Shown: positions 1-64,000 of the stretch, in pieces | Layout: each line of letters begins with the position of its first letter | Position numbering within the stretch: position 1 is the stretch's first letter | Assembly: GCF_027579695.1 (NCBI RefSeq) | Contig: NC_083570.1 | Coordinates: 96,041,463 to 96,105,462, forward strand | Direction of reading: 5' to 3' | From: Neoarius graeffei | Taxonomy: Eukaryota > Chordata > Actinopteri > Siluriformes > Ariidae | DNA length: 64,000 nucleotides | The notes under the pieces: generated by a model | Told to the model about the DNA's origin: nothing | Database searches by the model: none | Seen by the model: only the letters and a program-made list of their open reading frames with translations | Made by a program: the position numbers and the translations under genes

Positions 1-758
1 AAATGGGCTCAGGAATATTTCCAGAGAACATTATCTGTGAACACAATTCACCGTGCCATTCGCCGTTGCCAGCTAAAACTCTATACTGTAGTTCAAAGAA
101 GAAGCCGTACCTAAACATGATCCAGAAGCGCAGATGTCTTCTCTGGGCCAAGGCTCATTTAAAATGGATTGTGGCAAAGTGGAAAACTGTTCTGTGGTCA
201 GACGAATCAAAATTTGAAGTTCTTTATGGAAATCAGGGATGCCGTGTCATTCGGACTAAAGAGGAGAAGGACGACCCAAGTTATCAGCGCACAGTTCAGA
301 AGCCTGCATCTCTGATGGTATGGGGTTGCATTAGTGCGTGTGGCATGGGCAGCTTACACATCTGGAAAGACACCATCAATGCTGAAAGGTATATCCAGGT
401 TCTAGAGCAACATATGCTCCCATCCAGACGACGTCTCTTTCAGGGAAGACCTTGCATTTTCCAACATGACAATGCCAAACCACATAATGCATCAATTACA
501 GCATCATGGCTGCGTAGAAGAAGGGTCCAGGTACTGAACTGGCCAGCCTGCAGTCCAGATCTTTCACCCATAGAAAACATTTGGCGCATCATAAAACGGA
601 AGATATGACAAAAAAGACCTAAGACAGTTGAGCTACTAGAATCCTACATTAGACAAGAATGGGTTAACATTCCTATCCCTAAACTTGAGCAACTTGTCTC
701 CTCAGTCCCCAGATGTTTACAGACTGTTGTAAAGAGAAAAGGGGATGTCTCACAGTAG
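1..758 (+). pseudogene. Tc1/mariner transposase, 5' cut by window edge, frameshifted
   Basis: This is the C-terminal catalytic part of a Tc1-family DDE transposase, which cuts and pastes its own element at TA sites in the nucleus. The reading frame runs from base 1 ([10 protein letters not shown]), shifts near 80-115, then continues with the catalytic blocks [17 protein letters not shown] and [11 protein letters not shown], so the DD34E residues are present. An in-frame TGA at 606-608 breaks it, and homologous sequence continues to the TAG at 756-758. The text after it (ccaacttttttgagatgtg, about 776-794) is the usual 3' end of teleost Tc1 elements. The frameshift and the stop make it non-functional. 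The DNA-binding domain lies outside the window. Confidence 0.9.
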
Positions 759-835
759 TAAACATGGCCTTGTCCCAACTTTTTTGAGATGTGGTGTTGT
801 CATGAAATTTAAAATCACCTAATTTTTCTCTTTAA

Positions 836-1777
836 ATGATACATTTTTGTAAATACATGATTGTAAAATGGACTTTGTAAGGATTCACAAGCATTATAGA
901 AGAACATTCCACCTAATGTTTCAGTGATAAATTGTCCATTGTGATGCTGCATGATTTGACTTTTAGAGTTCTGTTAAGTAACCAACTTAAGACTGAACCC
1001 TGAAGGAAAATTACATTACACTGTGTCTATTAAAGTACTCACAGAACTCAGAATTGCACAATCACACCACAGAGACATCTTTCAGAAGCTTGCATTTACC
1101 AGATTGAAGGAAAACATGACTCTGTGTCTGTTTGGATTAACTATTCAATTAATTATATCCTGAGTGGTCAGAAAAATGTCTGCTTTTAATTTGTGATAAA
1201 TAAAAAAAAATTAAATTTAAATCTAAATGCCTGGAATCGGAAAATAGGCATTGTAATTACATTGTAATGTTGGCTCTTAAGACCCAAATACGCATACAGG
1301 GAAACTTTTTTGATTATGATGAAGCGAAACCTGGGAAATACGTGATTGTGGTGCACCAAACCACCCATTAATATATATGTATCGGAGATATATGACTCAG
1401 ACCTTGTGCAATGCTGTGTATTCTGACATTCACATAGCTGACATCATAGTCTATTTCTAAGGTGTGATCTCCAAGCAGTACAACACAGCCATTTCTTCCT
1501 GACTATGTAAGGTGACAAACTACACCACTTAATGCATTGTAATTGCAATGCAGGCCTGTAGATTACAAAAAGGGGTCCAGCTGCAGAGGCACACAGCTTC
1601 ATGTGGTGCAAGAAAACTTCCTTTACTCCCTTACTTCAGAGAATAATCTCATTTGGATGCTGTAGACTTGTACCTAAGAATTGCTGCTGGAAATAATAGA
1701 GTATGATGTGTATACAGGACATTCCTTCAACACACTATAGTATATCGGGGGAGAAGAGTAATAATGTATACCAGGTG
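836..1777. other. AT-rich spacer, no gene seen
   Basis: I see no coding homology, RNA gene or clear terminal repeat here. Only short AT-rich runs and brief chance ORFs are present. Confidence 0.5.
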
Positions 1778-1806
1778 TGAATGAATGAATGAATGAATGA
1801 ATGAAT
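1778..1806. repeat. (TGAA)n microsatellite
   Basis: About seven perfect tetranucleotide units in a row. Confidence 0.95.
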
Positions 1807-1886
1807 CCAAATGAGGCATGTTGGAGACCCTTTTTTTTCCCTCAGGGATTTTTTTTTTTAATTCAAGGAAAGCAAGCACGTTGTCA

Positions 1887-2475
1887 AGTCAATTTATTTG
1901 TATAGCACTTTATACATTATTGCAAAGCAGCTTTACAGCTGCAGAAAAATAAAGATTTTAAACATGTGAACTAATACATTTATCCCTAATGAATTTATCC
2001 CTAATGAACAAGCCTGTGGTGACAGTGGCAAGGTAAAATTCTATGAGATGACATGAGGAAGAAACCTTGAGAAGAACCAGACTCAAAAGATAACCCATCC
2101 TCATTTGGGTGATAACAGATAGCATGGTTATAAATAACTTGCTTACATAAATGTGTCCTATATGGTCAAATAGTGCAATTATGTAACCAGGAAATTCATA
2201 GTTTTAACATGAAGTCTACTGTGTTGAAGTTATCAACTGTTCAGTGATGGGGACTTGAGTGCAAAATGGTTTATGACAACTGCTGTCCTAAAGTTATCAT
2301 GACAATTATAGTCCTAAGCCATTGTAGCAAAACTGTAAGTGTCCAGAGTCATCTTCTAAGTGTATCTTTAGACTGTCCATATGAGGCTATCCTCCGCAGG
2401 ACCACAGTAATAAGAACCTCAAATAGAAGTAGGGCATCAGGATGGATCAGACATGTCTGAAGAACAGAAGAGGCC
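1887..2475 (-). repeat. Interspersed repeat R1, antisense copy
   Basis: It begins with tcaagtcaatttatttgta and contains gaagaaaccttgagaagaac. A much better preserved copy lies in the opposite orientation at 21175-21765, and a degraded one at about 13515-13900. The plus-strand copy ends in a tandem (ttgac)n tail, which points to retroposition. No protein is recognisable. The family name is unknown to me; similar termini are frequent in teleost genomes. Confidence 0.65.
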
Positions 2476-2508
2476 AGCATCACTAGTATCTCACAATTGA
2501 TGTGTAAC

Positions 2509-2511
<3 letters not shown>

Positions 2512-2548
<37 letters not shown>
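2512..2548. repeat. (GA)n microsatellite
   Basis: About 18 uninterrupted GA units lie just beyond the R1 copy. Confidence 0.95.
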
Positions 2549-2553
<5 letters not shown>

Positions 2554-2829
2554 CACAGATTGTTGGGTATGCCCGTTGTTACCTAATAGTTAAGAACAGT
2601 GTACATTGTGCACTGAGTACAACCAGCAACTCTGGAAAGACTAATGATGACAGCATAACTAAACCGGGGAGCCAGAAGGAAACACAGATATGAAGGTGCC
2701 CTGGGACATAAAGCAGCCAGCCACTCTACCATCAACAAACTTGAGTGAACACTTAATCAGGGGTGACAATATCTACACAGCCCAGTTTACCAAAGCACTA
2801 TATGCCTGTGAACCCTCTAGATCTGCTCC

Positions 2830-3725
2830 TTTACCTAAAAAAAACAACAACAACAACAACTATTAATACAAGGCTTGATGAAACAAATGTTTTCAGCCTT
2901 GATTTAACATTGAGACTGTGTCTGAATCCCAAACATGACTTGGAATGCTGTTCCATAACTGTGGGGCTTTATAAGAAAAGGCTCTGCTCCCAGCTGTAGC
3001 CTTCACTATTTGAGCTACCAACAAATAGCCTGCATGTTTTGATTTAAGTAGGTGTGGTGGGTCATAAAAGACCAAAAGTTTGCTCGGGTACTGTGGTGTG
3101 ACCTCATTCAGTACTTTTATAGGTCAATAGTAGCATTTTATAACAAATGAGAAATTTGATTGGGAGCCACTGCAGTGTGGATAAGATTGGGGTGATGTGG
3201 TCATATCTTCTGATTCTTAAAAAGGACTTTTGCTGCATTCTGGACTAACTTGTGTATACACCTTCTGGAACATCCAGACAGTAAGGCATTACAATAACCC
3301 AACTGAGAGGCAACAAAGGCATGAACTAGTTTATTTTTTCTGCATTGTTTAGTGACATATTTCTTATATTAGCAATATTTCTAAGATGAAAGAAGGCTAT
3401 ACTCATAATATTATTGACAATCTTTTCTAATGAAATACTGGAGTCCGTGGTCACCCCAAGGTCTTTTATTCCTGCACATGAAGAAACAGAAAGGCCATCC
3501 AGAGTTACTATGTAGTCAGAAAACTTACTTCTATTTGCATTTGGTCCTAGTACTCATATCTTGTCAGAATTAAGTAGAAAGAAGTTAATTAGCATCCAGT
3601 GTCTAATGTTCTTTATACATTCCTCAAGTTTATTAAGGTGGTATTTCTCATCTAGCTTTGCTGAAACATATAACTGTGTGTCATCAACATAACAGTGGAA
3701 ACTAATATCATGCTTATAAATAATA
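2830..3725 (-). pseudogene. L2/CR1-like LINE reverse transcriptase, C-terminal part, decayed
   Basis: Read on the minus strand, this gives a reverse-transcriptase palm remnant: FHCYVDDTQLYVSAKLDEK (the V-D-D replaces the usual ADD), then HWMLINFFLLN, a conserved PILSTLQWLPIKF-type block, and the tail motif AFSYKAPQLWNSIPSHV. Several stops and frameshifts interrupt it. An (aac)n tract at 2839-2859 sits where a LINE 3' tail would be. This is the C-terminal third of an ORF2. The 5' breakpoint at about 3725 abuts an ORF1-like piece, so the element has lost most of its middle. Confidence 0.75.
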
Positions 3726-3737
3726 TTACCCAGAGAT

Positions 3738-3920
3738 AATCATAACCTTTGGTAATTTAAACACCTTTACATAGTTACTCTTAATAACCTCAGACTGATG
3801 AAGGTGCATATCATTAACTCTTACATGAATAACTAACTTTGAAAACATGTGCTTCCCTAAGACCCTAAGATTACCTGCTATATCTGGTGCCCTGGCTCCT
3901 GGTATGCATGTGCATCTCAA
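3738..3920 (-). pseudogene. LINE ORF1 SGNH/esterase-like fragment
   Basis: The minus-strand frame reads [17 protein letters not shown], then [18 protein letters not shown]. This matches my memory of the SGNH (GDSL-type) hydrolase-like domain found in ORF1 proteins of some fish L2/CR1 LINEs, where the block is normally VHVGTND or similar; here the G-T is R-V. It lies 5' of the ORF2 fragment at 2830-3725 in the same orientation, as expected for one deleted element. A Tc1 element begins right at its upstream edge (about 3907). Function is lost. Confidence 0.55.
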
Positions 3921-4917
3921 AAAATTAGAATATCATGAAAAAATTCAATATTTTACATCAATTATTTCAGAAAATGAAAATTTAATATATTCTAGACTCA
4001 ATATATGTAAACTAAAATGGTTCAAGCATTTTCTATTTTAATTTTGATAATTATGGCCTACAAGGCAAAAATGTTTTTAAAAAATCTCAAAATATTAGAA
4101 TATTTCATTTCAAGTTTGAGTAGAACAGTATAAATACCATGCATCTCTTGTTCTAGTTCAGTACACACAACCAAAAACATGGGGAAGACTGCTAACTTGA
4201 CAATTGTCCAGAAGACGATCATTGACACCCTCCACAAGAAGGGTAAGCCACAGAAGGTCATTGCTGAAAAGGCTGGCTGAAAAGGTGCACAAGCAACAGG
4301 GATGACCACAGCCTTAAGAGAGTTGTCAAGAAAAGTTGATTCAAGAACTTGGGAGAGCTTCACAAGGAATGGATTGAAGTTGGTGTCAGTGCATCAAGAT
4401 CCACCATGCACAGGTGTCTTCAGGAAAGGGGCTGCAACTGTTGCATACCTAATATCAAGCCACTCCTGAACCAGAGACAATGTCAGAAGTGTCTTACCTG
4501 GGATAAGGAGAGAAAGAACTGGACTGTTGCTCAGTGGTCCAAAGTCCTCTTTTCAGATGAAAGTAAATTTTGCATTTCATTTGAAAATCAAGGTCCTAGA
4601 GTCTGGAGGAAGAGTGGAGAGACACAGAATCCAAGGTGCTTGAAGTCCAGTGTGAAGTTTCTGCAGTCTGTGATGATTTGGGGTGCCATGTCATCCGCTG
4701 GTGTTGGTTCACTGTGTTTTATCAAGTCAAAAGTCAACACAGCCATCTACCAGGAGATTTTAGAGCACTTCATGCTTCCATCTGCTGACAAGCTTTATGG
4801 AGATGCCAAGTTCCTTTTCCAGCAGGACTTAGCACCTGCACACAGTGACAAAACTACGACCAAATGGTTTGCTGACCATGATATTACTGTGCTTGATTGG
4901 CCAGCCAACTCACCTGA
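3907..4917 (+). pseudogene. Tc1-like element (family B), transposase truncated before last catalytic Glu
   Basis: The left terminal repeat starts gtgcatctcaaaaaattag. The transposase begins at ATG 4179 (MGKTANLTIVQKTIIDTLHK) with the N-terminal HTH domain, but is stopped by a TGA about 30 codons in. It resumes in other frames with the catalytic part: FSDESKFCISF, VMIWGAMSSAG and FQQDLAPAHSDKT. Homology stops abruptly after WPANSPD at about 4917, so the third acidic residue (normally in PIENLW) and the right TIR are missing. A second copy of the same family lies at 43402-44275 on the minus strand. Confidence 0.88.
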
Positions 4918-4945
4918 CCAAACTGTGTCACTACTTGTAATGTAA

Positions 4946-5570
4946 TATTTTTGTTTATATTTTTGAAAAACAAACAAACAAAAACAACTTACAAGTGTGT
5001 ACATAATCTGCATGGGAATGCATAATTATTTATTTTTATGCATTATTTTTTATTTATTTTTATTCATAGTTATTTATTTTTATGCATTTAGGTGTGGTTA
5101 CATAACCTGCCATGGCTCAGAACATAACTGATCTTATCCGTAGAGCAAAAAACCAATAATAGTCACCACAAACTGATTAACAGTTAGCAAACATACCAGA
5201 AACAATCTGATAAAGGTAATGTGTTAATTATGTATCTCATGTATCATGGTGATAAGAAGCTTATAATATATGCAGTACATGAGTTTTCACTAACTCATGT
5301 CCCAAAAAAGGACAACAAGCTGACAGATGGTTCTTGAGAAATGCTGCATTTAGAGCTGTATGTTGGTCAGATGTTTCTCATCTGAGTGAGTGTGTCTTAT
5401 TATAATATCTATCTATCTCTTCTTTCAGCTGTTCCCATTAGGAGTCACCACAGCAGATCATTATCCATATGTTTGATTTGGCATAGATTTTTACACAGGA
5501 TGTCTTTCTTGACACAGCTCTTCCCAATCTATCTGTGCTTGGGACCATCACTAAGTATGCACTGCTTTGT
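4946..5570. other. Spacer, no gene seen
   Basis: The sequence is AT-rich with short tattta-type runs and a few tatc units near 5400. No coding homology is recognised. Confidence 0.5.
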
Positions 5571-5574
5571 GCAA

Positions 5575-5766
5575 CCCCAGTGGCTGGGTATTTTATCTAA
5601 TCTGCATGTCTTTGAACTATGGGAGGCAACTGGAGCACCCAGAGGAAACCCACACACAAGGAGGACATGCAAACTCCACATAGAAAGGCCCCCGTCGGCC
5701 ATGAGGTTTGATCCTGGAACCTTCCTGCTGTGAGGCGATAGTGCTATACACTGCACCACCGTTCCA
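5575..5766 (-). mobile_element. Mermaid-like SINE, head portion, antisense
   Basis: The minus strand reads ggtggtgcagtgtatagc, then cctcacagcaggaaggt: the tRNA-derived head with Pol III box-like sequence. It continues to the 'catgcagatta' block and then ends, so only the 5' half is present and it is well diverged. Confidence 0.8.
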
Positions 5767-6021
5767 CCTTTATATGTAAAATTAATTAATTACTTTGTTT
5801 GTATTTATTTACATTACTGTATCATCCCAATGCAATACACACAACTCAATTTTTATGAAATGCTACAAAGGTTAAGGTCAGGGTTGGGTGGGTTTAGTGC
5901 TAATATCTTTTGTATTTTTTTTACTTCATTCATAGGAACTGAAATTGAAATCCAATGGCCACACCATCACTCATTTTCTTATGAAAAGCACAAACATATG
6001 AAATCTTCAACCAAGATGAAA

Positions 6022-8211
6022 TCATTCAAGATAAAAAAATCCTATTTTATCAGTCATATGTGTCATTCTTTGATTCATCCATTGTCTTGCAACATTGGTG
6101 ATGACAAAATGTGTTCTCCAGTGTACTCTGTCGTTCATCACTCTCACCAGTTCAACATTGTTCAGACGGGTTTCTTCCTTGATAAGTTGCCTCAAGGTAC
6201 TACGAGGGCGACCAATCCTACGTTTACATTCTGGCTGCCACAACAAGAGCTTTCCAGCAGGTTCATTGCTACGTATCACATGACCAGCCAGTGCTAGGCG
6301 TCGTCGTTGGATCACTTCGCTAATGCGTGGAAGAGAACCATACAGTTGGGCGTTCGTAATATGTTCCTTCCAGGATACCCCATATATGGCTCGTAACATC
6401 TTGGTATATGTGCCATCTAATCTGACTGTTCTTGAATGGTTTAACGTCCAGGAATCTGAACCATACAATAGTATGGTTTCAACACACGATTTGAATACCT
6501 TCGTTCTTGTCGACTTTTGGATTGGGGACTTCCAGACTCTAGCTAGGGAATGTAGTGCTCCCCAAGCTTGGCCAATACGCTTGTTAATGTCCACATCACA
6601 GTTAGTATATCCACCAAGGTATTTGAAGTCCTGTACCCTTTCAATAACAGAGTCATCTGATGCATATAGAGGGCCAAATGACGGAGCGTTCAGATGCATA
6701 TACTTCGTTTTATCCTCGTTCAAACATAATCCAATGGATTTACAGGCAACTTCAACACGCTGTAAGAGATCTTGTGCTTGAGCAAGTGAGTCGTCGAAAA
6801 GAGCAATATCATCAGCGTAGTCTAGATCAGCTAACTTTTTAGCTCGATAACGCCTACTATGCCGTCTGCTTAGGGTAAGGCCATCAGTGTCACCGATGGT
6901 GGTATGGAGAGCATAATCCAAACATATGATAAACAAGAATGGGGCAAGTGGATCCCCTTGAAGAACACCAGTGTTGATAAGGAAGCTATTGGTCATTCCA
7001 TCAGGTGTGATGACTTGGGCAGAGGTATTCGTGTATATGACTCTGACTGCTTCAACAATTTCTTCAGGTATACCGTACGCTGAGAGAATCTGTAGCATTT
7101 TCTCCCTATTGATCGAGTCAAATGCCTTTCTGAAATCAATGAATATAATCACAGCTTCTTTAGTAAAGTTTTGTAACTCTTCTACTATACGGCGGAGGGC
7201 AAGAATGTGAGAAGTGGTCGAGCGGCCTGGCCTGAAACCGTTTTGATTCTCTCTTAATACACTGTCAATAACAGGTCGAATTCGGTTCAGAATGCAACGG
7301 CTGAAAACTTTAGAGGCAATTTGTGACAAAGTAATATCGCGGTAGTTATCTGGAAGTCACAGATTGCCCTTTTTAGGCACAGGTACGAGACCAGAAAAGC
7401 CCCATTCTTCAGGCCGACTGCCGAAGTATGTCCGATTACAAAACTTGCGCAGTTGCTTTCTAACTTTAGGTAATTTCCAAAACTCTGGTGGTAATCCATC
7501 CAACCCAGGAGCTTTTCCATTTTTCATCGATTTAAGGGATGAATCAACCTCAGCTTGTGTGAGTTCTCCTGTTGGAATTTCTTGAAAGATGTCAAAAATC
7601 TTTTCAATAGGCTGATCAACTCCAACATTTGTGCTTTGATCGACGTTGAGGAGGTTGCAAAAATGGGTTTCCCAAACTTTTAAGGGGTCATCTCCCTCAA
7701 TGCATATAGTGTTGTTAGTCTTCTTGCCTGATAATTGCTTGACAAGATCCCATGCAGTCTTGATGGAGGAGGGGGCAGCAGGGGTGTCAAATGTTCTGAG
7801 GATATCATTGATGCGATTCTCTTCTAGACTATCGTAGGCTCTACGGAGGATATCCTGTGTCGATTGAATTTGGTTCGTAGGTGCTTGCAAAGTAGCTTGT
7901 CGGGCAGCTATAACATCTGCATGATCACAGGTAGCTTTAGCAGGTCGTGGCTTTGGGGGGAGATGCTCACCCCCAACTTTATTTGCAATACTGACAAATG
8001 AAGAGTAGTATTGCTCCTCTTCCAGAAGGCTTTCAAATTGTCTGGTAATACTGGAATCAATATTCAGAGCAAGTTCGCTATCGTTAACCAAGGCTTTCCA
8101 GTAGAGCTTCTTTTTCATCATTTTCCTAGTTACACGTAGGCTGAGTTTCACAAACATGGAGACGATCCAATGATCACTCCCTACCAGGTTGGATGTCGAG
8201 AAGCTTGGCAA
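6022..8211 (-). pseudogene. RTE-like LINE reverse transcriptase and C-terminal domain
   Basis: The 5' part (8211-7360) carries the linker and the RT thumb-side block KSMKNGKAPGLDGLPPEFW, ending at KKGNL with a TGA at 7357-7359. The same frame then resumes at 7329 for 435 codons: NQNGFRPGRST, IIFIDFRKAFDSI (first catalytic Asp), GVLQGDPLAPFLF and LADLDYADDIALF (YADD catalytic pair). The C-terminal part contains SWTLNHS and GRPRSTLRQLI. Catalytic residues are intact; only the single stop breaks this segment. Confidence 0.9.
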
Positions 8212-9055
8212 TCTCTAACACTGTTTTGCCATCTTTTACGGTATAAACAAAAATCAATCTGCGACAGGACATTTTTTGGAGAACGATATGTCCAAAGTTT
8301 TCTGGCTGATTTGCGAAATGACAGGTTTCCAATGATTAGGTTGTGCTGTTCAACAAAAGCATGCAACAGCTGACCATTACGATTCATGGATTTATGCAGT
8401 GAAAAACCATTGTTCATTGAAATCAAGCATTGAAATCTCCTCCTAATATAAGCATATAGTGTTGTGGGATAGATTCAACAACGTTATTTAGCTTTGCATA
8501 GAACTCTGCAGCTACTTCTTCTGGTAGACTGTTATGAGGTGCATAGCAGGATACAATGACAGTTTTTGGATTCCCTTTGAAAGTAGCAGCTATTATGCAG
8601 CTATCATATTTCTTAACTGACTTGAGAAGCAGTAGCAACTTCCTCTGGATGCAGAAACCAACACCCCCAATTGCGGTACCACAAACATTTCTAGTGGCAG
8701 ACGAAGAGAATAGTGTGGTTGAACCAAGGTTACATGTGATGATGTCAGGATCACTTTCGGAGTGAACTTGGCGATGTTCCTGGATACAAGTCACTGATAT
8801 GTTTTGATCTTTCATGAGCTTGTCTAGCTCAACACGTGATGACGTGGTACGAAGAGTTCTACAATTCAAGGTAGAAACTATATACGAAGAAGTTGGTCGA
8901 GAAAAGCCCCCTTTCAGTTTCAGACGATCGGTATTCTGCCTTTCCGGGGACTTTGAGCGTGAATCGTCATATGATGCTGGTGGAGCATTGTCTGACTGTA
9001 TGAGAGCTGGAGAATCAAGGGCTTTAACCTTGGAGCTGTTAATTGACTTTATCAT
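8181..9055 (-). pseudogene. RTE-like LINE endonuclease (EEP) domain
   Basis: This is the apurinic-type endonuclease that nicks target DNA to prime reverse transcription. From M at 9055 the frame gives STLNCRTLRT, CIQEHRQVHSE, GGVGFCIQRK, VSCYAPHNSLPEE and LILGGDFNA. These are the N, E, Y and GDFNA blocks of the EEP fold. After a frameshift near 8425 it continues as NGFSLHKSMNRNGQLLHAF, then LWTYRSPKNVLSQIDF. The frameshift separates the catalytic pieces, so no complete enzyme can be made. Confidence 0.85.
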
Positions 9056-9479
9056 AACATTTTCGATTGGCTTCCGACAGGACGGATAATATGCGGCTCA
9101 CCACACCTGCATATAGCAGTAATTCCCTGACTGAACTATTGGACCCTGGCCGTTGACTGTACAGTTCTTCCGCCCAGTGACATGTGCCCTCCACCCTTGT
9201 CTCAAGTTGAGATCCTCCGCTGGAGAGCCATACTGCCTTGCTGCCCCCCAAGGCAGGTACCATAGCCCCGTTAGCCATCACAGGTTCAACATCAGCCTGC
9301 CCGCCATGGGAGGCCCTACCAGACTACTTGACTTGTGTTCCCAGCCATCCACGATTTAGGCCTGACATGGGTGCTAGTCTTTTGTCCGATGGTATAGCCT
9401 GATGAGGCAATCCTGGTCTGTTGTCACTCCCACACCGACTATGAGGAGGGGTTGGGTTTTGAGGGATATGTGTCATAAC

Positions 9480-10152
9480 TACATGTAGTCTTCGATATGT
9501 CTCATATTTTATAAATTTTACATATTTTACCTACAAAACCTGTAAGAACTGTCTTCCACTCACCTGAGAACATCATGAGTTTTAGGTCACTTGGGTGCAC
9601 ATATGTAGGGACCAAATGCATTAAAACCATCATCTGTTAACTTAATAATATAAAACAATCAATCAGTGAGTGTGTGTGTGTATTTTTGAACCAATGCACT
9701 GCTGGGAAAGTGATATAACAAGTATATAGAATCTATATCTATATAACAAGTATATAGATAAAGTGTATATAATTTTTCACAGATCACACGGTCTTCTATG
9801 GCCCTTTTGGCCTCCAAAATTAAGATGTCACCTCTGAAAAAAGAAAAATATCTGTTGTCATCAAAATAAATGTAAATGGAGGGAATTTTTTAACAGTGAT
9901 GAAACTGACACCTAGCTCTGTGGTCAAATAACACCAAAATAGGCTGCAAACTTTCTGACTACACATTAAGTTTATGACCTGTGACGTTGTAGTGAAACTT
10001 GGAAAATATACAAGGCGTTTATATGTAAATATATCTAGGTGGTTACCAGGATGTTAAAATGTAGTCAGCACTACATTACTCAGGATTACTGTATTCTAAA
10101 CCCTTACAAATTGCACCATGATTATGAATGACAGTTTCCAGAAGATAGAGTG
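9480..10152. other. Spacer, no gene seen
   Basis: AT-rich sequence with short tatata and tgtgtg runs near 9660-9770. No homology is recognised. Confidence 0.5.
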
Positions 10153-10154
10153 TA

Positions 10155-11765
10155 CAGTGGTGCTTGAAAGTTTGTGAACCCTTTAGAATTTTCGATATTT
10201 CTGCTTAAATATGAACTAAAACATCATCAGATTTTCACACAAGTCCTAAAAGTAGACAAAGAGAACCCAGTTAAACAAATGAGACAAAAATATTATACTT
10301 GGTCATTTATTTATTGAGGAAAATGATCCAATATTACATATCTGTGAGTGGCAAAAGTATGTGAACCTCTAGGATTAGCAGTTAATTTGAAGGTGAAATT
10401 AGAGTCCGGTGTTTTCAATCAACTGGTATGACAATCAGGTGTGAGTGGGCGCCATGTTTTATTTAAAGAACAGGGATCGATCAAAGTCTGATCTTCACAA
10501 CACATGTTTGTGGAAGTGTATCATGGCACGAACAAAGGAGGTTTCTGAGGACCTCAGAAAAAGCGTTGTTGATGCTCATCAGGCTGGAAAAGGTTACAAA
10601 ACCATCTCTAAAGAGTTTGGACTCCACCAATCCACAGTCAGACAGATTGTGTACAAATGGAAGAAATTCAAGACCATTGTTACCCTCCCCAGGAGTGGCC
10701 GACCAACAAAGATCACTCCAAGAGCAAGGCATGTAATAGTCGGCGAGGTGACAAAGGACTCCAGGGTAACTTCTAAGCAACTGAAGGCCTCTCTCACATT
10801 GGCTAATATTAATATTTATGAGTCCACCATCAGGAGAACACTGAACAACAATGGTGTGCATGGCAGGGTTGCAAGGAGAAAGCCACTGCTCTCCAAAAAG
10901 AACATTGCTGCTCGTCTGCAGTTTGCTAAAGATCACATGGACAAGCCAGAAGGCTATTGGAACAATGTTTTGTGGATGGATGAGACCAAAATAGAACTTT
11001 TTGGTTTAAATGAGAAGTGTTATGTTGGGAGAAAGGAAAACACTGTATTCCAGCATAAGAACCTTATCCCACCTGTGAAACATGGTGGTGGTAGTATCAT
11101 GGTTTGGGCCTGTTTGGCTGCATCTGGGCCAGGACGGCTTGCCATCATTGATGGAACAATGAATTCTGAATTATACCAGCGAATTCTAAAGGAAAATGTC
11201 AGGACATCTGTCCATGAACTGAATCTCAAGAGACATTGGGTCATGCAGCAAGACAACGACCCTAAACACACAAGTCGTTCTACCAAAGAATGGTTAAAGA
11301 AGAATAAAGTTAATGTTTTGGAATGGCCAAGTCAAAGTCCTGACCTTAATCCAATCGAAATGTTGTGGAAGGACCTGAAGCGAGCAGTTCATGTGAAGAA
11401 ACCCACCAACATCCCAGAGTTGAAGCTGTTCTGTAGAGAGGAATGGGCTAAAATTCCTCCAAGCTGGTGTGCAGGACTGATCAACAGTTACTGCAAACGT
11501 TTATTTGCAGTTATTGCTGCACAAGGGGGTCACACCAGATACCGAAAGCAAAGGTTCACATACTTTTGCCACTCACAGATATGCAATATTGGATCATTTT
11601 CCTCAATAAATAAATGACCAAGTATAATATTTTTGTCTCATTTGTTTAACTGGGTTCTCTTTATCTACTTTTAGGACTTGTGTGAAAATCTGATGATGTT
11701 TTAGCTCATATTTATGCAGAAATATTGAAAATTCTAAAGGGTTCACAAACTTTCAAGCACCACTG
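10155..11765 (+). mobile_element. Complete Tc1-like transposon with about 210-bp TIRs
   Basis: TA target copies lie at 10153-10154 and 11766-11767. The ends are cagtggtgcttgaaagtttg and its inverse. The inverted repeats run about 210 bp inward (for example agaacccagttaaacaaatg at about 10262 is mirrored near 11640), the long IR/DR layout typical of many fish Tc1 elements. The two arms differ at only a few positions, which indicates recent insertion. The single ORF inside is open. Confidence 0.95.
10523..11617 (+). CDS. Tc1-like DD34E transposase, apparently intact
   Basis: This 364-residue cut-and-paste transposase acts on the TIRs around it. I chose ATG 10523 (MARTKEVSEDLRKSVVDAHQ) because family proteins start at MxRxKE; the open frame extends 26 codons upstream but looks like leader. 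Residues about 5-110 form the two-HTH paired-like DNA-binding domain with a basic GRPTKI hinge. Catalytic residues lie in LWMDETKIELFG (D), MQQDNDPKHTS (D) and SPDLNPIEMLW (E), with exactly 34 residues between the second D and the E. The last 15-20 residues (after GGHTRYRKQ) are translated from the right TIR, a longer C-terminus than usual. No stop or frameshift is visible. Confidence 0.93.
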   Translation: MARTKEVSEDLRKSVVDAHQAGKGYKTISKEFGLHQSTVRQIVYKWKKFKTIVTLPRSGRPTKITPRARHVIVGEVTKDSRVTSKQLKASLTLANINIYESTIRRTLNNNGVHGRVARRKPLLSKKNIAARLQFAKDHMDKPEGYWNNVLWMDETKIELFGLNEKCYVGRKENTVFQHKNLIPPVKHGGGSIMVWACLAASGPGRLAIIDGTMNSELYQRILKENVRTSVHELNLKRHWVMQQDNDPKHTSRSTKEWLKKNKVNVLEWPSQSPDLNPIEMLWKDLKRAVHVKKPTNIPELKLFCREEWAKIPPSWCAGLINSYCKRLFAVIAAQGGHTRYRKQRFTYFCHSQICNIGSFSSINK

Positions 11766-11767
11766 TA

Positions 11768-13426
11768 TCTAAACCTCTGTATGTAAACCTCTGACCACAG
11801 AGATTTACATACAGTGACATGAATGTCATCTTGGATATGAATGTCATGGCAATATTTGGACTTTCAGTAATTTCTTTGAATTGTTCTTTTTCTGTGGCAG
11901 AATGATTGTACAGCAGACATCTTTAATTAAACAAAAAGACTAGAATTTGGTGCACAAGTTTTAATTTCCTTTGGGTTTTCTGAAATCAACACAGGGTCAA
12001 AATTATATATACCAGGTAAAAAATGTACATATGCTCACTTAGATTATTAATTCAGAGGTGTTGAAACTTCCAAAATGTCTCTTATCTTGCCAAGGGTGAG
12101 GTCTCTTAACTTCCTGTTAGTGATCGTGTTTGACTACAGCTGGTAGCTTCTCTGTGCCTTCATAAAAAGAGTTTGTTTACAGCACTCATTGGATTGACCA
12201 ACACACAGTAAAATGAGAAAGTCCAAGGAGCTCAGTGCAGATCTGAGAAAGATGATCACAGATATACACAATTGCAGAATGTCTCTCGGAGCTATTTCTA
12301 AACAACTGCAAATTCTAAGATCAGTTCAAACAATTGTATCCAAGTTATTGTGAGGTGTAGTCACTTTGCTAAGCCACTTTGCTTCAAGAAAACTCGAACT
12401 GTCACCCTCAGCTGAAAGGAAATTGGTTTGGATGGTCAGGAACAACCTGGGAACTACCATGGCACAGCCCTGCCATGAACTGGAAGCTGATGGATCACTG
12501 TCTACAGTTCAGATCACCATGGACTAAGACACTGCTATCCAAGAAATAACCCCCTGCTCCAAAATTGACACTTTCAAGCTTAACTAAAGTTTGAAGCTGA
12601 CCACACAGACAAAGAAAAGCCTTCTGGAGGAAAGCTGTATGGTCAGATGAAACAAAGATTGAGTTCTTTGGCCACAGTGATCACCATACCGTATACAGAG
12701 GGACACTGTACCAGCTGGTGGTGGTGGTAGGATTTTCATGCTCTGGGGCTGTTTTGCTGCCAGTGGAACTGGTTAATTGCACAAAGTGGATGGAATAATG
12801 AAGAAGGAGGACTACCTCAGAATTCTTCAGCATAAATAATCAGAAACTTGAACATGACTTGGGAGTTACAACAGGACAATGAACCCAAACACACATCAGA
12901 GCTAGTTGTGGAGGATAAAGCAGGCTAACATTAAACTTAAAACAAGTCCTGACTTCAACCCTATTGAAAATATATGGCTCGTGCTTATAAGTCGAGTCCA
13001 TGCCCAGAAAAAAAACAACAAAATAGAAAAACAAATTTATTTGAACTCTACCAATTCTACCATGAAAAGTTGTGAAATATCCAACCAGAATTCTGCCAGA
13101 AGCTTGTTCATGGTAAACAAAAATGTGAATGTCAAGGTGAATCTTGCGAAAAGACATTTTACCCAAATATTAGGTGTGCTGTATGCATATTTTGACCCTG
13201 TATGTATAATTTTGACCCTGTGTTAATTTCAGAGAACCCAAAGAAAATTAAAACTTGTGCACCAAATTCTAGTGTTTTTATTTTTTTTTAATTAAAACTA
13301 TATGCTGTACATTATGCCACAGAAAAAGAACAGTTCAAAGAAATTACTGAAAGCCCAAATATTGCCATGACGTTCATATCCAAGATGACATTCATGTCAC
13401 TGTATGTAAACTTCTGACCACAACTG
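11768..13426 (+). mobile_element. Older Tc1-like transposon (family D), decayed
   Basis: The inverted ends share ttacatacagtgacatgaat on the left (about 11804) and its inverse on the right (13380-13410), followed by a TA. The TIRs are about 230 bp. The left terminus is rearranged: a piece reading atgtaaacctctgaccac (11781-11798) sits in inverse orientation next to it. The intact Tc1 element at 10155-11765 is immediately adjacent and may have inserted at this element's end. Confidence 0.8.
12213..13010 (+). pseudogene. Tc1-like transposase relic (family D)
   Basis: It starts MRKSKELSADLRKMITDIHN, the HTH domain, and soon breaks into several frames with multiple stops. Catalytic fragments remain recognisable: WSDETKIEFFGHS, QQDNEPKHTSE and PDFNPIENIW. 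All three acidic residues can still be read, but in a broken frame and with deletions. It clearly predates its intact neighbour. Confidence 0.85.
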
Positions 13427-13514
13427 TAACCCCAATGTATAATCATTCTACCATATTTTATCAGTCAGTGTAATGTTAGTGAGGGGAATGAGTACAAATA
13501 CACTTTCAACAATA

Positions 13515-13900
13515 AGTGTCCTCACAAAGCAACTTTACAGAGATCTGGATATCAACTGATGCAACTCCTACTGTAGATGACATCAGGAAGAAAAGAAACA
13601 CACCCCAAAATGGAACCCATCCTCTTCTGGTGTCAACCAGATTGTCTGATTATAAATCATTACAGTGTACAGTCAAATAGAGAAAAGGTACTAAGTATGT
13701 TGAAGTGATATACAGTAGAATGGTCAGTATGGACATATTGTAAATAGGAGTCTAGGGGTGACAAAAAGATATTTTTTAATGATGATTAGGTGCAAGTTCA
13801 CAGTGTCCAAGTGATATTATCCACTAAAGCACAAAGTGATTCATAATACAGACAGCCAGATAAGAATAGCAGAGCAAAAGTAGAGCATCTGAATGAATCA
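13515..13900 (-). repeat. Degraded R1-like repeat
   Basis: It contains cacaaagcaactttacag and catcaggaagaaaagaaac, blocks that align with the R1 copies at 1887 and 21175. Divergence is high. Confidence 0.45.
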
Positions 13901-14535
13901 GGTAAGTCCAGAGGGTGAGATTAGCTACAGCATTAGAAATGTGTTAGGAGTACACATATATACAGCTTGAACATGAACATTAGCCACAACACAATATACA
14001 ACTTACAAGTTGTTGACATTATTGGGTTGAACACCACAGACTCACCATCAACATCTCCATATTTGTCTACTGGAGCACAAATGCAGGATTGCAATTCATG
14101 GTTGTATCTCAACTATCAGTCATGTGATGTTGACTAACCCACAATGGCCAAGATATTTGCTATTTGTCAAAACTAAATTAATTAAATATTAGCTATTCAT
14201 TGCCAGTCAAAAGGTTTTGAACAAATAGATGTTTTTTTTTTACATTGTATTACAGTTTACCCACTATTGTTAATTAAAGAAGAAAGAAAACAAGTGTTTG
14301 TATTGAAGATCTTGTTCATTATCCCCTCTTAGATTGTATCATGACTCTAAACGAGTGCTTTATTGCAGGTGATTGCATTTGTTTGGTGAGACAGTTGCGA
14401 TTAGACTGTAAGGTTCTGTAAGCCTACATTTGTCTTACACTTGATATTAGACATTGTCCTGTGTTCTGTGCTATGAGTACCTAATTATAGTGATCCTAAT
14501 CAGCTTTTTCCAGGTAGTTCTAAAGCTTTTCCAAA
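13901..14535. other. Spacer, no gene seen
   Basis: AT-rich. A weak ccagtcaaaaggttttga near 14195 resembles the end of mariner-type MITEs, but no partner end is seen. Confidence 0.4.
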
Positions 14536-14538
14536 AAA

Positions 14539-14586
<48 letters not shown>

Positions 14587-14589
14587 AAT
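14536..14589. repeat. (GAAA)n microsatellite
   Basis: About 13 tetranucleotide units, open in several frames and giving spurious lysine-rich or leucine-rich ORFs. Confidence 0.95.
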
Positions 14590-14825
14590 GCCATAAACAT
14601 TTCTCAGTTCACTTGGAGCTCGTATATGTGTTTCGTACTCAGATTTGCTGATTCTACAGTATTTAACTTGAAACCATTTCTTCAAAAATATTAATACAGG
14701 GTATCTATGGGCGCTGTGTGAGACAGCTGCCTCTCCAGTAGCTCTGTAGTTTTTAGCTCTTTTTTCCACCTTTTTTTTACTTTTTTGCTCTTCTTACGAA
14801 GACATAGTGTGTTTAACTATATAAC

Positions 14826-17800
14826 ATGGATATATTTAACTTTAACACGCAACCAGGAGCCAGTTTTCTCACTTATTCGAGAGAGGAGCTGCTGGCCCTG
14901 AAAACAATGGGACGAGCTGGGACAAGACACCCCATTCCGGCCGAGCTGAGGAGGAAACCCAGGGGCTGCAAGGCTGGAGCTAAACTAAAGGCTAGGCTAG
15001 CGGACAACCGGCGGCGCTACAAACCATCCATTCCCTCCGTTATCATGGGGAATGTAAACTTGCTGCCGAATAAAGTCGACAAGCTTTCCGCTCTGAACAA
15101 CCAGTGGATTTACTGGGAGAGCAGCTTATTTATCTTTACTGAGACATGGCTAACACAACTCGTACCGGATGCTAATGTGGACCTGCGGGGATTCACTGCT
15201 GTGAGAGCCGACAGAGACACTAACACATGCGGGAAAAGCAAAGGTGGTGGACTCGTCATTTATGTTAACAATCGCTGGTGTAACCCGGGCCATTATCTCC
15301 GTAAAGACAGTTTTATGTTGCCTGGACTTGGAGCTGCTAGCCGTTAGCCTGTGGCCATATTATCTGCCGAGGGAGTTCAGTCACATGATCACCATCTGTA
15401 TTTGCATCCCTCTGAAGGCAGATGCAGCCGCTGCATGTGAGAGGATTCACTCTGTCACAGCAAGGCTGCAGACACAGCACCCTGAGGCATTTATCATTTC
15501 TGGGGACTTTAATCATGCTACTTTGAACTCTACTCTGGCTGCTTTTTACCAGGCTGTGTTCAACAAGGAACAACAGGACAATTGACTTGCTGTATGCTAA
15601 TGTGAGGGATGCATACAGAGTCACACCCCTCCCCCCACTAGGGAAGTTTGACCACAACCTGGTTCTTCTACAGCAGAAGTACACCCCCCTGGTTCAAAGG
15701 CAGCCTGCAACAACTAGCTCCATCAGGAGGTGGTCCCCTGAAATGGAAGATGCCCTCAGAGACTGCTATGACAACACGGACTGGGATGTACTGCTTAGCC
15801 CACACTTGCCTCTTTTCCACCAAAGCAGTTCCAGGGCTGGTTCAGGGCCAGTGCTTAGTTTGGAACTGGGTTTTCTGTTTCCACTGACAAAGAACTGGCT
15901 CTCGGGCCAGAAAAACCGGTTCCAGGCTAGCACCAACTCTTTGCTGGGCCAGAGGAAAGAACCACTTATGTCAGCGGGGGGGCAGAATTGTTAAGACTGA
16001 CAACAATAGCAAGACCACGAAAGGTCGCCATTTTTAAGTGACGAGAAGCAGCAGCTGTACAAATGCGAAGTCATCCATTATTATTGTTGTTGTTGTTGTT
16101 GCTGCTTCTTCTCCGTGTTGTTGTTGCTTCGATGTTCGCACCAAGGTTTATGCAAATGCAGCGACATAACTGACGTATACAGCGACGTAATGACATGGCT
16201 CCCTTTAGCACCCTGAGCTATGGAAAAGCAAACTGGTTCTCAGCTGGCTCACAAGTTGAAAGAGTTGTGAACCAGCACCAGCATTGGCCCCGAACCAGCT
16301 CTGGAATTGATTTGGTGGAAAAGGGGTAACTGTGAGGACATAGAGGGGCTGACACACTGTCTGACAGATTACCTCAACTTCTGTGCAGACATGGTCGCCC
16401 CTGCTAAGACTGTACGGTGTTACCCTAATAACAAGCCATGGGTAACACAGGAAGTCAAAGCTGTCCTCAACAGGAAGAAGGCTGCCTTCAGGAGCAGGGA
16501 TAGGGAGGCGATGAAAGCAGCACAGCAGGAGGTGAAATGCTGCATGAGGGAAGCTACAGGAGAAAGGTGGAGCAGAAGCTGAAGGAGAAGAGCATGAGGG
16601 AGGTCTGGGAACGTGTGAAAACCATCACAGGCCACAATACAAAGACCAGAGTCATTGAGGGGACAGTGGAGAGAGCGAACGAGTTGAATGACTTCTTCAA
16701 TCTATTCAACCAGCCCACGTCCCCCCCACCCTCTCCCTCACTGCAGCCATCTCTCCTTCTTCCCTCAACACACCTCCCCCCAGTCATCACAGCAGCCCCC
16801 TCCTCCCCCACCTCAACACAGACTCCTCTATGCATTACTGCGTACCAGGTCAGAGGTCAACTGAGGAAGCTTCACCCCAGGAAAGCAGCAGACCCAGACA
16901 GTGTGTCCACGACCACTGAGGACTTGCACTGCTGAACTGGGTGAACCACTCCAACGCATCTTCAACCTCAGCCTGCAGCTGGGGAGAGTGCCCACCCTCT
17001 GGAAGACATCATGTATCATTCCAGTTCCCAAAAAGAATCGGTCCAGCGAGCTGAACGACTTCTGACTGGTGGCGCTCACTTCACATCTGATGAAGATGTT
17101 GGATCAGCTCTTCCTCAGCCTCCTCAGACCCCAGGTACAATATGCCCAGGACTGTCTGCAGTTTGCGTACCGGACAGGTGTTGGTGTGGAAGACGCCATC
17201 CTCTACCTGCTACACCAAGCCCACTCGCATCTGGATAAGGGAAATGGCACAGTGAGGATCCTCTTCTTGGACTTCTCGAGTGCCTTCAACACCATCCAGC
17301 CCCTACTGCTTCATGACAAACTGAACAGGATGCGAGTGGACCCCTGCCTGGTCACCTGGATCTCCAGCTACCTCACTGACAGGCCACAGTACGTCAGGCT
17401 GAAGGACATCACGTCTTACACTGTGATTAGCAGCACTGGAGCACCCCAGGGCACGGTGCTGGCCCCTCTTCTCTTCACCCTGTACACCGCGGACTTCTGC
17501 TACAACTCGGAGCTGTGTCACATTCAGAAGTTTGACGATGACACAGCCATTGTTGGGTGTATCAGTGACGACAGAGAGGAGGAGTATAGGAGCCTGGTGG
17601 GGGACTTTGCTGTGTGGTGCAACAGGAACCATCTGCAGCTCAACACCTCAAAGACCAAGGAGCTGGTCATTGACTTTGGGAGGTCCAGACCAAGGTCATG
17701 ACCAGTTCTGATCGAGGGAGTCGAGGTGGAGGCTGTGGATTCCTACAAGTACCTCGGGCTGTGGCTGGACAGCAAACTGGACTGGACTTGCAACACCAAA

Positions 17801-18265
17801 CACTTATACAGGAAGGGACAGAGCAGGCTATACTTCCTTAGGATGCTGCGGTCCTTTAACATCTGCAGGAAGCTCCTGTGGAAGTTCTATCAGTCTGTGG
17901 TCGCCAGTGTCCTGTTTTACACCGTGGTGTGCTGGGGGGGCACCACATCCAAGAAGGACACATCCAGGCTGCACAACCTGATCAGGCGGGCCGGCTCTGT
18001 GGTTGGCATGAAGCTGGACTCTCTGGTGACGGTGTCAGAGAAGAGGTCTATGGACAAACTATTGAACATCATGGACGAAGCCAGTCACCCTCTGCACACC
18101 GTCATCAGCAACCAGGGGAGCCTGTTCAGTGACAGAATGCTCCTTCCCAAGTGCAGGACGAATAGACTCAAAAACTCCTTTGTCCCTCACGCCATCAAAC
18201 TTTACAACTCCTCTCTGGGGGGGAGGAGGGGTAACAGGAGGACAGAGGACGGGAAGGAGCAGTAG
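14826..18265 (+). pseudogene. LINE endonuclease-reverse transcriptase, several frameshifts
   Basis: The start is MDIFNFNTQPGASFLTYSRE. The EEP endonuclease has FTETWL, SKGGGLVIYVNNRWC and ISGDFNH. The RT has ILFLDFSSAFNTI (first Asp), GAPQGTVLAPLLFTLYT and KFDDDTAIVGCI, where the usual FSDD/FADD is FDDD. The C-terminal part runs YKYLGLWLDSKLDW to RLKNSFVPHAIKLYN. Frame changes occur near 15345, 15586, 16560, 16935 and 17700, so no full protein is possible. A TIR element interrupts it without itself changing the frame. Confidence 0.9.
15807..16328. mobile_element. TIR MITE inserted in the LINE, 3-bp TSD ACT
   Basis: Ends of about 37 bp match as inverted repeats: tgcctcttttccaccaaagc on the left and ttggtggaaaaggggta on the right. 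ACT flanks both sides (15804-15806 and 16329-16331). Removing the element and one ACT returns the LINE to a single frame (from SPH to EDIEGLTHC), which fixes the boundaries. Inside are a (tgt)n-like run at 16081-16110 and no ORF. A 3-bp TSD suggests PIF/Harbinger mobilisation, although ACT is not the classical TWA. Confidence 0.88.
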
Positions 18266-18568
18266 CCTAGCCTAGCCTAACAATAAGCAATACCAGACAA
18301 TGTGCAATATAATGTGCAATATAAAGTGCAATATCTTTCCTGCTCCCCCCCCACACACACACTTACCATAACCCCACTACTCCACCTTCCCCCCTCCCCC
18401 TTCCTCTCTTCCCCATATCTTATTATTTTATATTTGTATATGCAAATACTTAATTTATTTTAATTTATCTAGAGGTTTTTCTCTATTTCTTTTCTCTGTT
18501 TATCTGTAATGATGCTGCTGGAATCTTAATTTCCCTGAGGGAACCCTCCCAAAGGGATCAATAAAGTT

Positions 18569-18653
18569 TTATCTAATCTAATCTAATCTAATCTAATCTA
18601 ATCTAATCTAATCTAATCTAATCTAATCTAATCTAATCTAATCTAATCTAATC
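18569..18653 (+). repeat. (TCTAA)n LINE tail
   Basis: About 17 pentamer units directly follow the LINE 3' UTR. Confidence 0.95.
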
Positions 18654-18659
18654 AAAAAC

Positions 18660-19538
18660 TTTTGATGAGCAGTGTGTATACAAGTGGTTCACCCACACAG
18701 TTGGTCTATTTAAGTGCAATTTTAGACATTTGTAAATAAATAAATGAATGAATGAATGTTTCCATCAGTGATCTTTAGCAATAGGAACCTGAGTTCAGAT
18801 TTCATAAACTCAGAAATGTGCAAGTATTTCTTTCTTCTTAACAGCATCATAATTAATAATCATTAGTCAAGTACGGGTGGTTGTATATAGACTTGTATAT
18901 ACCGTAGGTTGTATATGTACTGTATATAGTGAAGCAATCATTGTAAAATTATGGAAAATGACTGCCTAGGACACCCAAAATCATAAGAAGGGGTTAGATT
19001 TTTTTCCACCAAGGATTTTCATCAAAGTGTTTAAAAATCCAGACACTGAACAATTTAGGGAACAGCTAAAATGTGTCTGAATGTTGCAGTTTAGAGACCA
19101 CATCCATCACACTCTAGATCAACACTGGGCACATCCTAGCTATTTCGGACTTATTCAAATATTGAATTGAATCAACCCAGGACTCTCACATGCAGGAGAT
19201 GAATGAACTTATTATCTTCTGAATGTTAACATCAAGATCTTTCCTCCAACTAAACTGAATATCGGTGAGATTGTACATATATAAAATGGCCCTTGTAGTC
19301 AATGGCTTGAAGGAAAACAGGTTCTAGATTTGATGTCTTTGAAGTTTATTTGGAAAATTAGGTGTGTTCTGTATAAATTATGATCTTGTCAGAGTCTATT
19401 AAATGGATTACAGTTTGAATGAAGAAAATTTCCCATCTGCATATAAAACTCTACTTATTTGTGTTTATATTTCGATTTATTTTATGCCTTGATTTAATAT
19501 TATTGATCTTGGTAAGTCGAGCTAAATTTTTATTAATT
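18660..19538. other. Spacer, no gene seen
   Basis: No coding homology; a short (gaat)n run lies near 18750. Confidence 0.5.
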
Positions 19539-19539
19539 C

Positions 19540-19917
19540 CATCCATCCATCCATTATCTGTAGCTGCTTATCCTGCCCTACAGGGTTGCAGGCAAGCTGG
19601 AGACTATCCCAGCTGACTATGAGCAAGAGGCGGGGTACACCCTGGGCAAGTCGCCAGGTCATCACAGGGCTGACACATAGACACAAACAACCATTCACAC
19701 TCACATTCACACCTACGGTCAATTTAGAGCCACCAATTAGCCTAACCTGCATGTCTTTGGACTGTGGGGGAAACCGGAGCACCCAGAGGAAACCCATGTG
19801 GACACGGGGAGAACATGCAAATTCCACACAGAGAGGCCCAGGTCGGACGCTGGGTTCGAACCCAGGACCTTCTTGCTGTGAGGTGACAGTGCTAACCACT
19901 ACACCACCGTGCCACCC
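19540..19917 (-). mobile_element. Mermaid-like SINE, full length, antisense
   Basis: The minus strand has the tRNA-like head ggcacggtggtgtagtggtt, the body with catgcaggttaggctaattg, and a tail ending in ggataatgg followed by (atgg)n. Confidence 0.92.
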
Positions 19918-19919
19918 TT

Positions 19920-21055
19920 ATTATTAATTTAATTGAATTATTATATTGAAAGTACTTCTTTTATTATTCTTGGTCACTTTGGCCAAAAGGGAAAAAAAAG
20001 AAGAGGTAGTCCTAGTGCTAGAAAAGTGAACATTTTCTTGTACAAATTATACAAAGATACTGTGCAGAACAGAGAGAACAGTCCCAAAAAAATGTGCATT
20101 AGCACATACTATGTGGTGTAATATAGCTATTTTACAGTGAAAAACACAGCTACAGAATGTAAAAGTTTAGAATTGTAATGTTCATTAAAATTTGAAATGC
20201 ACATATGATTTATTAATAGGAAGAAAATGTTTTCTTAGCATGTGTCAGACAATTTCTCTCCTGACTTTCCAAAACACAGAAAACAGAAGCTTGTGGATAA
20301 ATCCAGCCTTGTTCTTGAAAAAATAATCATGCAGGATTACATCTAATCAACACTGGTCACATTATGGACATTTTAATATGATTTGTGAGACTGAGGCTAA
20401 AATAAAATGATCTGCTCAAGTTCAGTTCCAGTGCTTCTTGAATTTTCTGAAATTCTTAAGGAGGAATAATTAATTCTTAGAAAAGGCACAACTGCTTAAG
20501 TTTCATCAGTTATGCTTAAGTGGTACAATAGTTGTTAACGTTTTGTGCTAGTGACCAGGAAGTTTGTCTGAGCCACTATTGAGTCTTGCAGTTGGAAATG
20601 TAACCCTCAATTTGCTCACTACTCTGCTGTGGATGGTGTTCAGTAAGCCATTTTGTAAATATAAATGGGAGCTTGTATCATCAGAACATGTTGTCTGGAC
20701 ATTTACAGGAAGCAGAATTAGGGAAAATGTCAAACTAATTGTTACATATGGCCCTACACAAAGTGTTCAGGAAATGGCTCTACTTCTAACTGAAACAGTA
20801 CGCTAACTAGAGACCAACTGTGAAATATACATATCCTTTATCAGCAATTAATCATTTTTAGTTGTTAAATAGCATGTTCTTTTTAATTAGTCTTAGATTA
20901 TGTGGCATGTCACTGTTAACCATTACTATAGAAAGAATAATGTATTAGAACAAGTGCATCAATATAAACCTTTGATTTGAATTATATTAGCTATATAGCA
21001 GATAGTGGAGTAGTAAGCTGTGCCAGAAATAACAAAAAAGAAGCACTGTCATGTC
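19920..21055. other. Spacer, no gene seen
   Basis: A short ORF on each strand at 20548-20806 has no recognised homology. Otherwise the sequence is AT-rich and unassigned. Confidence 0.45.
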
Positions 21056-21059
21056 GTTT

Positions 21060-21160
21060 TTCCTCTCTAATTGTAAAGCGACCTTGGGTGTGAGAAAGGC
21101 ACTATATAAGTTGAAATTATTATTATTATCATTATTATTATTATTATTATTATTATTAAG
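21060..21160 (+). repeat. LINE/SINE 3' end with (ATT)n tail
   Basis: The text ctaattgtaaagcgacctt followed by ggcactatataag is the conserved 3' terminus of many fish L2/CR1-group elements. A tandem (ATT)n tail to about 21160 follows. The rest of the element is absent, consistent with 5' truncation. Confidence 0.65.
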
Positions 21161-21174
21161 TGAATGTGGTTTCT

Positions 21175-21765
21175 TTGGGATCTCTGACACCCCCCGGTCT
21201 TTCTGAGTTACATGTCACTCCTGAGATCGAGATGTTGACCTCTTCTGCTCCTTGGACCTGCCTGATCCATCCTGATGTCCTATGTCTGGTCAGAGTCTCA
21301 TCACATTGCTCCTGTGGAGGATGGCCCCATATGGACAGTTGAAAGTCACACTTGGAAGATGCTCTGGGCACTTACAGTAATGCTCTTATGGCTGAGGACT
21401 ACAGTTGACTTGCTAACTTTAGGACTGCAGTTGTCATGAACAGTTTTGCACTCAAGTTTCCATCAATGAAGAGTTATAACTTCAACGAAACTGACTTCAT
21501 GTTAAAACTGTTAATGTTATAATCATGTTGTCTGTTATCACCCAAATGAGGATGGGTTCTCTTTTGAGTCTGGTTCCTCTCGAGGTTTCTTCCTCATGTC
21601 GTCTGAGGGAGTTTTTCCTTGTTACTGTCGCCAGAGGCGTGCTCATTGGGGATAGGTTAGGGATAAAATTAGCTCATGTTTAAAGTCATTCAAATTCTGT
21701 AAAGCTGCTTTGTGACAATGTCTATTGTTAAAAGCGCTATAGAAATAAACTTGACTTGACTTGAC
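21175..21765 (+). repeat. Interspersed repeat R1, sense copy with (ttgac)n tail
   Basis: This is the best copy of R1 here. It contains gaggatgggttctcttttga, then gaggtttcttcctcatgtcg, then aaagcgctatagaaataaac and a ttgacttgacttgac tail. Antisense and degraded copies lie at 1887 and 13515. Confidence 0.7.
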
Positions 21766-22164
21766 ACATACACACACTGCCTTGCCAAAAAAAAGTTGCC
21801 ATTTGGATTTAATAAGCAAATTCTTAAGAACCTTTGATTAGATAATTACTACAGTGATTAATCTGTTTCAGCTGGCAGCAATTATTTTAACCCTAACTGA
21901 TGCAGTGAGAAACTTCTCATTTCTTAAACAAATATGTCAGAAGACTTGTCCTATGGTCATGGAAAAGAGGTTACTGCATTTCAGAAGAGTCAAATCAAGC
22001 AAACAACACAATTGAGGAGATTGCTGAAATGACTGGAATTGGATTAAGAACTGTCCAACGCATTATTAAAACCCTGAAGGATATTGGAATGAACTGTTAA
22101 CTTCATGGAAGAAATGGGGTCAGAAAAAACCTCTTGTCTGACTGTGAATGGAGATCACTTAAAT

Positions 22165-23608
22165 CAGGGGTCACCAAACTACGGCCCGTGGGCCAGATCC
22201 GGCCCGCCACCCCTCTTTGACCGGCCCCCCAGCCCCTCTGCCCCCCATCACTTGAACCGGCCCTATGAGGCAATCCCCAAAAGTGGTCATGGCCTATTTT
22301 TTTTAAATTGCTTTTTGGCAAATAATAACATGTCTGCATCTTGTATTTTGTTGATTTTATCAATTAAAATTGATATTTAGTTATAAAATGAACTATTCAT
22401 ATTTTCCGAATTTTCTTCATATGCTCGCGATCAAGCAGTGACAGGCAGCGCATGCGCAGAGAACTGTCAGTGTTCAGGACAGCAAAATGGCTAGCGGTAA
22501 GCGAAAAGCTGACAGAGAGTGCAGAGTTTTTAAAGAACAGTGGACCACCGATTATTTTTTCGTTCAGTGTAAGGACCGTGCAGTTTATCTTGTATGTAAA
22601 GAAAGTGTGCCGGTTTTCAAAGAATATAATCTGCGTCGTCACTACGAAACCCGCCACAAAGAGTATGCTAGTTTGCGAGGGCAAACAAGAGAAGACAGGA
22701 TTCGGAGGATGAAATGCGGACTGGCTGCACAACAGAATGTATTCCTTCGCCAAACCCAGATCAACCAGGCTGCTGTCCGAGCTCGCTATAAGGTAGCTCA
22801 CCTACTAGCTACCCATGGAAAGCCGTTTACTGATGGGGACTTTGTTAAAGTATGCATGCTTGCTGTGGCCGAGGAGGCGTGTCCCGACAAGAAGGATGCG
22901 CTCAATGCGGTGAGTCTCTCCGCACCTACTATGACCAGGTGAACCGAAGATTTGGGGGACAACGTGTATGACCAGCTGAATGAGAGAGCATCAGAATTCG
23001 AGTTTTTTGTTTTGGCCATGGATGAGAGCAATGACGTGCAGGACACAGCACAACTGCTGTGATCTATTGATCTATTGCTCATATTATTATAATTTCACTG
23101 TTTTTTAAAATGTATTTATTTTATAGGCCTGTTTATTTGACCTTTATTAAGTGCTGCATACAATTATTATTTATATTATTAATAATATCAACAGGCCTAC
23201 CTACAATTTATAATTTTCCACTCACCTTTGCCAGTGTCAATCACCTCAAATAGGCAGATGTTTCTTACCTTGACAGCTTTGATATTATTTTTATTAGAAA
23301 ATAAATAAATGGAATATCAGTGGTATTTCAAATTAAAACAAAGTGTGAAGACTTGATTACTACTTTTGCAAACCACTAGTAAAGATAAACAAATATGTGC
23401 CAGGAATCAAGTGTTGATATAGTAGTATGGATATAGTAGTGGGGATGGCCGTGCCAGGCTAGTAATCTCTACTACACAATGAGGCCTGCTGGTGGTCATA
23501 TTTGTCTGGGTCATACAATTCTATGTGATATAGCTGACTCGACCCCGGCCCCCATCACAGTCAGGAACGAGAATGTGGCCCCCAGAGAAAAAAGTTTGGT
23601 GACCCCTG
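22165..23608 (+). mobile_element. hAT (Charlie-like) element, internally deleted
   Basis: The ends are caggggtcaccaaactacgg and tttggtgacccctg. The 8-bp target duplication ACTTAAAT is perfect at 22157-22164 and 23609-23616. Size, TSD and end sequence fit a Charlie-type hAT. It retains the 5' part of the transposase gene and has lost most of the catalytic body. Confidence 0.93.
22487..22942 (+). pseudogene. hAT transposase N-terminal zinc-finger region
   Basis: This 151-codon frame starts MASGKRKADRECRVFKEQWT and includes YFFVQCKDRAVYLVCKESV, then YNLRRHYETRHKEYASL. It resembles the N-terminus of Charlie8-type hAT transposases and the domesticated GTF2IRD2 tail. The first cysteine of the expected C-x2-C finger is a tyrosine here, so the zinc finger is probably dead. 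Just downstream in another frame, ASEFEFFVLAMDESNDVQD carries the first catalytic Asp, after which the body is deleted. Confidence 0.8.
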
Positions 23609-24368
23609 ACTTAAATGGTGCAGCTGAATCGTAAAAAAATTGACAGTAGAACTCATGACTATGTTTAATAGTGAAAGTAAGAGCATTTCCACACGCACAG
23701 TATGACGAGAACTCACAGGATTGGAACAAATGAGCTTTGTGGCCAAAAGAAAATCACTTGTTAATGAAACTAATCAAAAGAAAATGCTTCAATTTATAGG
23801 GAGCATAAAGGACTCTGGAGCAATGGAAAAAGGTCATGTGGCCTGATGAGTCCAAGGTTTACCCTATTCCAGAGCAATGTGTCAGGGTAAGAGGGAAAGC
23901 ACATGAAGCGATGCATCCATCATGCAAAGTGTCCACTGTATAAGCCTCTGGAGGCAGTGTTATGATCTGGGGTTGATTCAGTTGGTCAGGTCGAGGCTCA
24001 GAAATGTTATGGGGCAATAAAATGAAGTCAGCTGATTACCTGAATGTACTGAATGACCAGGTTATCACATCAATGTTTTTTTTTTCTTCTCTGATGGCAC
24101 AGGCATAAAATTAAGGCTCAAACTGTGAAAGAGTGATTCAGGGAACATCAGGAATCATTTTTCTCACATGAATTAACCACCACAGAGTCTTGACTTTAAC
24201 GCCACTGAAAGTCTTTGGGATGTGCTGGAGAAGACTTTACAGAGCAGGTTAAGTCAATTGTGGCAAATGCACACATTAATCAATGCTAAAGGTGGTCCAA
24301 CAAAATATTAGAGTGTGGGACTTGTGTGTAGCTAAAGGTGGTCCAACAAAATATTAGAGTGTGGGACT

Positions 24369-24378
<10 letters not shown>

Positions 24379-24453
<75 letters not shown>
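24379..24453. repeat. (TA)n microsatellite
   Basis: About 36 TA units lie about 110 bp upstream of the cytokine-like gene's TATA box. Confidence 0.95.
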
Positions 24454-24456
<3 letters not shown>

Positions 24457-24544
24457 TTCATGTTACCATAAAACAAGTGCAACTTCAACGTTTTTCTCAG
24501 TGTGAGGTTTTTTTTTTTTCAGGGGTTTTTTTTTTGGTCCTCGA

Positions 24545-24567
24545 ACTTCCTGTGTGGTGTATATAAA
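24545..24567 (+). promoter_or_regulatory. Core promoter of the cytokine-like gene: TATA box with ETS/RUNX-like site
   Basis: TATATAAA lies at 24560-24567, 56 bp before the start codon, so transcription should start near 24590. Directly upstream, acttcctgtgtggt joins an ETS core (TTCC) and a RUNX core (TGTGGT), an arrangement known from T-cell promoters. A gaggggaaacc in the leader is near a kappaB consensus. Only the TATA box is strong evidence. Confidence 0.6.
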
Positions 24568-24622
24568 GACAAGCACACAGAGAAAACATTATCACTAGAA
24601 AGTGTCTCTGAGAGGGGAAACC

Positions 24623-24889
24623 ATGAATAAGACACTCATTTTTCTTTTCATACTGTCTCTCAGCCTATCAAGGACTACTGGTGACAGGCCTAATGCGACC
24701 TTCAAGCACCTTATTAATTATCTGGAGAAGTTTCAACATGAAACCATCAATGTTGTAAGTAAATAACTAACACTTCAATTTCACCTGATTGTTTTTGTGT
24801 TTTGATATAAGGTAATATCAAGTGTCACAGTGTCTCTCATTTGTGCATACATTTATAACTATTACATAATGGGTCTCTTTTACAAATGG

Positions 24890-24962
<73 letters not shown>

Positions 24963-25634
24963 TTTATTTTTTCATTTCTTTGTAGACTTCAAATACCAGT
25001 CACAATCGACAAGGGATTTATTGGACTGTAAGTGAAAGTGATTTTATATTATTCATTTTATTCATTTAAAGTGTAAGAGGATCAAATAAATTTTGCTAAA
25101 GGACTGATCAAATCAGTCCTTTAGCAAAAATGCAATGCAGAGCAACAGATAATTTTATTCTTATTATTCTACACTAGTGTGATACTTCCATAGAGATCTT
25201 TGAAGAGCTGAATGCAGTCCTGGACAAGATCAATGGAGATGGACTCTCTCAAAACAAACATCAAGAACTGAAGGGAATGAAGGAAAATTTAAAAATAGTA
25301 ATTGAGAAGTTTTCCCTGCAACCTGTACAGGTAAGCTGATGATTTGATACACATTTTAACCGAAAAACAACAAATATAAAAGTTATTTATCAATATAATT
25401 ATGGTTGTTAATGTGCTATTTTGTAATAACTTTTCAAATAACTCCACATTCACTGGACTAAAGCCTTTTTAGATTAATTATAAGATTGTTGATGTTTTCC
25501 TCCCCACCCTTTTTTTTTTCTTAAAGGAGGAAAAAAAGTGTTATTCCAAATATTCCAGAAAGCCTTTGGGATGGTACTACAAAATGCTACAGTGCTTTAA
25601 CCGTTCCTGCAGTGTTACTTCAAAGCAAAGTTAA
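24623..25634 (+). CDS. Secreted four-exon short-chain cytokine-like gene (IL-5/GM-CSF/IL-4/13 or IL-2 type)
   Basis: Coding exons are 24623-24754, 24986-25027, 25178-25330 and 25527-25634, giving 144 residues. Every intron is GT-AG and phase 0. Residues 1-20 (MNKTLIFLFILSLSLSRTTG) form a signal peptide. N-glycosylation sequons are N24, N47 and N134. Cysteines are C59, C114, C132 and C137. The four-exon, all-phase-0 plan with a tiny second exon is the plan of the IL-2/IL-4/IL-5/IL-13/GM-CSF helical cytokines, and the 14-codon exon 2 equals that of mammalian GM-CSF as I remember it. Exon 3 starts CDTSIEIFEELNAVL and exon 4 starts EEKKCYSKY, which resembles the first-cysteine and KKC contexts of IL-5. 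Exact orthology is unresolved. Its role would be secreted immune signalling. The mRNA should be unstable because the 3' UTR is rich in ATTTA. Confidence 0.8.
24895..24959. repeat. (TA)n microsatellite in intron 1
   Basis: About 32 TA units end 27 bp before the exon 2 acceptor. Confidence 0.95.
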
Positions 25635-25693
25635 CTTATTATTCTCACTTACTGTATATGAAATGACTATTTATTATGAACATGTTATTTATT

Positions 25694-25736
25694 ACCCTGT
25701 AGAACAGGATAAAGCGGCTAGAGATAATGAGATGAG
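25694..25736 (+). mobile_element. 5'-truncated Mermaid-like SINE tail in the 3' UTR
   Basis: Only the last 43 bp of the SINE are present (ctgtagaacaggataaagcg onward). They are flanked by a perfect 12-bp duplication ATGTTATTTATT at 25682-25693 and 25737-25748. This is a true severely truncated insertion, primed by LINE machinery. Confidence 0.9.
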
Positions 25737-26088
25737 ATGTTATTTATTTAATTCCACATATTTATTTGTATTTATTTGTAACTTAAAAATTTTAAATTAT
25801 ATTTCTGCAGACATGCACTGTCTTTGTTGAATGTAAAAAAACAAGCAAGAATGCAATTTCTGTTTGAAGTGTTTTATTATAATACAGCATATCCAGTGTT
25901 TACAGACAGAATGGTGAGGCTAGACTTTTTATTTCTGAGACTTAACTCAGCTGACTATGGTCACCATAGAAAATTAATTTTATTATGACAAGCCACTGTT
26001 TTCTTGATACTGAATTGATTCAATAGATGCATAATTCTACATTAAAAACAATGAATGTTGTATACTTCTATCACCTCTTATAAGAGTC

Positions 26089-26094
26089 AATAAA
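26089..26094 (+). terminator. Poly(A) signal AATAAA, cytokine-like gene
   Basis: This is the only canonical hexamer found in the expected 3' UTR. It lies about 455 bp after the stop codon and is followed by T-rich then GT-rich sequence (tttttcctgtggtgtg). Confidence 0.6.
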
Positions 26095-26183
26095 ATTTTT
26101 ATTAATGTACTTTTTCCTGTGGTGTGAATTTTGTGAATGTGCAGCTTAAAATGCAGAATTTGCAGGCAGTGAACAGGGCTCAG

Positions 26184-26549
26184 GGTGGCACGGTGGTGTA
26201 GTGGTTAGCGCTGTCGCCTCACAGCAAGAAGGTCCGGGTTCGAGCCCCATGGCTGGCGAGGACCTTCCTGTGTGGAGTTTGCATGTTCTCCCCGTGTCCG
26301 CGTGGGTTTCCTCTGGGTGCTCCGGTTTCCCCCACAGTCCAAAGACATGCAGGTTAGGTTAACTGGTGACTCGAAATTGACCGTAGGTGTGAATGGTTGT
26401 CTGTGTCTATGTGTTAGTCCTGTGATGACCTGGTGACTTGTCCAGGGTGTACCCCGGCTTTCGCCCGTAGTCAGCTGGGATAGGCTCCAGCTTGCCTGCG
26501 ACCCTGCGGAACAGGATAAAGCGGCTAGAGATAATGAGATGAGATGAGA
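26184..26549 (+). mobile_element. Mermaid-like SINE, full length
   Basis: Head ggtggcacggtggtgtagtg, body with tccaaagacatgcaggttag, and tail aggataaagcggctagag followed by (atgag)n. Confidence 0.95.
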
Positions 26550-26721
26550 CAATATGTGATTGGTGGTGTGATGCTACTCTTGCTCTTCATTATGAAGCAG
26601 GACAAGTCATGTTTGGCTATTTTTTTAAATAATTAAAAGTGCAGGGCCATACCAGTACTTAAATAAAGAAATAAATGAAAGTATTAATTCATAAAATTAA
26701 AGATATATCAGAGAAATATTC

Positions 26722-26996
26722 ATCCATCCATCTGCAGTAGTAACTGTATCCTGGTCAGGGTCACACTGGATTCAAAGCTTATCCTGGGAACACTGGGTGT
26801 GAGGTGGGAATACATGCTAAAGGTGCATTTACAACTAGGCACCATTAGAGTACCCGATCCACCTATCAACATGTTTTGAGACCTGGTAGGAAACTGGAGG
26901 ACCATAGGAAGCACACATGAACACAGAAAGAACAGGCAAAACTCCACACAGGCAGGGGACACTGAAGTTGTGAGGCAGCAATGTTACCTCAACTGC
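26722..26996 (-). mobile_element. Second SINE family, diverged, antisense
   Basis: It shares the fish SINE plan in reverse: catccatccatc at the tail end, ggtaggaaactggaggacc in the body, and gaggcagcaatgttacctc at the head. The body differs from the Mermaid-like copies, so it is an older or separate family. Confidence 0.6.
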
Positions 26997-27205
26997 TACC
27001 ATATTCCCGAAAGTGACTCCTAAGAATCAAGCGGTTGCATGATATTGCATCATTCATGCATGCTAGTCCATCTCCTAGCCAACACCCAATTCCAGAAGCA
27101 CATTTGATGGTACTTCTACCCCACTTGAGTCAAATAGTTTCTGCCTTATACATTTTGCAAGGACACTGGTCCATTCAGGAATTTCCCCCTGAAGGATTCA
27201 AAGGA

Positions 27206-28352
27206 GGCAGCATGGTGGTATAGTAGTTAGCACTGTCACCTCATAGCAAGAAGGATCTGGGTTCAAGCCCAGTGGCTGACAGGGGCCTTTCTGTGTGGAG
27301 TTCGTATGCCCTCCCCGTGTCTGCATGGGTTTTCTCCAGGTGCTCCAGTTTCCCCCACAATCCAAAGACATGCAGATTAGGCTAATTGGTGACTCTAAGG
27401 CCCTGTCCACATGGCAACGGATTCAGGTGAATCTGATAAAATTGTTTATCGTTTCGGCCTGGCGTCCACACGGCACCGGCGTTTTGGGTGCCCCAAAACG
27501 ATATTTTTTGAGAACGGGTTCCAGAGTGGAAAAATCTGGCAACGGCACCGTTGCGAAGTCGTCTGGATGAGTAGAACGGATTTGTTTACGATGACGTCAC
27601 AACCACATGACTAGAACAAGCAGCACTCTCGCTGTTTTGTATGAACCACTGCATTGCATTCACTTTTGTATACAGCTTTTCTTTTAAATAAACAAGTAAC
27701 TGAACCATTTCTTGAATTTCTTTTTTTTATTGGATAAGACTGCTTTTCAAAATATTCACACGCAATATAAAAAGTTATATAAATTATATAAAAATGCTTT
27801 TCAAAATATTCACACACAATCAGAAAATTAAGTTATATAAAACTATGCACACTAATAAAACTAATTTGTACACACAGAAGGCACGATTTCCTCGCGTAGT
27901 CGCAGCCATCTTCTTCTTGTCGTGTGTTTGTTCCTGACAGTGCTTCACACCGGGTAGAAGAAGGGGTTTATGCGCATGCGTCTACTTCTTCTATTGTTCT
28001 GGTGTCTCCGATGGGACCGTCTTACAGCGTCCCTAGAGATGTGGCATGTGTATTGCATCGTTTTCAGCAAGCGTTGCATTGCCATATGTACCTGATATTT
28101 TACTGATCCGTTTCCCATGTGGACACGATATTTTTTTTAATAAAATCTCGTTGCCGTTGTCGTGTGGATGTAGCCTAAATTGACCATAGGTGTGAATGTG
28201 AGCGTGAACGGTTGTTTGTCTCTGTGTCAGCCCTGCGATGATCCGGCCACTTGTCCAGGGTGTACCCTGCCTCTTACCCATAATCAGCTGGCTCCAGCTT
28301 GCCTGAAACCCTGCACAGGATAAGCAGTTATGGATAATGGATGGATGGATTC
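27206..28352 (+). mobile_element. Mermaid-like SINE split by a Harbinger-like element
   Basis: The 5' part is 27206-27398 and the 3' part 28176-28352, ending in (atgg)n. Removing the insert and one TAA rejoins gtgactctaa with attgaccata, the exact SINE order. Confidence 0.93.
27399..28175. mobile_element. PIF/Harbinger-like non-autonomous element H1, TSD TAA
   Basis: TAA lies on both sides (27396-27398 and 28176-28178). The inverted ends are ggccctgtccacatggcaac and the inverse of ggctacatccacacgac. It has no long ORF. It is a short relative of the two 1.4-kb elements at 44584 and 46062, sharing both subterminal regions, including cggcaccggcgttttgggtg. Confidence 0.92.
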
Positions 28353-28427
28353 AAATACCGTAACTCAAAGGTTTTACTTGTCACAGACACAGTTATACAA
28401 GGTACAACATGTAGTGAAATGCTAAGA

Positions 28428-28528
28428 AGAAGAAGCCTTTATTTGTCACATGTACATAAGCACAGCGAAATTCCTCCGAATTTAACCCATCTGAAGCAGT
28501 GGACACATACTGTACAAGTGCGCAATGA

Positions 28529-28560
<32 letters not shown>

Positions 28561-28732
28561 CAAGAGCAGTGGGTAACTATGCGTTGGGGGTTAGATGCTC
28601 AAGGGCACTTCAGCCATGACACAGAGGGAGGGGGAAGTTCTGTTCATTCACTGAAGTCCCCTCATTTTTCCTGCTGGTCCCAGGAATCGAACCGGTGACC
28701 TTCAGACCATGGCTGCCCCCTGGAGTTGACAT
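28428..28732. mobile_element. SINE-like repeat (gaagcctttatttgtcacat family) with (CA)n
   Basis: It begins agaagcctttatttgtcaca and ends in a reversed tRNA-like head (gaaccggtgaccttcagacc). A (CA)n run lies at 28529-28557. A related copy is at 33541-33735. Confidence 0.65.
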
Positions 28733-29027
28733 AGTGATTGTGCAAGCAAGCATAAAAATTTAATAAAACAATTTAATTTAAAAAAGAGAAAAAATAAAGG
28801 AAAAAAGATTGCAATAAGTGAAAAAAGAAAGAAGTACTGAAAGTTGAAAGCACGTGAAATTTATAGTGGTGTGCAAACTGAGAGGAAAAACAATTCAACT
28901 GATTTCTGTGCAGTGTTGTGATCAACTTGCACTGAAGTATGATAAGCACTGGAGTACTGATTGTAGTGGTGTGTTCTTCATGAAATCTGCTTATACAAAA
29001 CAATTCTCATGAGTTATGAATGCTGGC

Positions 29028-29403
29028 GGCGGCACGGTGGTGCAGTGGTTAGCGCTGTTGCCTCACAGCAAGAAGGTCCTGGGTTCAAGCCCCGGGGCCA
29101 GCGAGGGCCTTTCTGTGTGGAGTTTGCATGTTCTCCCCGTGTCCGCGTGGGTTTCCTCCGGGTGCTCCGGTTTCCCCCACAGTCCAAAGACATGCAGGTT
29201 AGGTTAACTGGTGACTCTAAATTGACCGTAGGTGTGAATGTGATTGTGAATGGTTGTCTGTGTCTATGTGTCAGCCCTGTGATGACCTGGCGACTTGTCC
29301 AGGGTGTACCCCGCCTTTCGCCTGTAGTCAGCTGGGATAGGCTCCAGCTTGCCTGCGACCCTGTAGAAGGATAAAGCGGCTAGAGATAATGAGATGAGAT
29401 GAG
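29028..29403 (+). mobile_element. Mermaid-like SINE, full length, 12-bp TSD
   Basis: Perfect target duplication ATGAATGCTGGC at 29016-29027 and 29404-29415. The SINE is near consensus, so it is young. Confidence 0.96.
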
Positions 29404-29639
29404 ATGAATGCTGGCTTTCACTCCACCATGGAAGACATTGACTATCAAATTAAACTTGACTGATAAGAAGAGACAAGTGGAGCTATGCGGTCAGTGTACT
29501 GCACTGATTTTGGGTTTCGCCACCACACATAAACATGCACACATGAGTATTCATATGGAAGTGTTCCTTGGGGAAGCGCCATGAGAATGAGATACAGACA
29601 ACTACATGAATATATGACCCACTGATGGGATTTTTGACC

Positions 29640-29840
29640 TGTAATCATTCTTCTCATCACATCCTAGCAGGGACCATCACACACAGACTTCATATGACCT
29701 AACATCATTTTATTGTGGTTCTGGAGAAACATGTAGTTTCTACCATCACTTTTGTAAGTAAATAACAACCACTTACATTTCACATGATATTGTTGTGTAT
29801 TAAGTCAGGAATAAAACATGATGCAGTGTGATGTTATAGG
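29640..29840 (+). pseudogene. Relic of a second cytokine-like gene (exon 1 and splice donor)
   Basis: The sequence ctggagaaac..accatca..ttgtaagtaaataac followed by cactt-catttcac-tga lines up with 24732-24810 of the cytokine-like gene. It covers the end of exon 1, the GT donor and about 50 bp of intron 1, at roughly 80% identity. Upstream, weaker similarity (cattcttctcatca, tatgacct) follows the signal-peptide region, but the start codon and frame are lost. A possible echo of the exon 2/intron 2 border (ttttatatt..tccatttaaag) lies near 30000-30030. No exon 3 or 4 is seen. It is best read as a decayed tandem duplicate. Confidence 0.55.
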
Positions 29841-29849
29841 AAAATAATC

Positions 29850-30330
29850 AAAAATGGGTAGTGTGATGTGGCCTGACACATTGCAAAGTTACTTTTACCA
29901 AGCAGACCAAAGATTTTTGCAATAACAGCACAGCAGCAAGTGTTTGTTCTGCTTGTACCACAGCAATTTGTCCACTTCCATTTTTTTATTGAATGAATGA
30001 CTTTTTATATTTTTTATCCATTTAAAGTTACATTTATTGCTGTAGAATGTCCACAAAACAAGTTAGATACTACTGTATTGTCATTTACGTTATAACATAG
30101 TTCCCTCACCACCTTACTCTAAGTTATCTCTTGAGGTTAATAAGACATATTCTTATCTTACTGACAAAGCATGTTCCCAAACATGTGTCTGAAAAATACA
30201 GAGAAAACTTGTTTCAATGTAACTGATCTAGGATCAGCCATACAGATAACATCTGCTTAGTGGCGGTTGTTTTATCATCTCTGTATGTATATGAGTTTAA
30301 ATATTATCTATGAACCCCATAGCAGGTCTC
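29850..30330. other. Spacer between the cytokine relic and a hAT element
   Basis: AT-rich, with no clear gene; possible remnants of the duplicated cytokine introns. Confidence 0.4.
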
Positions 30331-30692
30331 ATTAGCAGCAGAGCCGGCCCCTGGCATAGGCAAGGCAAATGCTAAGGGTGCTGCGTCCATCCAGGGGTGC
30401 AGAAACGGGGGGAGAAAAATTATGACTTCCACTATTCTGAAAATGAGTCAGCATTATAATGTCTTAGCCTAATTTAATTGTACAGCAAAGCATGTAGTCA
30501 GGGTGCAATTTGTCAAAAAAAGCAGGGTGGGGTGGTGGGTTGTTAATCATGAAACAATAAGCGCTCAACAGTGGTTTGCCCTGTCTATAGAGTGCTTCGA
30601 GGTCAGCGCGAACCCAGCGGTGGCCATATTGGAAGTCAAAGGTCGCTGTGTCAGTGCATTGTTGTTGTTCAGCGAAACAAAAAGGGGTGACA

Positions 30693-30903
30693 ATGCCGAA
30701 TACGTGTGTCATTGTTGGCTGTAGTAGCCGGGGGGAAAAGGGTGGCAAAAGCTTCCACAGACTCCCTAAAGTCGTGACTAACCAGGGAATTGCAGCACAG
30801 GAGAAAAGCGAGCGGAGGAGACAACAGTGGCTGGCTGCCATTAACCGATCAAATTTAGGACAACTTGACTGTATCCGGATTTGTCCTGATCACTTTGTGA
30901 CAG
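30693..30903 (+). CDS. THAP-domain first exon
   Basis: From ATG 30693 it reads MPNTCVIVGCSSRGEKGGKS, SFHRLPK and later QQWLAAINRSNLG, then IRICPDHFVTG. This is a full C2CH THAP zinc-binding domain: C5, C10, then C and H in ICPDH. THAP domains bind DNA and occur in P- and Kolobok-type transposases and in host THAP genes. The exon ends at a good donor (gacag|gtaggt) after about 70 codons. No matching downstream exons are present in the element, so only a truncated protein could arise. Confidence 0.85.
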
Positions 30904-31055
30904 GTAGGTTAAATTGTCTTGAATTTCATAGTTACTAAAATAAATGTGATACAAACTATTATCTTTTCTATGTACTTTCAGCAATGATTAATGGATATAT
31001 TTGTCACATTAGGTAGCTTATGTCTACTGCAGTGCATTGTTGCATCAAATGGCAT

Positions 31056-31301
31056 TTAAGATCTAGGCCTAGTAATGTTTATGTACACATGCTTTAGTTC
31101 ACAAAATGGACTTGGGTGAAACACTAGATAGTTCACAAGATCGATGTATGTCACATGCGGCAACAAGCTGGGGTCAGCTTTCCATTCCTTCTCACTAACA
31201 GTGTATGGATCTACATTCCCAATGAAACATACCTTCTCAGCATAACGCTCCCGTGCCTGCTTATCCAAACTTTCACAGTAGTGCTCCATCACTTCAGATG
31301 T
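31056..31301 (-). CDS. Exon of a probable SWIM/YqaJ-type protein, antisense
   Basis: It reads MEHYCESLDKQARERYAEKV, DPYTVSEKEWKADPSLLP, then VTYIDLVNYLVFHPSPF. An acceptor-like ttttttaagaatttag precedes it at 31301, and gtgaac, a weak donor, follows SPF. From memory, this matches the N-terminal exon of abundant fish proteins with SWIM and YqaJ-nuclease domains; the catalytic part itself is not present, so the assignment is inference. Confidence 0.5.
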   Translation of the reverse strand, partial: TSEVMEHYCESLDKQARERYAEKVCFIGNVDPYTVSEKEWKADPSLLPHVTYIDLVNYLVFHPSPFCELKHVYINITRPRS

Positions 31302-32500
31302 CTAAATTCTTAAAAAATCCAAGCTTCTAAGCCCTCTAATGCGGAAACGAATCGGTGAATGTGTACTCTATGAGGTGTACTCTATGATGTGTACTCTATG
31401 AGCGCTCTGGAGCGAGTGACTTCCAAGATGGCCGCGCAGACCGCAGTGTTACTATTTTTAGCATCATCTCGGAGCACTCTTATTCTCTGTTTTGGCCATG
31501 TAATAGCCTAAGTGTTGTTGGCTAAAGAGTGTTTTTGCATAATGTAGATAACTGACATAGATCTGTTGCTTGTTTTGAATATGGCTGCACTTGGAGCAGT
31601 CTGTCGGTGTCGTTGAGCAGTCTGGGCTGAAGTAAAGGTCTTTTATGCACCGAACACGTTTCGCAGCGAGATATTCCAATGGTGCCTGGCACGTTTTTTT
31701 TTTAATAAAACAAAGTTGCTTTGTTGATCTGTGTTCTCATTAAAATGACAGTTTAGCAGCTCATTCAAGCAACCATGTTGCAAAGAGCTTCCTGGAGGAA
31801 AATATAATAAACGCATTGAAAACAAGAAACAATCTCAGTGCGTCAAGACTGCAGGGAAACGAAACAAGCACTCAGATGTGTTCTCTTTATAAATAGCATA
31901 AATGGCACACTTTCTCGCCTGTAAAGGAAGAAGACACAAAAGCAACTCACCGAGCGGGTGAGTTTTTTTCCCCCTGTTCTACATTTAGTTTTTCAATAGT
32001 TGAAGTTGAAGGCAGTACCAAAAAACACCACTAGAAGTCTTTTTAATATCACAATTTTATATATATTTTTTTATTTAAATCCTTGTATTTTTCATGCACA
32101 CTGGTTTCTTTAATATCTTATTTTGTGCAATGCCTTATTTATATTGCATTTACGGATTACAACACTTGTTTACATTTTTTATTTTGGGAGTACTGTAAAT
32201 GTAATACTTTATGTAAACCATTTATATTATGTTTCATATATTCAGTTCATATTTTGTATTTGTTTCTTTAATTCAGTATTAAATATTTTGAATGTGCAAT
32301 TTCTTTATTTAATGCCTTTAATTAAGTATTTTGAACGTGCAATTTTTTTGTTTAAATAAAAGAATGTTTTAAGACAAAGCTATTCCATTTCTTGTTAGTA
32401 TAGATACACTATCAGTGGCTTTAACTGGTGTTGGGGAGGGGGAGCCACCTAAAATCTTGCCTAGGGTGTCAAATTGGTAAGGGCCGGGCCTGATTAGCAG

Positions 32501-32633
32501 TATCTTACTATCTACCTTCTGGCTACATAGTGTACTAAAACAGTTTGGAGCTCAACACGCAGAATAACAACAACAACAAAAACAATAGAGATGAAGATTG
32601 ATTTTCATCAGAAACCACCTCACTGTCTGCACA
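32501..32633. other. Short spacer before hairpin
   Basis: Nothing recognised apart from a short (aac)n run at about 32567. Confidence 0.4.
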
Positions 32634-32708
32634 ATTCACTGGTAAACAGCAACCCGTAAAGGTGCATGATATCAAAGCACCTTTACGGGTTGCTGTTTAC
32701 CAGTGAAT
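32634..32708. repeat. Perfect 32-bp inverted repeat (hairpin), 11-nt loop
   Basis: The left arm 32634-32665 (attcactggtaaacagcaac and on) is the exact reverse complement of 32677-32708. The loop is atgatatcaaa. No mismatches. Confidence 0.97.
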
Positions 32709-33119
32709 GAGCTAAAAAAATCATCATGGACCCCATACACCTGGAGAACTGTCTGTTTTGGAAACTCCCCTCAAGTGATTGGTACTTCTCCATCAGAAGC
32801 AGAACCACATGACATCTGAACAGTTTAGTGGTGATTCTTCTCAAAAAAAAAAAACATAACACATAAGCAGAACCCTTTATCCTATACTACCAAATGTAGA
32901 CACTCTGTATTATATTTAGTATGTTTACATATAATATAATAAAGTTTGCATGTCTGTATGTTTACACATTTGCTTATTTGCAGTTATAGCTCTAATTTGC
33001 CAAGTTAAATTCCAGGGTACTGGTACATTAGGTAGTTATTCTGAGTCTGACAACAAACAGCACATAAAATTGACATTCATAATTTAAATAAAAAAACACA
33101 GTTAAAAAATAAAATAAAA
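32709..33119. other. AT-rich spacer
   Basis: No coding homology. Confidence 0.5.
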
Positions 33120-33425
33120 TAAGGACACCCTGGAAAAAGTAAGTACGCTCTTACATTTATCACACTTTCAAGTCCATAAAATTGAATCAGGTGTTTCAGA
33201 TTAGGTGTCATTAATTAGAACTTTCTGCAGGTGGATCCTGTCTTATTTAAACCTGACATCTAGAAACTGGTGTTCTCTTTGCTATTGAACTGTGTGGTGT
33301 CATCATGCCAAGACTGCTTGAAGATAATGTGAGGCCATCTGTTCAAAAGTTGAAGTTGAAGCAGAGGTGGACCTTTCAAGATAATGATCCTAAGCACAAT
33401 GGCCTGATAGCGATGATGGGATTGC
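33120..33425 (+). pseudogene. Tc1-like element (family F), left part, internally deleted
   Basis: The left end aaggacaccctggaaaaagt leads to a leader and ATG 33305 (MPRLLEDNVRPSVQ). It then jumps directly to QRWTFQDNDPKHN, the block with the second catalytic Asp, so the HTH and first Asp are deleted. The matching right part is at 37125-37420, separated by about 3.7 kb of inserted LINE and SINE sequence. Confidence 0.7.
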
Positions 33426-33540
33426 AATGTCCTCACTTCTGGGCGTCATCAGCTGAAACATACATGAAAATTAGCATATATAATATTAATTACATAAGCA
33501 TATAGATACTGAAATGAATGTTTAAAGCATGTGTATTTAA

Positions 33541-33853
33541 GAAGAGAAGAAGCCTTTGTCACATGCACACTTCAAGCACAGTGAAATTCATCCTCTGCAT
33601 TTAACCCATCTGAAGCAGTGAACATGCACACGCACACACCCAGAGCAGTGGGCAGCCACACTACAGCGCCCGGGGAGCAGTCAGGGGTTAGGTACCTTGC
33701 TCAAGGGCACTTCAGCCCAAGGCCACCCCACTCAGACACGGGGGGAACATGCAAACTCCACACAGAAAGGCCCTCGCCAGCCACTGGGTTCGAACCCGGA
33801 ACCTTCTTGCTGTGAGGTAACTGTGCTAACCACTACACCACCCTGCCGCACCA
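33541..33853 (-). mobile_element. Composite SINE (gaagcctttgtcacat family joined to Mermaid-like head)
   Basis: The left part (33541-33735) matches the repeat at 28428; the right part (33736-33853) is an antisense Mermaid-like head (gaaccttcttgctgtgaggt). The two join at ccaccccactcagacacggg, suggesting a chimera or one SINE inserted in another. Confidence 0.7.
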
Positions 33854-33859
33854 CCGTTA

Positions 33860-34490
33860 CCTGTGAAAATACCTCTGGCGGGATGCTGTGCCTTCTGCCA
33901 GCTTGAAGGCATTCTTCTCCCTGTCCGTGCAGGGCTTGCTGGTGCTGCTACCATCATCATCAAATTCTTCCTCCTCCCCCTCTGCTGTTTCAGGCTGGGC
34001 TACTTCACTTTTGCTCACTTCTTCTTGGGTCCCATTTTCTAAACTTTAACCTGAAAATTTTTAAATTTTTCCCACAAAATATCCAATGTTCTTCAGTCGA
34101 AAGACAGATGCAGAATGCTGCAGACACACTGGTTTTATACCCACTCCTGGCTTGTGTCACACGCAAGTTATGAGTGATTGTAACATGCTAATCACATGCG
34201 GCACACATGCTTCACAAGTGCAGCCCATACTTGTAGCGCAGGAAACTGGTAAAATGCAAGTCACACGCACTCCACACTCACTGAACACACACTGATCACA
34301 TGCATCAGACATACACTTTCCATGGGCTAACGGAGCAATTTTTCCCATGTCTTGAGGAAGTCAGCATGCAACCTGTACTTGACAAGTACTTTGCCCGTAC
34401 TCCTCCCCCAGATTTTCCCCCGGGTTCACTGCGACCCTACGGCACAGCTGAGAGCTACCAAACTGTGCTACCTGTGCATGTCCAAAAGGT
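33860..34490. other. Spacer, no gene seen
   Basis: Repeated cacatgc and cacacgc words occur at 34140-34310. No recognised protein homology. Confidence 0.4.
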
Positions 34491-34499
34491 TGTGAGTGA

Positions 34500-36850
34500 G
34501 GCTTTAGTGCCAGTACTTGTGCAGTTGTCGAGTTTGCCTCTCTGAAGCCATTCTGGTTGAGTCTCAAAAGAGGGTCCAGGGGTGGTCTTATTCTATACAA
34601 AATCATCCTGTTGTACACTTTCGCACCCACTGAGCTCAAACTAATTCCCATGTATTTGTCCTTGTTCCTAAGATCGCCTGCTTTTGGAATGGGAATTATG
34701 TTCAAGATGTTCCACTGCGGCGGCACGGTGGTGTAGTGGTTAGCACTGTCACCTCACAGCAAGAAGGTCCGGGTTCGATCCCCGTGGCCAGCGAGGGCCC
34801 TTCTGTGCGGAGTTTGCATGTTCTCCCCGTGTCCGCGTGGATTTCCTCCGGGTGCTCCGGTTTCCCCCACAGTCCAAAGACATGCAGGTTAGGTTGACTG
34901 GTGACTCTAAATTGACCGTAGGTGTGAATGTGAGTGTGAATGGTTGTCTGTGTCTATGTGTCAGCCCTATGATGACCTGGCGACTTGTCCAGGGTGTACC
35001 CCGCCTTTCGCCCGTAGTCAGCTGGGATAGGCTCCAGCTTGCCTGCGACCCTGTAGAACAGGATAAAGCGGCTACAGATAATGAGATGAGATGAGATGTT
35101 CCACTGCTCAGGAAGCTCACGGTTCTCATATGCCTTGTTGGTGATGGCCAGAACAAGGTCCTCAATGTCAACCCACTTTAAGACTTCAGGAGCAACCCCA
35201 TCATCTCCACAACTTTTCCTGTCTTTCAAAGATTCTTTGATATCTTGATACTCATTGAGTGTAAATGGTCCGTCATCAATGGAAAGATCAAAGAATATTG
35301 GTTCTATCTCCTCATCTGCATCTTGTACTGTTGGAGGGTTACCCAGCAGAGTTTTAAAGTGGCAGAGCCATGAGCTGACTCTGTCCTCTGCAGTTTCACC
35401 ATCAATTTGACTGGGACAAGGTGATTGGTCCCCAGCAATCTCCCTGACCAATCTCCAGCCTGCTGAGTGCTGGTTACTATCGCAACATGCCTTGGCTTGT
35501 TCAACTTTTCTGGCCAGATCTTCTGCCAGGACCTCATCATAGGCTCTAGGTAGATTCTTCTTTGATTGACTGTAGGCTCTGCCATCTTCCCCATCACCAT
35601 CACCATCACCATCATAAAAGCATTGTAGACCTCATGTACATCCTGACATGCCTCAGCAACTCGTAGGTCTAATGAGAAAAGCCTGTCCTTTATTCTCCTT
35701 GTTACAGGGGTTAACAGCTCCTTAGCTGCCTCACTGTTAGCTTCTACAAAGCGTGCATACCGCAAGGTTCCTGTTTCATTCATGTCATCCAAAAGAAGCT
35801 GGAATCTGTTTCTGATTGCTTACACCCCTTGGTGCATTCTTCTTCTGTGCTTTGAGACTGAGGCGCACTTTGACCAACAGAGCCCTGTGGTCAGAACTGA
35901 TGCTTGCTAGTGAGTTGTAAGCTTGGCAGTCCAAGATACTGTTACGCCATTTCCGTCGGGTGAGTATGAAGTCAATTTGCTGCCTGTGCCTGACACCGTT
36001 GGTATTTGGAGGGGAGATCCAAGTCCATAGTTTCTTCGGTGCTTTCTGGAACTGAGTGTTGCAAGCTATTAGTGCATGGTCTTCCATTAATTCAAGGAGA
36101 TATTCTTCATTCCTGTTAGATTCCTCATGGTATGAGAATGGCACCTTGTTATTACCCAGGTGTCCGTTAAAATCACCCAAGATAAGAAGAAAATTATGGG
36201 CAGGAACATCGCTGATTGTGCCATGAAGGTCTGAGTAAAATGATTCAATATCCTCCTCCATCGCCGCTCTTGTTGGTGAATAAGCTGGTATAACCATTGT
36301 AACTGGATTGCTCCTAAGGTTGGCTAGCAGAATTCTACTGGAGACGGACTTGATATTCAAGATCACTTTCCTTGCATCTGGACTCAGGACTATACCCACC
36401 CCACCAACTGAGGCTTGTGCTGTGTTGCGCCAGGCTGATGATGTTATTAGGTACTGCCAGCCCATCTTGTGGTAGGCGATGACCTGGGTCCTTGTGAATT
36501 ATTTGATGTTCCTGGACATAACTGCAATGCCATTCTTTGAAATATGATGCGCGAGCTCAAGCTGACCTTTAACTTCTCTGATTGTACGAGTGTTCATTGT
36601 AGAGAACACCACTTCCTTTTTGCATTTCAAAAGGGTAGCTTTGGGTTCCTCACACTCTTCTGCCGAATCCCTCCCAGTGGGGTTTGAGGGAACAGCATCA
36701 TGGTGCCTATAAAAGGACAGTGTATTTGATCCCGCAGCAGTGCTCCTGCTCACTTCCAGAACTGGCAGCCGTATAGCATTCATGCTATGTTGTGCCATCA
36801 TTATCATTCCTTTCTGTAGCTTGTACAGGACAGGGGTCACCAGTCCTCTC
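34500..36850 (-). pseudogene. RTE-like LINE, 3'-truncated, split by a SINE
   Basis: The antisense endonuclease (36840-35785) has FSTMNTRTIRE, QASVGGVGIVLS, LLILGDFNGHLG and RQQIDFILTRRKWRN. The linker carries SLKDRKSCGDDGVAPEVLKW. The RT start follows: LPEQWNI, then IIPIPKAGDLRNKDKY, NQNGFREANSTT and AQVLALK near 34505, where homology ends. The palm with its catalytic aspartates is missing. Stops and frame changes occur at about 36480, 35790 and 35400. The QEHR block of the endonuclease is damaged. It is a relative of the LINE at 6022-9470 but a separate family. Confidence 0.85.
34719..35094 (+). mobile_element. Mermaid-like SINE inside the RTE-like LINE, 13-bp TSD
   Basis: Target duplication GATGTTCCACTGC at 34706-34718 and 35095-35107. 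The SINE is near consensus, with tail (atgag)n. Confidence 0.96.
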
Positions 36851-37124
36851 TGCCCACCAATAGCATGTTGGGTTTTTTATTGGGGTATGCTCCCCTAGAT
36901 CCACTGCCATACTGCAGAACTAGGGGCAGCACGTAGAGCCACAGCAATGGTCTTCAACATGTGAGAGGTGGTATGGCCACTTGCTGATGATGAATTGGCC
37001 ATATATTATGCATCACATGCTGCTGGAAATGGGGAGACCAGACTGGGACGCCTAGATGATATAAGGCATAAAGCTTAGATATTATGAGGCCATCCATAAA
37101 GGTCCTACGCTTCCATGTATCCTT
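36851..37124. other. Probable 5' leader of the RTE-like LINE and junction
   Basis: It contains gcatgttgggttttttattg and agaactaggggcagcac; no ORF homology. Confidence 0.35.
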
Positions 37125-37420
37125 TGCCGGCCTAGCTAAAGCCCAGATTTGAACCCCATTGAAATGTTGTGGGGAGATTTGAAAAGGGCAGTACATGCAA
37201 AAAAAAACATATCTTGCAACTGAAGGAATTTTGCATGGAAGAGTGGTCAGAAAATTCAGCAAGCCGACGTCAGAGACTGCTGAACAATTGTGTAAAATGC
37301 TGACAGGAAGTTATTTCTGTTAAAGAGGGCAATACTATCTTCAGAAGCCAAGGGTGTACTTACTTTCTCCACAGAAGATTATTACATCTATTGATATTTT
37401 TGTTGAATAAATGATTGAAA
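37125..37420 (+). pseudogene. Tc1-like element (family F), right part
   Basis: The frame reads FEP followed by NVVGRFEKGSTC in one frame and, across it, the PIEMLWGDLKRAVHA block with the third catalytic Glu. It then reaches RQRLLNNCVKC and the right end aagggtgtacttactttctc. It pairs with the left part at 33120. Confidence 0.65.
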
Positions 37421-37429
37421 GAGCTAATT

Positions 37430-37845
37430 TTCCTTGTTGTTTTGTTCAAGTATATCATCTTTATCTGTAGCCACTGTATGAAAAGGGTGAAATGTTTGCT
37501 TGTTTAAATAATTTGAGAAAAGTCTACAATTTCCATGGGATGTACTTGTTTTTTTCACATGACTATATGTCAGGTTAGAGGTAGTTCCTTGTTATTGTGT
37601 TTGCTATTCTAATTGCCGCTCTTGTATATTTCTGATACGTGAGTATATGTAAAAAAAAAAATTTGCTGATTGAGTGAATAATTATGCATTTTATTTGTTA
37701 TAATATTGATACAGGAGACTCTGAACAGCTGCCACATGGACTCCATGTTCACGATATAATGCGTAGTATTATCTTTGCTACCTTTCATTCTGCATGTTAC
37801 CTATATAATGCGTAGTATTACCTTTGCTCTTGTCTCCCTCCTACA
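37430..37845. other. AT-rich spacer
   Basis: A duplicated phrase (tataatgcgtagtatta at about 37756 and 37804) is the only structure seen. Confidence 0.5.
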
Positions 37846-37849
37846 TGCG

Positions 37850-37922
<73 letters not shown>
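37846..37922. repeat. Compound (CG)n(CA)n(CT)n microsatellite
   Basis: Three dinucleotide tracts run into each other. Confidence 0.97.
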
Positions 37923-37925
<3 letters not shown>

Positions 37926-38307
37926 GTGATCATATGAGGGAAAAAAAAGGTTTGAGATCAAAGAAGGAAAGCCCCTTGTCACAGGTGTGTGTGTGTGTAC
38001 ATGTGGGAAGGTGTTGGTGGTTTCCTATTTGCAATTATGTAAGGACTCTATTAGTGCATGACTATGTTCCTTTTTGACCATCACTTACTGAGTACAAGTG
38101 AAGGAAACAGTTAAGTCTGCGAAAGGCAGACACTTGTGCTATTTTAGATGACAGTGAGCACAAGTGCAGGACCAGCTGCAGGTTGTTCCTCTGATCATCT
38201 CCTCAGTTGTGAATTTAAAGTGGTGATTTATGAGTGGGCAGTGGCCATCTTGGTTCTTCTTTGATGCTTTTTTTTTTTTTTAAAGCAGGTCCACATTTAT
38301 CACTCAG

Positions 38308-38342
38308 CCCCCCCCCCCCCCCCCCCAAAAAAAAAAAAAAAA
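38308..38342. repeat. Poly(C) followed by poly(A)
   Basis: About 19 C then about 16 A. The exact length is a likely sequencing weak point. Confidence 0.95.
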
Positions 38343-38360
38343 TCAGAAACAGTACCTGTG

Positions 38361-38393
<33 letters not shown>
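38361..38393. repeat. (CT)n microsatellite
   Basis: About 16 units. Confidence 0.95.
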
Positions 38394-38394
<1 letters not shown>

Positions 38395-38607
38395 GCAGGT
38401 GACCTACATTGAGACAGAGTTTTAATATGCATTATTGATTATGCTGTAATTCTCCACTTAGGGTCTAAAACAGTACAGTGAATATGAGGACTGAACAAAG
38501 TGAGTTCTAGATGTCAAAATAGTTTGAAGCTCATGAGAATAACTCTGAACCATAGTCACACATTTGTCTGTTACTGCTTCTGCTAGCTGCTCTTGTCAAC
38601 CATTGTA

Positions 38608-38611
<4 letters not shown>

Positions 38612-38668
<57 letters not shown>
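38612..38668. repeat. (TA)n microsatellite
   Basis: About 28 units. Confidence 0.95.
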
Positions 38669-38669
<1 letters not shown>

Positions 38670-38671
<2 letters not shown>

Positions 38672-39555
38672 ATGTAAATGTAAAGGGTCAGCTATTTTAT
38701 TAATACGTATTAGAAATACTGTATTCATCACTGATCCTGCAATGTAGTCGCAAACCTATGCGTTACATTCCCTACTTGCATTACATAGATTTTCTATAAA
38801 TTTTATTGTAGTTAGTGATATAAAACTTTTAGCTGAATAACTGACTAATAAGCTGAGTGTTTACAGGGCTACAGTAATCACCTATTGTAAATGCCCTACC
38901 ATATGGAAACATGATGCACAATAATTAAATCATGCACTTTCATATTGTTTGCAAGTAATTACCTCCAGAAACCTATGACACACTGGTCACATCTCATTCT
39001 GGCAATATAGTTATTTTTAGTCCCTGTTTGTTTACTTGATCATTGTTCCTGCTTGAGGCTTTTGGTCAAAAGTGTCATATTTAGCATAATGATACATCCT
39101 CATATTTAATCAAGTGACTGCTTGAGCCATGCTAAGAATATAGAATATATAAGAATATTCTGAGACTTTTACAAGTAGTTATAACAAGTGAGATCATTTG
39201 TGATCCACAGCTTATAGCATTTATATAACTTCTCTGAAGTTCTAAAGGTTTCATCTACGTGGGAAAGTTAGAATGTGAGCAATTTACTGGTCTTTCACAC
39301 TTGGCTTTTTTTTTCCCCCTTAACTGCCAGTTCCAATGTGTTTAATTATTTTTGTTCTACACATAATTGTAGAGGAAGTGAGTGCAATGTAGCTGCTGCC
39401 TTTTTTTTTCTTCCTCAAGTTAAAAAAGTTTCTTCTTCTTTCTCCTTATAGCCAACAGGGAGCGTAAGGGCACCACTGATGACATTTTAACAGTCCATCA
39501 TTCATGTGTCCAGGGCATTTAAACTTGGCAGAGCTCATCCCTCTCCAAGCTTGAT
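38670..39555. other. Spacer, no gene seen
   Basis: AT-rich with poly(T) runs; no homology recognised. Confidence 0.5.
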
Positions 39556-39559
39556 CGAT

Positions 39560-39737
39560 TGACAATTTAGATTCACCAGTAGGCCTAACTGCATGTCTTT
39601 GGACATGAGGGGGAAACCAGAGCACCCAGAAGAAACCCACGCAGAGAACATGCAAACTCCACACAGTCGGCCGTAAGGTTCGAATCCGGAACTTTCTTAC
39701 CGTGAGACGACAGTGCTAACCACTGTACCACCCTAAG
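39560..39737 (-). mobile_element. Mermaid-like SINE head fragment, antisense
   Basis: Diverged copy with catgtctttggacatgaggg and ccgtgagacgacagtgctaa; tail half missing. Confidence 0.8.
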
Positions 39738-40049
39738 CAAGTTTAACTTTTCAATAAAGCACCAAGTGAGTTCAGTGCTTTAATTTCCTCACCAATCAGT
39801 CACTGTAACTGTAGCTACATACTGTACAGTGAGGTCACACTAGCAACTCAAATTTTCTTGATTTTGAAGTCCAAAGTGAAAGCTAAGGAAACAACCTCTT
39901 CTTTGGCAGAGTTAAGCCAATCTTTATTTCATTTTTATTATTGATAATAATAAATCTACTATACATAGCAAACTAGGCTACTTAGTTGATAGTACACAGG
40001 ACTGGCAAGTGTTGTTATGGTTATAGTATCTGATGAGTATAGAAACATA

Positions 40050-40597
40050 GTACCAGTCAAAAGTTTAGACACACCTCCTCATTCATAGGTTTTTCTGTCT
40101 GACTATTTTTGACTAATTTCTCCATTGTAGAACAATACTGAAGACATCCAAACTATGAAATAGCATATGGAACATATATGGAATGATGTGTTCAACAAAA
40201 AAAGGTTAAAAATTTTTGTTTCATATTTTAGATTCTTCAAAGTATCCAGCATTTACCTTGATGACACTTTGCCCACTATTGGCATTATCTTAACCAGCTT
40301 CATGAGGTAGTCACGTGGAATGCTTTTCCATTAACAGGTGTGCCTCGTCAAAAGTTAATTAGTGCAATGTCTTGCCTTCTTCATTCATTTGAGATCAAAC
40401 AGTAAATAGTAAATAATAAAAATACAGTAAATAGCCCGATTCCACAACTGTAGTAATGTTGTGGAATTATATTATGTCAAGAACCACTCAACTAAGTAAA
40501 GAGAAATTACATTCATCATTTCTTTAAGATATGAAGTGTCTTTTAATGAATATAAATCAAGAAAATCCATTGAAGTATCCAAACTTTTGACTGGTAC
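40050..40597. mobile_element. Tc1/mariner-type MITE, TA-flanked
   Basis: Ends gtaccagtcaaaagtttag and the inverse aacttttgactggtac, with TA on both sides (40048-40049 and 40598-40599). 548 bp, no ORF. Right-end motif catttctttaagatatgaag is mirrored weakly on the left. Confidence 0.9.
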
Positions 40598-40599
40598 TA

Positions 40600-41067
40600 T
40601 ATAAGATTTTTCTTGACAACTGAAATTATTCTTTGGTCATATATGACCAATCCTGGTCCTGGGAAACATATTGATTTTATCCCCTACATATTTAAGCATG
40701 ATCCAAACACATCTGATCCAATTAATCATCTAATTATCAGCCCTTTCTAAGTCAAAATGTGTATATTAGAGCAGGAAAACACTAACATATGCAGGTCAGG
40801 AGGTACTCCAAAAACACCTGCTACATGCACACCAAAAGCAAAACCTAATGTGAATGTGAACTGATGTTTTCCTGTCAGTTTTGAGTGGAGAAATTGAGTT
40901 TTGTGCTCTTCACTGAGGTCAGGATGTTCCTTATGTGCTATAATCCATAAATGATTAATATGACATGATGGCCAACATGATGTAATCTGACGTCCTTCTG
41001 CTGATACAGTCCATCAGTGGGAGATGTGCTGGGTTTTATCACCATTTTTTAAAGCTTGTGTGTATTC
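40600..41067. other. Spacer, no gene seen
   Basis: No homology recognised. Confidence 0.5.
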
Positions 41068-41071
41068 TTAA

Positions 41072-42136
41072 CCCTTTGATGCAAAACATATGCACACTCC
41101 TTCTAATGCACAACATGGGTCAAAAATGACCCGCATTCATTTTCCAGGTTATTTCATGCTGATTGAGTTTTTCTTTGCTCTATCTTTTGAAATCAATTTA
41201 TTTTATGATTGAATATTCCAAGTATTCTTTAAATATCTTGTTTTTAATTACCACAAATCATTAATTTCATTTTTTCTTTCCTACTTTATGAACAAAAATA
41301 CTTTTTATATTACTACACATGGGTCATCCAAGTGTGATTTAAAATTAAATGTCTTAATACTGTAATAATTATTTGTTTCAAGTAATTACTTTAGCAGTGA
41401 ATGGGGCCAGTTATTTATTTATTAACTATGTAGTTAGCTAAGCCAACTACAATAAAATTAGCTAACTAAAGTAGAATATGTCAACAGCTCGGTAGCTAAT
41501 AGTAATTACTTGTAACTTTCTGACAAGTAATCTACTCACTCTCAAGGTAACCTAAACATAATCCATTTTTTTCTAAGGTAATGTTAGAACAATTACTTAC
41601 ATGTATTAGATGGGCAAAGGGCGCTGTGCTGAGCTGTGAAATGTCTGACATAAGCACAATTCACAGTTCCCACCAAACACTGTAGTAAATGCATGCGGGT
41701 CGTTTCTGACCCATGTGTGTAAACTTGATGTATAATTACAAAAGCAGTGCTTGTTCATAACTTAAGAAAGGAAAAATAAAAATGATGATTTGTGCTAAAC
41801 AAAAACAAGATATTTACTGCATATTTGGAAAAGTAAATGACAAAATGAATTTATTTCAAAAGTATATCATAGAAACACTCAGCCATACATGAAATAACCT
41901 GGAAAATGAATGCAGGTCGTTTTTGACCCATGTTGTGCATTAGAAGGGTAGTGATACAAAAAGGGTTTTTATTCAAAAAGTAAGAAAGGAAAAATTAAAA
42001 TAAGGCTGTATGATGATCAAAAACAAGTTAATTGAGGAATACCTTGAATACTGAATGATGGAATTAATTTATTGCAAAGATATAGAAGATAAAAACTCAG
42101 CCGGGTCACTTTTGACCCATGTTTTGCATCAAAGGG
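41072..42136. mobile_element. piggyBac-like non-autonomous element, TTAA TSD
   Basis: TTAA at 41068-41071 and 42137-42140. Ends ccctttgatgcaaaacat and the inverse atgttttgcatcaaaggg. A second pair of inner inverted repeats (aatgcacaacatgggtcaaa, with its partner at 41920-41945) and further tgacccatg motifs at about 41700, 41930 and 42115 suggest nesting or terminal duplication. No transposase ORF. Confidence 0.85.
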
Positions 42137-42140
42137 TTAA

Positions 42141-43400
42141 TTATTCATTTTAGAGCTTTTTTTCTACATTGTAAGTGTGTTTAGGTTGTATTGTTTCAAT
42201 CTACAAACATGGTCAATTTTCTGGAAGATACTCAGGGTTCATTTGTTTCATATGCAACAAGTGGAAGAGCAAGGAATTAATTTCAGTGTTGGATGAGGAA
42301 ATACACTATCTACGTATTTTTGGTTGTGTAATTAAATTGATGTTTGATGCAATCTTTCAGATACCAGACAATAGTAGAAGCAGTGAAGGGATTCAGAATT
42401 TGTCATTTATTTAAATCATGATCTACCATCAACCAATCTTGCTATATTAATAACTTTAATAAGGGTAATTAATAAAATAGCTTTATTACAGTTCCACTGA
42501 AAATGATTATGCTAGTAACAGGGGAAGATGACATTTTACCTTATGAAACCAGAGCTACCTTTCTTTTTTCCTCATACAGTACATCTCCAGTGTCAACACA
42601 TCACCTACTCTCACGTTAACATTCCTTAGAGCTCAGAACATAACTAGTTCAACATTAGCTTTCAAACAGTAGGAAAATACATTATCCTGTTAGGATCACC
42701 CTGTTTCTCCACCATATCTACATAACAGCTGTTAGCCAATGAAATATGACAAAACAAACAAAGGGATGTATTTATTTGATATCTAGGGCAGTTAAATGTG
42801 GAGGAATCATGATGATGTCTTCATTGACCTTTTTTTTAGAAAATCATTATACCACAACTGTTGTGTAAAAATGTTATCTGACACATACAATCAGCTGCAC
42901 TGGATGTGTGTCATGTTATCCACCCACGAATAAGCATTTGGAACTGTCATAAAATAGTTCAGGGGCGGTTCAAACCCAAAATCTAGTTAAAACCTGAAAT
43001 CCCCACCTAGCGACACTTACGCCTCTGTCCTCAAATCACGAACTTATGAAAAGCCAGTTGAATTCCCGTTTAAAAAATGACAACAAAGTAATCAACCTTT
43101 TTGGGTGTACGTGGGAATATACATCTGTACATGGAAGCCTACTCATTCCTGTTTCATACCCAGCCCTCTCTACAGCCTCCTCTGCATTACGCCTGAACTT
43201 CTGTGAGTGTGTTTGTGTGAAAGAGGAAGTCAGCATTAAAACTGATGGCCTGCAATTTACTTTTTAAAAAGAAGAGTTTGTCATTTGAGCTTCAAAGCCA
43301 ATGAGTCAACATAAGAGGCAAGTGGTAGTACTGTCTAGATACTTAACAATAAACTGTTTCTCTACATTTATTTAGAAGTAAACTTACATACATATATACA
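42141..43400. other. Spacer, no gene seen
   Basis: Short unrelated ORFs on both strands at 42175-42414 and 43036-43267, with no recognised motifs. Confidence 0.45.
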
Positions 43401-43401
43401 A

Positions 43402-44275
43402 GTACATCTCAAACAATTAGAATATCGTGAAAAAGTTCATGTTTTTCATAATTTAATTCAAAATAGTCAACTTTCATATATTCTATGTTCATTACATGTA
43501 AAGTGAAATATTTCAAGTCTTCTTTGTTTTAATTTTGATTATTATGGCTTATAGCTCATGAAAATCAGAAATCCATTATCTTAAATTATTCAAATATTTC
43601 CCAAGATCAATTAAAAAAAAAAAAAGATTTACAAGACAGAAAAGTCCAACTTGTGAAAAGTATGTTCATTTATACATTTAACACTTGGTTGGGGCTCCTT
43701 TACCATGAATTACTGCATCAGTATGGTGTGGCATGGAGGCAATCAGCCTGTGCACTGCTGAGGTGTTATTGAAGCCCAGGTTGCTCTGATAGTGGTCTTC
43801 AGCACATCTGTATTTTTGGGTTGGGTGTTTCTCATCTTCCTCTTGACAATACCCCATAGATTCTTGATGGGGTTCAGGTCAGGCAAGTTGGCTGGCCAAT
43901 CAAGCACAGTAATATCATGGTCAGCAAACCATTTGGTAGTAGTTTTGAAACTGTGGGCAGGTGCTAAGTCCTGCTGGGAAAGGAACTTGGCATCTCCATA
44001 AAGCTTGTTCGCAGATGGAAGCATGACATGCTCTAAAATATCCTGGTAGATGGCTGTGTTGACTTTGGACTTGATAAAACACAGTGGACCAACACCAGCA
44101 GATGACATGGCAGCCCAAATCATCATAGACTGGATTCTGTGCCTCTCCTCTCTTCCTCCAGATTCTCGGACCTTGATTTACAAATGGAATGCAAAATTTA
44201 CTTTCATCTGTGTCCAAGAGTGCAACAATATTCTTCGCAAAGTCTGTGTGTTTAGGGAGTTCTGATGAATGCATG
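43402..44275 (-). pseudogene. Tc1-like element (family B), second copy, catalytic Glu lost
   Basis: The right TIR (gtacatctcaaacaattag) lies at 43402. The transposase on the minus strand has DTDESKFCIPFVNQGPRIW, MMIWAAMSSAGVG and SQQDLAPAHSFKT. The third catalytic block reads PIKNLWGIVKRKMR: the usual Glu of PIENLW is Lys. A frameshift near 44125 separates the first Asp from the rest. The N-terminal HTH and left TIR are missing. Same family as 3907-4917. Confidence 0.88.
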
Positions 44276-44580
44276 CTGTGATTGCGTTCTCATCCAGAAC
44301 AGATACCTGGTAATTAGTCCTGATGGTATTGCGCATGCACACGCTTAGAGCACAAGAAGGTAACAACAAGCAGTCATGACAACAGTGCTACAAATATAGT
44401 CCTTTTAAGAGATTTTTTGAAGTCAATGATTTGCTGTTCTCAAAAATTGTTTGTGATTAACACCTAAGCTAGGTTAGTTAAGCCTTTTTATGGTGTTAAC
44501 ATGTCTTGTTAACTTTACTGCAGACTTGATTACTGATTGTCTCTGGTGGGAAGAGGAATGCATGCCTCAGTGATTTTTTT
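44276..44580. other. Spacer, no gene seen
   Basis: No homology recognised. Confidence 0.5.
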
Positions 44581-44583
44581 TAA

Positions 44584-45668
44584 GGCTACATCCACACGAC
44601 AACGGCAACGAGATGTTATTTAAAAATATATCGCGTCCAAATGGGCAACAATCAGTAAAATATCAGGTCCATATGGCAACGCAACGCTTGCTGAAAACGA
44701 TGCAATACACATGCCACACCTCTAGGGGCGCTGTAAGACGGTCTCTTCAGAGACACCAGAACAATAGAAGAAGTAAGGACGCATGTGCATAAACTATTAT
44801 GCGCAAGACTTCATATTAGCCACAAAGTCAGGAAAATCTGTTTGTAAAATTACATTATAATGACCAAATACAATGAAAAGTATTTTTCCAGTCTCACCTG
44901 TGAAAGGTAATCCCATGTGATCTCGTTTGGACGGCAAACCTGTTGGTACAGTTAAACGCAGCTAATCTTTATTCTCCGCTTTGACCTTTCCAATATGGCG
45001 GCGAGGATGACGTATGATTCTACGCAGAAGGCGGCGTCTTTAATGGTCCGGAATAAATTGAATACTACACGTTGATGGATTAATTTGTTGTTTCTCACCT
45101 GTGAAAGGTAATCCCATGTGATCTCGTTTGGACGGTAAACCTGTTGGTACAGTTAAATGCAGCTAATCTTTATTCTCCGCTTTGACCTTTCCAATATGGT
45201 GGCGAGGATGATGTATGATTCTACGCGGAAGGCGGCGTCTTTAATGGTCCGGAATAAATTGAATGCTATGGATTAATTTGCTCTTTTACGCCCTTTTTGA
45301 GGAATATATTGTAGGACTTAAACCAACATATGAAGAGGTGAGATCGCTCCTTTTTTCTCTATTTTTGCTGGCGGGATTGACTCTGCCCTAAGGGCTATTC
45401 TCTCTCTCTCTCACTTTGCACCATTACACAATAAATATTCACAGTGAAAATATTTTGTAAGCGCGTTTCATGAACCAAGTTATAGGATTTGTTGACAACT
45501 CGCATCGCAATGAGAAGATCATTGGCACTACTGGTGTTAAGAATCAGACCATTTCATAAATGAATATTTTGCTGTAGAGCTGCAGTGTTTGTACAATTGC
45601 ATGTTTTTGCTTCACTATTACTGTCACTATTCTGCTTCTTGCATTACTACTGTGAACTAACACTGAAC

Positions 45669-45701
<33 letters not shown>

Positions 45702-46015
45702 TCCAAGCTTGTGTTTCACTCTCACTAGTGCTCTGTAAGGCTTTTTCCTGGTGATATCCTGGTGATATTCGTTACACTTCTACCCGGCGTGAAGCACTCA
45801 CAGTCATGTGGTTGTGACGTCATCATAAACAAATCCGTTCTACTCATCCAGACGACTTCACAACGGCAACGTTGCCAGATCTTTCCACTCTGGAACCCGT
45901 TCTCAAAAAGATTGCATTTTGGGCACCCAAAACGCCGGTGCCGTGTGGATGCCAGGCCGAAACGATAAGCAATTGTATCGGAGTCACCTGAATCCGTTGC
46001 CGTGTGGACATAGCC
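44584..46015 (-). mobile_element. PIF/Harbinger-like element H2 with THAP-like exon units
   Basis: TSD TAA at 44581-44583 and 46016-46018. The ends are inverted repeats of ggccctgtccacacggcaac type. Two 201-bp units (from 44893 and 45094) lie inside on the minus strand. Another exon-like piece sits on the plus strand at 45285-45341 (FEEYIVGLKPTYEE, then gtgaga). An (AAT)n tract at 45669-45702 and a TC tract near 45400 are internal. Nearly identical, in inverse, to 46062-47475. Confidence 0.9.
44893..45285 (-). repeat. Two tandem promoter/THAP-exon units in H2
   Basis: Each unit, on the minus strand, has a CpG-rich stretch with tacgtcatcctcgccgccat, then a short exon-like block encoding FNCTNRF/V..TRSHGITFHR-type residues, then cag|gtgag. 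The second unit has lost a few bases near its outer end. Confidence 0.7.
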
Positions 46016-46061
46016 TAAGACTCCAACCCACTGTCATTAAAAGTGGGGGGACACAAACTTA

Positions 46062-46408
46062 GGCCCTGTCCACACGGCAACGGATTCAGGTGACTCCAAT
46101 ACAATTGCTTATCGTTTAGGCCTGGCATCCACACGGCACCGGCGTTTTGGGTGCCCAAAACGCAATCTTTTTGAGAACGGGTTCCAGAGTGGAAAGATCT
46201 GGCAATGTTGCCGTTGTGAAGTCGTCTGGATGAGTAGAACGGATTTGTTTACGATGACGTCACAACCACATGACTGTGAGTGCTTCAGGCCGGGTAGAAG
46301 TGTAACGAACTCGATGCAAGTTGTCAACAAATCCTATAACTTGGTTCATGAAACGCGCTTACAAAATATTTTCACTGTGAATATTTATTGTGTAATGGTG
46401 CAAAGTGT

Positions 46409-46443
<35 letters not shown>

Positions 46444-47475
46444 TAGCCCTTAGGGCAGAGTCAATCCCGCCAGCAAAAATAGGGAAAAAAAGGAGCGATC
46501 TCACCTCTTCATATGTTGGTTTAAGTCCTACAATACATTCCTCAAAAAGGGCGTAGAAGAGCAAATTAATCCATCAACGTGTAGCATTCAATTTATTCCG
46601 GACCATTAAAGACGCCGCCTTCCGCGTAGAATCATACGTCATCCTCACCGCCATATTGGATAGGTCAAAGCGGAGAATAAAGATTCATGTGCTGCGTTTA
46701 ACTGTACCAACAGGTTTGCCATCCAAACGAGATCACATGGGATTACCTTTCACAGGTGAGAAACAACAAATTAATCCATCAACGTGTAGCATTCAATTTA
46801 TTCCGGACCATTAAAGACGCCGCCTTCCGCGTAGAATCATACGTCATCCTCACCGCCATATTGGATAGGTCAAAGCGGAGAATAAAGATTCATGTGCTGC
46901 GTTTAACTGTACCAACAGGTTTACCATCCAAACGAGATCACATGGGATTACCTTTCACAGGTGAGAAACAACAAATTAATCCATCAACGTGTAGCATTCA
47001 ATTTATTCCGGACCATTAAAGACGCCGCCTTCCGCGTAGAATCATACGTCATCCTCGCCGCCATATTGGATAGGTCAAAGCGGAGAATAAAGATTAACTG
47101 CGTTTAACTGTACCAACAGGTTTGCTGTCCAAACGAGATCACATGGGATTACCTTTCACAGGTGAGACTGGAAAAATACTTTTCATTGTATTTGGTCATT
47201 ATAATGTAATTTTACGAACAGATTTTCCTGACTTTGTGGCTAATATGAAGTCTCGCGCATAATAGTTTATGCGCATGCGTCCTTACTTCTTCTATTGTTC
47301 TGGTGTCTCCGAAGGGACCATCTTACAGCGCCCCTAGAGGTGTGGCATGTGTATTGCATCGTTTTCAGCAAGCGTTGCGTTGCCATATGGACCTGATATT
47401 TTACTGATCGTTGCCCATTTGGACGCGATATATTTTTAAATAACATCTCGTTGCCGTTGTCGTGTGGATGTAGTC
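46062..47475 (+). mobile_element. PIF/Harbinger-like element H3 with three THAP-like exon units
   Basis: TSD TTA at 46059-46061 and 47476-47478, distinct from that of H2, so this is an independent insertion. Ends ggccctgtccacacggcaac and gtcgtgtggatgtagtc. It contains three units of about 200 bp instead of two, plus a (GA)n tract at 46408-46433. Confidence 0.9.
46560..47167 (+). repeat. Three tandem promoter/THAP-exon units in H3
   Basis: Exon-like blocks end at 46755, 46960 and 47161, each followed by gtgag. In the proper frame the first reads CAAFNCTNRFAIQTRSHGIT then FHR, which is the start of a THAP domain up to its usual exon 1 border. The unit also carries a CpG-rich TATA-less promoter-like stretch (gccgccttccgcgtagaatc). 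An in-frame stop precedes it in some copies, and the initiator codon is degraded. Confidence 0.68.
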
Positions 47476-47549
47476 TTAGATTGTTAAATGTGAAAGTTCA
47501 TAGTAAAAGAGTTGTTATAGTGGGGTTGTCAGTTAAATAAATGTTCATG

Positions 47550-47635
47550 TGAATTAACAAATCACAGATTTTTGTTTTTATTGCATTTTGGAAAATATCC
47601 CAACTTTACTGGAAATGGGATTTGTATGTGTCAGT
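47550..47635 (+). mobile_element. Tc1-like 3' terminal remnant
   Basis: Text ending tcccaactttactggaaatg matches the right end of common fish Tc1 elements. The rest is missing. Confidence 0.5.
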
Positions 47636-47639
47636 GATA

Positions 47640-48910
47640 CGGCATAGAGACAGATGTCATTGCATGGAAGAGTTTATTTACAGGTGTGCACAATATACAA
47701 AACAATGAGGCAAGGTCAAAGTTACAAACTGAAACAAATGAAAGTGAAACCTCAACAGAAATATCAAGTAGAGTTATTAAACTAAACATAAACCAGAGTT
47801 CTTAAACAGAGTATTAAACATGGCTGAGAATAAACAAGAGCATAGAGACAGATACAATAATACTTCATGACATTAGTGTGCAACCAGTGTCCTTTTATGT
47901 GCATGTGCTGATTGCGTTCCAATCAACAACAGTTGTTTGCAATGAGCCAGTTGTCCCAAGAGTGCGCATTATGTGCTCCGTGTGTGTTGGTGAGAGTGGG
48001 ACACTGAGCCAGGCTCAGGCATGGAAAGGCATGACAGAACCCCCAAAGAGCTCCCTCTGGGAGCTAAAGTCCTCTTTGGGCTGTCTTGGGCAAAATGAGC
48101 CCGCCATGAAAAGATGTCCCTCTCAGAGCTCCACACAGGTTCTGGGCGGACATGGCACAAGAACCTAGGCTTAGGCGGGGGCTTGGGCTTGGGTTGGGAT
48201 TTGAACAGGGGCAAGGACACAGACTGAGGCTTGGGTTCTGGTCGAGACATGGACTTGGGCTTAGACTTCTGACAGGACATGGGCTCAGGATCTGGACAGG
48301 ACTCAGGCTCCAGACAGGGCATGGACAAGGGCTCGGGTTCTGGACAGGACCTCGGCTTTGGTTCGGGCTCTGGACTAGGCATGGACTCTGGACAGGGCAT
48401 GGACATGGGCTCGGGTTTTAGACAGGATGTAGGATTGGGCTCAGGCTCTGGACTAGATGTGGGCACCAGACTGAACTTGGATGTAAGCACGGTTTCAGGC
48501 ATGGACATGGACTCTAGACAAGATATAGCTTCAGGCAAGGACATGGGCTCCGAAGAAGACATGGATTCAGGCATAGACATGGTTTCAGGCATGGACATGG
48601 GCTCCAGACAAGACATGGTTTCAGGCATGAACATGGTTTCAGGCATGACTCTGGGCTTGAGCATGGGCATGTACCCTGACATTGGCATGGGTATGAATTC
48701 CAACATGGGCATGGACACAGGCATCAGCATGGGCATGGACTCAGGCAGCACTTTGAACTCCACACACACTGCACTCAATCCAGCTCCTGAGCACTCCTTT
48801 CTGCACCTCCATTTTTTCCTCTCCCTAATATCAAATAAAAGAGAACTGAGTTTTCCCTTCAGTTCCTGGATCAGTGTCTGTGTTCTGCCTGTCACAGTCA
48901 TAAGTTGCTA
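47640..48910. other. Repetitive region, possible LTR/leader of a retroelement
   Basis: The 3' side (ataaaagagaactgagtttt at 48834, then cctgtcacagtcataag at 48889) has the look of an R/U5 end followed by a primer-binding site. The partner LTR is not found, so this is tentative. Confidence 0.3.
48150..48770. repeat. Degenerate 6/12/18-bp minisatellite, open on both strands
   Basis: Built from variants of ggcatggacatgggctc and ggctctggacagg. Because units are multiples of three and stop-poor, a 310-codon frame is open on the minus strand (47969-48901; PMSMPE/PEPEP-type repeats) and a 277-codon frame on the plus (48279-49112; Gly/Met/Asp/Ser repeats). Neither has a recognised domain or codon evidence of being a gene. 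Confidence 0.8.
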
Positions 48911-49084
48911 TCATGGTGGAGAATGCAGGCATGAACACAGGCTCCAACAGGGCCTTCTATGCCATTCCCCCACAGCAGCTGAAGATTACCAACTTTTAAA
49001 GGAGGAAAGCCTGGCCTGGTGTGGTCTCTCTCTCTCTGTCAGGCAGCAGCAGCCTTCCAGCACTAGAGATACAGCCCTAGCCTC

Positions 49085-49407
49085 ATGCCCAGGAGCCAGC
49101 TTGACACCCTGATCCATACCACCAGATGGTGGTTTCAGCCTGAGCACCACTCAGCTGCTCATGTAATAGAGTGGATAGCTGTGGTATGGTTTCTGCAGGG
49201 CCTGCTCCCAGAGGAGGCCAGGGCCATGTGCATGAAGGCCCCATCCACTCTGGCGAAGATGGTTGAGGCTCTGATTTCAGCTGACCCTTCACCATGCAAA
49301 TGGATGCATTGGAAATGGGCCTGGATGCAACAAAAACACCAAAGATAACACTGAAGGAGCTGCAAAGATCCACAGCGGAGATGGAAGTATCTGTCCATAG
49401 AACCACT
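49085..49407 (+). pseudogene. Possible gag/SCAN-like fragment of a retroelement
   Basis: The plus-strand frame has VIEWIAVVWFLQGLLPEEAR, then APSTLAKMVEALISA. This resembles the end of a gag capsid/SCAN-type domain. It is cut at 49408 by the TTAA element. It differs from the gag remnant beginning at 50849, so it could be a second, related element. Confidence 0.4.
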
Positions 49408-49411
49408 TTAA

Positions 49412-50844
49412 AGGTCATAGGCAACGGTCAGAGGTGAAATGTAGAATATCAAATTTATTGTCTAGAAGAACGACCCAAAAAGCAAATCAAATCTTCCTGG
49501 TGTCTAATTTGCACCCTAAAATTGAATAAAATACTTAAAATATACTGTTTTGCCCAATTTCCGAAAGTTTGTTTACATCTCACTTATGTGCACTTTCACC
49601 ACCAGGGGGCCGTCGTCGTGACGTCATTTAAGCCAAACAGACCTGGAGCAGCTCTGCGTTTACTTGCAAACCGAGCACACGTTTAGGCGGTGCATTTATT
49701 TAACCGCTTTCTAAATATACTTTTTTTTTTTTGCTGGATAGAAACATACAGGGCTAATTTTCAACAATTCAATAATAACATATACCAGGACATTTAATGG
49801 GGTTACCCACTGATGCGCACAGGGGCACACACATAATCCCTATAATAGAACATGGATTCGTTTATATTGCTAATATAATTTATTGCTAATATTAATACAA
49901 GCATTATATTATTTATAGCCTACTCTAAACATACACACAAACATTAATCATGTTAGTCAATAGCATGTTAGCATGCTAGCAGGTAGCCATTGCAAATCAA
50001 CTTCAAATTAGTGGCCACTTTATTTGGAACATTTGTGTAAAAATATGCAGATATATACACTGAGCATGTCAGCCATTCTCATGTTAGCAGGCTAGCAGTT
50101 AGTATGTTAGCTGTGACTAATCAACTTCAACTTAATGACCACATTATTAGGAACACGTGTGTCTGTATAAACACGCACATACATTTAGCATGCAAATGGC
50201 ATGTGAACCATTAGCATGTTAGCATGCCCACAGGTATCATTTTAGCAGTGACAAATTAACTTCAGCTTAGTGGCCACTTCATTAGGAACACTTGCGTTTG
50301 GACATACATACACACACACACACAGACATTTATCATGTTAGTCAATATAGCATGCTGGCAGGTAGCCATGACAAACTATCCCTTTTGTCTAATTTACACA
50401 ATGATTGTACAGAATCCCTCAGGATTCTTTACTTGAAAAATTGCAAGCAAAGGTAAAAATGTTTACCTCCAATCTTCTTCTCCTTTTTGCTTGAGCGTTG
50501 CTGGTCTGTTTCTTCTTTGACTGCTTGCTTCTGTGCTCGAATTTTGTTTGTTGTATTCTCACTTTTTCAACATAAACAAACCAACGCTGACATGGGATTC
50601 AGAACGAGGCGCCCCACACGTGACGTCATGAAAATCAATGTTTGCCGGGAAATCCAAATGCCAAGTTTTTTCAGAGGCAGACGAATTTGCTTCAAATGGC
50701 TTGATTTCAACTGAATTTTTCGGGTATTGTGCAAGGTAAAAAAATTGCACACAATGCAAAATGTGACAGATATTTGACCAAAGTTTCATATAAAATAAGA
50801 GAATTATATTGATCTTGCTCCTAAATATACCCAAGATGTGTCCT
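49412..50844. mobile_element. TTAA-flanked non-autonomous DNA element
   Basis: TTAA at 49408-49411 and 50845-50848. Ends aggtcat and the inverse of atgtcct match only briefly. A TGACGTCA palindrome sits inside each end (49619 and 50621). The TSD suggests piggyBac or Kolobok mobilisation. It has no transposase ORF, and it separates two gag-like fragments. Confidence 0.65.
49935..50385. repeat. Tandem array of about 125-bp units
   Basis: About four diverged copies of a unit containing catgttagcatgctagcagg, tagtggccacttcattagga and an acacacac run. The array is internal to the TTAA element. Confidence 0.8.
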
Positions 50845-52058
50845 TTAACATCAGTCCCCGACTGCCGCGCTTCAGTACTCCACCCACATCAGAGACATAC
50901 TACAGTGATGCCGAAACCCAGGATAATGTAGGGAACCACTCCATGGAGTCCTTCTCGCTTAAAGACCTAATTCATGCCCTCACTGCTGTCCAACAGAGCC
51001 AGCACTAAGCACTGATCACCCTCTGGAAGGAGCAAGAAGAACTGTTTAAAGCCTTGCTGTTGGCTCAGCAGGAAGATCACCAGGCATTCCGGCATCTGAT
51101 CGTGTCAGCAGGGTCCTCGACCGCCACAGCAGCGGACCCATCCCACGTCACGTGAACAAAGATGGGGCTGCACAATGATCCAGAGGAATTCATCGCGCTC
51201 TTCAAGCAAGCGGCCGAAGCATGGGGGTGACCAGTCGAGTAATGCGCAGCCCATATATTCCTGCTGCTGACTGAAGAGGCACAGCTTGCCACGCAACAGC
51301 TCCCCACTGACAGTCGGCTTGTCTATGCAGACTTAAAGCGAGCCATCTTGCAGCGTGTCAACCACTCCCCAGAACAACACTGCCAGTTCTTCTGCACATT
51401 GACATTAGAGGAAGTTGGCCAGCCATTCGCGTTCAGCCAACAGCTCCGGGATGCCTGCTGGCGGTGGCTGAGGGTGGATGACTGTAGTGCCGAGGAGATC
51501 ATCATCAACATGGTGACACTGGAGGTTCATCACACGGCTTCTGGAAGGAACAGTGGAGTGGGTCCAGTGCCACTGCCTGGTGTCGCTGGATCAAACCATC
51601 GAGCTGGTGGATGACCATGTGGCAGCGGTTCTGATGGCAGGCGGATATTCCACCCCTTCTCTTTTTCTCTCTCCTTCTCCTTCCTCCTCTCTCACCTCTG
51701 ATATTGTACACTGGTGAGTATTCAAGGGGATATGTATCACGCATTGGTGGATTCTGGCTGTAACCAGACCTCAATCCACCAAAGCCTGGTGCAAAGTGAG
51801 GCAGGAGAGCACAAGTGGTGAAGGTTTTGTGTGTGCACAGGGACGTCCATGAATATCCACTAGTGTCCATCGCATTCTATTTCAGGGAAAAAAAAGCATA
51901 GTGTAAAGATGGCAGTTAACCCATGTCTCACCCACCCACTGAATCTGGGGCTTAATGGAACATGTAGTAATGGCTGGGTCCTGCAGTAATATGTCACAGG
52001 AGGATCCCGGTGTGGCATTGACTAGGTAAGCTGTCTCAGAGCCATCTAAGTCAGTACC

Positions 52059-53200
52059 ATGTCAGGACAATACGAGGAGGGGAGAGCAACCCATCCCTCC
52101 TCCCTCTCTCAGGGAGTCCCTCAAGGATTTCCCATCAGAACTCTGCATCATGCATTTGACCAAGTGAGAGTAATCGATGGTCAACCCCTCCAGCTAAATG
52201 CAACACTCTCCTTTCCGTACTTCGCAATTATTAAAGATAGGCTGTACCAAGTGATGCAGGACACTCAAACCAGCGAACAGATAACCCAGCTGTTAATCCC
52301 AAAGAGCCGTGGGGAACTCGTATTCCATGTGGCTCACTTTAATCTGATGGCTGGACATTTAGGTCAGGATAAAACACTAGCTTGAATAATGGCCCAGTTC
52401 TACTGGCCAGGGATTCATGTGGATGTCCGTTAGTGGTGTGTGGCGTGCTGTGAATGCCAATGAGTAAATCCAGTGGCCACCCCAATGTCCTGGTGGACTA
52501 TGCAACACGATATCCAGAAGCGATGCCTCTCTGCAATATTTCAGCACATAGTATTGCAGAGGCACTCTTCCGTGTTATCTCCTGAGTTGGGAATCCCAAA
52601 GAAATCCTGACTTACGAAGGCACTACGTTTATGTCATGCACACTCCGCGAACTGTATGGGTTATTGGGAATTAAATCCATCCGCACCAGTGTCTATCACC
52701 CACAAACAGATGGCTTGGTAGAACGGTTCAATCAAACACTCAAAAATTTAATTCAGAAGTTTGTTACAGTAGCAAAGATGCACGTAATTGGGATAAATGG
52801 CTTGAGCCCCCGTTATTTGCAGTATGAGAGGTCCCGCAAGCCTCCACAGGATTTTCCCCATTTTAATTGTTATATGGGTGTAAGTCTCACTGCGTTCTGG
52901 ATGTGCTGTGGGAAAACTGGGAGGAGGGACCTTCAACTAGTAAAATCAAAATTCAGTATGTTCTCAACCTGCGCACAAAGCTTCACACCCTCACACACTT
53001 AACCCAGGAGAATTTGCGGCAGGCACAAGAACGTCAAGCCCGGCTGTACAACAGGGGTGCATGACTTAGAGGGTTCTTCCTTGGAGATAAAGTACTCATA
53101 TTATTGCCCACTTCAAGTTCCAAATTAGTCGCCAATTGGCAAGGGCCCTTCGAGGTGACACAGTGAATCGGGGATGTCGACTATGAGGTGAGGTGAATGG
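52059..53200 (+). pseudogene. Gypsy integrase portion
   Basis: The longest open parts are 52059-52385 (zinc-finger side, with H-x-H pair then FYWPGIHVDV after a stop) and 52631-52760 (core with the final catalytic Glu in VERFN). Between them a deletion removes the first part of the core. The C-terminal part continues as a chromo-like/GPY region: VNGWGRALQIYHLNLLK near 53190. It cannot be functional. Confidence 0.8.
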
Positions 53201-53394
53201 ATGGGGCAGGGCACTACAAATATACCATCTCAACCTGCTAAAACATGGGAAGGAGGGGGTCCCCGTGGTGTTGGCATCAGTAGTTCCAGAGAAGGCAGAG
53301 TTGGGGCTGGAGGTAAAAACAAAAGTAACCACTCAAACCACTCTGGTCCCCTGTGGAGACCACCTCTCACTGGCCCAACTCACAGAGGTTGCCA

Positions 53395-54240
53395 GGTTGC
53401 AAATGGAATTTTCCAATGTGTTCTCATCCCTTCCTGGTCGCACCCACCTATAGAACACCACGTTGAAACACCCCCGGGGTGGTGGTGCATAGCCACCCAT
53501 ACCACTTGCCCAAACATAATAAAAGGGTGGGTTGAGATGAACTCAAGGCCATGCTCGAAATGGGCATAACCGAGGGGTCCCACAGTGACTGGAGCAGCCC
53601 AGTGGTCCTGGTCCCCAAAACCAAGGGATCAGTCCTGTTCTGTGTGGACTACAGAAAAGTCAGTGCCGTGTCTAAATTTGACGTGTACCCAATACCTTGC
53701 ATTGATGAGTTACTTGATTGATTAGGCACTGCTCGCTTTTATTCAACACTGGATTTGACAAAGAGATATTGGCAGATTCCCAATGACATTTTCTACACTG
53801 TTCAGATTACACCAATTCATCACACTTCCTTTCAGGTTAGTTGGGGCTTCCGCTATGTTCCAGCGGCTCATGGACAAGATGCTGTGGCCAACCTAGACGA
53901 TATTATTATATATAGCAATGATTGGCTGTGGCACCTAGAACACCTTAGGGCTGTCCAGAGTCACTGAGGCATGCGAATCTCACAGCTAACCCGAAAAACT
54001 GTGCGATTGGGCGGGTGGAAGTATGGTATCTGGGTTTCCACTTGGGTCATGAGCAGGTGCGTCCCCAGATTGACAAGACTGCAGCGATTGTGGCCTACCT
54101 GAGGCCTAAGACCAAAAAGTGGGTGAGACAGTTCCTGGGGCTGGCTGGCTACTATCGCAGGTTTATACCTAATTATTCAGACATCGCCAGCCTGCTGACT
54201 GATCTCACTAAAAAGGGAGCATGAGATCCATTCTAGTGGA
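53395..54240 (+). pseudogene. Gypsy reverse transcriptase portion
   Basis: This segment holds the RT palm: VLVPKTKGS-like text (53605), VDYRKVSAVSKFDVYP, STLDLTKRYWQIP with the first Asp, and NLDDIIIYSND replacing YLDDI. About 15-20 residues between the palm blocks are deleted (near 53850). It continues to RPKTKKWVRQFLGLAGYYRR and LLTDLTKKGA, then a stop at 54222. Confidence 0.85.
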
Positions 54241-54385
54241 CGGAGCAGTGCCAACAGGCCTTCACCAAGGTAAAAGCTGCACTGTGTGGGGGGCCTCTTT
54301 TACACTCCCCTGACTTCTCTCTCCCTTTAATTTTATAGAGGACAGAGGGATGGGGGCATCGGATAGAGGGATGGGCACCATTCTG

Positions 54386-54585
54386 TCCCAAAAGAATATA
54401 TGCTCATTCAAAATGAGCATATATTTTTCAAAAAACAATAAACTTTCTCAATTTCAACATTTAATATGTTGTCTTTGTACTATTTTCAATGAAATATAGG
54501 GTTGCCATGATTTGCAAATTGTTGCATTCTGTTTTTATTTGCAGTTTACAGTGTCCCAACTTTTTTGGAATTGAGGTTGTAATAA
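54386..54585 (+). mobile_element. Tc1-like right-end remnant with hairpin
   Basis: Contains a 13-bp perfect hairpin (54395-54407 with 54413-54425) and ends cccaacttttttggaattga, the usual right end of a teleost Tc1 family. The transposase is absent. Confidence 0.75.
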
Positions 54586-54589
54586 ACTT

Positions 54590-54880
54590 CACAAAACTGA
54601 ATGGGCAAGTTCAATACTGCAAAAAATTAATCCAATTCCTAGGTGTTAATTTGACTCTGTAAGGACTAACTGAACACTATTTTTCTTTCTTTTTATCATT
54701 ACTTTTGTCTAATTTAGTTATTGTTTCAGTATTGTTGCATTAGCAGTGTGAATTCAATATGTTAGTTCAACACTATAGGTGTTAATCTAACACTATCAAG
54801 ACGAAACACTAAGCAGTTCATTTTGTAACAACTGTAGTCTAATTGAGTATTTGTGTGGTTTCAGTAGCTATGTAGTGGGG
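54590..54880. other. Spacer, no gene seen
   Basis: AT-rich, no homology recognised. Confidence 0.5.
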
Positions 54881-55211
54881 GTTTTTTGCGATCAAATGTT
54901 TTTATTAAGTATAGTTACACAGGGTTGTAGAATACCATCATATTGTACCTTCCAATTACACACAATATGCCCAAGACATAAGAATGTGTCCCAGGAAAAA
55001 AACACAGAAAGGAAAGATGGGAAGGAGGGAGACATAATAACACCACAATATTAAAAACACGGTCCGGTGTATACAAAGAAGACATACAGAGATGGACATG
55101 CACAAACACACAAACGTACAACCAAACAAAAAGACACTTACAGAGGGACAGACATAAAACATAAATGATCAGACATATGCACAAACAGAAGTAAAAGGGC
55201 TTAACACAAGC

Positions 55212-57349
55212 CTACAGCATACGTTTCAAAGATTCAGCAATATTGAGCCAAGTGTCCAGACTCTTTTCCGATGCTCCATTTATATGAGCTGTAGAGAGCT
55301 CCATATATATGATATCCAAGAAAAGGAGGGTCCAAGTTTGAATAGACAGGTCATGAGGTGGTTTCCAGCGAGTTGCAATCATTTTCTTAGCCACTGTAAG
55401 TCCAGCAAATACAGCACGCTTTAGCACTTTAGAGACATGAAGGGCTGACAGGTCATTCAAAATCGAAACACTAAGAGTAACAGGTACAGTATCATTAATC
55501 AAGGTAGACAGATTGGATGCAATATTGTTCCAAAACTGATAGGCAGGAGAGCAATCCCGGATCATGTGAAGATATGTACCTTGAGCTTTTAGTGGGCAGA
55601 AAGTGCATAAAGGACTGTTAATTATTTTCATGTGATGCATTTTCACAGGGGTGAGGTACATCCTATGAATGAAATTGTAGTGGATCTGCTGGTGGTCTGG
55701 ATTGCGTGATACTTCTGTGATGTTAGACCATACATCATGCCAATCAAGTTCGTCATTCAGATCTGGGCAATTGCGTTCCCAGCTCCTCTCTACAGGGAGG
55801 CCAAAGCGGCCAGGTATCACCAGAAACTGATAAAGCCTAGACACCATACCCTTGTTTTTTGACTGCACAGTAAATAATTTCCTGATTGGATGGGTGGGCA
55901 AAGATCTCTGCCAGGGGACACCATATGCCTTAAGTGCTGATCTTAATTGAAGGTAAAATAAAAATGAGGAATGTGGCAGACTGAATGTGTTTTGTAAATC
56001 AGAGAAAGGTAACAAGCCAACCTCACTAAATGTCTTTTAGATAATGAACCCCCCTCTGTTCCCACTGTGGAGCCGTTATAGACCTACCACCAATCAAAAG
56101 TGCTTTATTATTAAATAATGGAGAAAGTGTATGCCAGTTACATGAAATATGGCAATATGTTTCGACCAATCTCCAAACCTTGATGAGATGAGAGATAATA
56201 GGGCCAAAGCGTAGCTGGCATTGTTTATTAGAAGTGTTGGCAAAGAGAACATCATGTAGTGACCATGGTTCTGTCAGAGTACTTTCTAAAGTACACTAGG
56301 AAACAGAGGCATCTGGATCAAACCAGGTAAGGAGAGGTCTTAACACAAAGGACCAAAAATAAAATTTAAAGTTGGGAACTGAAAGGTCACCATCTTCCTT
56401 CCTCCTCTGTAAAGTGGACATCTTAAGTCGCAGCCGCTTGCCTTTCCAAATAAATTTAGATACCGCTGATTGCATTTTACGCCAATAACCATAAGGAGGG
56501 GAAAGAAGGAACATAGAGCTCACAGAATTAATCCTGGGTAAAACATTCATTTTCATAACCAAGATACGAGCTTGAATAGACGTGGGAAGACACCCATTTT
56601 TCCATGTCTTTCAAAGCATTGTTCTGAGCAACTGAGTAGTTATGTTTAACAATCCTAACAATCTTTAAGGAGGGGAAAACTTCAATGCCTAGAAATTTAA
56701 ACTGTTTAACAACAGGGGTGTTAACAGAGATGCTTAAATTGCTAGCGGAGTCATTCAAATGAAGTAGCGCAGATTTTGACCAGTTAATTCTAAAACCAGA
56801 CAAGCAACCATACTCCTCACATATGGACAAAAGGTGAGGAATAGTCTGAGAGGGATTTTCTAAAAATACCATAACATCATCCGCAAACAGTGAGAGGTGA
56901 TGCTGTGTATTACAAATACATATTGGCGACACCATACTAGATTGGCGAATGGCTTGAGCCAGAGGCTCTAGGGAGAGGACAAATAACGCAGGGCTCAGGG
57001 GACAACCTTGGCGTGAGGATCTAGAAACTGGAAATAAGGAGGAAAAGGTGCGTCCAGTTAAGACTCGGACTGACGGGTTAGAATACATAACTTTAATCAT
57101 TCCAATGAAAGTATTACCAAAGCCCATCACCTCTAAGACTGACCATAAAAATGACCATTCGAGTCTGTCAAAAGCTTTCATTGCATCCAGAGAAAGCAGT
57201 GACATTGGTATCTTGCTCCCCTCTGCAGCATCAATAATGTGGAGAAGGCGTCTAACATTATCTGCTGCCATTCTCGTTTTTATGAATCCTATTTGGTCAG
57301 GCTTAACTAATTTTGGCATATAGGACTCCAGACAGTGGGCTAGTAGTAG
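55212..57349 (-). pseudogene. L1/Tx1-like ORF2, RT C-terminal half
   Basis: The minus-strand frame from 57349 reads LLAHCLESYMPKLVKPDQIG, MSLLSLDAMKAFDRLEWSFL (first Asp), SSRQGCPLSPALFVLSLEPL and LSLFADDVMVFLENP (FADD). After frame changes near 56560 and 56290, the C-terminal part (56015-55212) reads WHDVWSNITEVSRNPDHQQI and a C-x2-C-x-H-type FCPLKAQGTYLHMIRDC, ending ESLKRML. L1/Tx1 clade is inferred from the RQGCPLSP and FADD contexts and length. Confidence 0.87.
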
Positions 57350-57774
57350 TAGTACTTTATTGTCACCATACAAGTACAGTGAGATGTTGTTTAGAAACAG
57401 CCCACAGATGTCCATAAAATAATAAGTAAATTAAGTAGTTTAAACAATATAGGTACTGTACATCAATATTTAAAATATATATAGAAAATATAAGATACAC
57501 AATAAATATATACAATCAAATGTACTGGTAAGGTTGGAAGTGATTATATAAAATTAAGATAAATAATAAATAGGTGCAGGGTTCAGGTATTCACTGACCA
57601 AGTTAGCAGCGCAGTAGAGATAGATTAATGTTGGTATGGGACACATACCCCCCCCACACACACACAGTTGGTAAGTTAAAAATAGAGGTATAAATAGTAA
57701 TAGTAATAAGTAAGGTGCAAGTGAGTCATCATATTACATTACAAAGCTGTGGCCACAGAATGCAGTATAGTTAC

Positions 57775-58718
57775 GGCCCCGGTCACACCGCCCGAACTTT
57801 GCTGGAGCGTTCCTGGAGCGGTGAAAAAAATTCATCACCGCTCGTAACCGTTCACCACCATTTAACAAAAGTTGGCCCCAGTTAAAGCAACGCCGTATAC
57901 GCTCGGCCACCGCTGATGTTTCTCGAGGGGCCCTCCTACCGCTCCGAAAGTTTTGAGCTGCACAAAATATTGCGAGCGGTGAGGAGGGGGCAATTTTCCG
58001 CCCCAGCAAAGTTCACCCCCGCTCCACCAACGCCCAGTCAAAGTTTGGCACCGCTAGACACAAGTTCGTGGACGCTTGGGTCCGCTAGGCCAACGCAGAA
58101 ATCTTGAACGCTGGACCACCGCTGCTTCGCCAGCGTTGCCTGGGCGGCGATTAAATGTTGCACAAACTTCGGTGGAGCGGTTGTAAGCATTTTACGAGCG
58201 GACACGGGGTTGCTGGAACGGTGTCGGGCGTTGAAGCAGCTATCCATAGCGGCGATGAACTTTGGTTTGGCGTTGGTATAGAGGTGTCGGAGCGGGACCA
58301 GAATTTGGCTATAAATACGGGGAGAAATGGACCAGGAGCTCATTTGGAATCGAGCTGCCGTTGAGTTCAGACCTCATCTATATCAAATTTGCTCAAAGTT
58401 ACAGTAAAACTGTATCACCATGGATGCTGAGAGATTTGCTATGATTGGTGCTAAACCAACTTTATACCCCCGCCGAGCCAAAGCCCGCATGCGCAGAACG
58501 CCGCTATACCAACGCTCGCATCACCGCTAAACCAACGCTCGCTACCGCTAAACCAACGCTAAAGCAACGCCGGCTTCAGCGGTGCACCGCTAAGCCAACG
58601 CCCGTGTTTTCGATTTTTTTCCCATTTTGTGCGCGGTGACAAGCGTTGTCGAAATTCAGCCCCCCTCCCTACCGTTCAAGGAACGCTCCAGCAAAGTTCG
58701 GGCGGTGTGACGGGGGCC
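57775..58718. mobile_element. GC-rich Harbinger-like MITE, TSD TAC
   Basis: Ends ggccccggtcacaccgcccg and cgggcggtgtgacgggggcc are near-perfect 39-bp inverted repeats, flanked by TAC (57772-57774 and 58719-58721). The inside is built from repeats of ccgctaaaccaacgct-like and agcggtg-like words. No ORF. Confidence 0.93.
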
Positions 58719-60070
58719 TACCCAGACCAATGCACAGGGTCTTATTGCACAGTCCCCACTACACAGTCCAGGAAAGCAGGGGTCAGTATCAGTAATGTTC
58801 TAGTACAGTGATCACACTATTGGACAGACAGTGATCACACTATTGGACAGACATCCCCCCTACCCCCAGCCCACACACACGCACACACAGCCTGCGGCTA
58901 CAGGCACACACACACATACCTCCAGGTTTCCCAGCCTGGGGGGACCACTGGCATCTCACAGTTCAGCACATCCTGAAGTAATGAGGGGGGGCAGGTGATG
59001 CATGGAGTTCAAAAGTCTGATGGCAGTAGGATAGAAACTGTTCTTCAGTCTTGTAGTGCGGCTGCGCAGCGTCCTGAAGCGTCTGCCAGATGGCAGCATG
59101 GTGAAGAGCCTGTGACCGGGGTGTGTGTGATCCTTCAGTATGTTTATTACTCTGTTTGTGCAGCGTGTGTGATGGATCTCCTCAAGTGTGGGGAGTTGAC
59201 TGCCAATGATCCTCTGTGCCGTTTTAATGATGCGCTGTAGTGTCTTCTTGTTATTGGAGGTGCAGTTGGAGTACCATGATGTAATGCAGTATGTAATGAC
59301 TGATTCAACAGTGCAGCGGTAGAAATTGATGAGCAGATTTTGTGGTAATTGGGCCTTCTTCAGTGTCCGCAGGAAGTGCAGCCTTTGGGCCCCCTTTTTG
59401 GCTATTGCCGAGGTGTTGGTGGCCCATGACAGGTCCTGGCTTATGTAAACTCCCAGGAACCTAAAGCTCTGCACCACCTCCACTGACTCCCCTCCAATGC
59501 TGATGGATTGGTGGTGGTTACCCTGGCCACGCCGCCTGAAGTCCAAGATCACCTCCTTCGTCTTCTTGGAGTTCAGGGCCAGGTTGTTATCTTGGCTCCA
59601 ACGTGCCAGGTGCTCCACCTCTTCCCTGTAGGCCGACTCGTTGTTGTTGGAAATCAGGCCAATCACAGTTGTATCATCAGCAAACTTCACGATTGTGTTC
59701 GTGCTGTGCTTAGGAACACAGTCATGTGTGAAGAGGGAGTAGAGAAGGGGGCTGAGCACACATCCCTGCGGCACGCCTGTGTTCAAGGTGATGGGTCTTG
59801 AGTGGAGTTTGCCCATGCGCACAGACTGAGGTCTGTTACTGAGGAGGTCCAGTATCCATCTGCAGAGCTGGGGACTGAAGCCGAGGTTGTACAGCTTAGT
59901 GGCCAGCTTGAGAGGGGGGGATGGTGTTAAACGCCGAGCTATAGACCCTTTTCATGTGACGTCGTGACAAACGCGGCCACCATTTTGGACATGTACTACC
60001 AGTAGTTTACCACAGCCAACACTGAGGAATGGCAGCAAAGAAAGTTTTTACTTTCAGCAAGACTTCCATC

Positions 60071-60234
60071 ATGCCACTATATTGTTGTGCACCTGGATGT
60101 AGTAACCATCAACAAACAAGGCAAGGTTTATCATTTTATCGGATCCCGACGGAGAAGATGGATAGCGGCCATTAACAGGAAAGATTGGCAGCCCTCGGCA
60201 TACCAACGCTTGTGTAGTGACCACTTTGTTGGAG
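60071..60234 (+). pseudogene. THAP-domain exon, one frameshift
   Basis: ATG 60071 reads MPLYCCAPGCSNHQQTRQGL then SFYRIPTEK. After a small indel near 60150 the next frame reads RRWIAAINRKDWQPSAYQRL then CSDHFVGG. All four C2CH ligands (CxxxxC, C and H in CSDH) are there, and a donor gtaaga follows at 60235. The shift kills this copy. Confidence 0.82.
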
Positions 60235-60504
60235 GTAAGACGTATAAAATTAGCCAGAAAAGGCATTACATTGGTGTTAACATTCTGTGTCGGCGAGTGT
60301 GTAACCAAATAGGTTAAAATAACCCATTGTAACCTCTTTGTTCTTCTGTAGTAGCTATTGTTGACTAGCTAATGTCAACAAGTAGCTGGTATGTTACTGT
60401 AGCAATGTTTACGTTCAGTCATTTGGATGACTGTTAAAACCTTTCAGTCTCAAGTTTTTCCTTTACTGTATTTACTAGTTTACTGTAATTATGATTCGGC
60501 AGCT

Positions 60505-60842
60505 ATTTACACCGGATCCAGTATAAATAGCTGCCGGAGCCAACGTCCGAGGTTCCGGAGAGCGCTCCGGCTTGCTCCCCCTCAAATTAAGCAGCGCACG
60601 CCGGCTTGCTCCCGGAGTGCTCCGGCCGAGGTTCCCCTCAAATTAAGCAGCGCGCGCCGGCTTGCTCCCGGAGTGCTCCAGCCGAGGTTCCCCTCAAATT
60701 AAGCAGCGCGCGCCGGCTTGCTCCCGGAGTGCTCCGGCCGAGGTTCCGGAGCACACTCCGGCCGAGGTTCCCCTCAAATTAAGCAGCGCGCTCCGGCTTG
60801 CTCCGGAGCAAGCCGGAGCGCGCTCCGGAACCTCGGACGTTG
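60505..60842. repeat. GC-rich minisatellite, about 57-bp units
   Basis: Four to five copies of a unit with cctcaaattaagcagcgcgc and ggcttgctcccggagtgctc. The array is bounded by inverse copies of ccaacgtccgaggttccgga (60540 and 60823), so the whole could fold back. Confidence 0.92.
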
Positions 60843-60854
60843 GCGTATATGTGT

Positions 60855-61140
60855 ATGGCGATGGGTTTTTAATGACATAGGTATACAGATCATGTGGGCC
60901 GAAGTCAGGTAAAGACGAGGGCTTCGTGTACTTCCGTACGTCAGTGAACAATCCTGGTGGAAGCAGGTAAACGTTGTCCTCTAAGCCTGCTAACCTCAAT
61001 TTTTGCAAATACCTCTCCCTCTGCTCCCCCTGTAAATGCCCTACGTCGCTGGATAGTGAAGGTATTTTCTGCATCTCGCTCCTTTTTCTTTTATGTTTTT
61101 CGTTTGTCGCCTTCCTTGCATTCAAACTGATTCGAGCCAA
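60855..61140 (-). CDS. Exon of a probable SWIM/YqaJ-type protein, antisense
   Basis: From M at 61140 it reads MARISLNARKATNEKHKRKR, then LEDNVYLLPPGLFTDVRKYT, then DLYTYVIKNPSPYT. The NPSPYT ending parallels HPSPF in the exon at 31056-31301, and both face a THAP exon. No downstream exons exist here. Function is unassigned; the family link is from memory. Confidence 0.5.
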
Positions 61141-63153
61141 AGTCCACTACATGTCCAAAATGGTGGTCGTGTTTACGAAGGTCACGTGACTGAAAAGGGT
61201 CTACTGTATAGTCAATGAATAGCATATGCACATAACTGTTTGGTTCATCCAGGTGTGAGAAGGCAGTGTGAAAGGCCCATGAAATACCGTCCTCCGTTGA
61301 TCTGTTAGTCCTGTATGCAAACTGATGTGGGTCGAGGGATGGGGGGGTGTTGGATTTGATGTGAGCTAGCACCAGTCGTTCAAAGCACTTCATCACAATG
61401 GGCGTGAGTGCTACTGGGCGATAGTCATTCAGAGACTTGATGGCCGCCTGCTTGGGGACAGGAACAATGGTGCTGGTTTTAAGGCAGGTGGGGACTGCAG
61501 CTTGGTCCAGGGAGATGTTGAACAGGTTAGTGAAGACTGTGCTTAGTTGGCCTGCACAGTATTTTAGGACCTTTCTGGGAACTCCGTCTGGTCCTGGTGC
61601 TTTGCGAAGGTTAATGCTGCCGAGGGCCCACCTAACCTCGTGTTCGCTTAGCACCAGTGCATGTGATGCAGTGTCCATAAGTTCAATGGGGGGTTGGGGA
61701 ATGGGTCCCTCATCAAACCGTGCAAAGAATTTGTTGAGGTCATCAGGGAGGGTTGGGTTGTGAGAGCTGGGCAGACAGGGGTTGGTGCTCTTGTAATCGG
61801 TGTAGGATTTGATGCCCTGCCACATGTGTCTGGGGTCAGAGTCCACAAAGTGCTGCTCTATTTTTTCTTTATAGGAGTGCTTAGCTTCCCTGATGCTCCT
61901 CTTCAGGTTGGCCCTGGCTACTGTGTAGGCTGCCTGGTCGCCGGAGTGAAAAGCCTTGTCTCTGATTGCCAGCTGGTTCTGGACTTGTCTGTTCATCCAG
62001 GGCTTGTGATTTGGAAAGGTGCGAATGGTCTTGTGGGTGGTAACATTGTCTACACAGAAGCTAATGTAATCCAGAACAGAAGATGCATATGTATTTAGGT
62101 CTGATTGTCTATCCAAGGTAGAGATAGAATTAAAAAGTTCCCAGTCAGTGTCCTCAAAACAGTCTTGCAAGCATTCAATAGCTCCTTCAGGCCAGACTCT
62201 GATGATCTGGCTAGTAGGCTTTGACCTCGCAATGAGAGGCTTATATGCAGGGGTTAAGAACAGAGGAATGTGGTCGCAGCATCCGAGGTGGGGGGAGGGG
62301 GATGCCTTGTATGCGTTGGCAATGTTACAGTAAACAACGTCTAGTGTATTCTTTCCTCTGGTTGGAAAATCCACAAACTGATAGAATTTAGGCAGAACAG
62401 ACTTCAATTTAGCATGGTTAAAGTCTCCAGCTATAATGAACACAGCGTCGGGGTGAGAGTTTTGCAAGTCGCTGATGCTGTCATAAAGTTTGCTCAGTGC
62501 CATCTTAGCATTAGCTTGAGGAGGAATGTAAACAGTGAGGAGAAACACCGCAGTGAATTCTCTTGGAAGATGAAACGGTCTACATTGCAAAGAAATAAAC
62601 TCCAAATCCGGAGAGCAATGTTGTTCTGTGATAATAACAGAGGTACACCAAGAGTTACTCACATAAGTACACACACCTCCACCTTTGTATTTGCCGGAGT
62701 TAGCAGTTCGGTCGGCCCGGTATACAGTCCAGCCGGCAATCTGAATAGCCGAGTCGGGGATGTTAGCGTTTAGCCATGTCTCCGTGAAGAGTAGGGCACA
62801 GCTGTTCCACTTCTGTGTCGAGATCCTAAGTCTCAACTCGTCCATCTTGCTGGTTAAGGACTGGGTGTTCACGAGGACTAAGCTGGGGAGTGGAGGTTTG
62901 TGAGGGCAGTTTTTCAGCCTCATCTGGATGCCGCCTCTCTTACCCCGCTTCTTTCTCCTGTATCTCCTCCGACGATGGTATGACTTGGCTCGATTGTTTA
63001 CCCACGCAGGCACAGTGGTTCTAAGTAGTTCTTCAGGAATATCCGTGGGTGGTGGAGGAATAAAGCCTTCCAGTCCAATATCGGTGAGTTCTTCCAGACT
63101 GTAAACAATGCATGCTCTCACTGATTGTAGACTGTTGCTAATCCTTACTAGCC

Positions 63154-64000
63154 TTACCGCTGCCATACTGCCAAGAAGGGACCCAGCTGTTCCCAGAAAG
63201 TTGCATAAAACTCAGGGGGTATCCCATCAAAGCCTGGTGATTTACCCCTTTGCGTACTCTGTACTGCCACACTTAATTCCTCTATGGTAATCACTTTGTC
63301 TAAGTCAGCTGATTCCTCTACTGATAATTGAGGCAAGTTCAGCTGATTTAACCAACTGTCACAGTGGGTTTTGTCCAAAGAAACCTCTGATTCACATAAA
63401 TCGGAGTAGAAGGCCTGAAAGGTTTTATTGATCTCCTCAGGATCAGATCTGATGATGCCGTCTGTAGATTTAATGACAGGTATATCTGCAAAATGATCAC
63501 TGGACCTAATTCTCATGGCAAGTAAGTGACTAGGCCTAGCGCCGTGGAAATAGTAGCACTGTCTCGTCCTATGAATTAGAAATTCAGATTCCTGTTTCAG
63601 AATGTTGGTTATTTCTTTCTTGACCAGTGAGCGTTCCAAAGCTATTTGATCAGTGACATTTGTAGCAGTACGTCTAACCTGGTGAATTCAGTTTCAAGAT
63701 TTTGAAGCTGAAGTGACCTAGCTTTGTGTTTATTGGAACAGAATAGTATAGTATTGCTCCTAATAAAACCTTTTATTGCATCCCACAATATCCTGGGGTC
63801 TGCTACAGAGCCAACATTAAGTTCTGCAAATATCTGAAATTCTGTGATGAACTGAGCGATATAAGATTCATTTCTCAACAAAGAAGTATTGAAACGCCAT
63901 CTAACAGCACGTTGAGACAGTCTGCCAAGGGTGGTGGAGCAAAGGACACCTTTATGGTCAGACAATGCTATTGGAAGTAACACCGCCTTCTCAATGGAAT
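63154..64000 (-). pseudogene. L1/Tx1-like ORF2, linker and RT start, cut by window edge
   Basis: Frame 63983-63642 has LSDHKGVLCSTTLGR (end of endonuclease, SDH) and the linker; frame 63639-63154 has YYFHGARPSHLLAMRI, IEELSVAVQSTQRGKSPGFD and GIPPEFYATFWEQLGPFLAV. Homology ends at the inserted LINE's ATG. There is one frameshift near 63640. Confidence 0.87.

Follow-up and report, generated by a model that had tools for sequence, protein, structure and literature searches.

Whether a four-exon frame lying among mobile elements of the catfish Neoarius graeffei is a genuine cytokine gene, and to which short-chain family it would then belong, is the question raised by this locus. The window, the whole stretch of 64,000 nucleotides that was analysed, is part of the chromosome labelled C2, on which the candidate gene lies at C2:96066085 (+). 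The gene was described in no title or abstract opening found in the open-licence literature. On the + strand of the window, the gene model contained 4 exons and 3 GT-AG introns of 231, 150 and 196 bp, each in phase 0, and the 44+14+51+35 codons encoded a protein of 144 aa with cysteines at positions 59, 114, 132 and 137. This exon plan, claimed by an earlier sequence-only reading, was confirmed, and the four cysteines, TATA box, signal peptide (called by a hydropathy criterion, not SignalP) and AATAAA that it had listed were all present. The elements were located as follows, in window positions.

24546-24558, + strand: ETS-like (CTTCCT) and RUNX-like (TGTGGT) motifs with 1 base between them, 5' of the TATA box; consensus matches only
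24560-24567, + strand: TATA box TATATAAA
24623-24754, + strand: coding exon 1, 44 codons; signal peptide and predicted helix A
24894-24959, no strand: (TA)33 microsatellite within intron 1
24986-25027, + strand: coding exon 2, 14 codons; A-B loop (by the family plan), sequon N47
25178-25330, + strand: coding exon 3, 51 codons; Cys59, predicted helices B and C
25527-25634, + strand: coding exon 4, 35 codons and stop; Cys114, Cys132 and Cys137; helix D short, weakly predicted
25635-26110, + strand: presumed 3' UTR; 6 ATTTA motifs, AATAAA at 26089, SINE-tail fragment at about 25694-25749

An in-frame stop was found 27 bp 5' of the ATG of exon 1. The GC content was 0.37-0.38 in exons vs 0.19-0.27 in introns, and no exon base fell inside a 14-mer occurring at least 3 times in 314 kb. 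Assuming cleavage after residue 20, the mature protein would have a mass of about 14.6 kDa and a pI of 8.9, with N-glycosylation sequons at N24, N43, N47 and N134 and another, N2, in the signal peptide (pre-protein numbering). The profiles of helix propensity and amphipathicity agreed with a helical reading of exons 1 and 3 and were weak for the last helix. In the promoter region, the ETS-like and RUNX-like pair is no more than suggestive of a T-cell cytokine element, and a minus-strand GATA match at 24594 was positioned 3' of the TATA box and within the presumed leader. The 3' UTR had been called ATTTA-rich; 6 motifs were indeed present vs 2.9 expected, but the excess was weak, since 81 of 1000 shuffles reached 6 and the SINE-tail fragment lies inside this region, and the enrichment is marginal.

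The gene had also been described as embedded in transposons, which was right. LINE reverse-transcriptase ORFs (RVT_1) were detected at 56531-57430, 58959-59951 and 61094-63211, all on the - strand and the last with a score under the curated cut-off, together with Tc1/mariner-type transposase ORFs (DDE_3) at 4340-4942 (+) and 43746-44177 (-). One RVT ORF also matched ALKBH8_N above the cut-off, presumably a LINE-derived profile. The tail of the SINE fragment at 25694-25749 matched many other contigs, and a longer copy, apparently of the same SINE, was located just downstream of the gene at about 26180-26550. Two perfect (TA)n arrays were present within 24285-24452 and 24894-24959, one ending about 110 bp 5' of the TATA box and the other in intron 1, and a perfect 46-bp tandem duplicate was observed at 24285-24375. 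A 312-codon frame at 47972-48907 (-) consisted largely of imperfect MPM/PMS-like repeats in its first 110 residues, the part examined.

In AT-rich DNA of this kind, the frame could be a chance or decayed reading and no functional gene, which would agree with the Pfam and PDB sequence searches (nothing significant; the best E values, 0.053 and 0.23, belonged to unrelated families) and with the donors of introns 1 and 2, weak outside GTAAGT. A scan for the exon plan (signal-peptide-like first exon, four phase-0 exons of family-like sizes, introns of at most 1 kb) over both strands of 314 kb returned models at the candidate locus only, namely 2, one codon apart at the exon 4 start, with a top score of 31.0. 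On the + strand only, the plan appeared in 0/40 64-kb windows and 0/400 3-kb cores of order-1 shuffles, and in 0/60 windows and 0/1000 in order-2 shuffles. The scan thresholds were placed just under the weakest splice sites of the gene, which makes the test post hoc, and these counts describe specificity and not a clean probability. Looser limits gave further models, the best elsewhere scoring 22.7 among the models listed and not repeat-rich, and a stricter long-intron scan found nothing, the candidate gene itself being missed too. A genome-wide protein search for close paralogues, which are thus disfavoured, yielded the gene's own pieces and two weak matches (E 0.46 and 8.96). Viral capture was disfavoured as well, as the 4 pattern matches in viral contigs included no relative. 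With the plan in 0/1,500 shuffled sequences, an intact frame, the exon-intron GC contrast and a position in a cytokine locus standing against it, a non-functional frame is highly improbable. The gene model is more than chance; it is probably a real gene, no second copy of which was found in the genome search, and it very likely encodes a functional short-chain cytokine of some sort.

The chromosomal position was determined with human KIF3A queries. KIF3A exon runs were found at C2:95670304-95704805 (+; 76-93% identity) and C2:95733226-95743025 (+; 48-93%), which placed KIF3A upstream, its end 323 kb from the gene. Higher-bit single matches of the same queries on C13, at C2:12.4 Mb and on C11 (long single frames, 62-67% identity), as well as a match on C27 (76% over 136 aa, remaining pieces 44-69%), are taken as other kinesins. 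On the other side, 52 kb downstream, an intact D1 dopamine receptor ORF was present at C2:96119091-96120176 (+), with the D(1A) dopamine receptor as best PDB match (588 bits vs 488 for D(1B)). The gene sits between KIF3A and this ORF. For zebrafish, IL-4/13B is described with KIF3A and DRD1 as its neighbours on the two sides, an order termed curious by the authors because sea bass and pufferfish have DRD1 together with RAD50; the same account describes a duplication of DRD1 in zebrafish (PMC5440397). As the slot is the same, the candidate is probably a Th2-locus cytokine, and its locus resembles Th2 locus B as arranged in zebrafish.

Synteny with kif3a, rad50 and irf1 had been proposed as a check, and it was positive for kif3a only. 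The Rad50 zinc hook had one match in the genome, on C12 and not C2, as expected if locus A lies elsewhere, and the IRF matches of C2 were far off, at 28.4 and 85.0 Mb; a RAD50 locus and an IRF1 neighbourhood are both disfavoured. Within the KIF3A-DRD1 interval, no second gene of the exon plan was found in the 288 of 376 kb scanned, and adjacency to KIF3A holds for these 288 kb, the other 88 kb (C2:95753001-95841462) lying outside the scan. Upstream of the gene by 68 kb, at C2:95997584-95997634, a signal-peptide-like ORF ended in 17 aa that matched the beginning of the RYK WIF domain with 65% identity, and a GTGAGTG donor followed. No further RYK exons were found in the 314 kb searched at 95.84-96.16 Mb, and this ORF may hold exon 1 of a ryk gene that is displaced or has very long introns, or the match may be due to chance.

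The predicted protein was aligned globally and locally with ten cytokines, and exon by exon with six (24 exon tests, 1000 shuffles each). The score was reached by 3/300 shuffles for human IL-13 (p 0.141 local, 0.346 exon-wise), 103/300 for human IL-4 (p 0.401 and 0.363) and 6/300 for human GM-CSF (p 0.0065 and 0.107), and the lowest whole-protein exon-wise p was that of human IL-2 (0.054). Whole-protein similarity to human and mouse IL-5, human IL-3 and gar IL-5famA, of the IL-3/IL-5/GM-CSF family (IL-5fam), was not above chance. None of the low p-values was consistent from test to test. Among control pairs of the local test, human IL-4 vs IL-13 passed (p 0.004), whereas human IL-5 vs GM-CSF (p 0.487) and gar IL-5famA vs human IL-5 (p 0.724) failed; pairwise alignment has little power to separate short-chain cytokines, accepted IL-5-family relatives failing too. 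The profile comparison that had been suggested gave no family either, as the IL13 profile matched at two genomic sites (E 7.2 and 9.7) and the IL15 profile at three (E 1.5-2.6), none of them on C2, and the Pfam search was not significant.

IL-5 had been put forward as the closest relative, which was not established, whole-protein similarity being not above chance and the p of 0.028 for exon 4 vs human IL-5 standing among 24 exon tests. Exon 3 gave p = 0.004 vs human GM-CSF and 0.031 vs gar IL-5famA (exon ends guessed), also out of these 24 tests, but human IL-2 was equally low for exon 3 (0.032), and the local GM-CSF match paired candidate exon 3 with GM-CSF exons 1-2, structurally out of register. 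Exons 3 and 4 of the candidate each have a cysteine near their start, as in IL-5 and GM-CSF, but this pair is common also to IL-2 and IL-4, and the cysteine near the exon 3 end of gar IL-5famA and GM-CSF was absent from the candidate. Relative to a forward KIF3A, the human genes are ordered IL4(-), IL13(-), RAD50(-), IL5(+); the candidate and KIF3A are both on +, which is the relation of IL5. The cyprinid "IL-5fam?" genes are reported as KIF3A-linked, and their authors, Dijkstra and colleagues (2015), state that none was found in other teleosts (PMC4690019). On this evidence, it is rather unlikely that the candidate is the IL-5fam gene of the locus, signalling through the common beta chain, with IL-4/13B in the remaining 88 kb; a common-beta-chain ligand kept beside IL-4/13B at the KIF3A locus of a non-cyprinid teleost can only be proposed tentatively.

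The gene could also be an IL-2/IL-15/IL-21-type or other short-chain cytokine relocated to the C2 site. Its exon 2 of 42 bp, exon 3 of 153 bp, 144 aa and 6 ATTTA motifs are close to the plan reported for fish IL2, in which exon 2 measures 36 bp in salmonid IL2A and 45-48 bp in IL2B and exon 3 of IL2A 153 bp, with 135-147 aa and 4-7 ATTTA motifs (PMC6070626). The lowest whole-protein p of the exon-wise test, which belongs to human IL-2, and the four cysteines, a number also given for fish IL-2L and salmonid IL-2B, point in this direction, but six cysteines are given for most fish IL-2 and salmonid IL-2A (PMC6070626). Judged by Sprouty, FGF and adenosine-deaminase-domain genes, the FGF2, SPRY1, ADAD1 and IL21 neighbourhood described for fish IL2 (PMC6070626) was not found at the candidate site, which disfavours the IL-2 locus: 0/8 Sprouty matches were on C2, FGF-Sprouty neighbours lay on C12 and C21, an FGF gene on C2 was 6.5 Mb distant and an adenosine-deaminase-domain gene on C2 9.3 Mb. 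The IL15 profile, as noted, had no match on this chromosome, and a relocated cytokine of this type is improbable.

Between IL-4/13B and IL-5fam taken jointly, a Th2-locus cytokine is likely, and the chance that the candidate is specifically catfish IL-4/13B, orthologous to the gene that occupies the KIF3A-DRD1 slot in zebrafish, is judged about even. IL-4/13 genes are described with four exons and three phase-0 introns, and the salmonid proteins with 142-153 aa and 0-3 sequons (PMC4905449), those of sea bass with 142-148 aa and 1-4 sequons (PMC5440397). The equal exon plan counts for IL-4/13B, as do the four cysteines, 144 aa and several sequons, which fit fish IL-4/13, the lack of a second gene of the plan in 288 of the 376 kb and the genome protein search with the candidate and two weak matches only. 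Counting against it are the Pfam and PDB searches without significant match and the IL13 profile without match on C2, the 323 kb from KIF3A with 88 kb of it outside the scan, and the zebrafish DRD1 duplication, one D1 ORF being used as anchor here. The shared orientation with KIF3A counts against it too, human IL4 and IL13 being opposite to KIF3A; this human-based orientation may be no defining trait of fish locus B. The sequence-only reading of a short-chain cytokine gene was supported by the anatomy, and strongly so by the position between KIF3A and DRD1, but the sequence alone cannot decide the family, and IL-4/13B is the parsimonious name, which we infer over IL-5fam. The claim of a shared cytokine exon plan in that reading held for the four exons and phase-0 introns, and a four-helix bundle is the predicted fold.

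As an IL-4/13B, the gene would be transcribed briefly from its TATA promoter in activated T cells or innate lymphoid cells, and the ATTTA motifs would shorten the life of the mRNA. After removal of the signal peptide, a glycosylated bundle would be secreted, with helices from exon 1 (A), exon 3 (B, C) and exon 4 (D) by the family plan (PMC4905449, PMC6070626) and a putative Cys59-Cys114 bond tying it. The protein may then bind IL-4R-alpha-type receptors and elicit type-2 responses. The candidate is probably a real, well-placed gene. If it is IL-4/13B, it helps the reading of type-2 immunity in catfish. Teleosts are reported to retain the common beta receptor chain, with uncertain ligands (PMC4929537, PMC4690019); an IL-5-family gene would be a non-cyprinid ligand, which Dijkstra and colleagues (2015) could not find in non-cyprinid teleosts by their account (PMC4690019), and would bear directly on the survival of the family outside cyprinids.

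Among known systems, the cyprinid "IL-5fam?" genes, compared by description, resemble the candidate in Th2 locus and KIF3A linkage (PMC4690019), and share with gar IL-5famA, the only fish sequence of the family compared, the exon plan and the cysteines near the exon 3 and 4 starts; the whole-protein alignment with spotted gar IL-5famA was not significant, and one gar cysteine is absent from the candidate. Teleost IL-2 and IL-2L are alike in exon sizes, phases, length and ATTTA motifs, but differ in chromosomal neighbourhood, and most IL-2 have six cysteines vs four (IL-2L: four). Human IL-4 and IL-13, the only IL-4/13 sequences compared, showed no consistent similarity, and the strand of the candidate is opposite to the human-based expectation. 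Sea bass IL-4/13B is reported with seven cysteines vs the candidate's four (PMC5440397). In anatomy, teleost IL-4/13B is like the candidate, with four exons, three phase-0 introns, about 145 aa and four cysteines, and in position the likeness is to zebrafish IL-4/13B, which occupies the same slot between KIF3A and DRD1.
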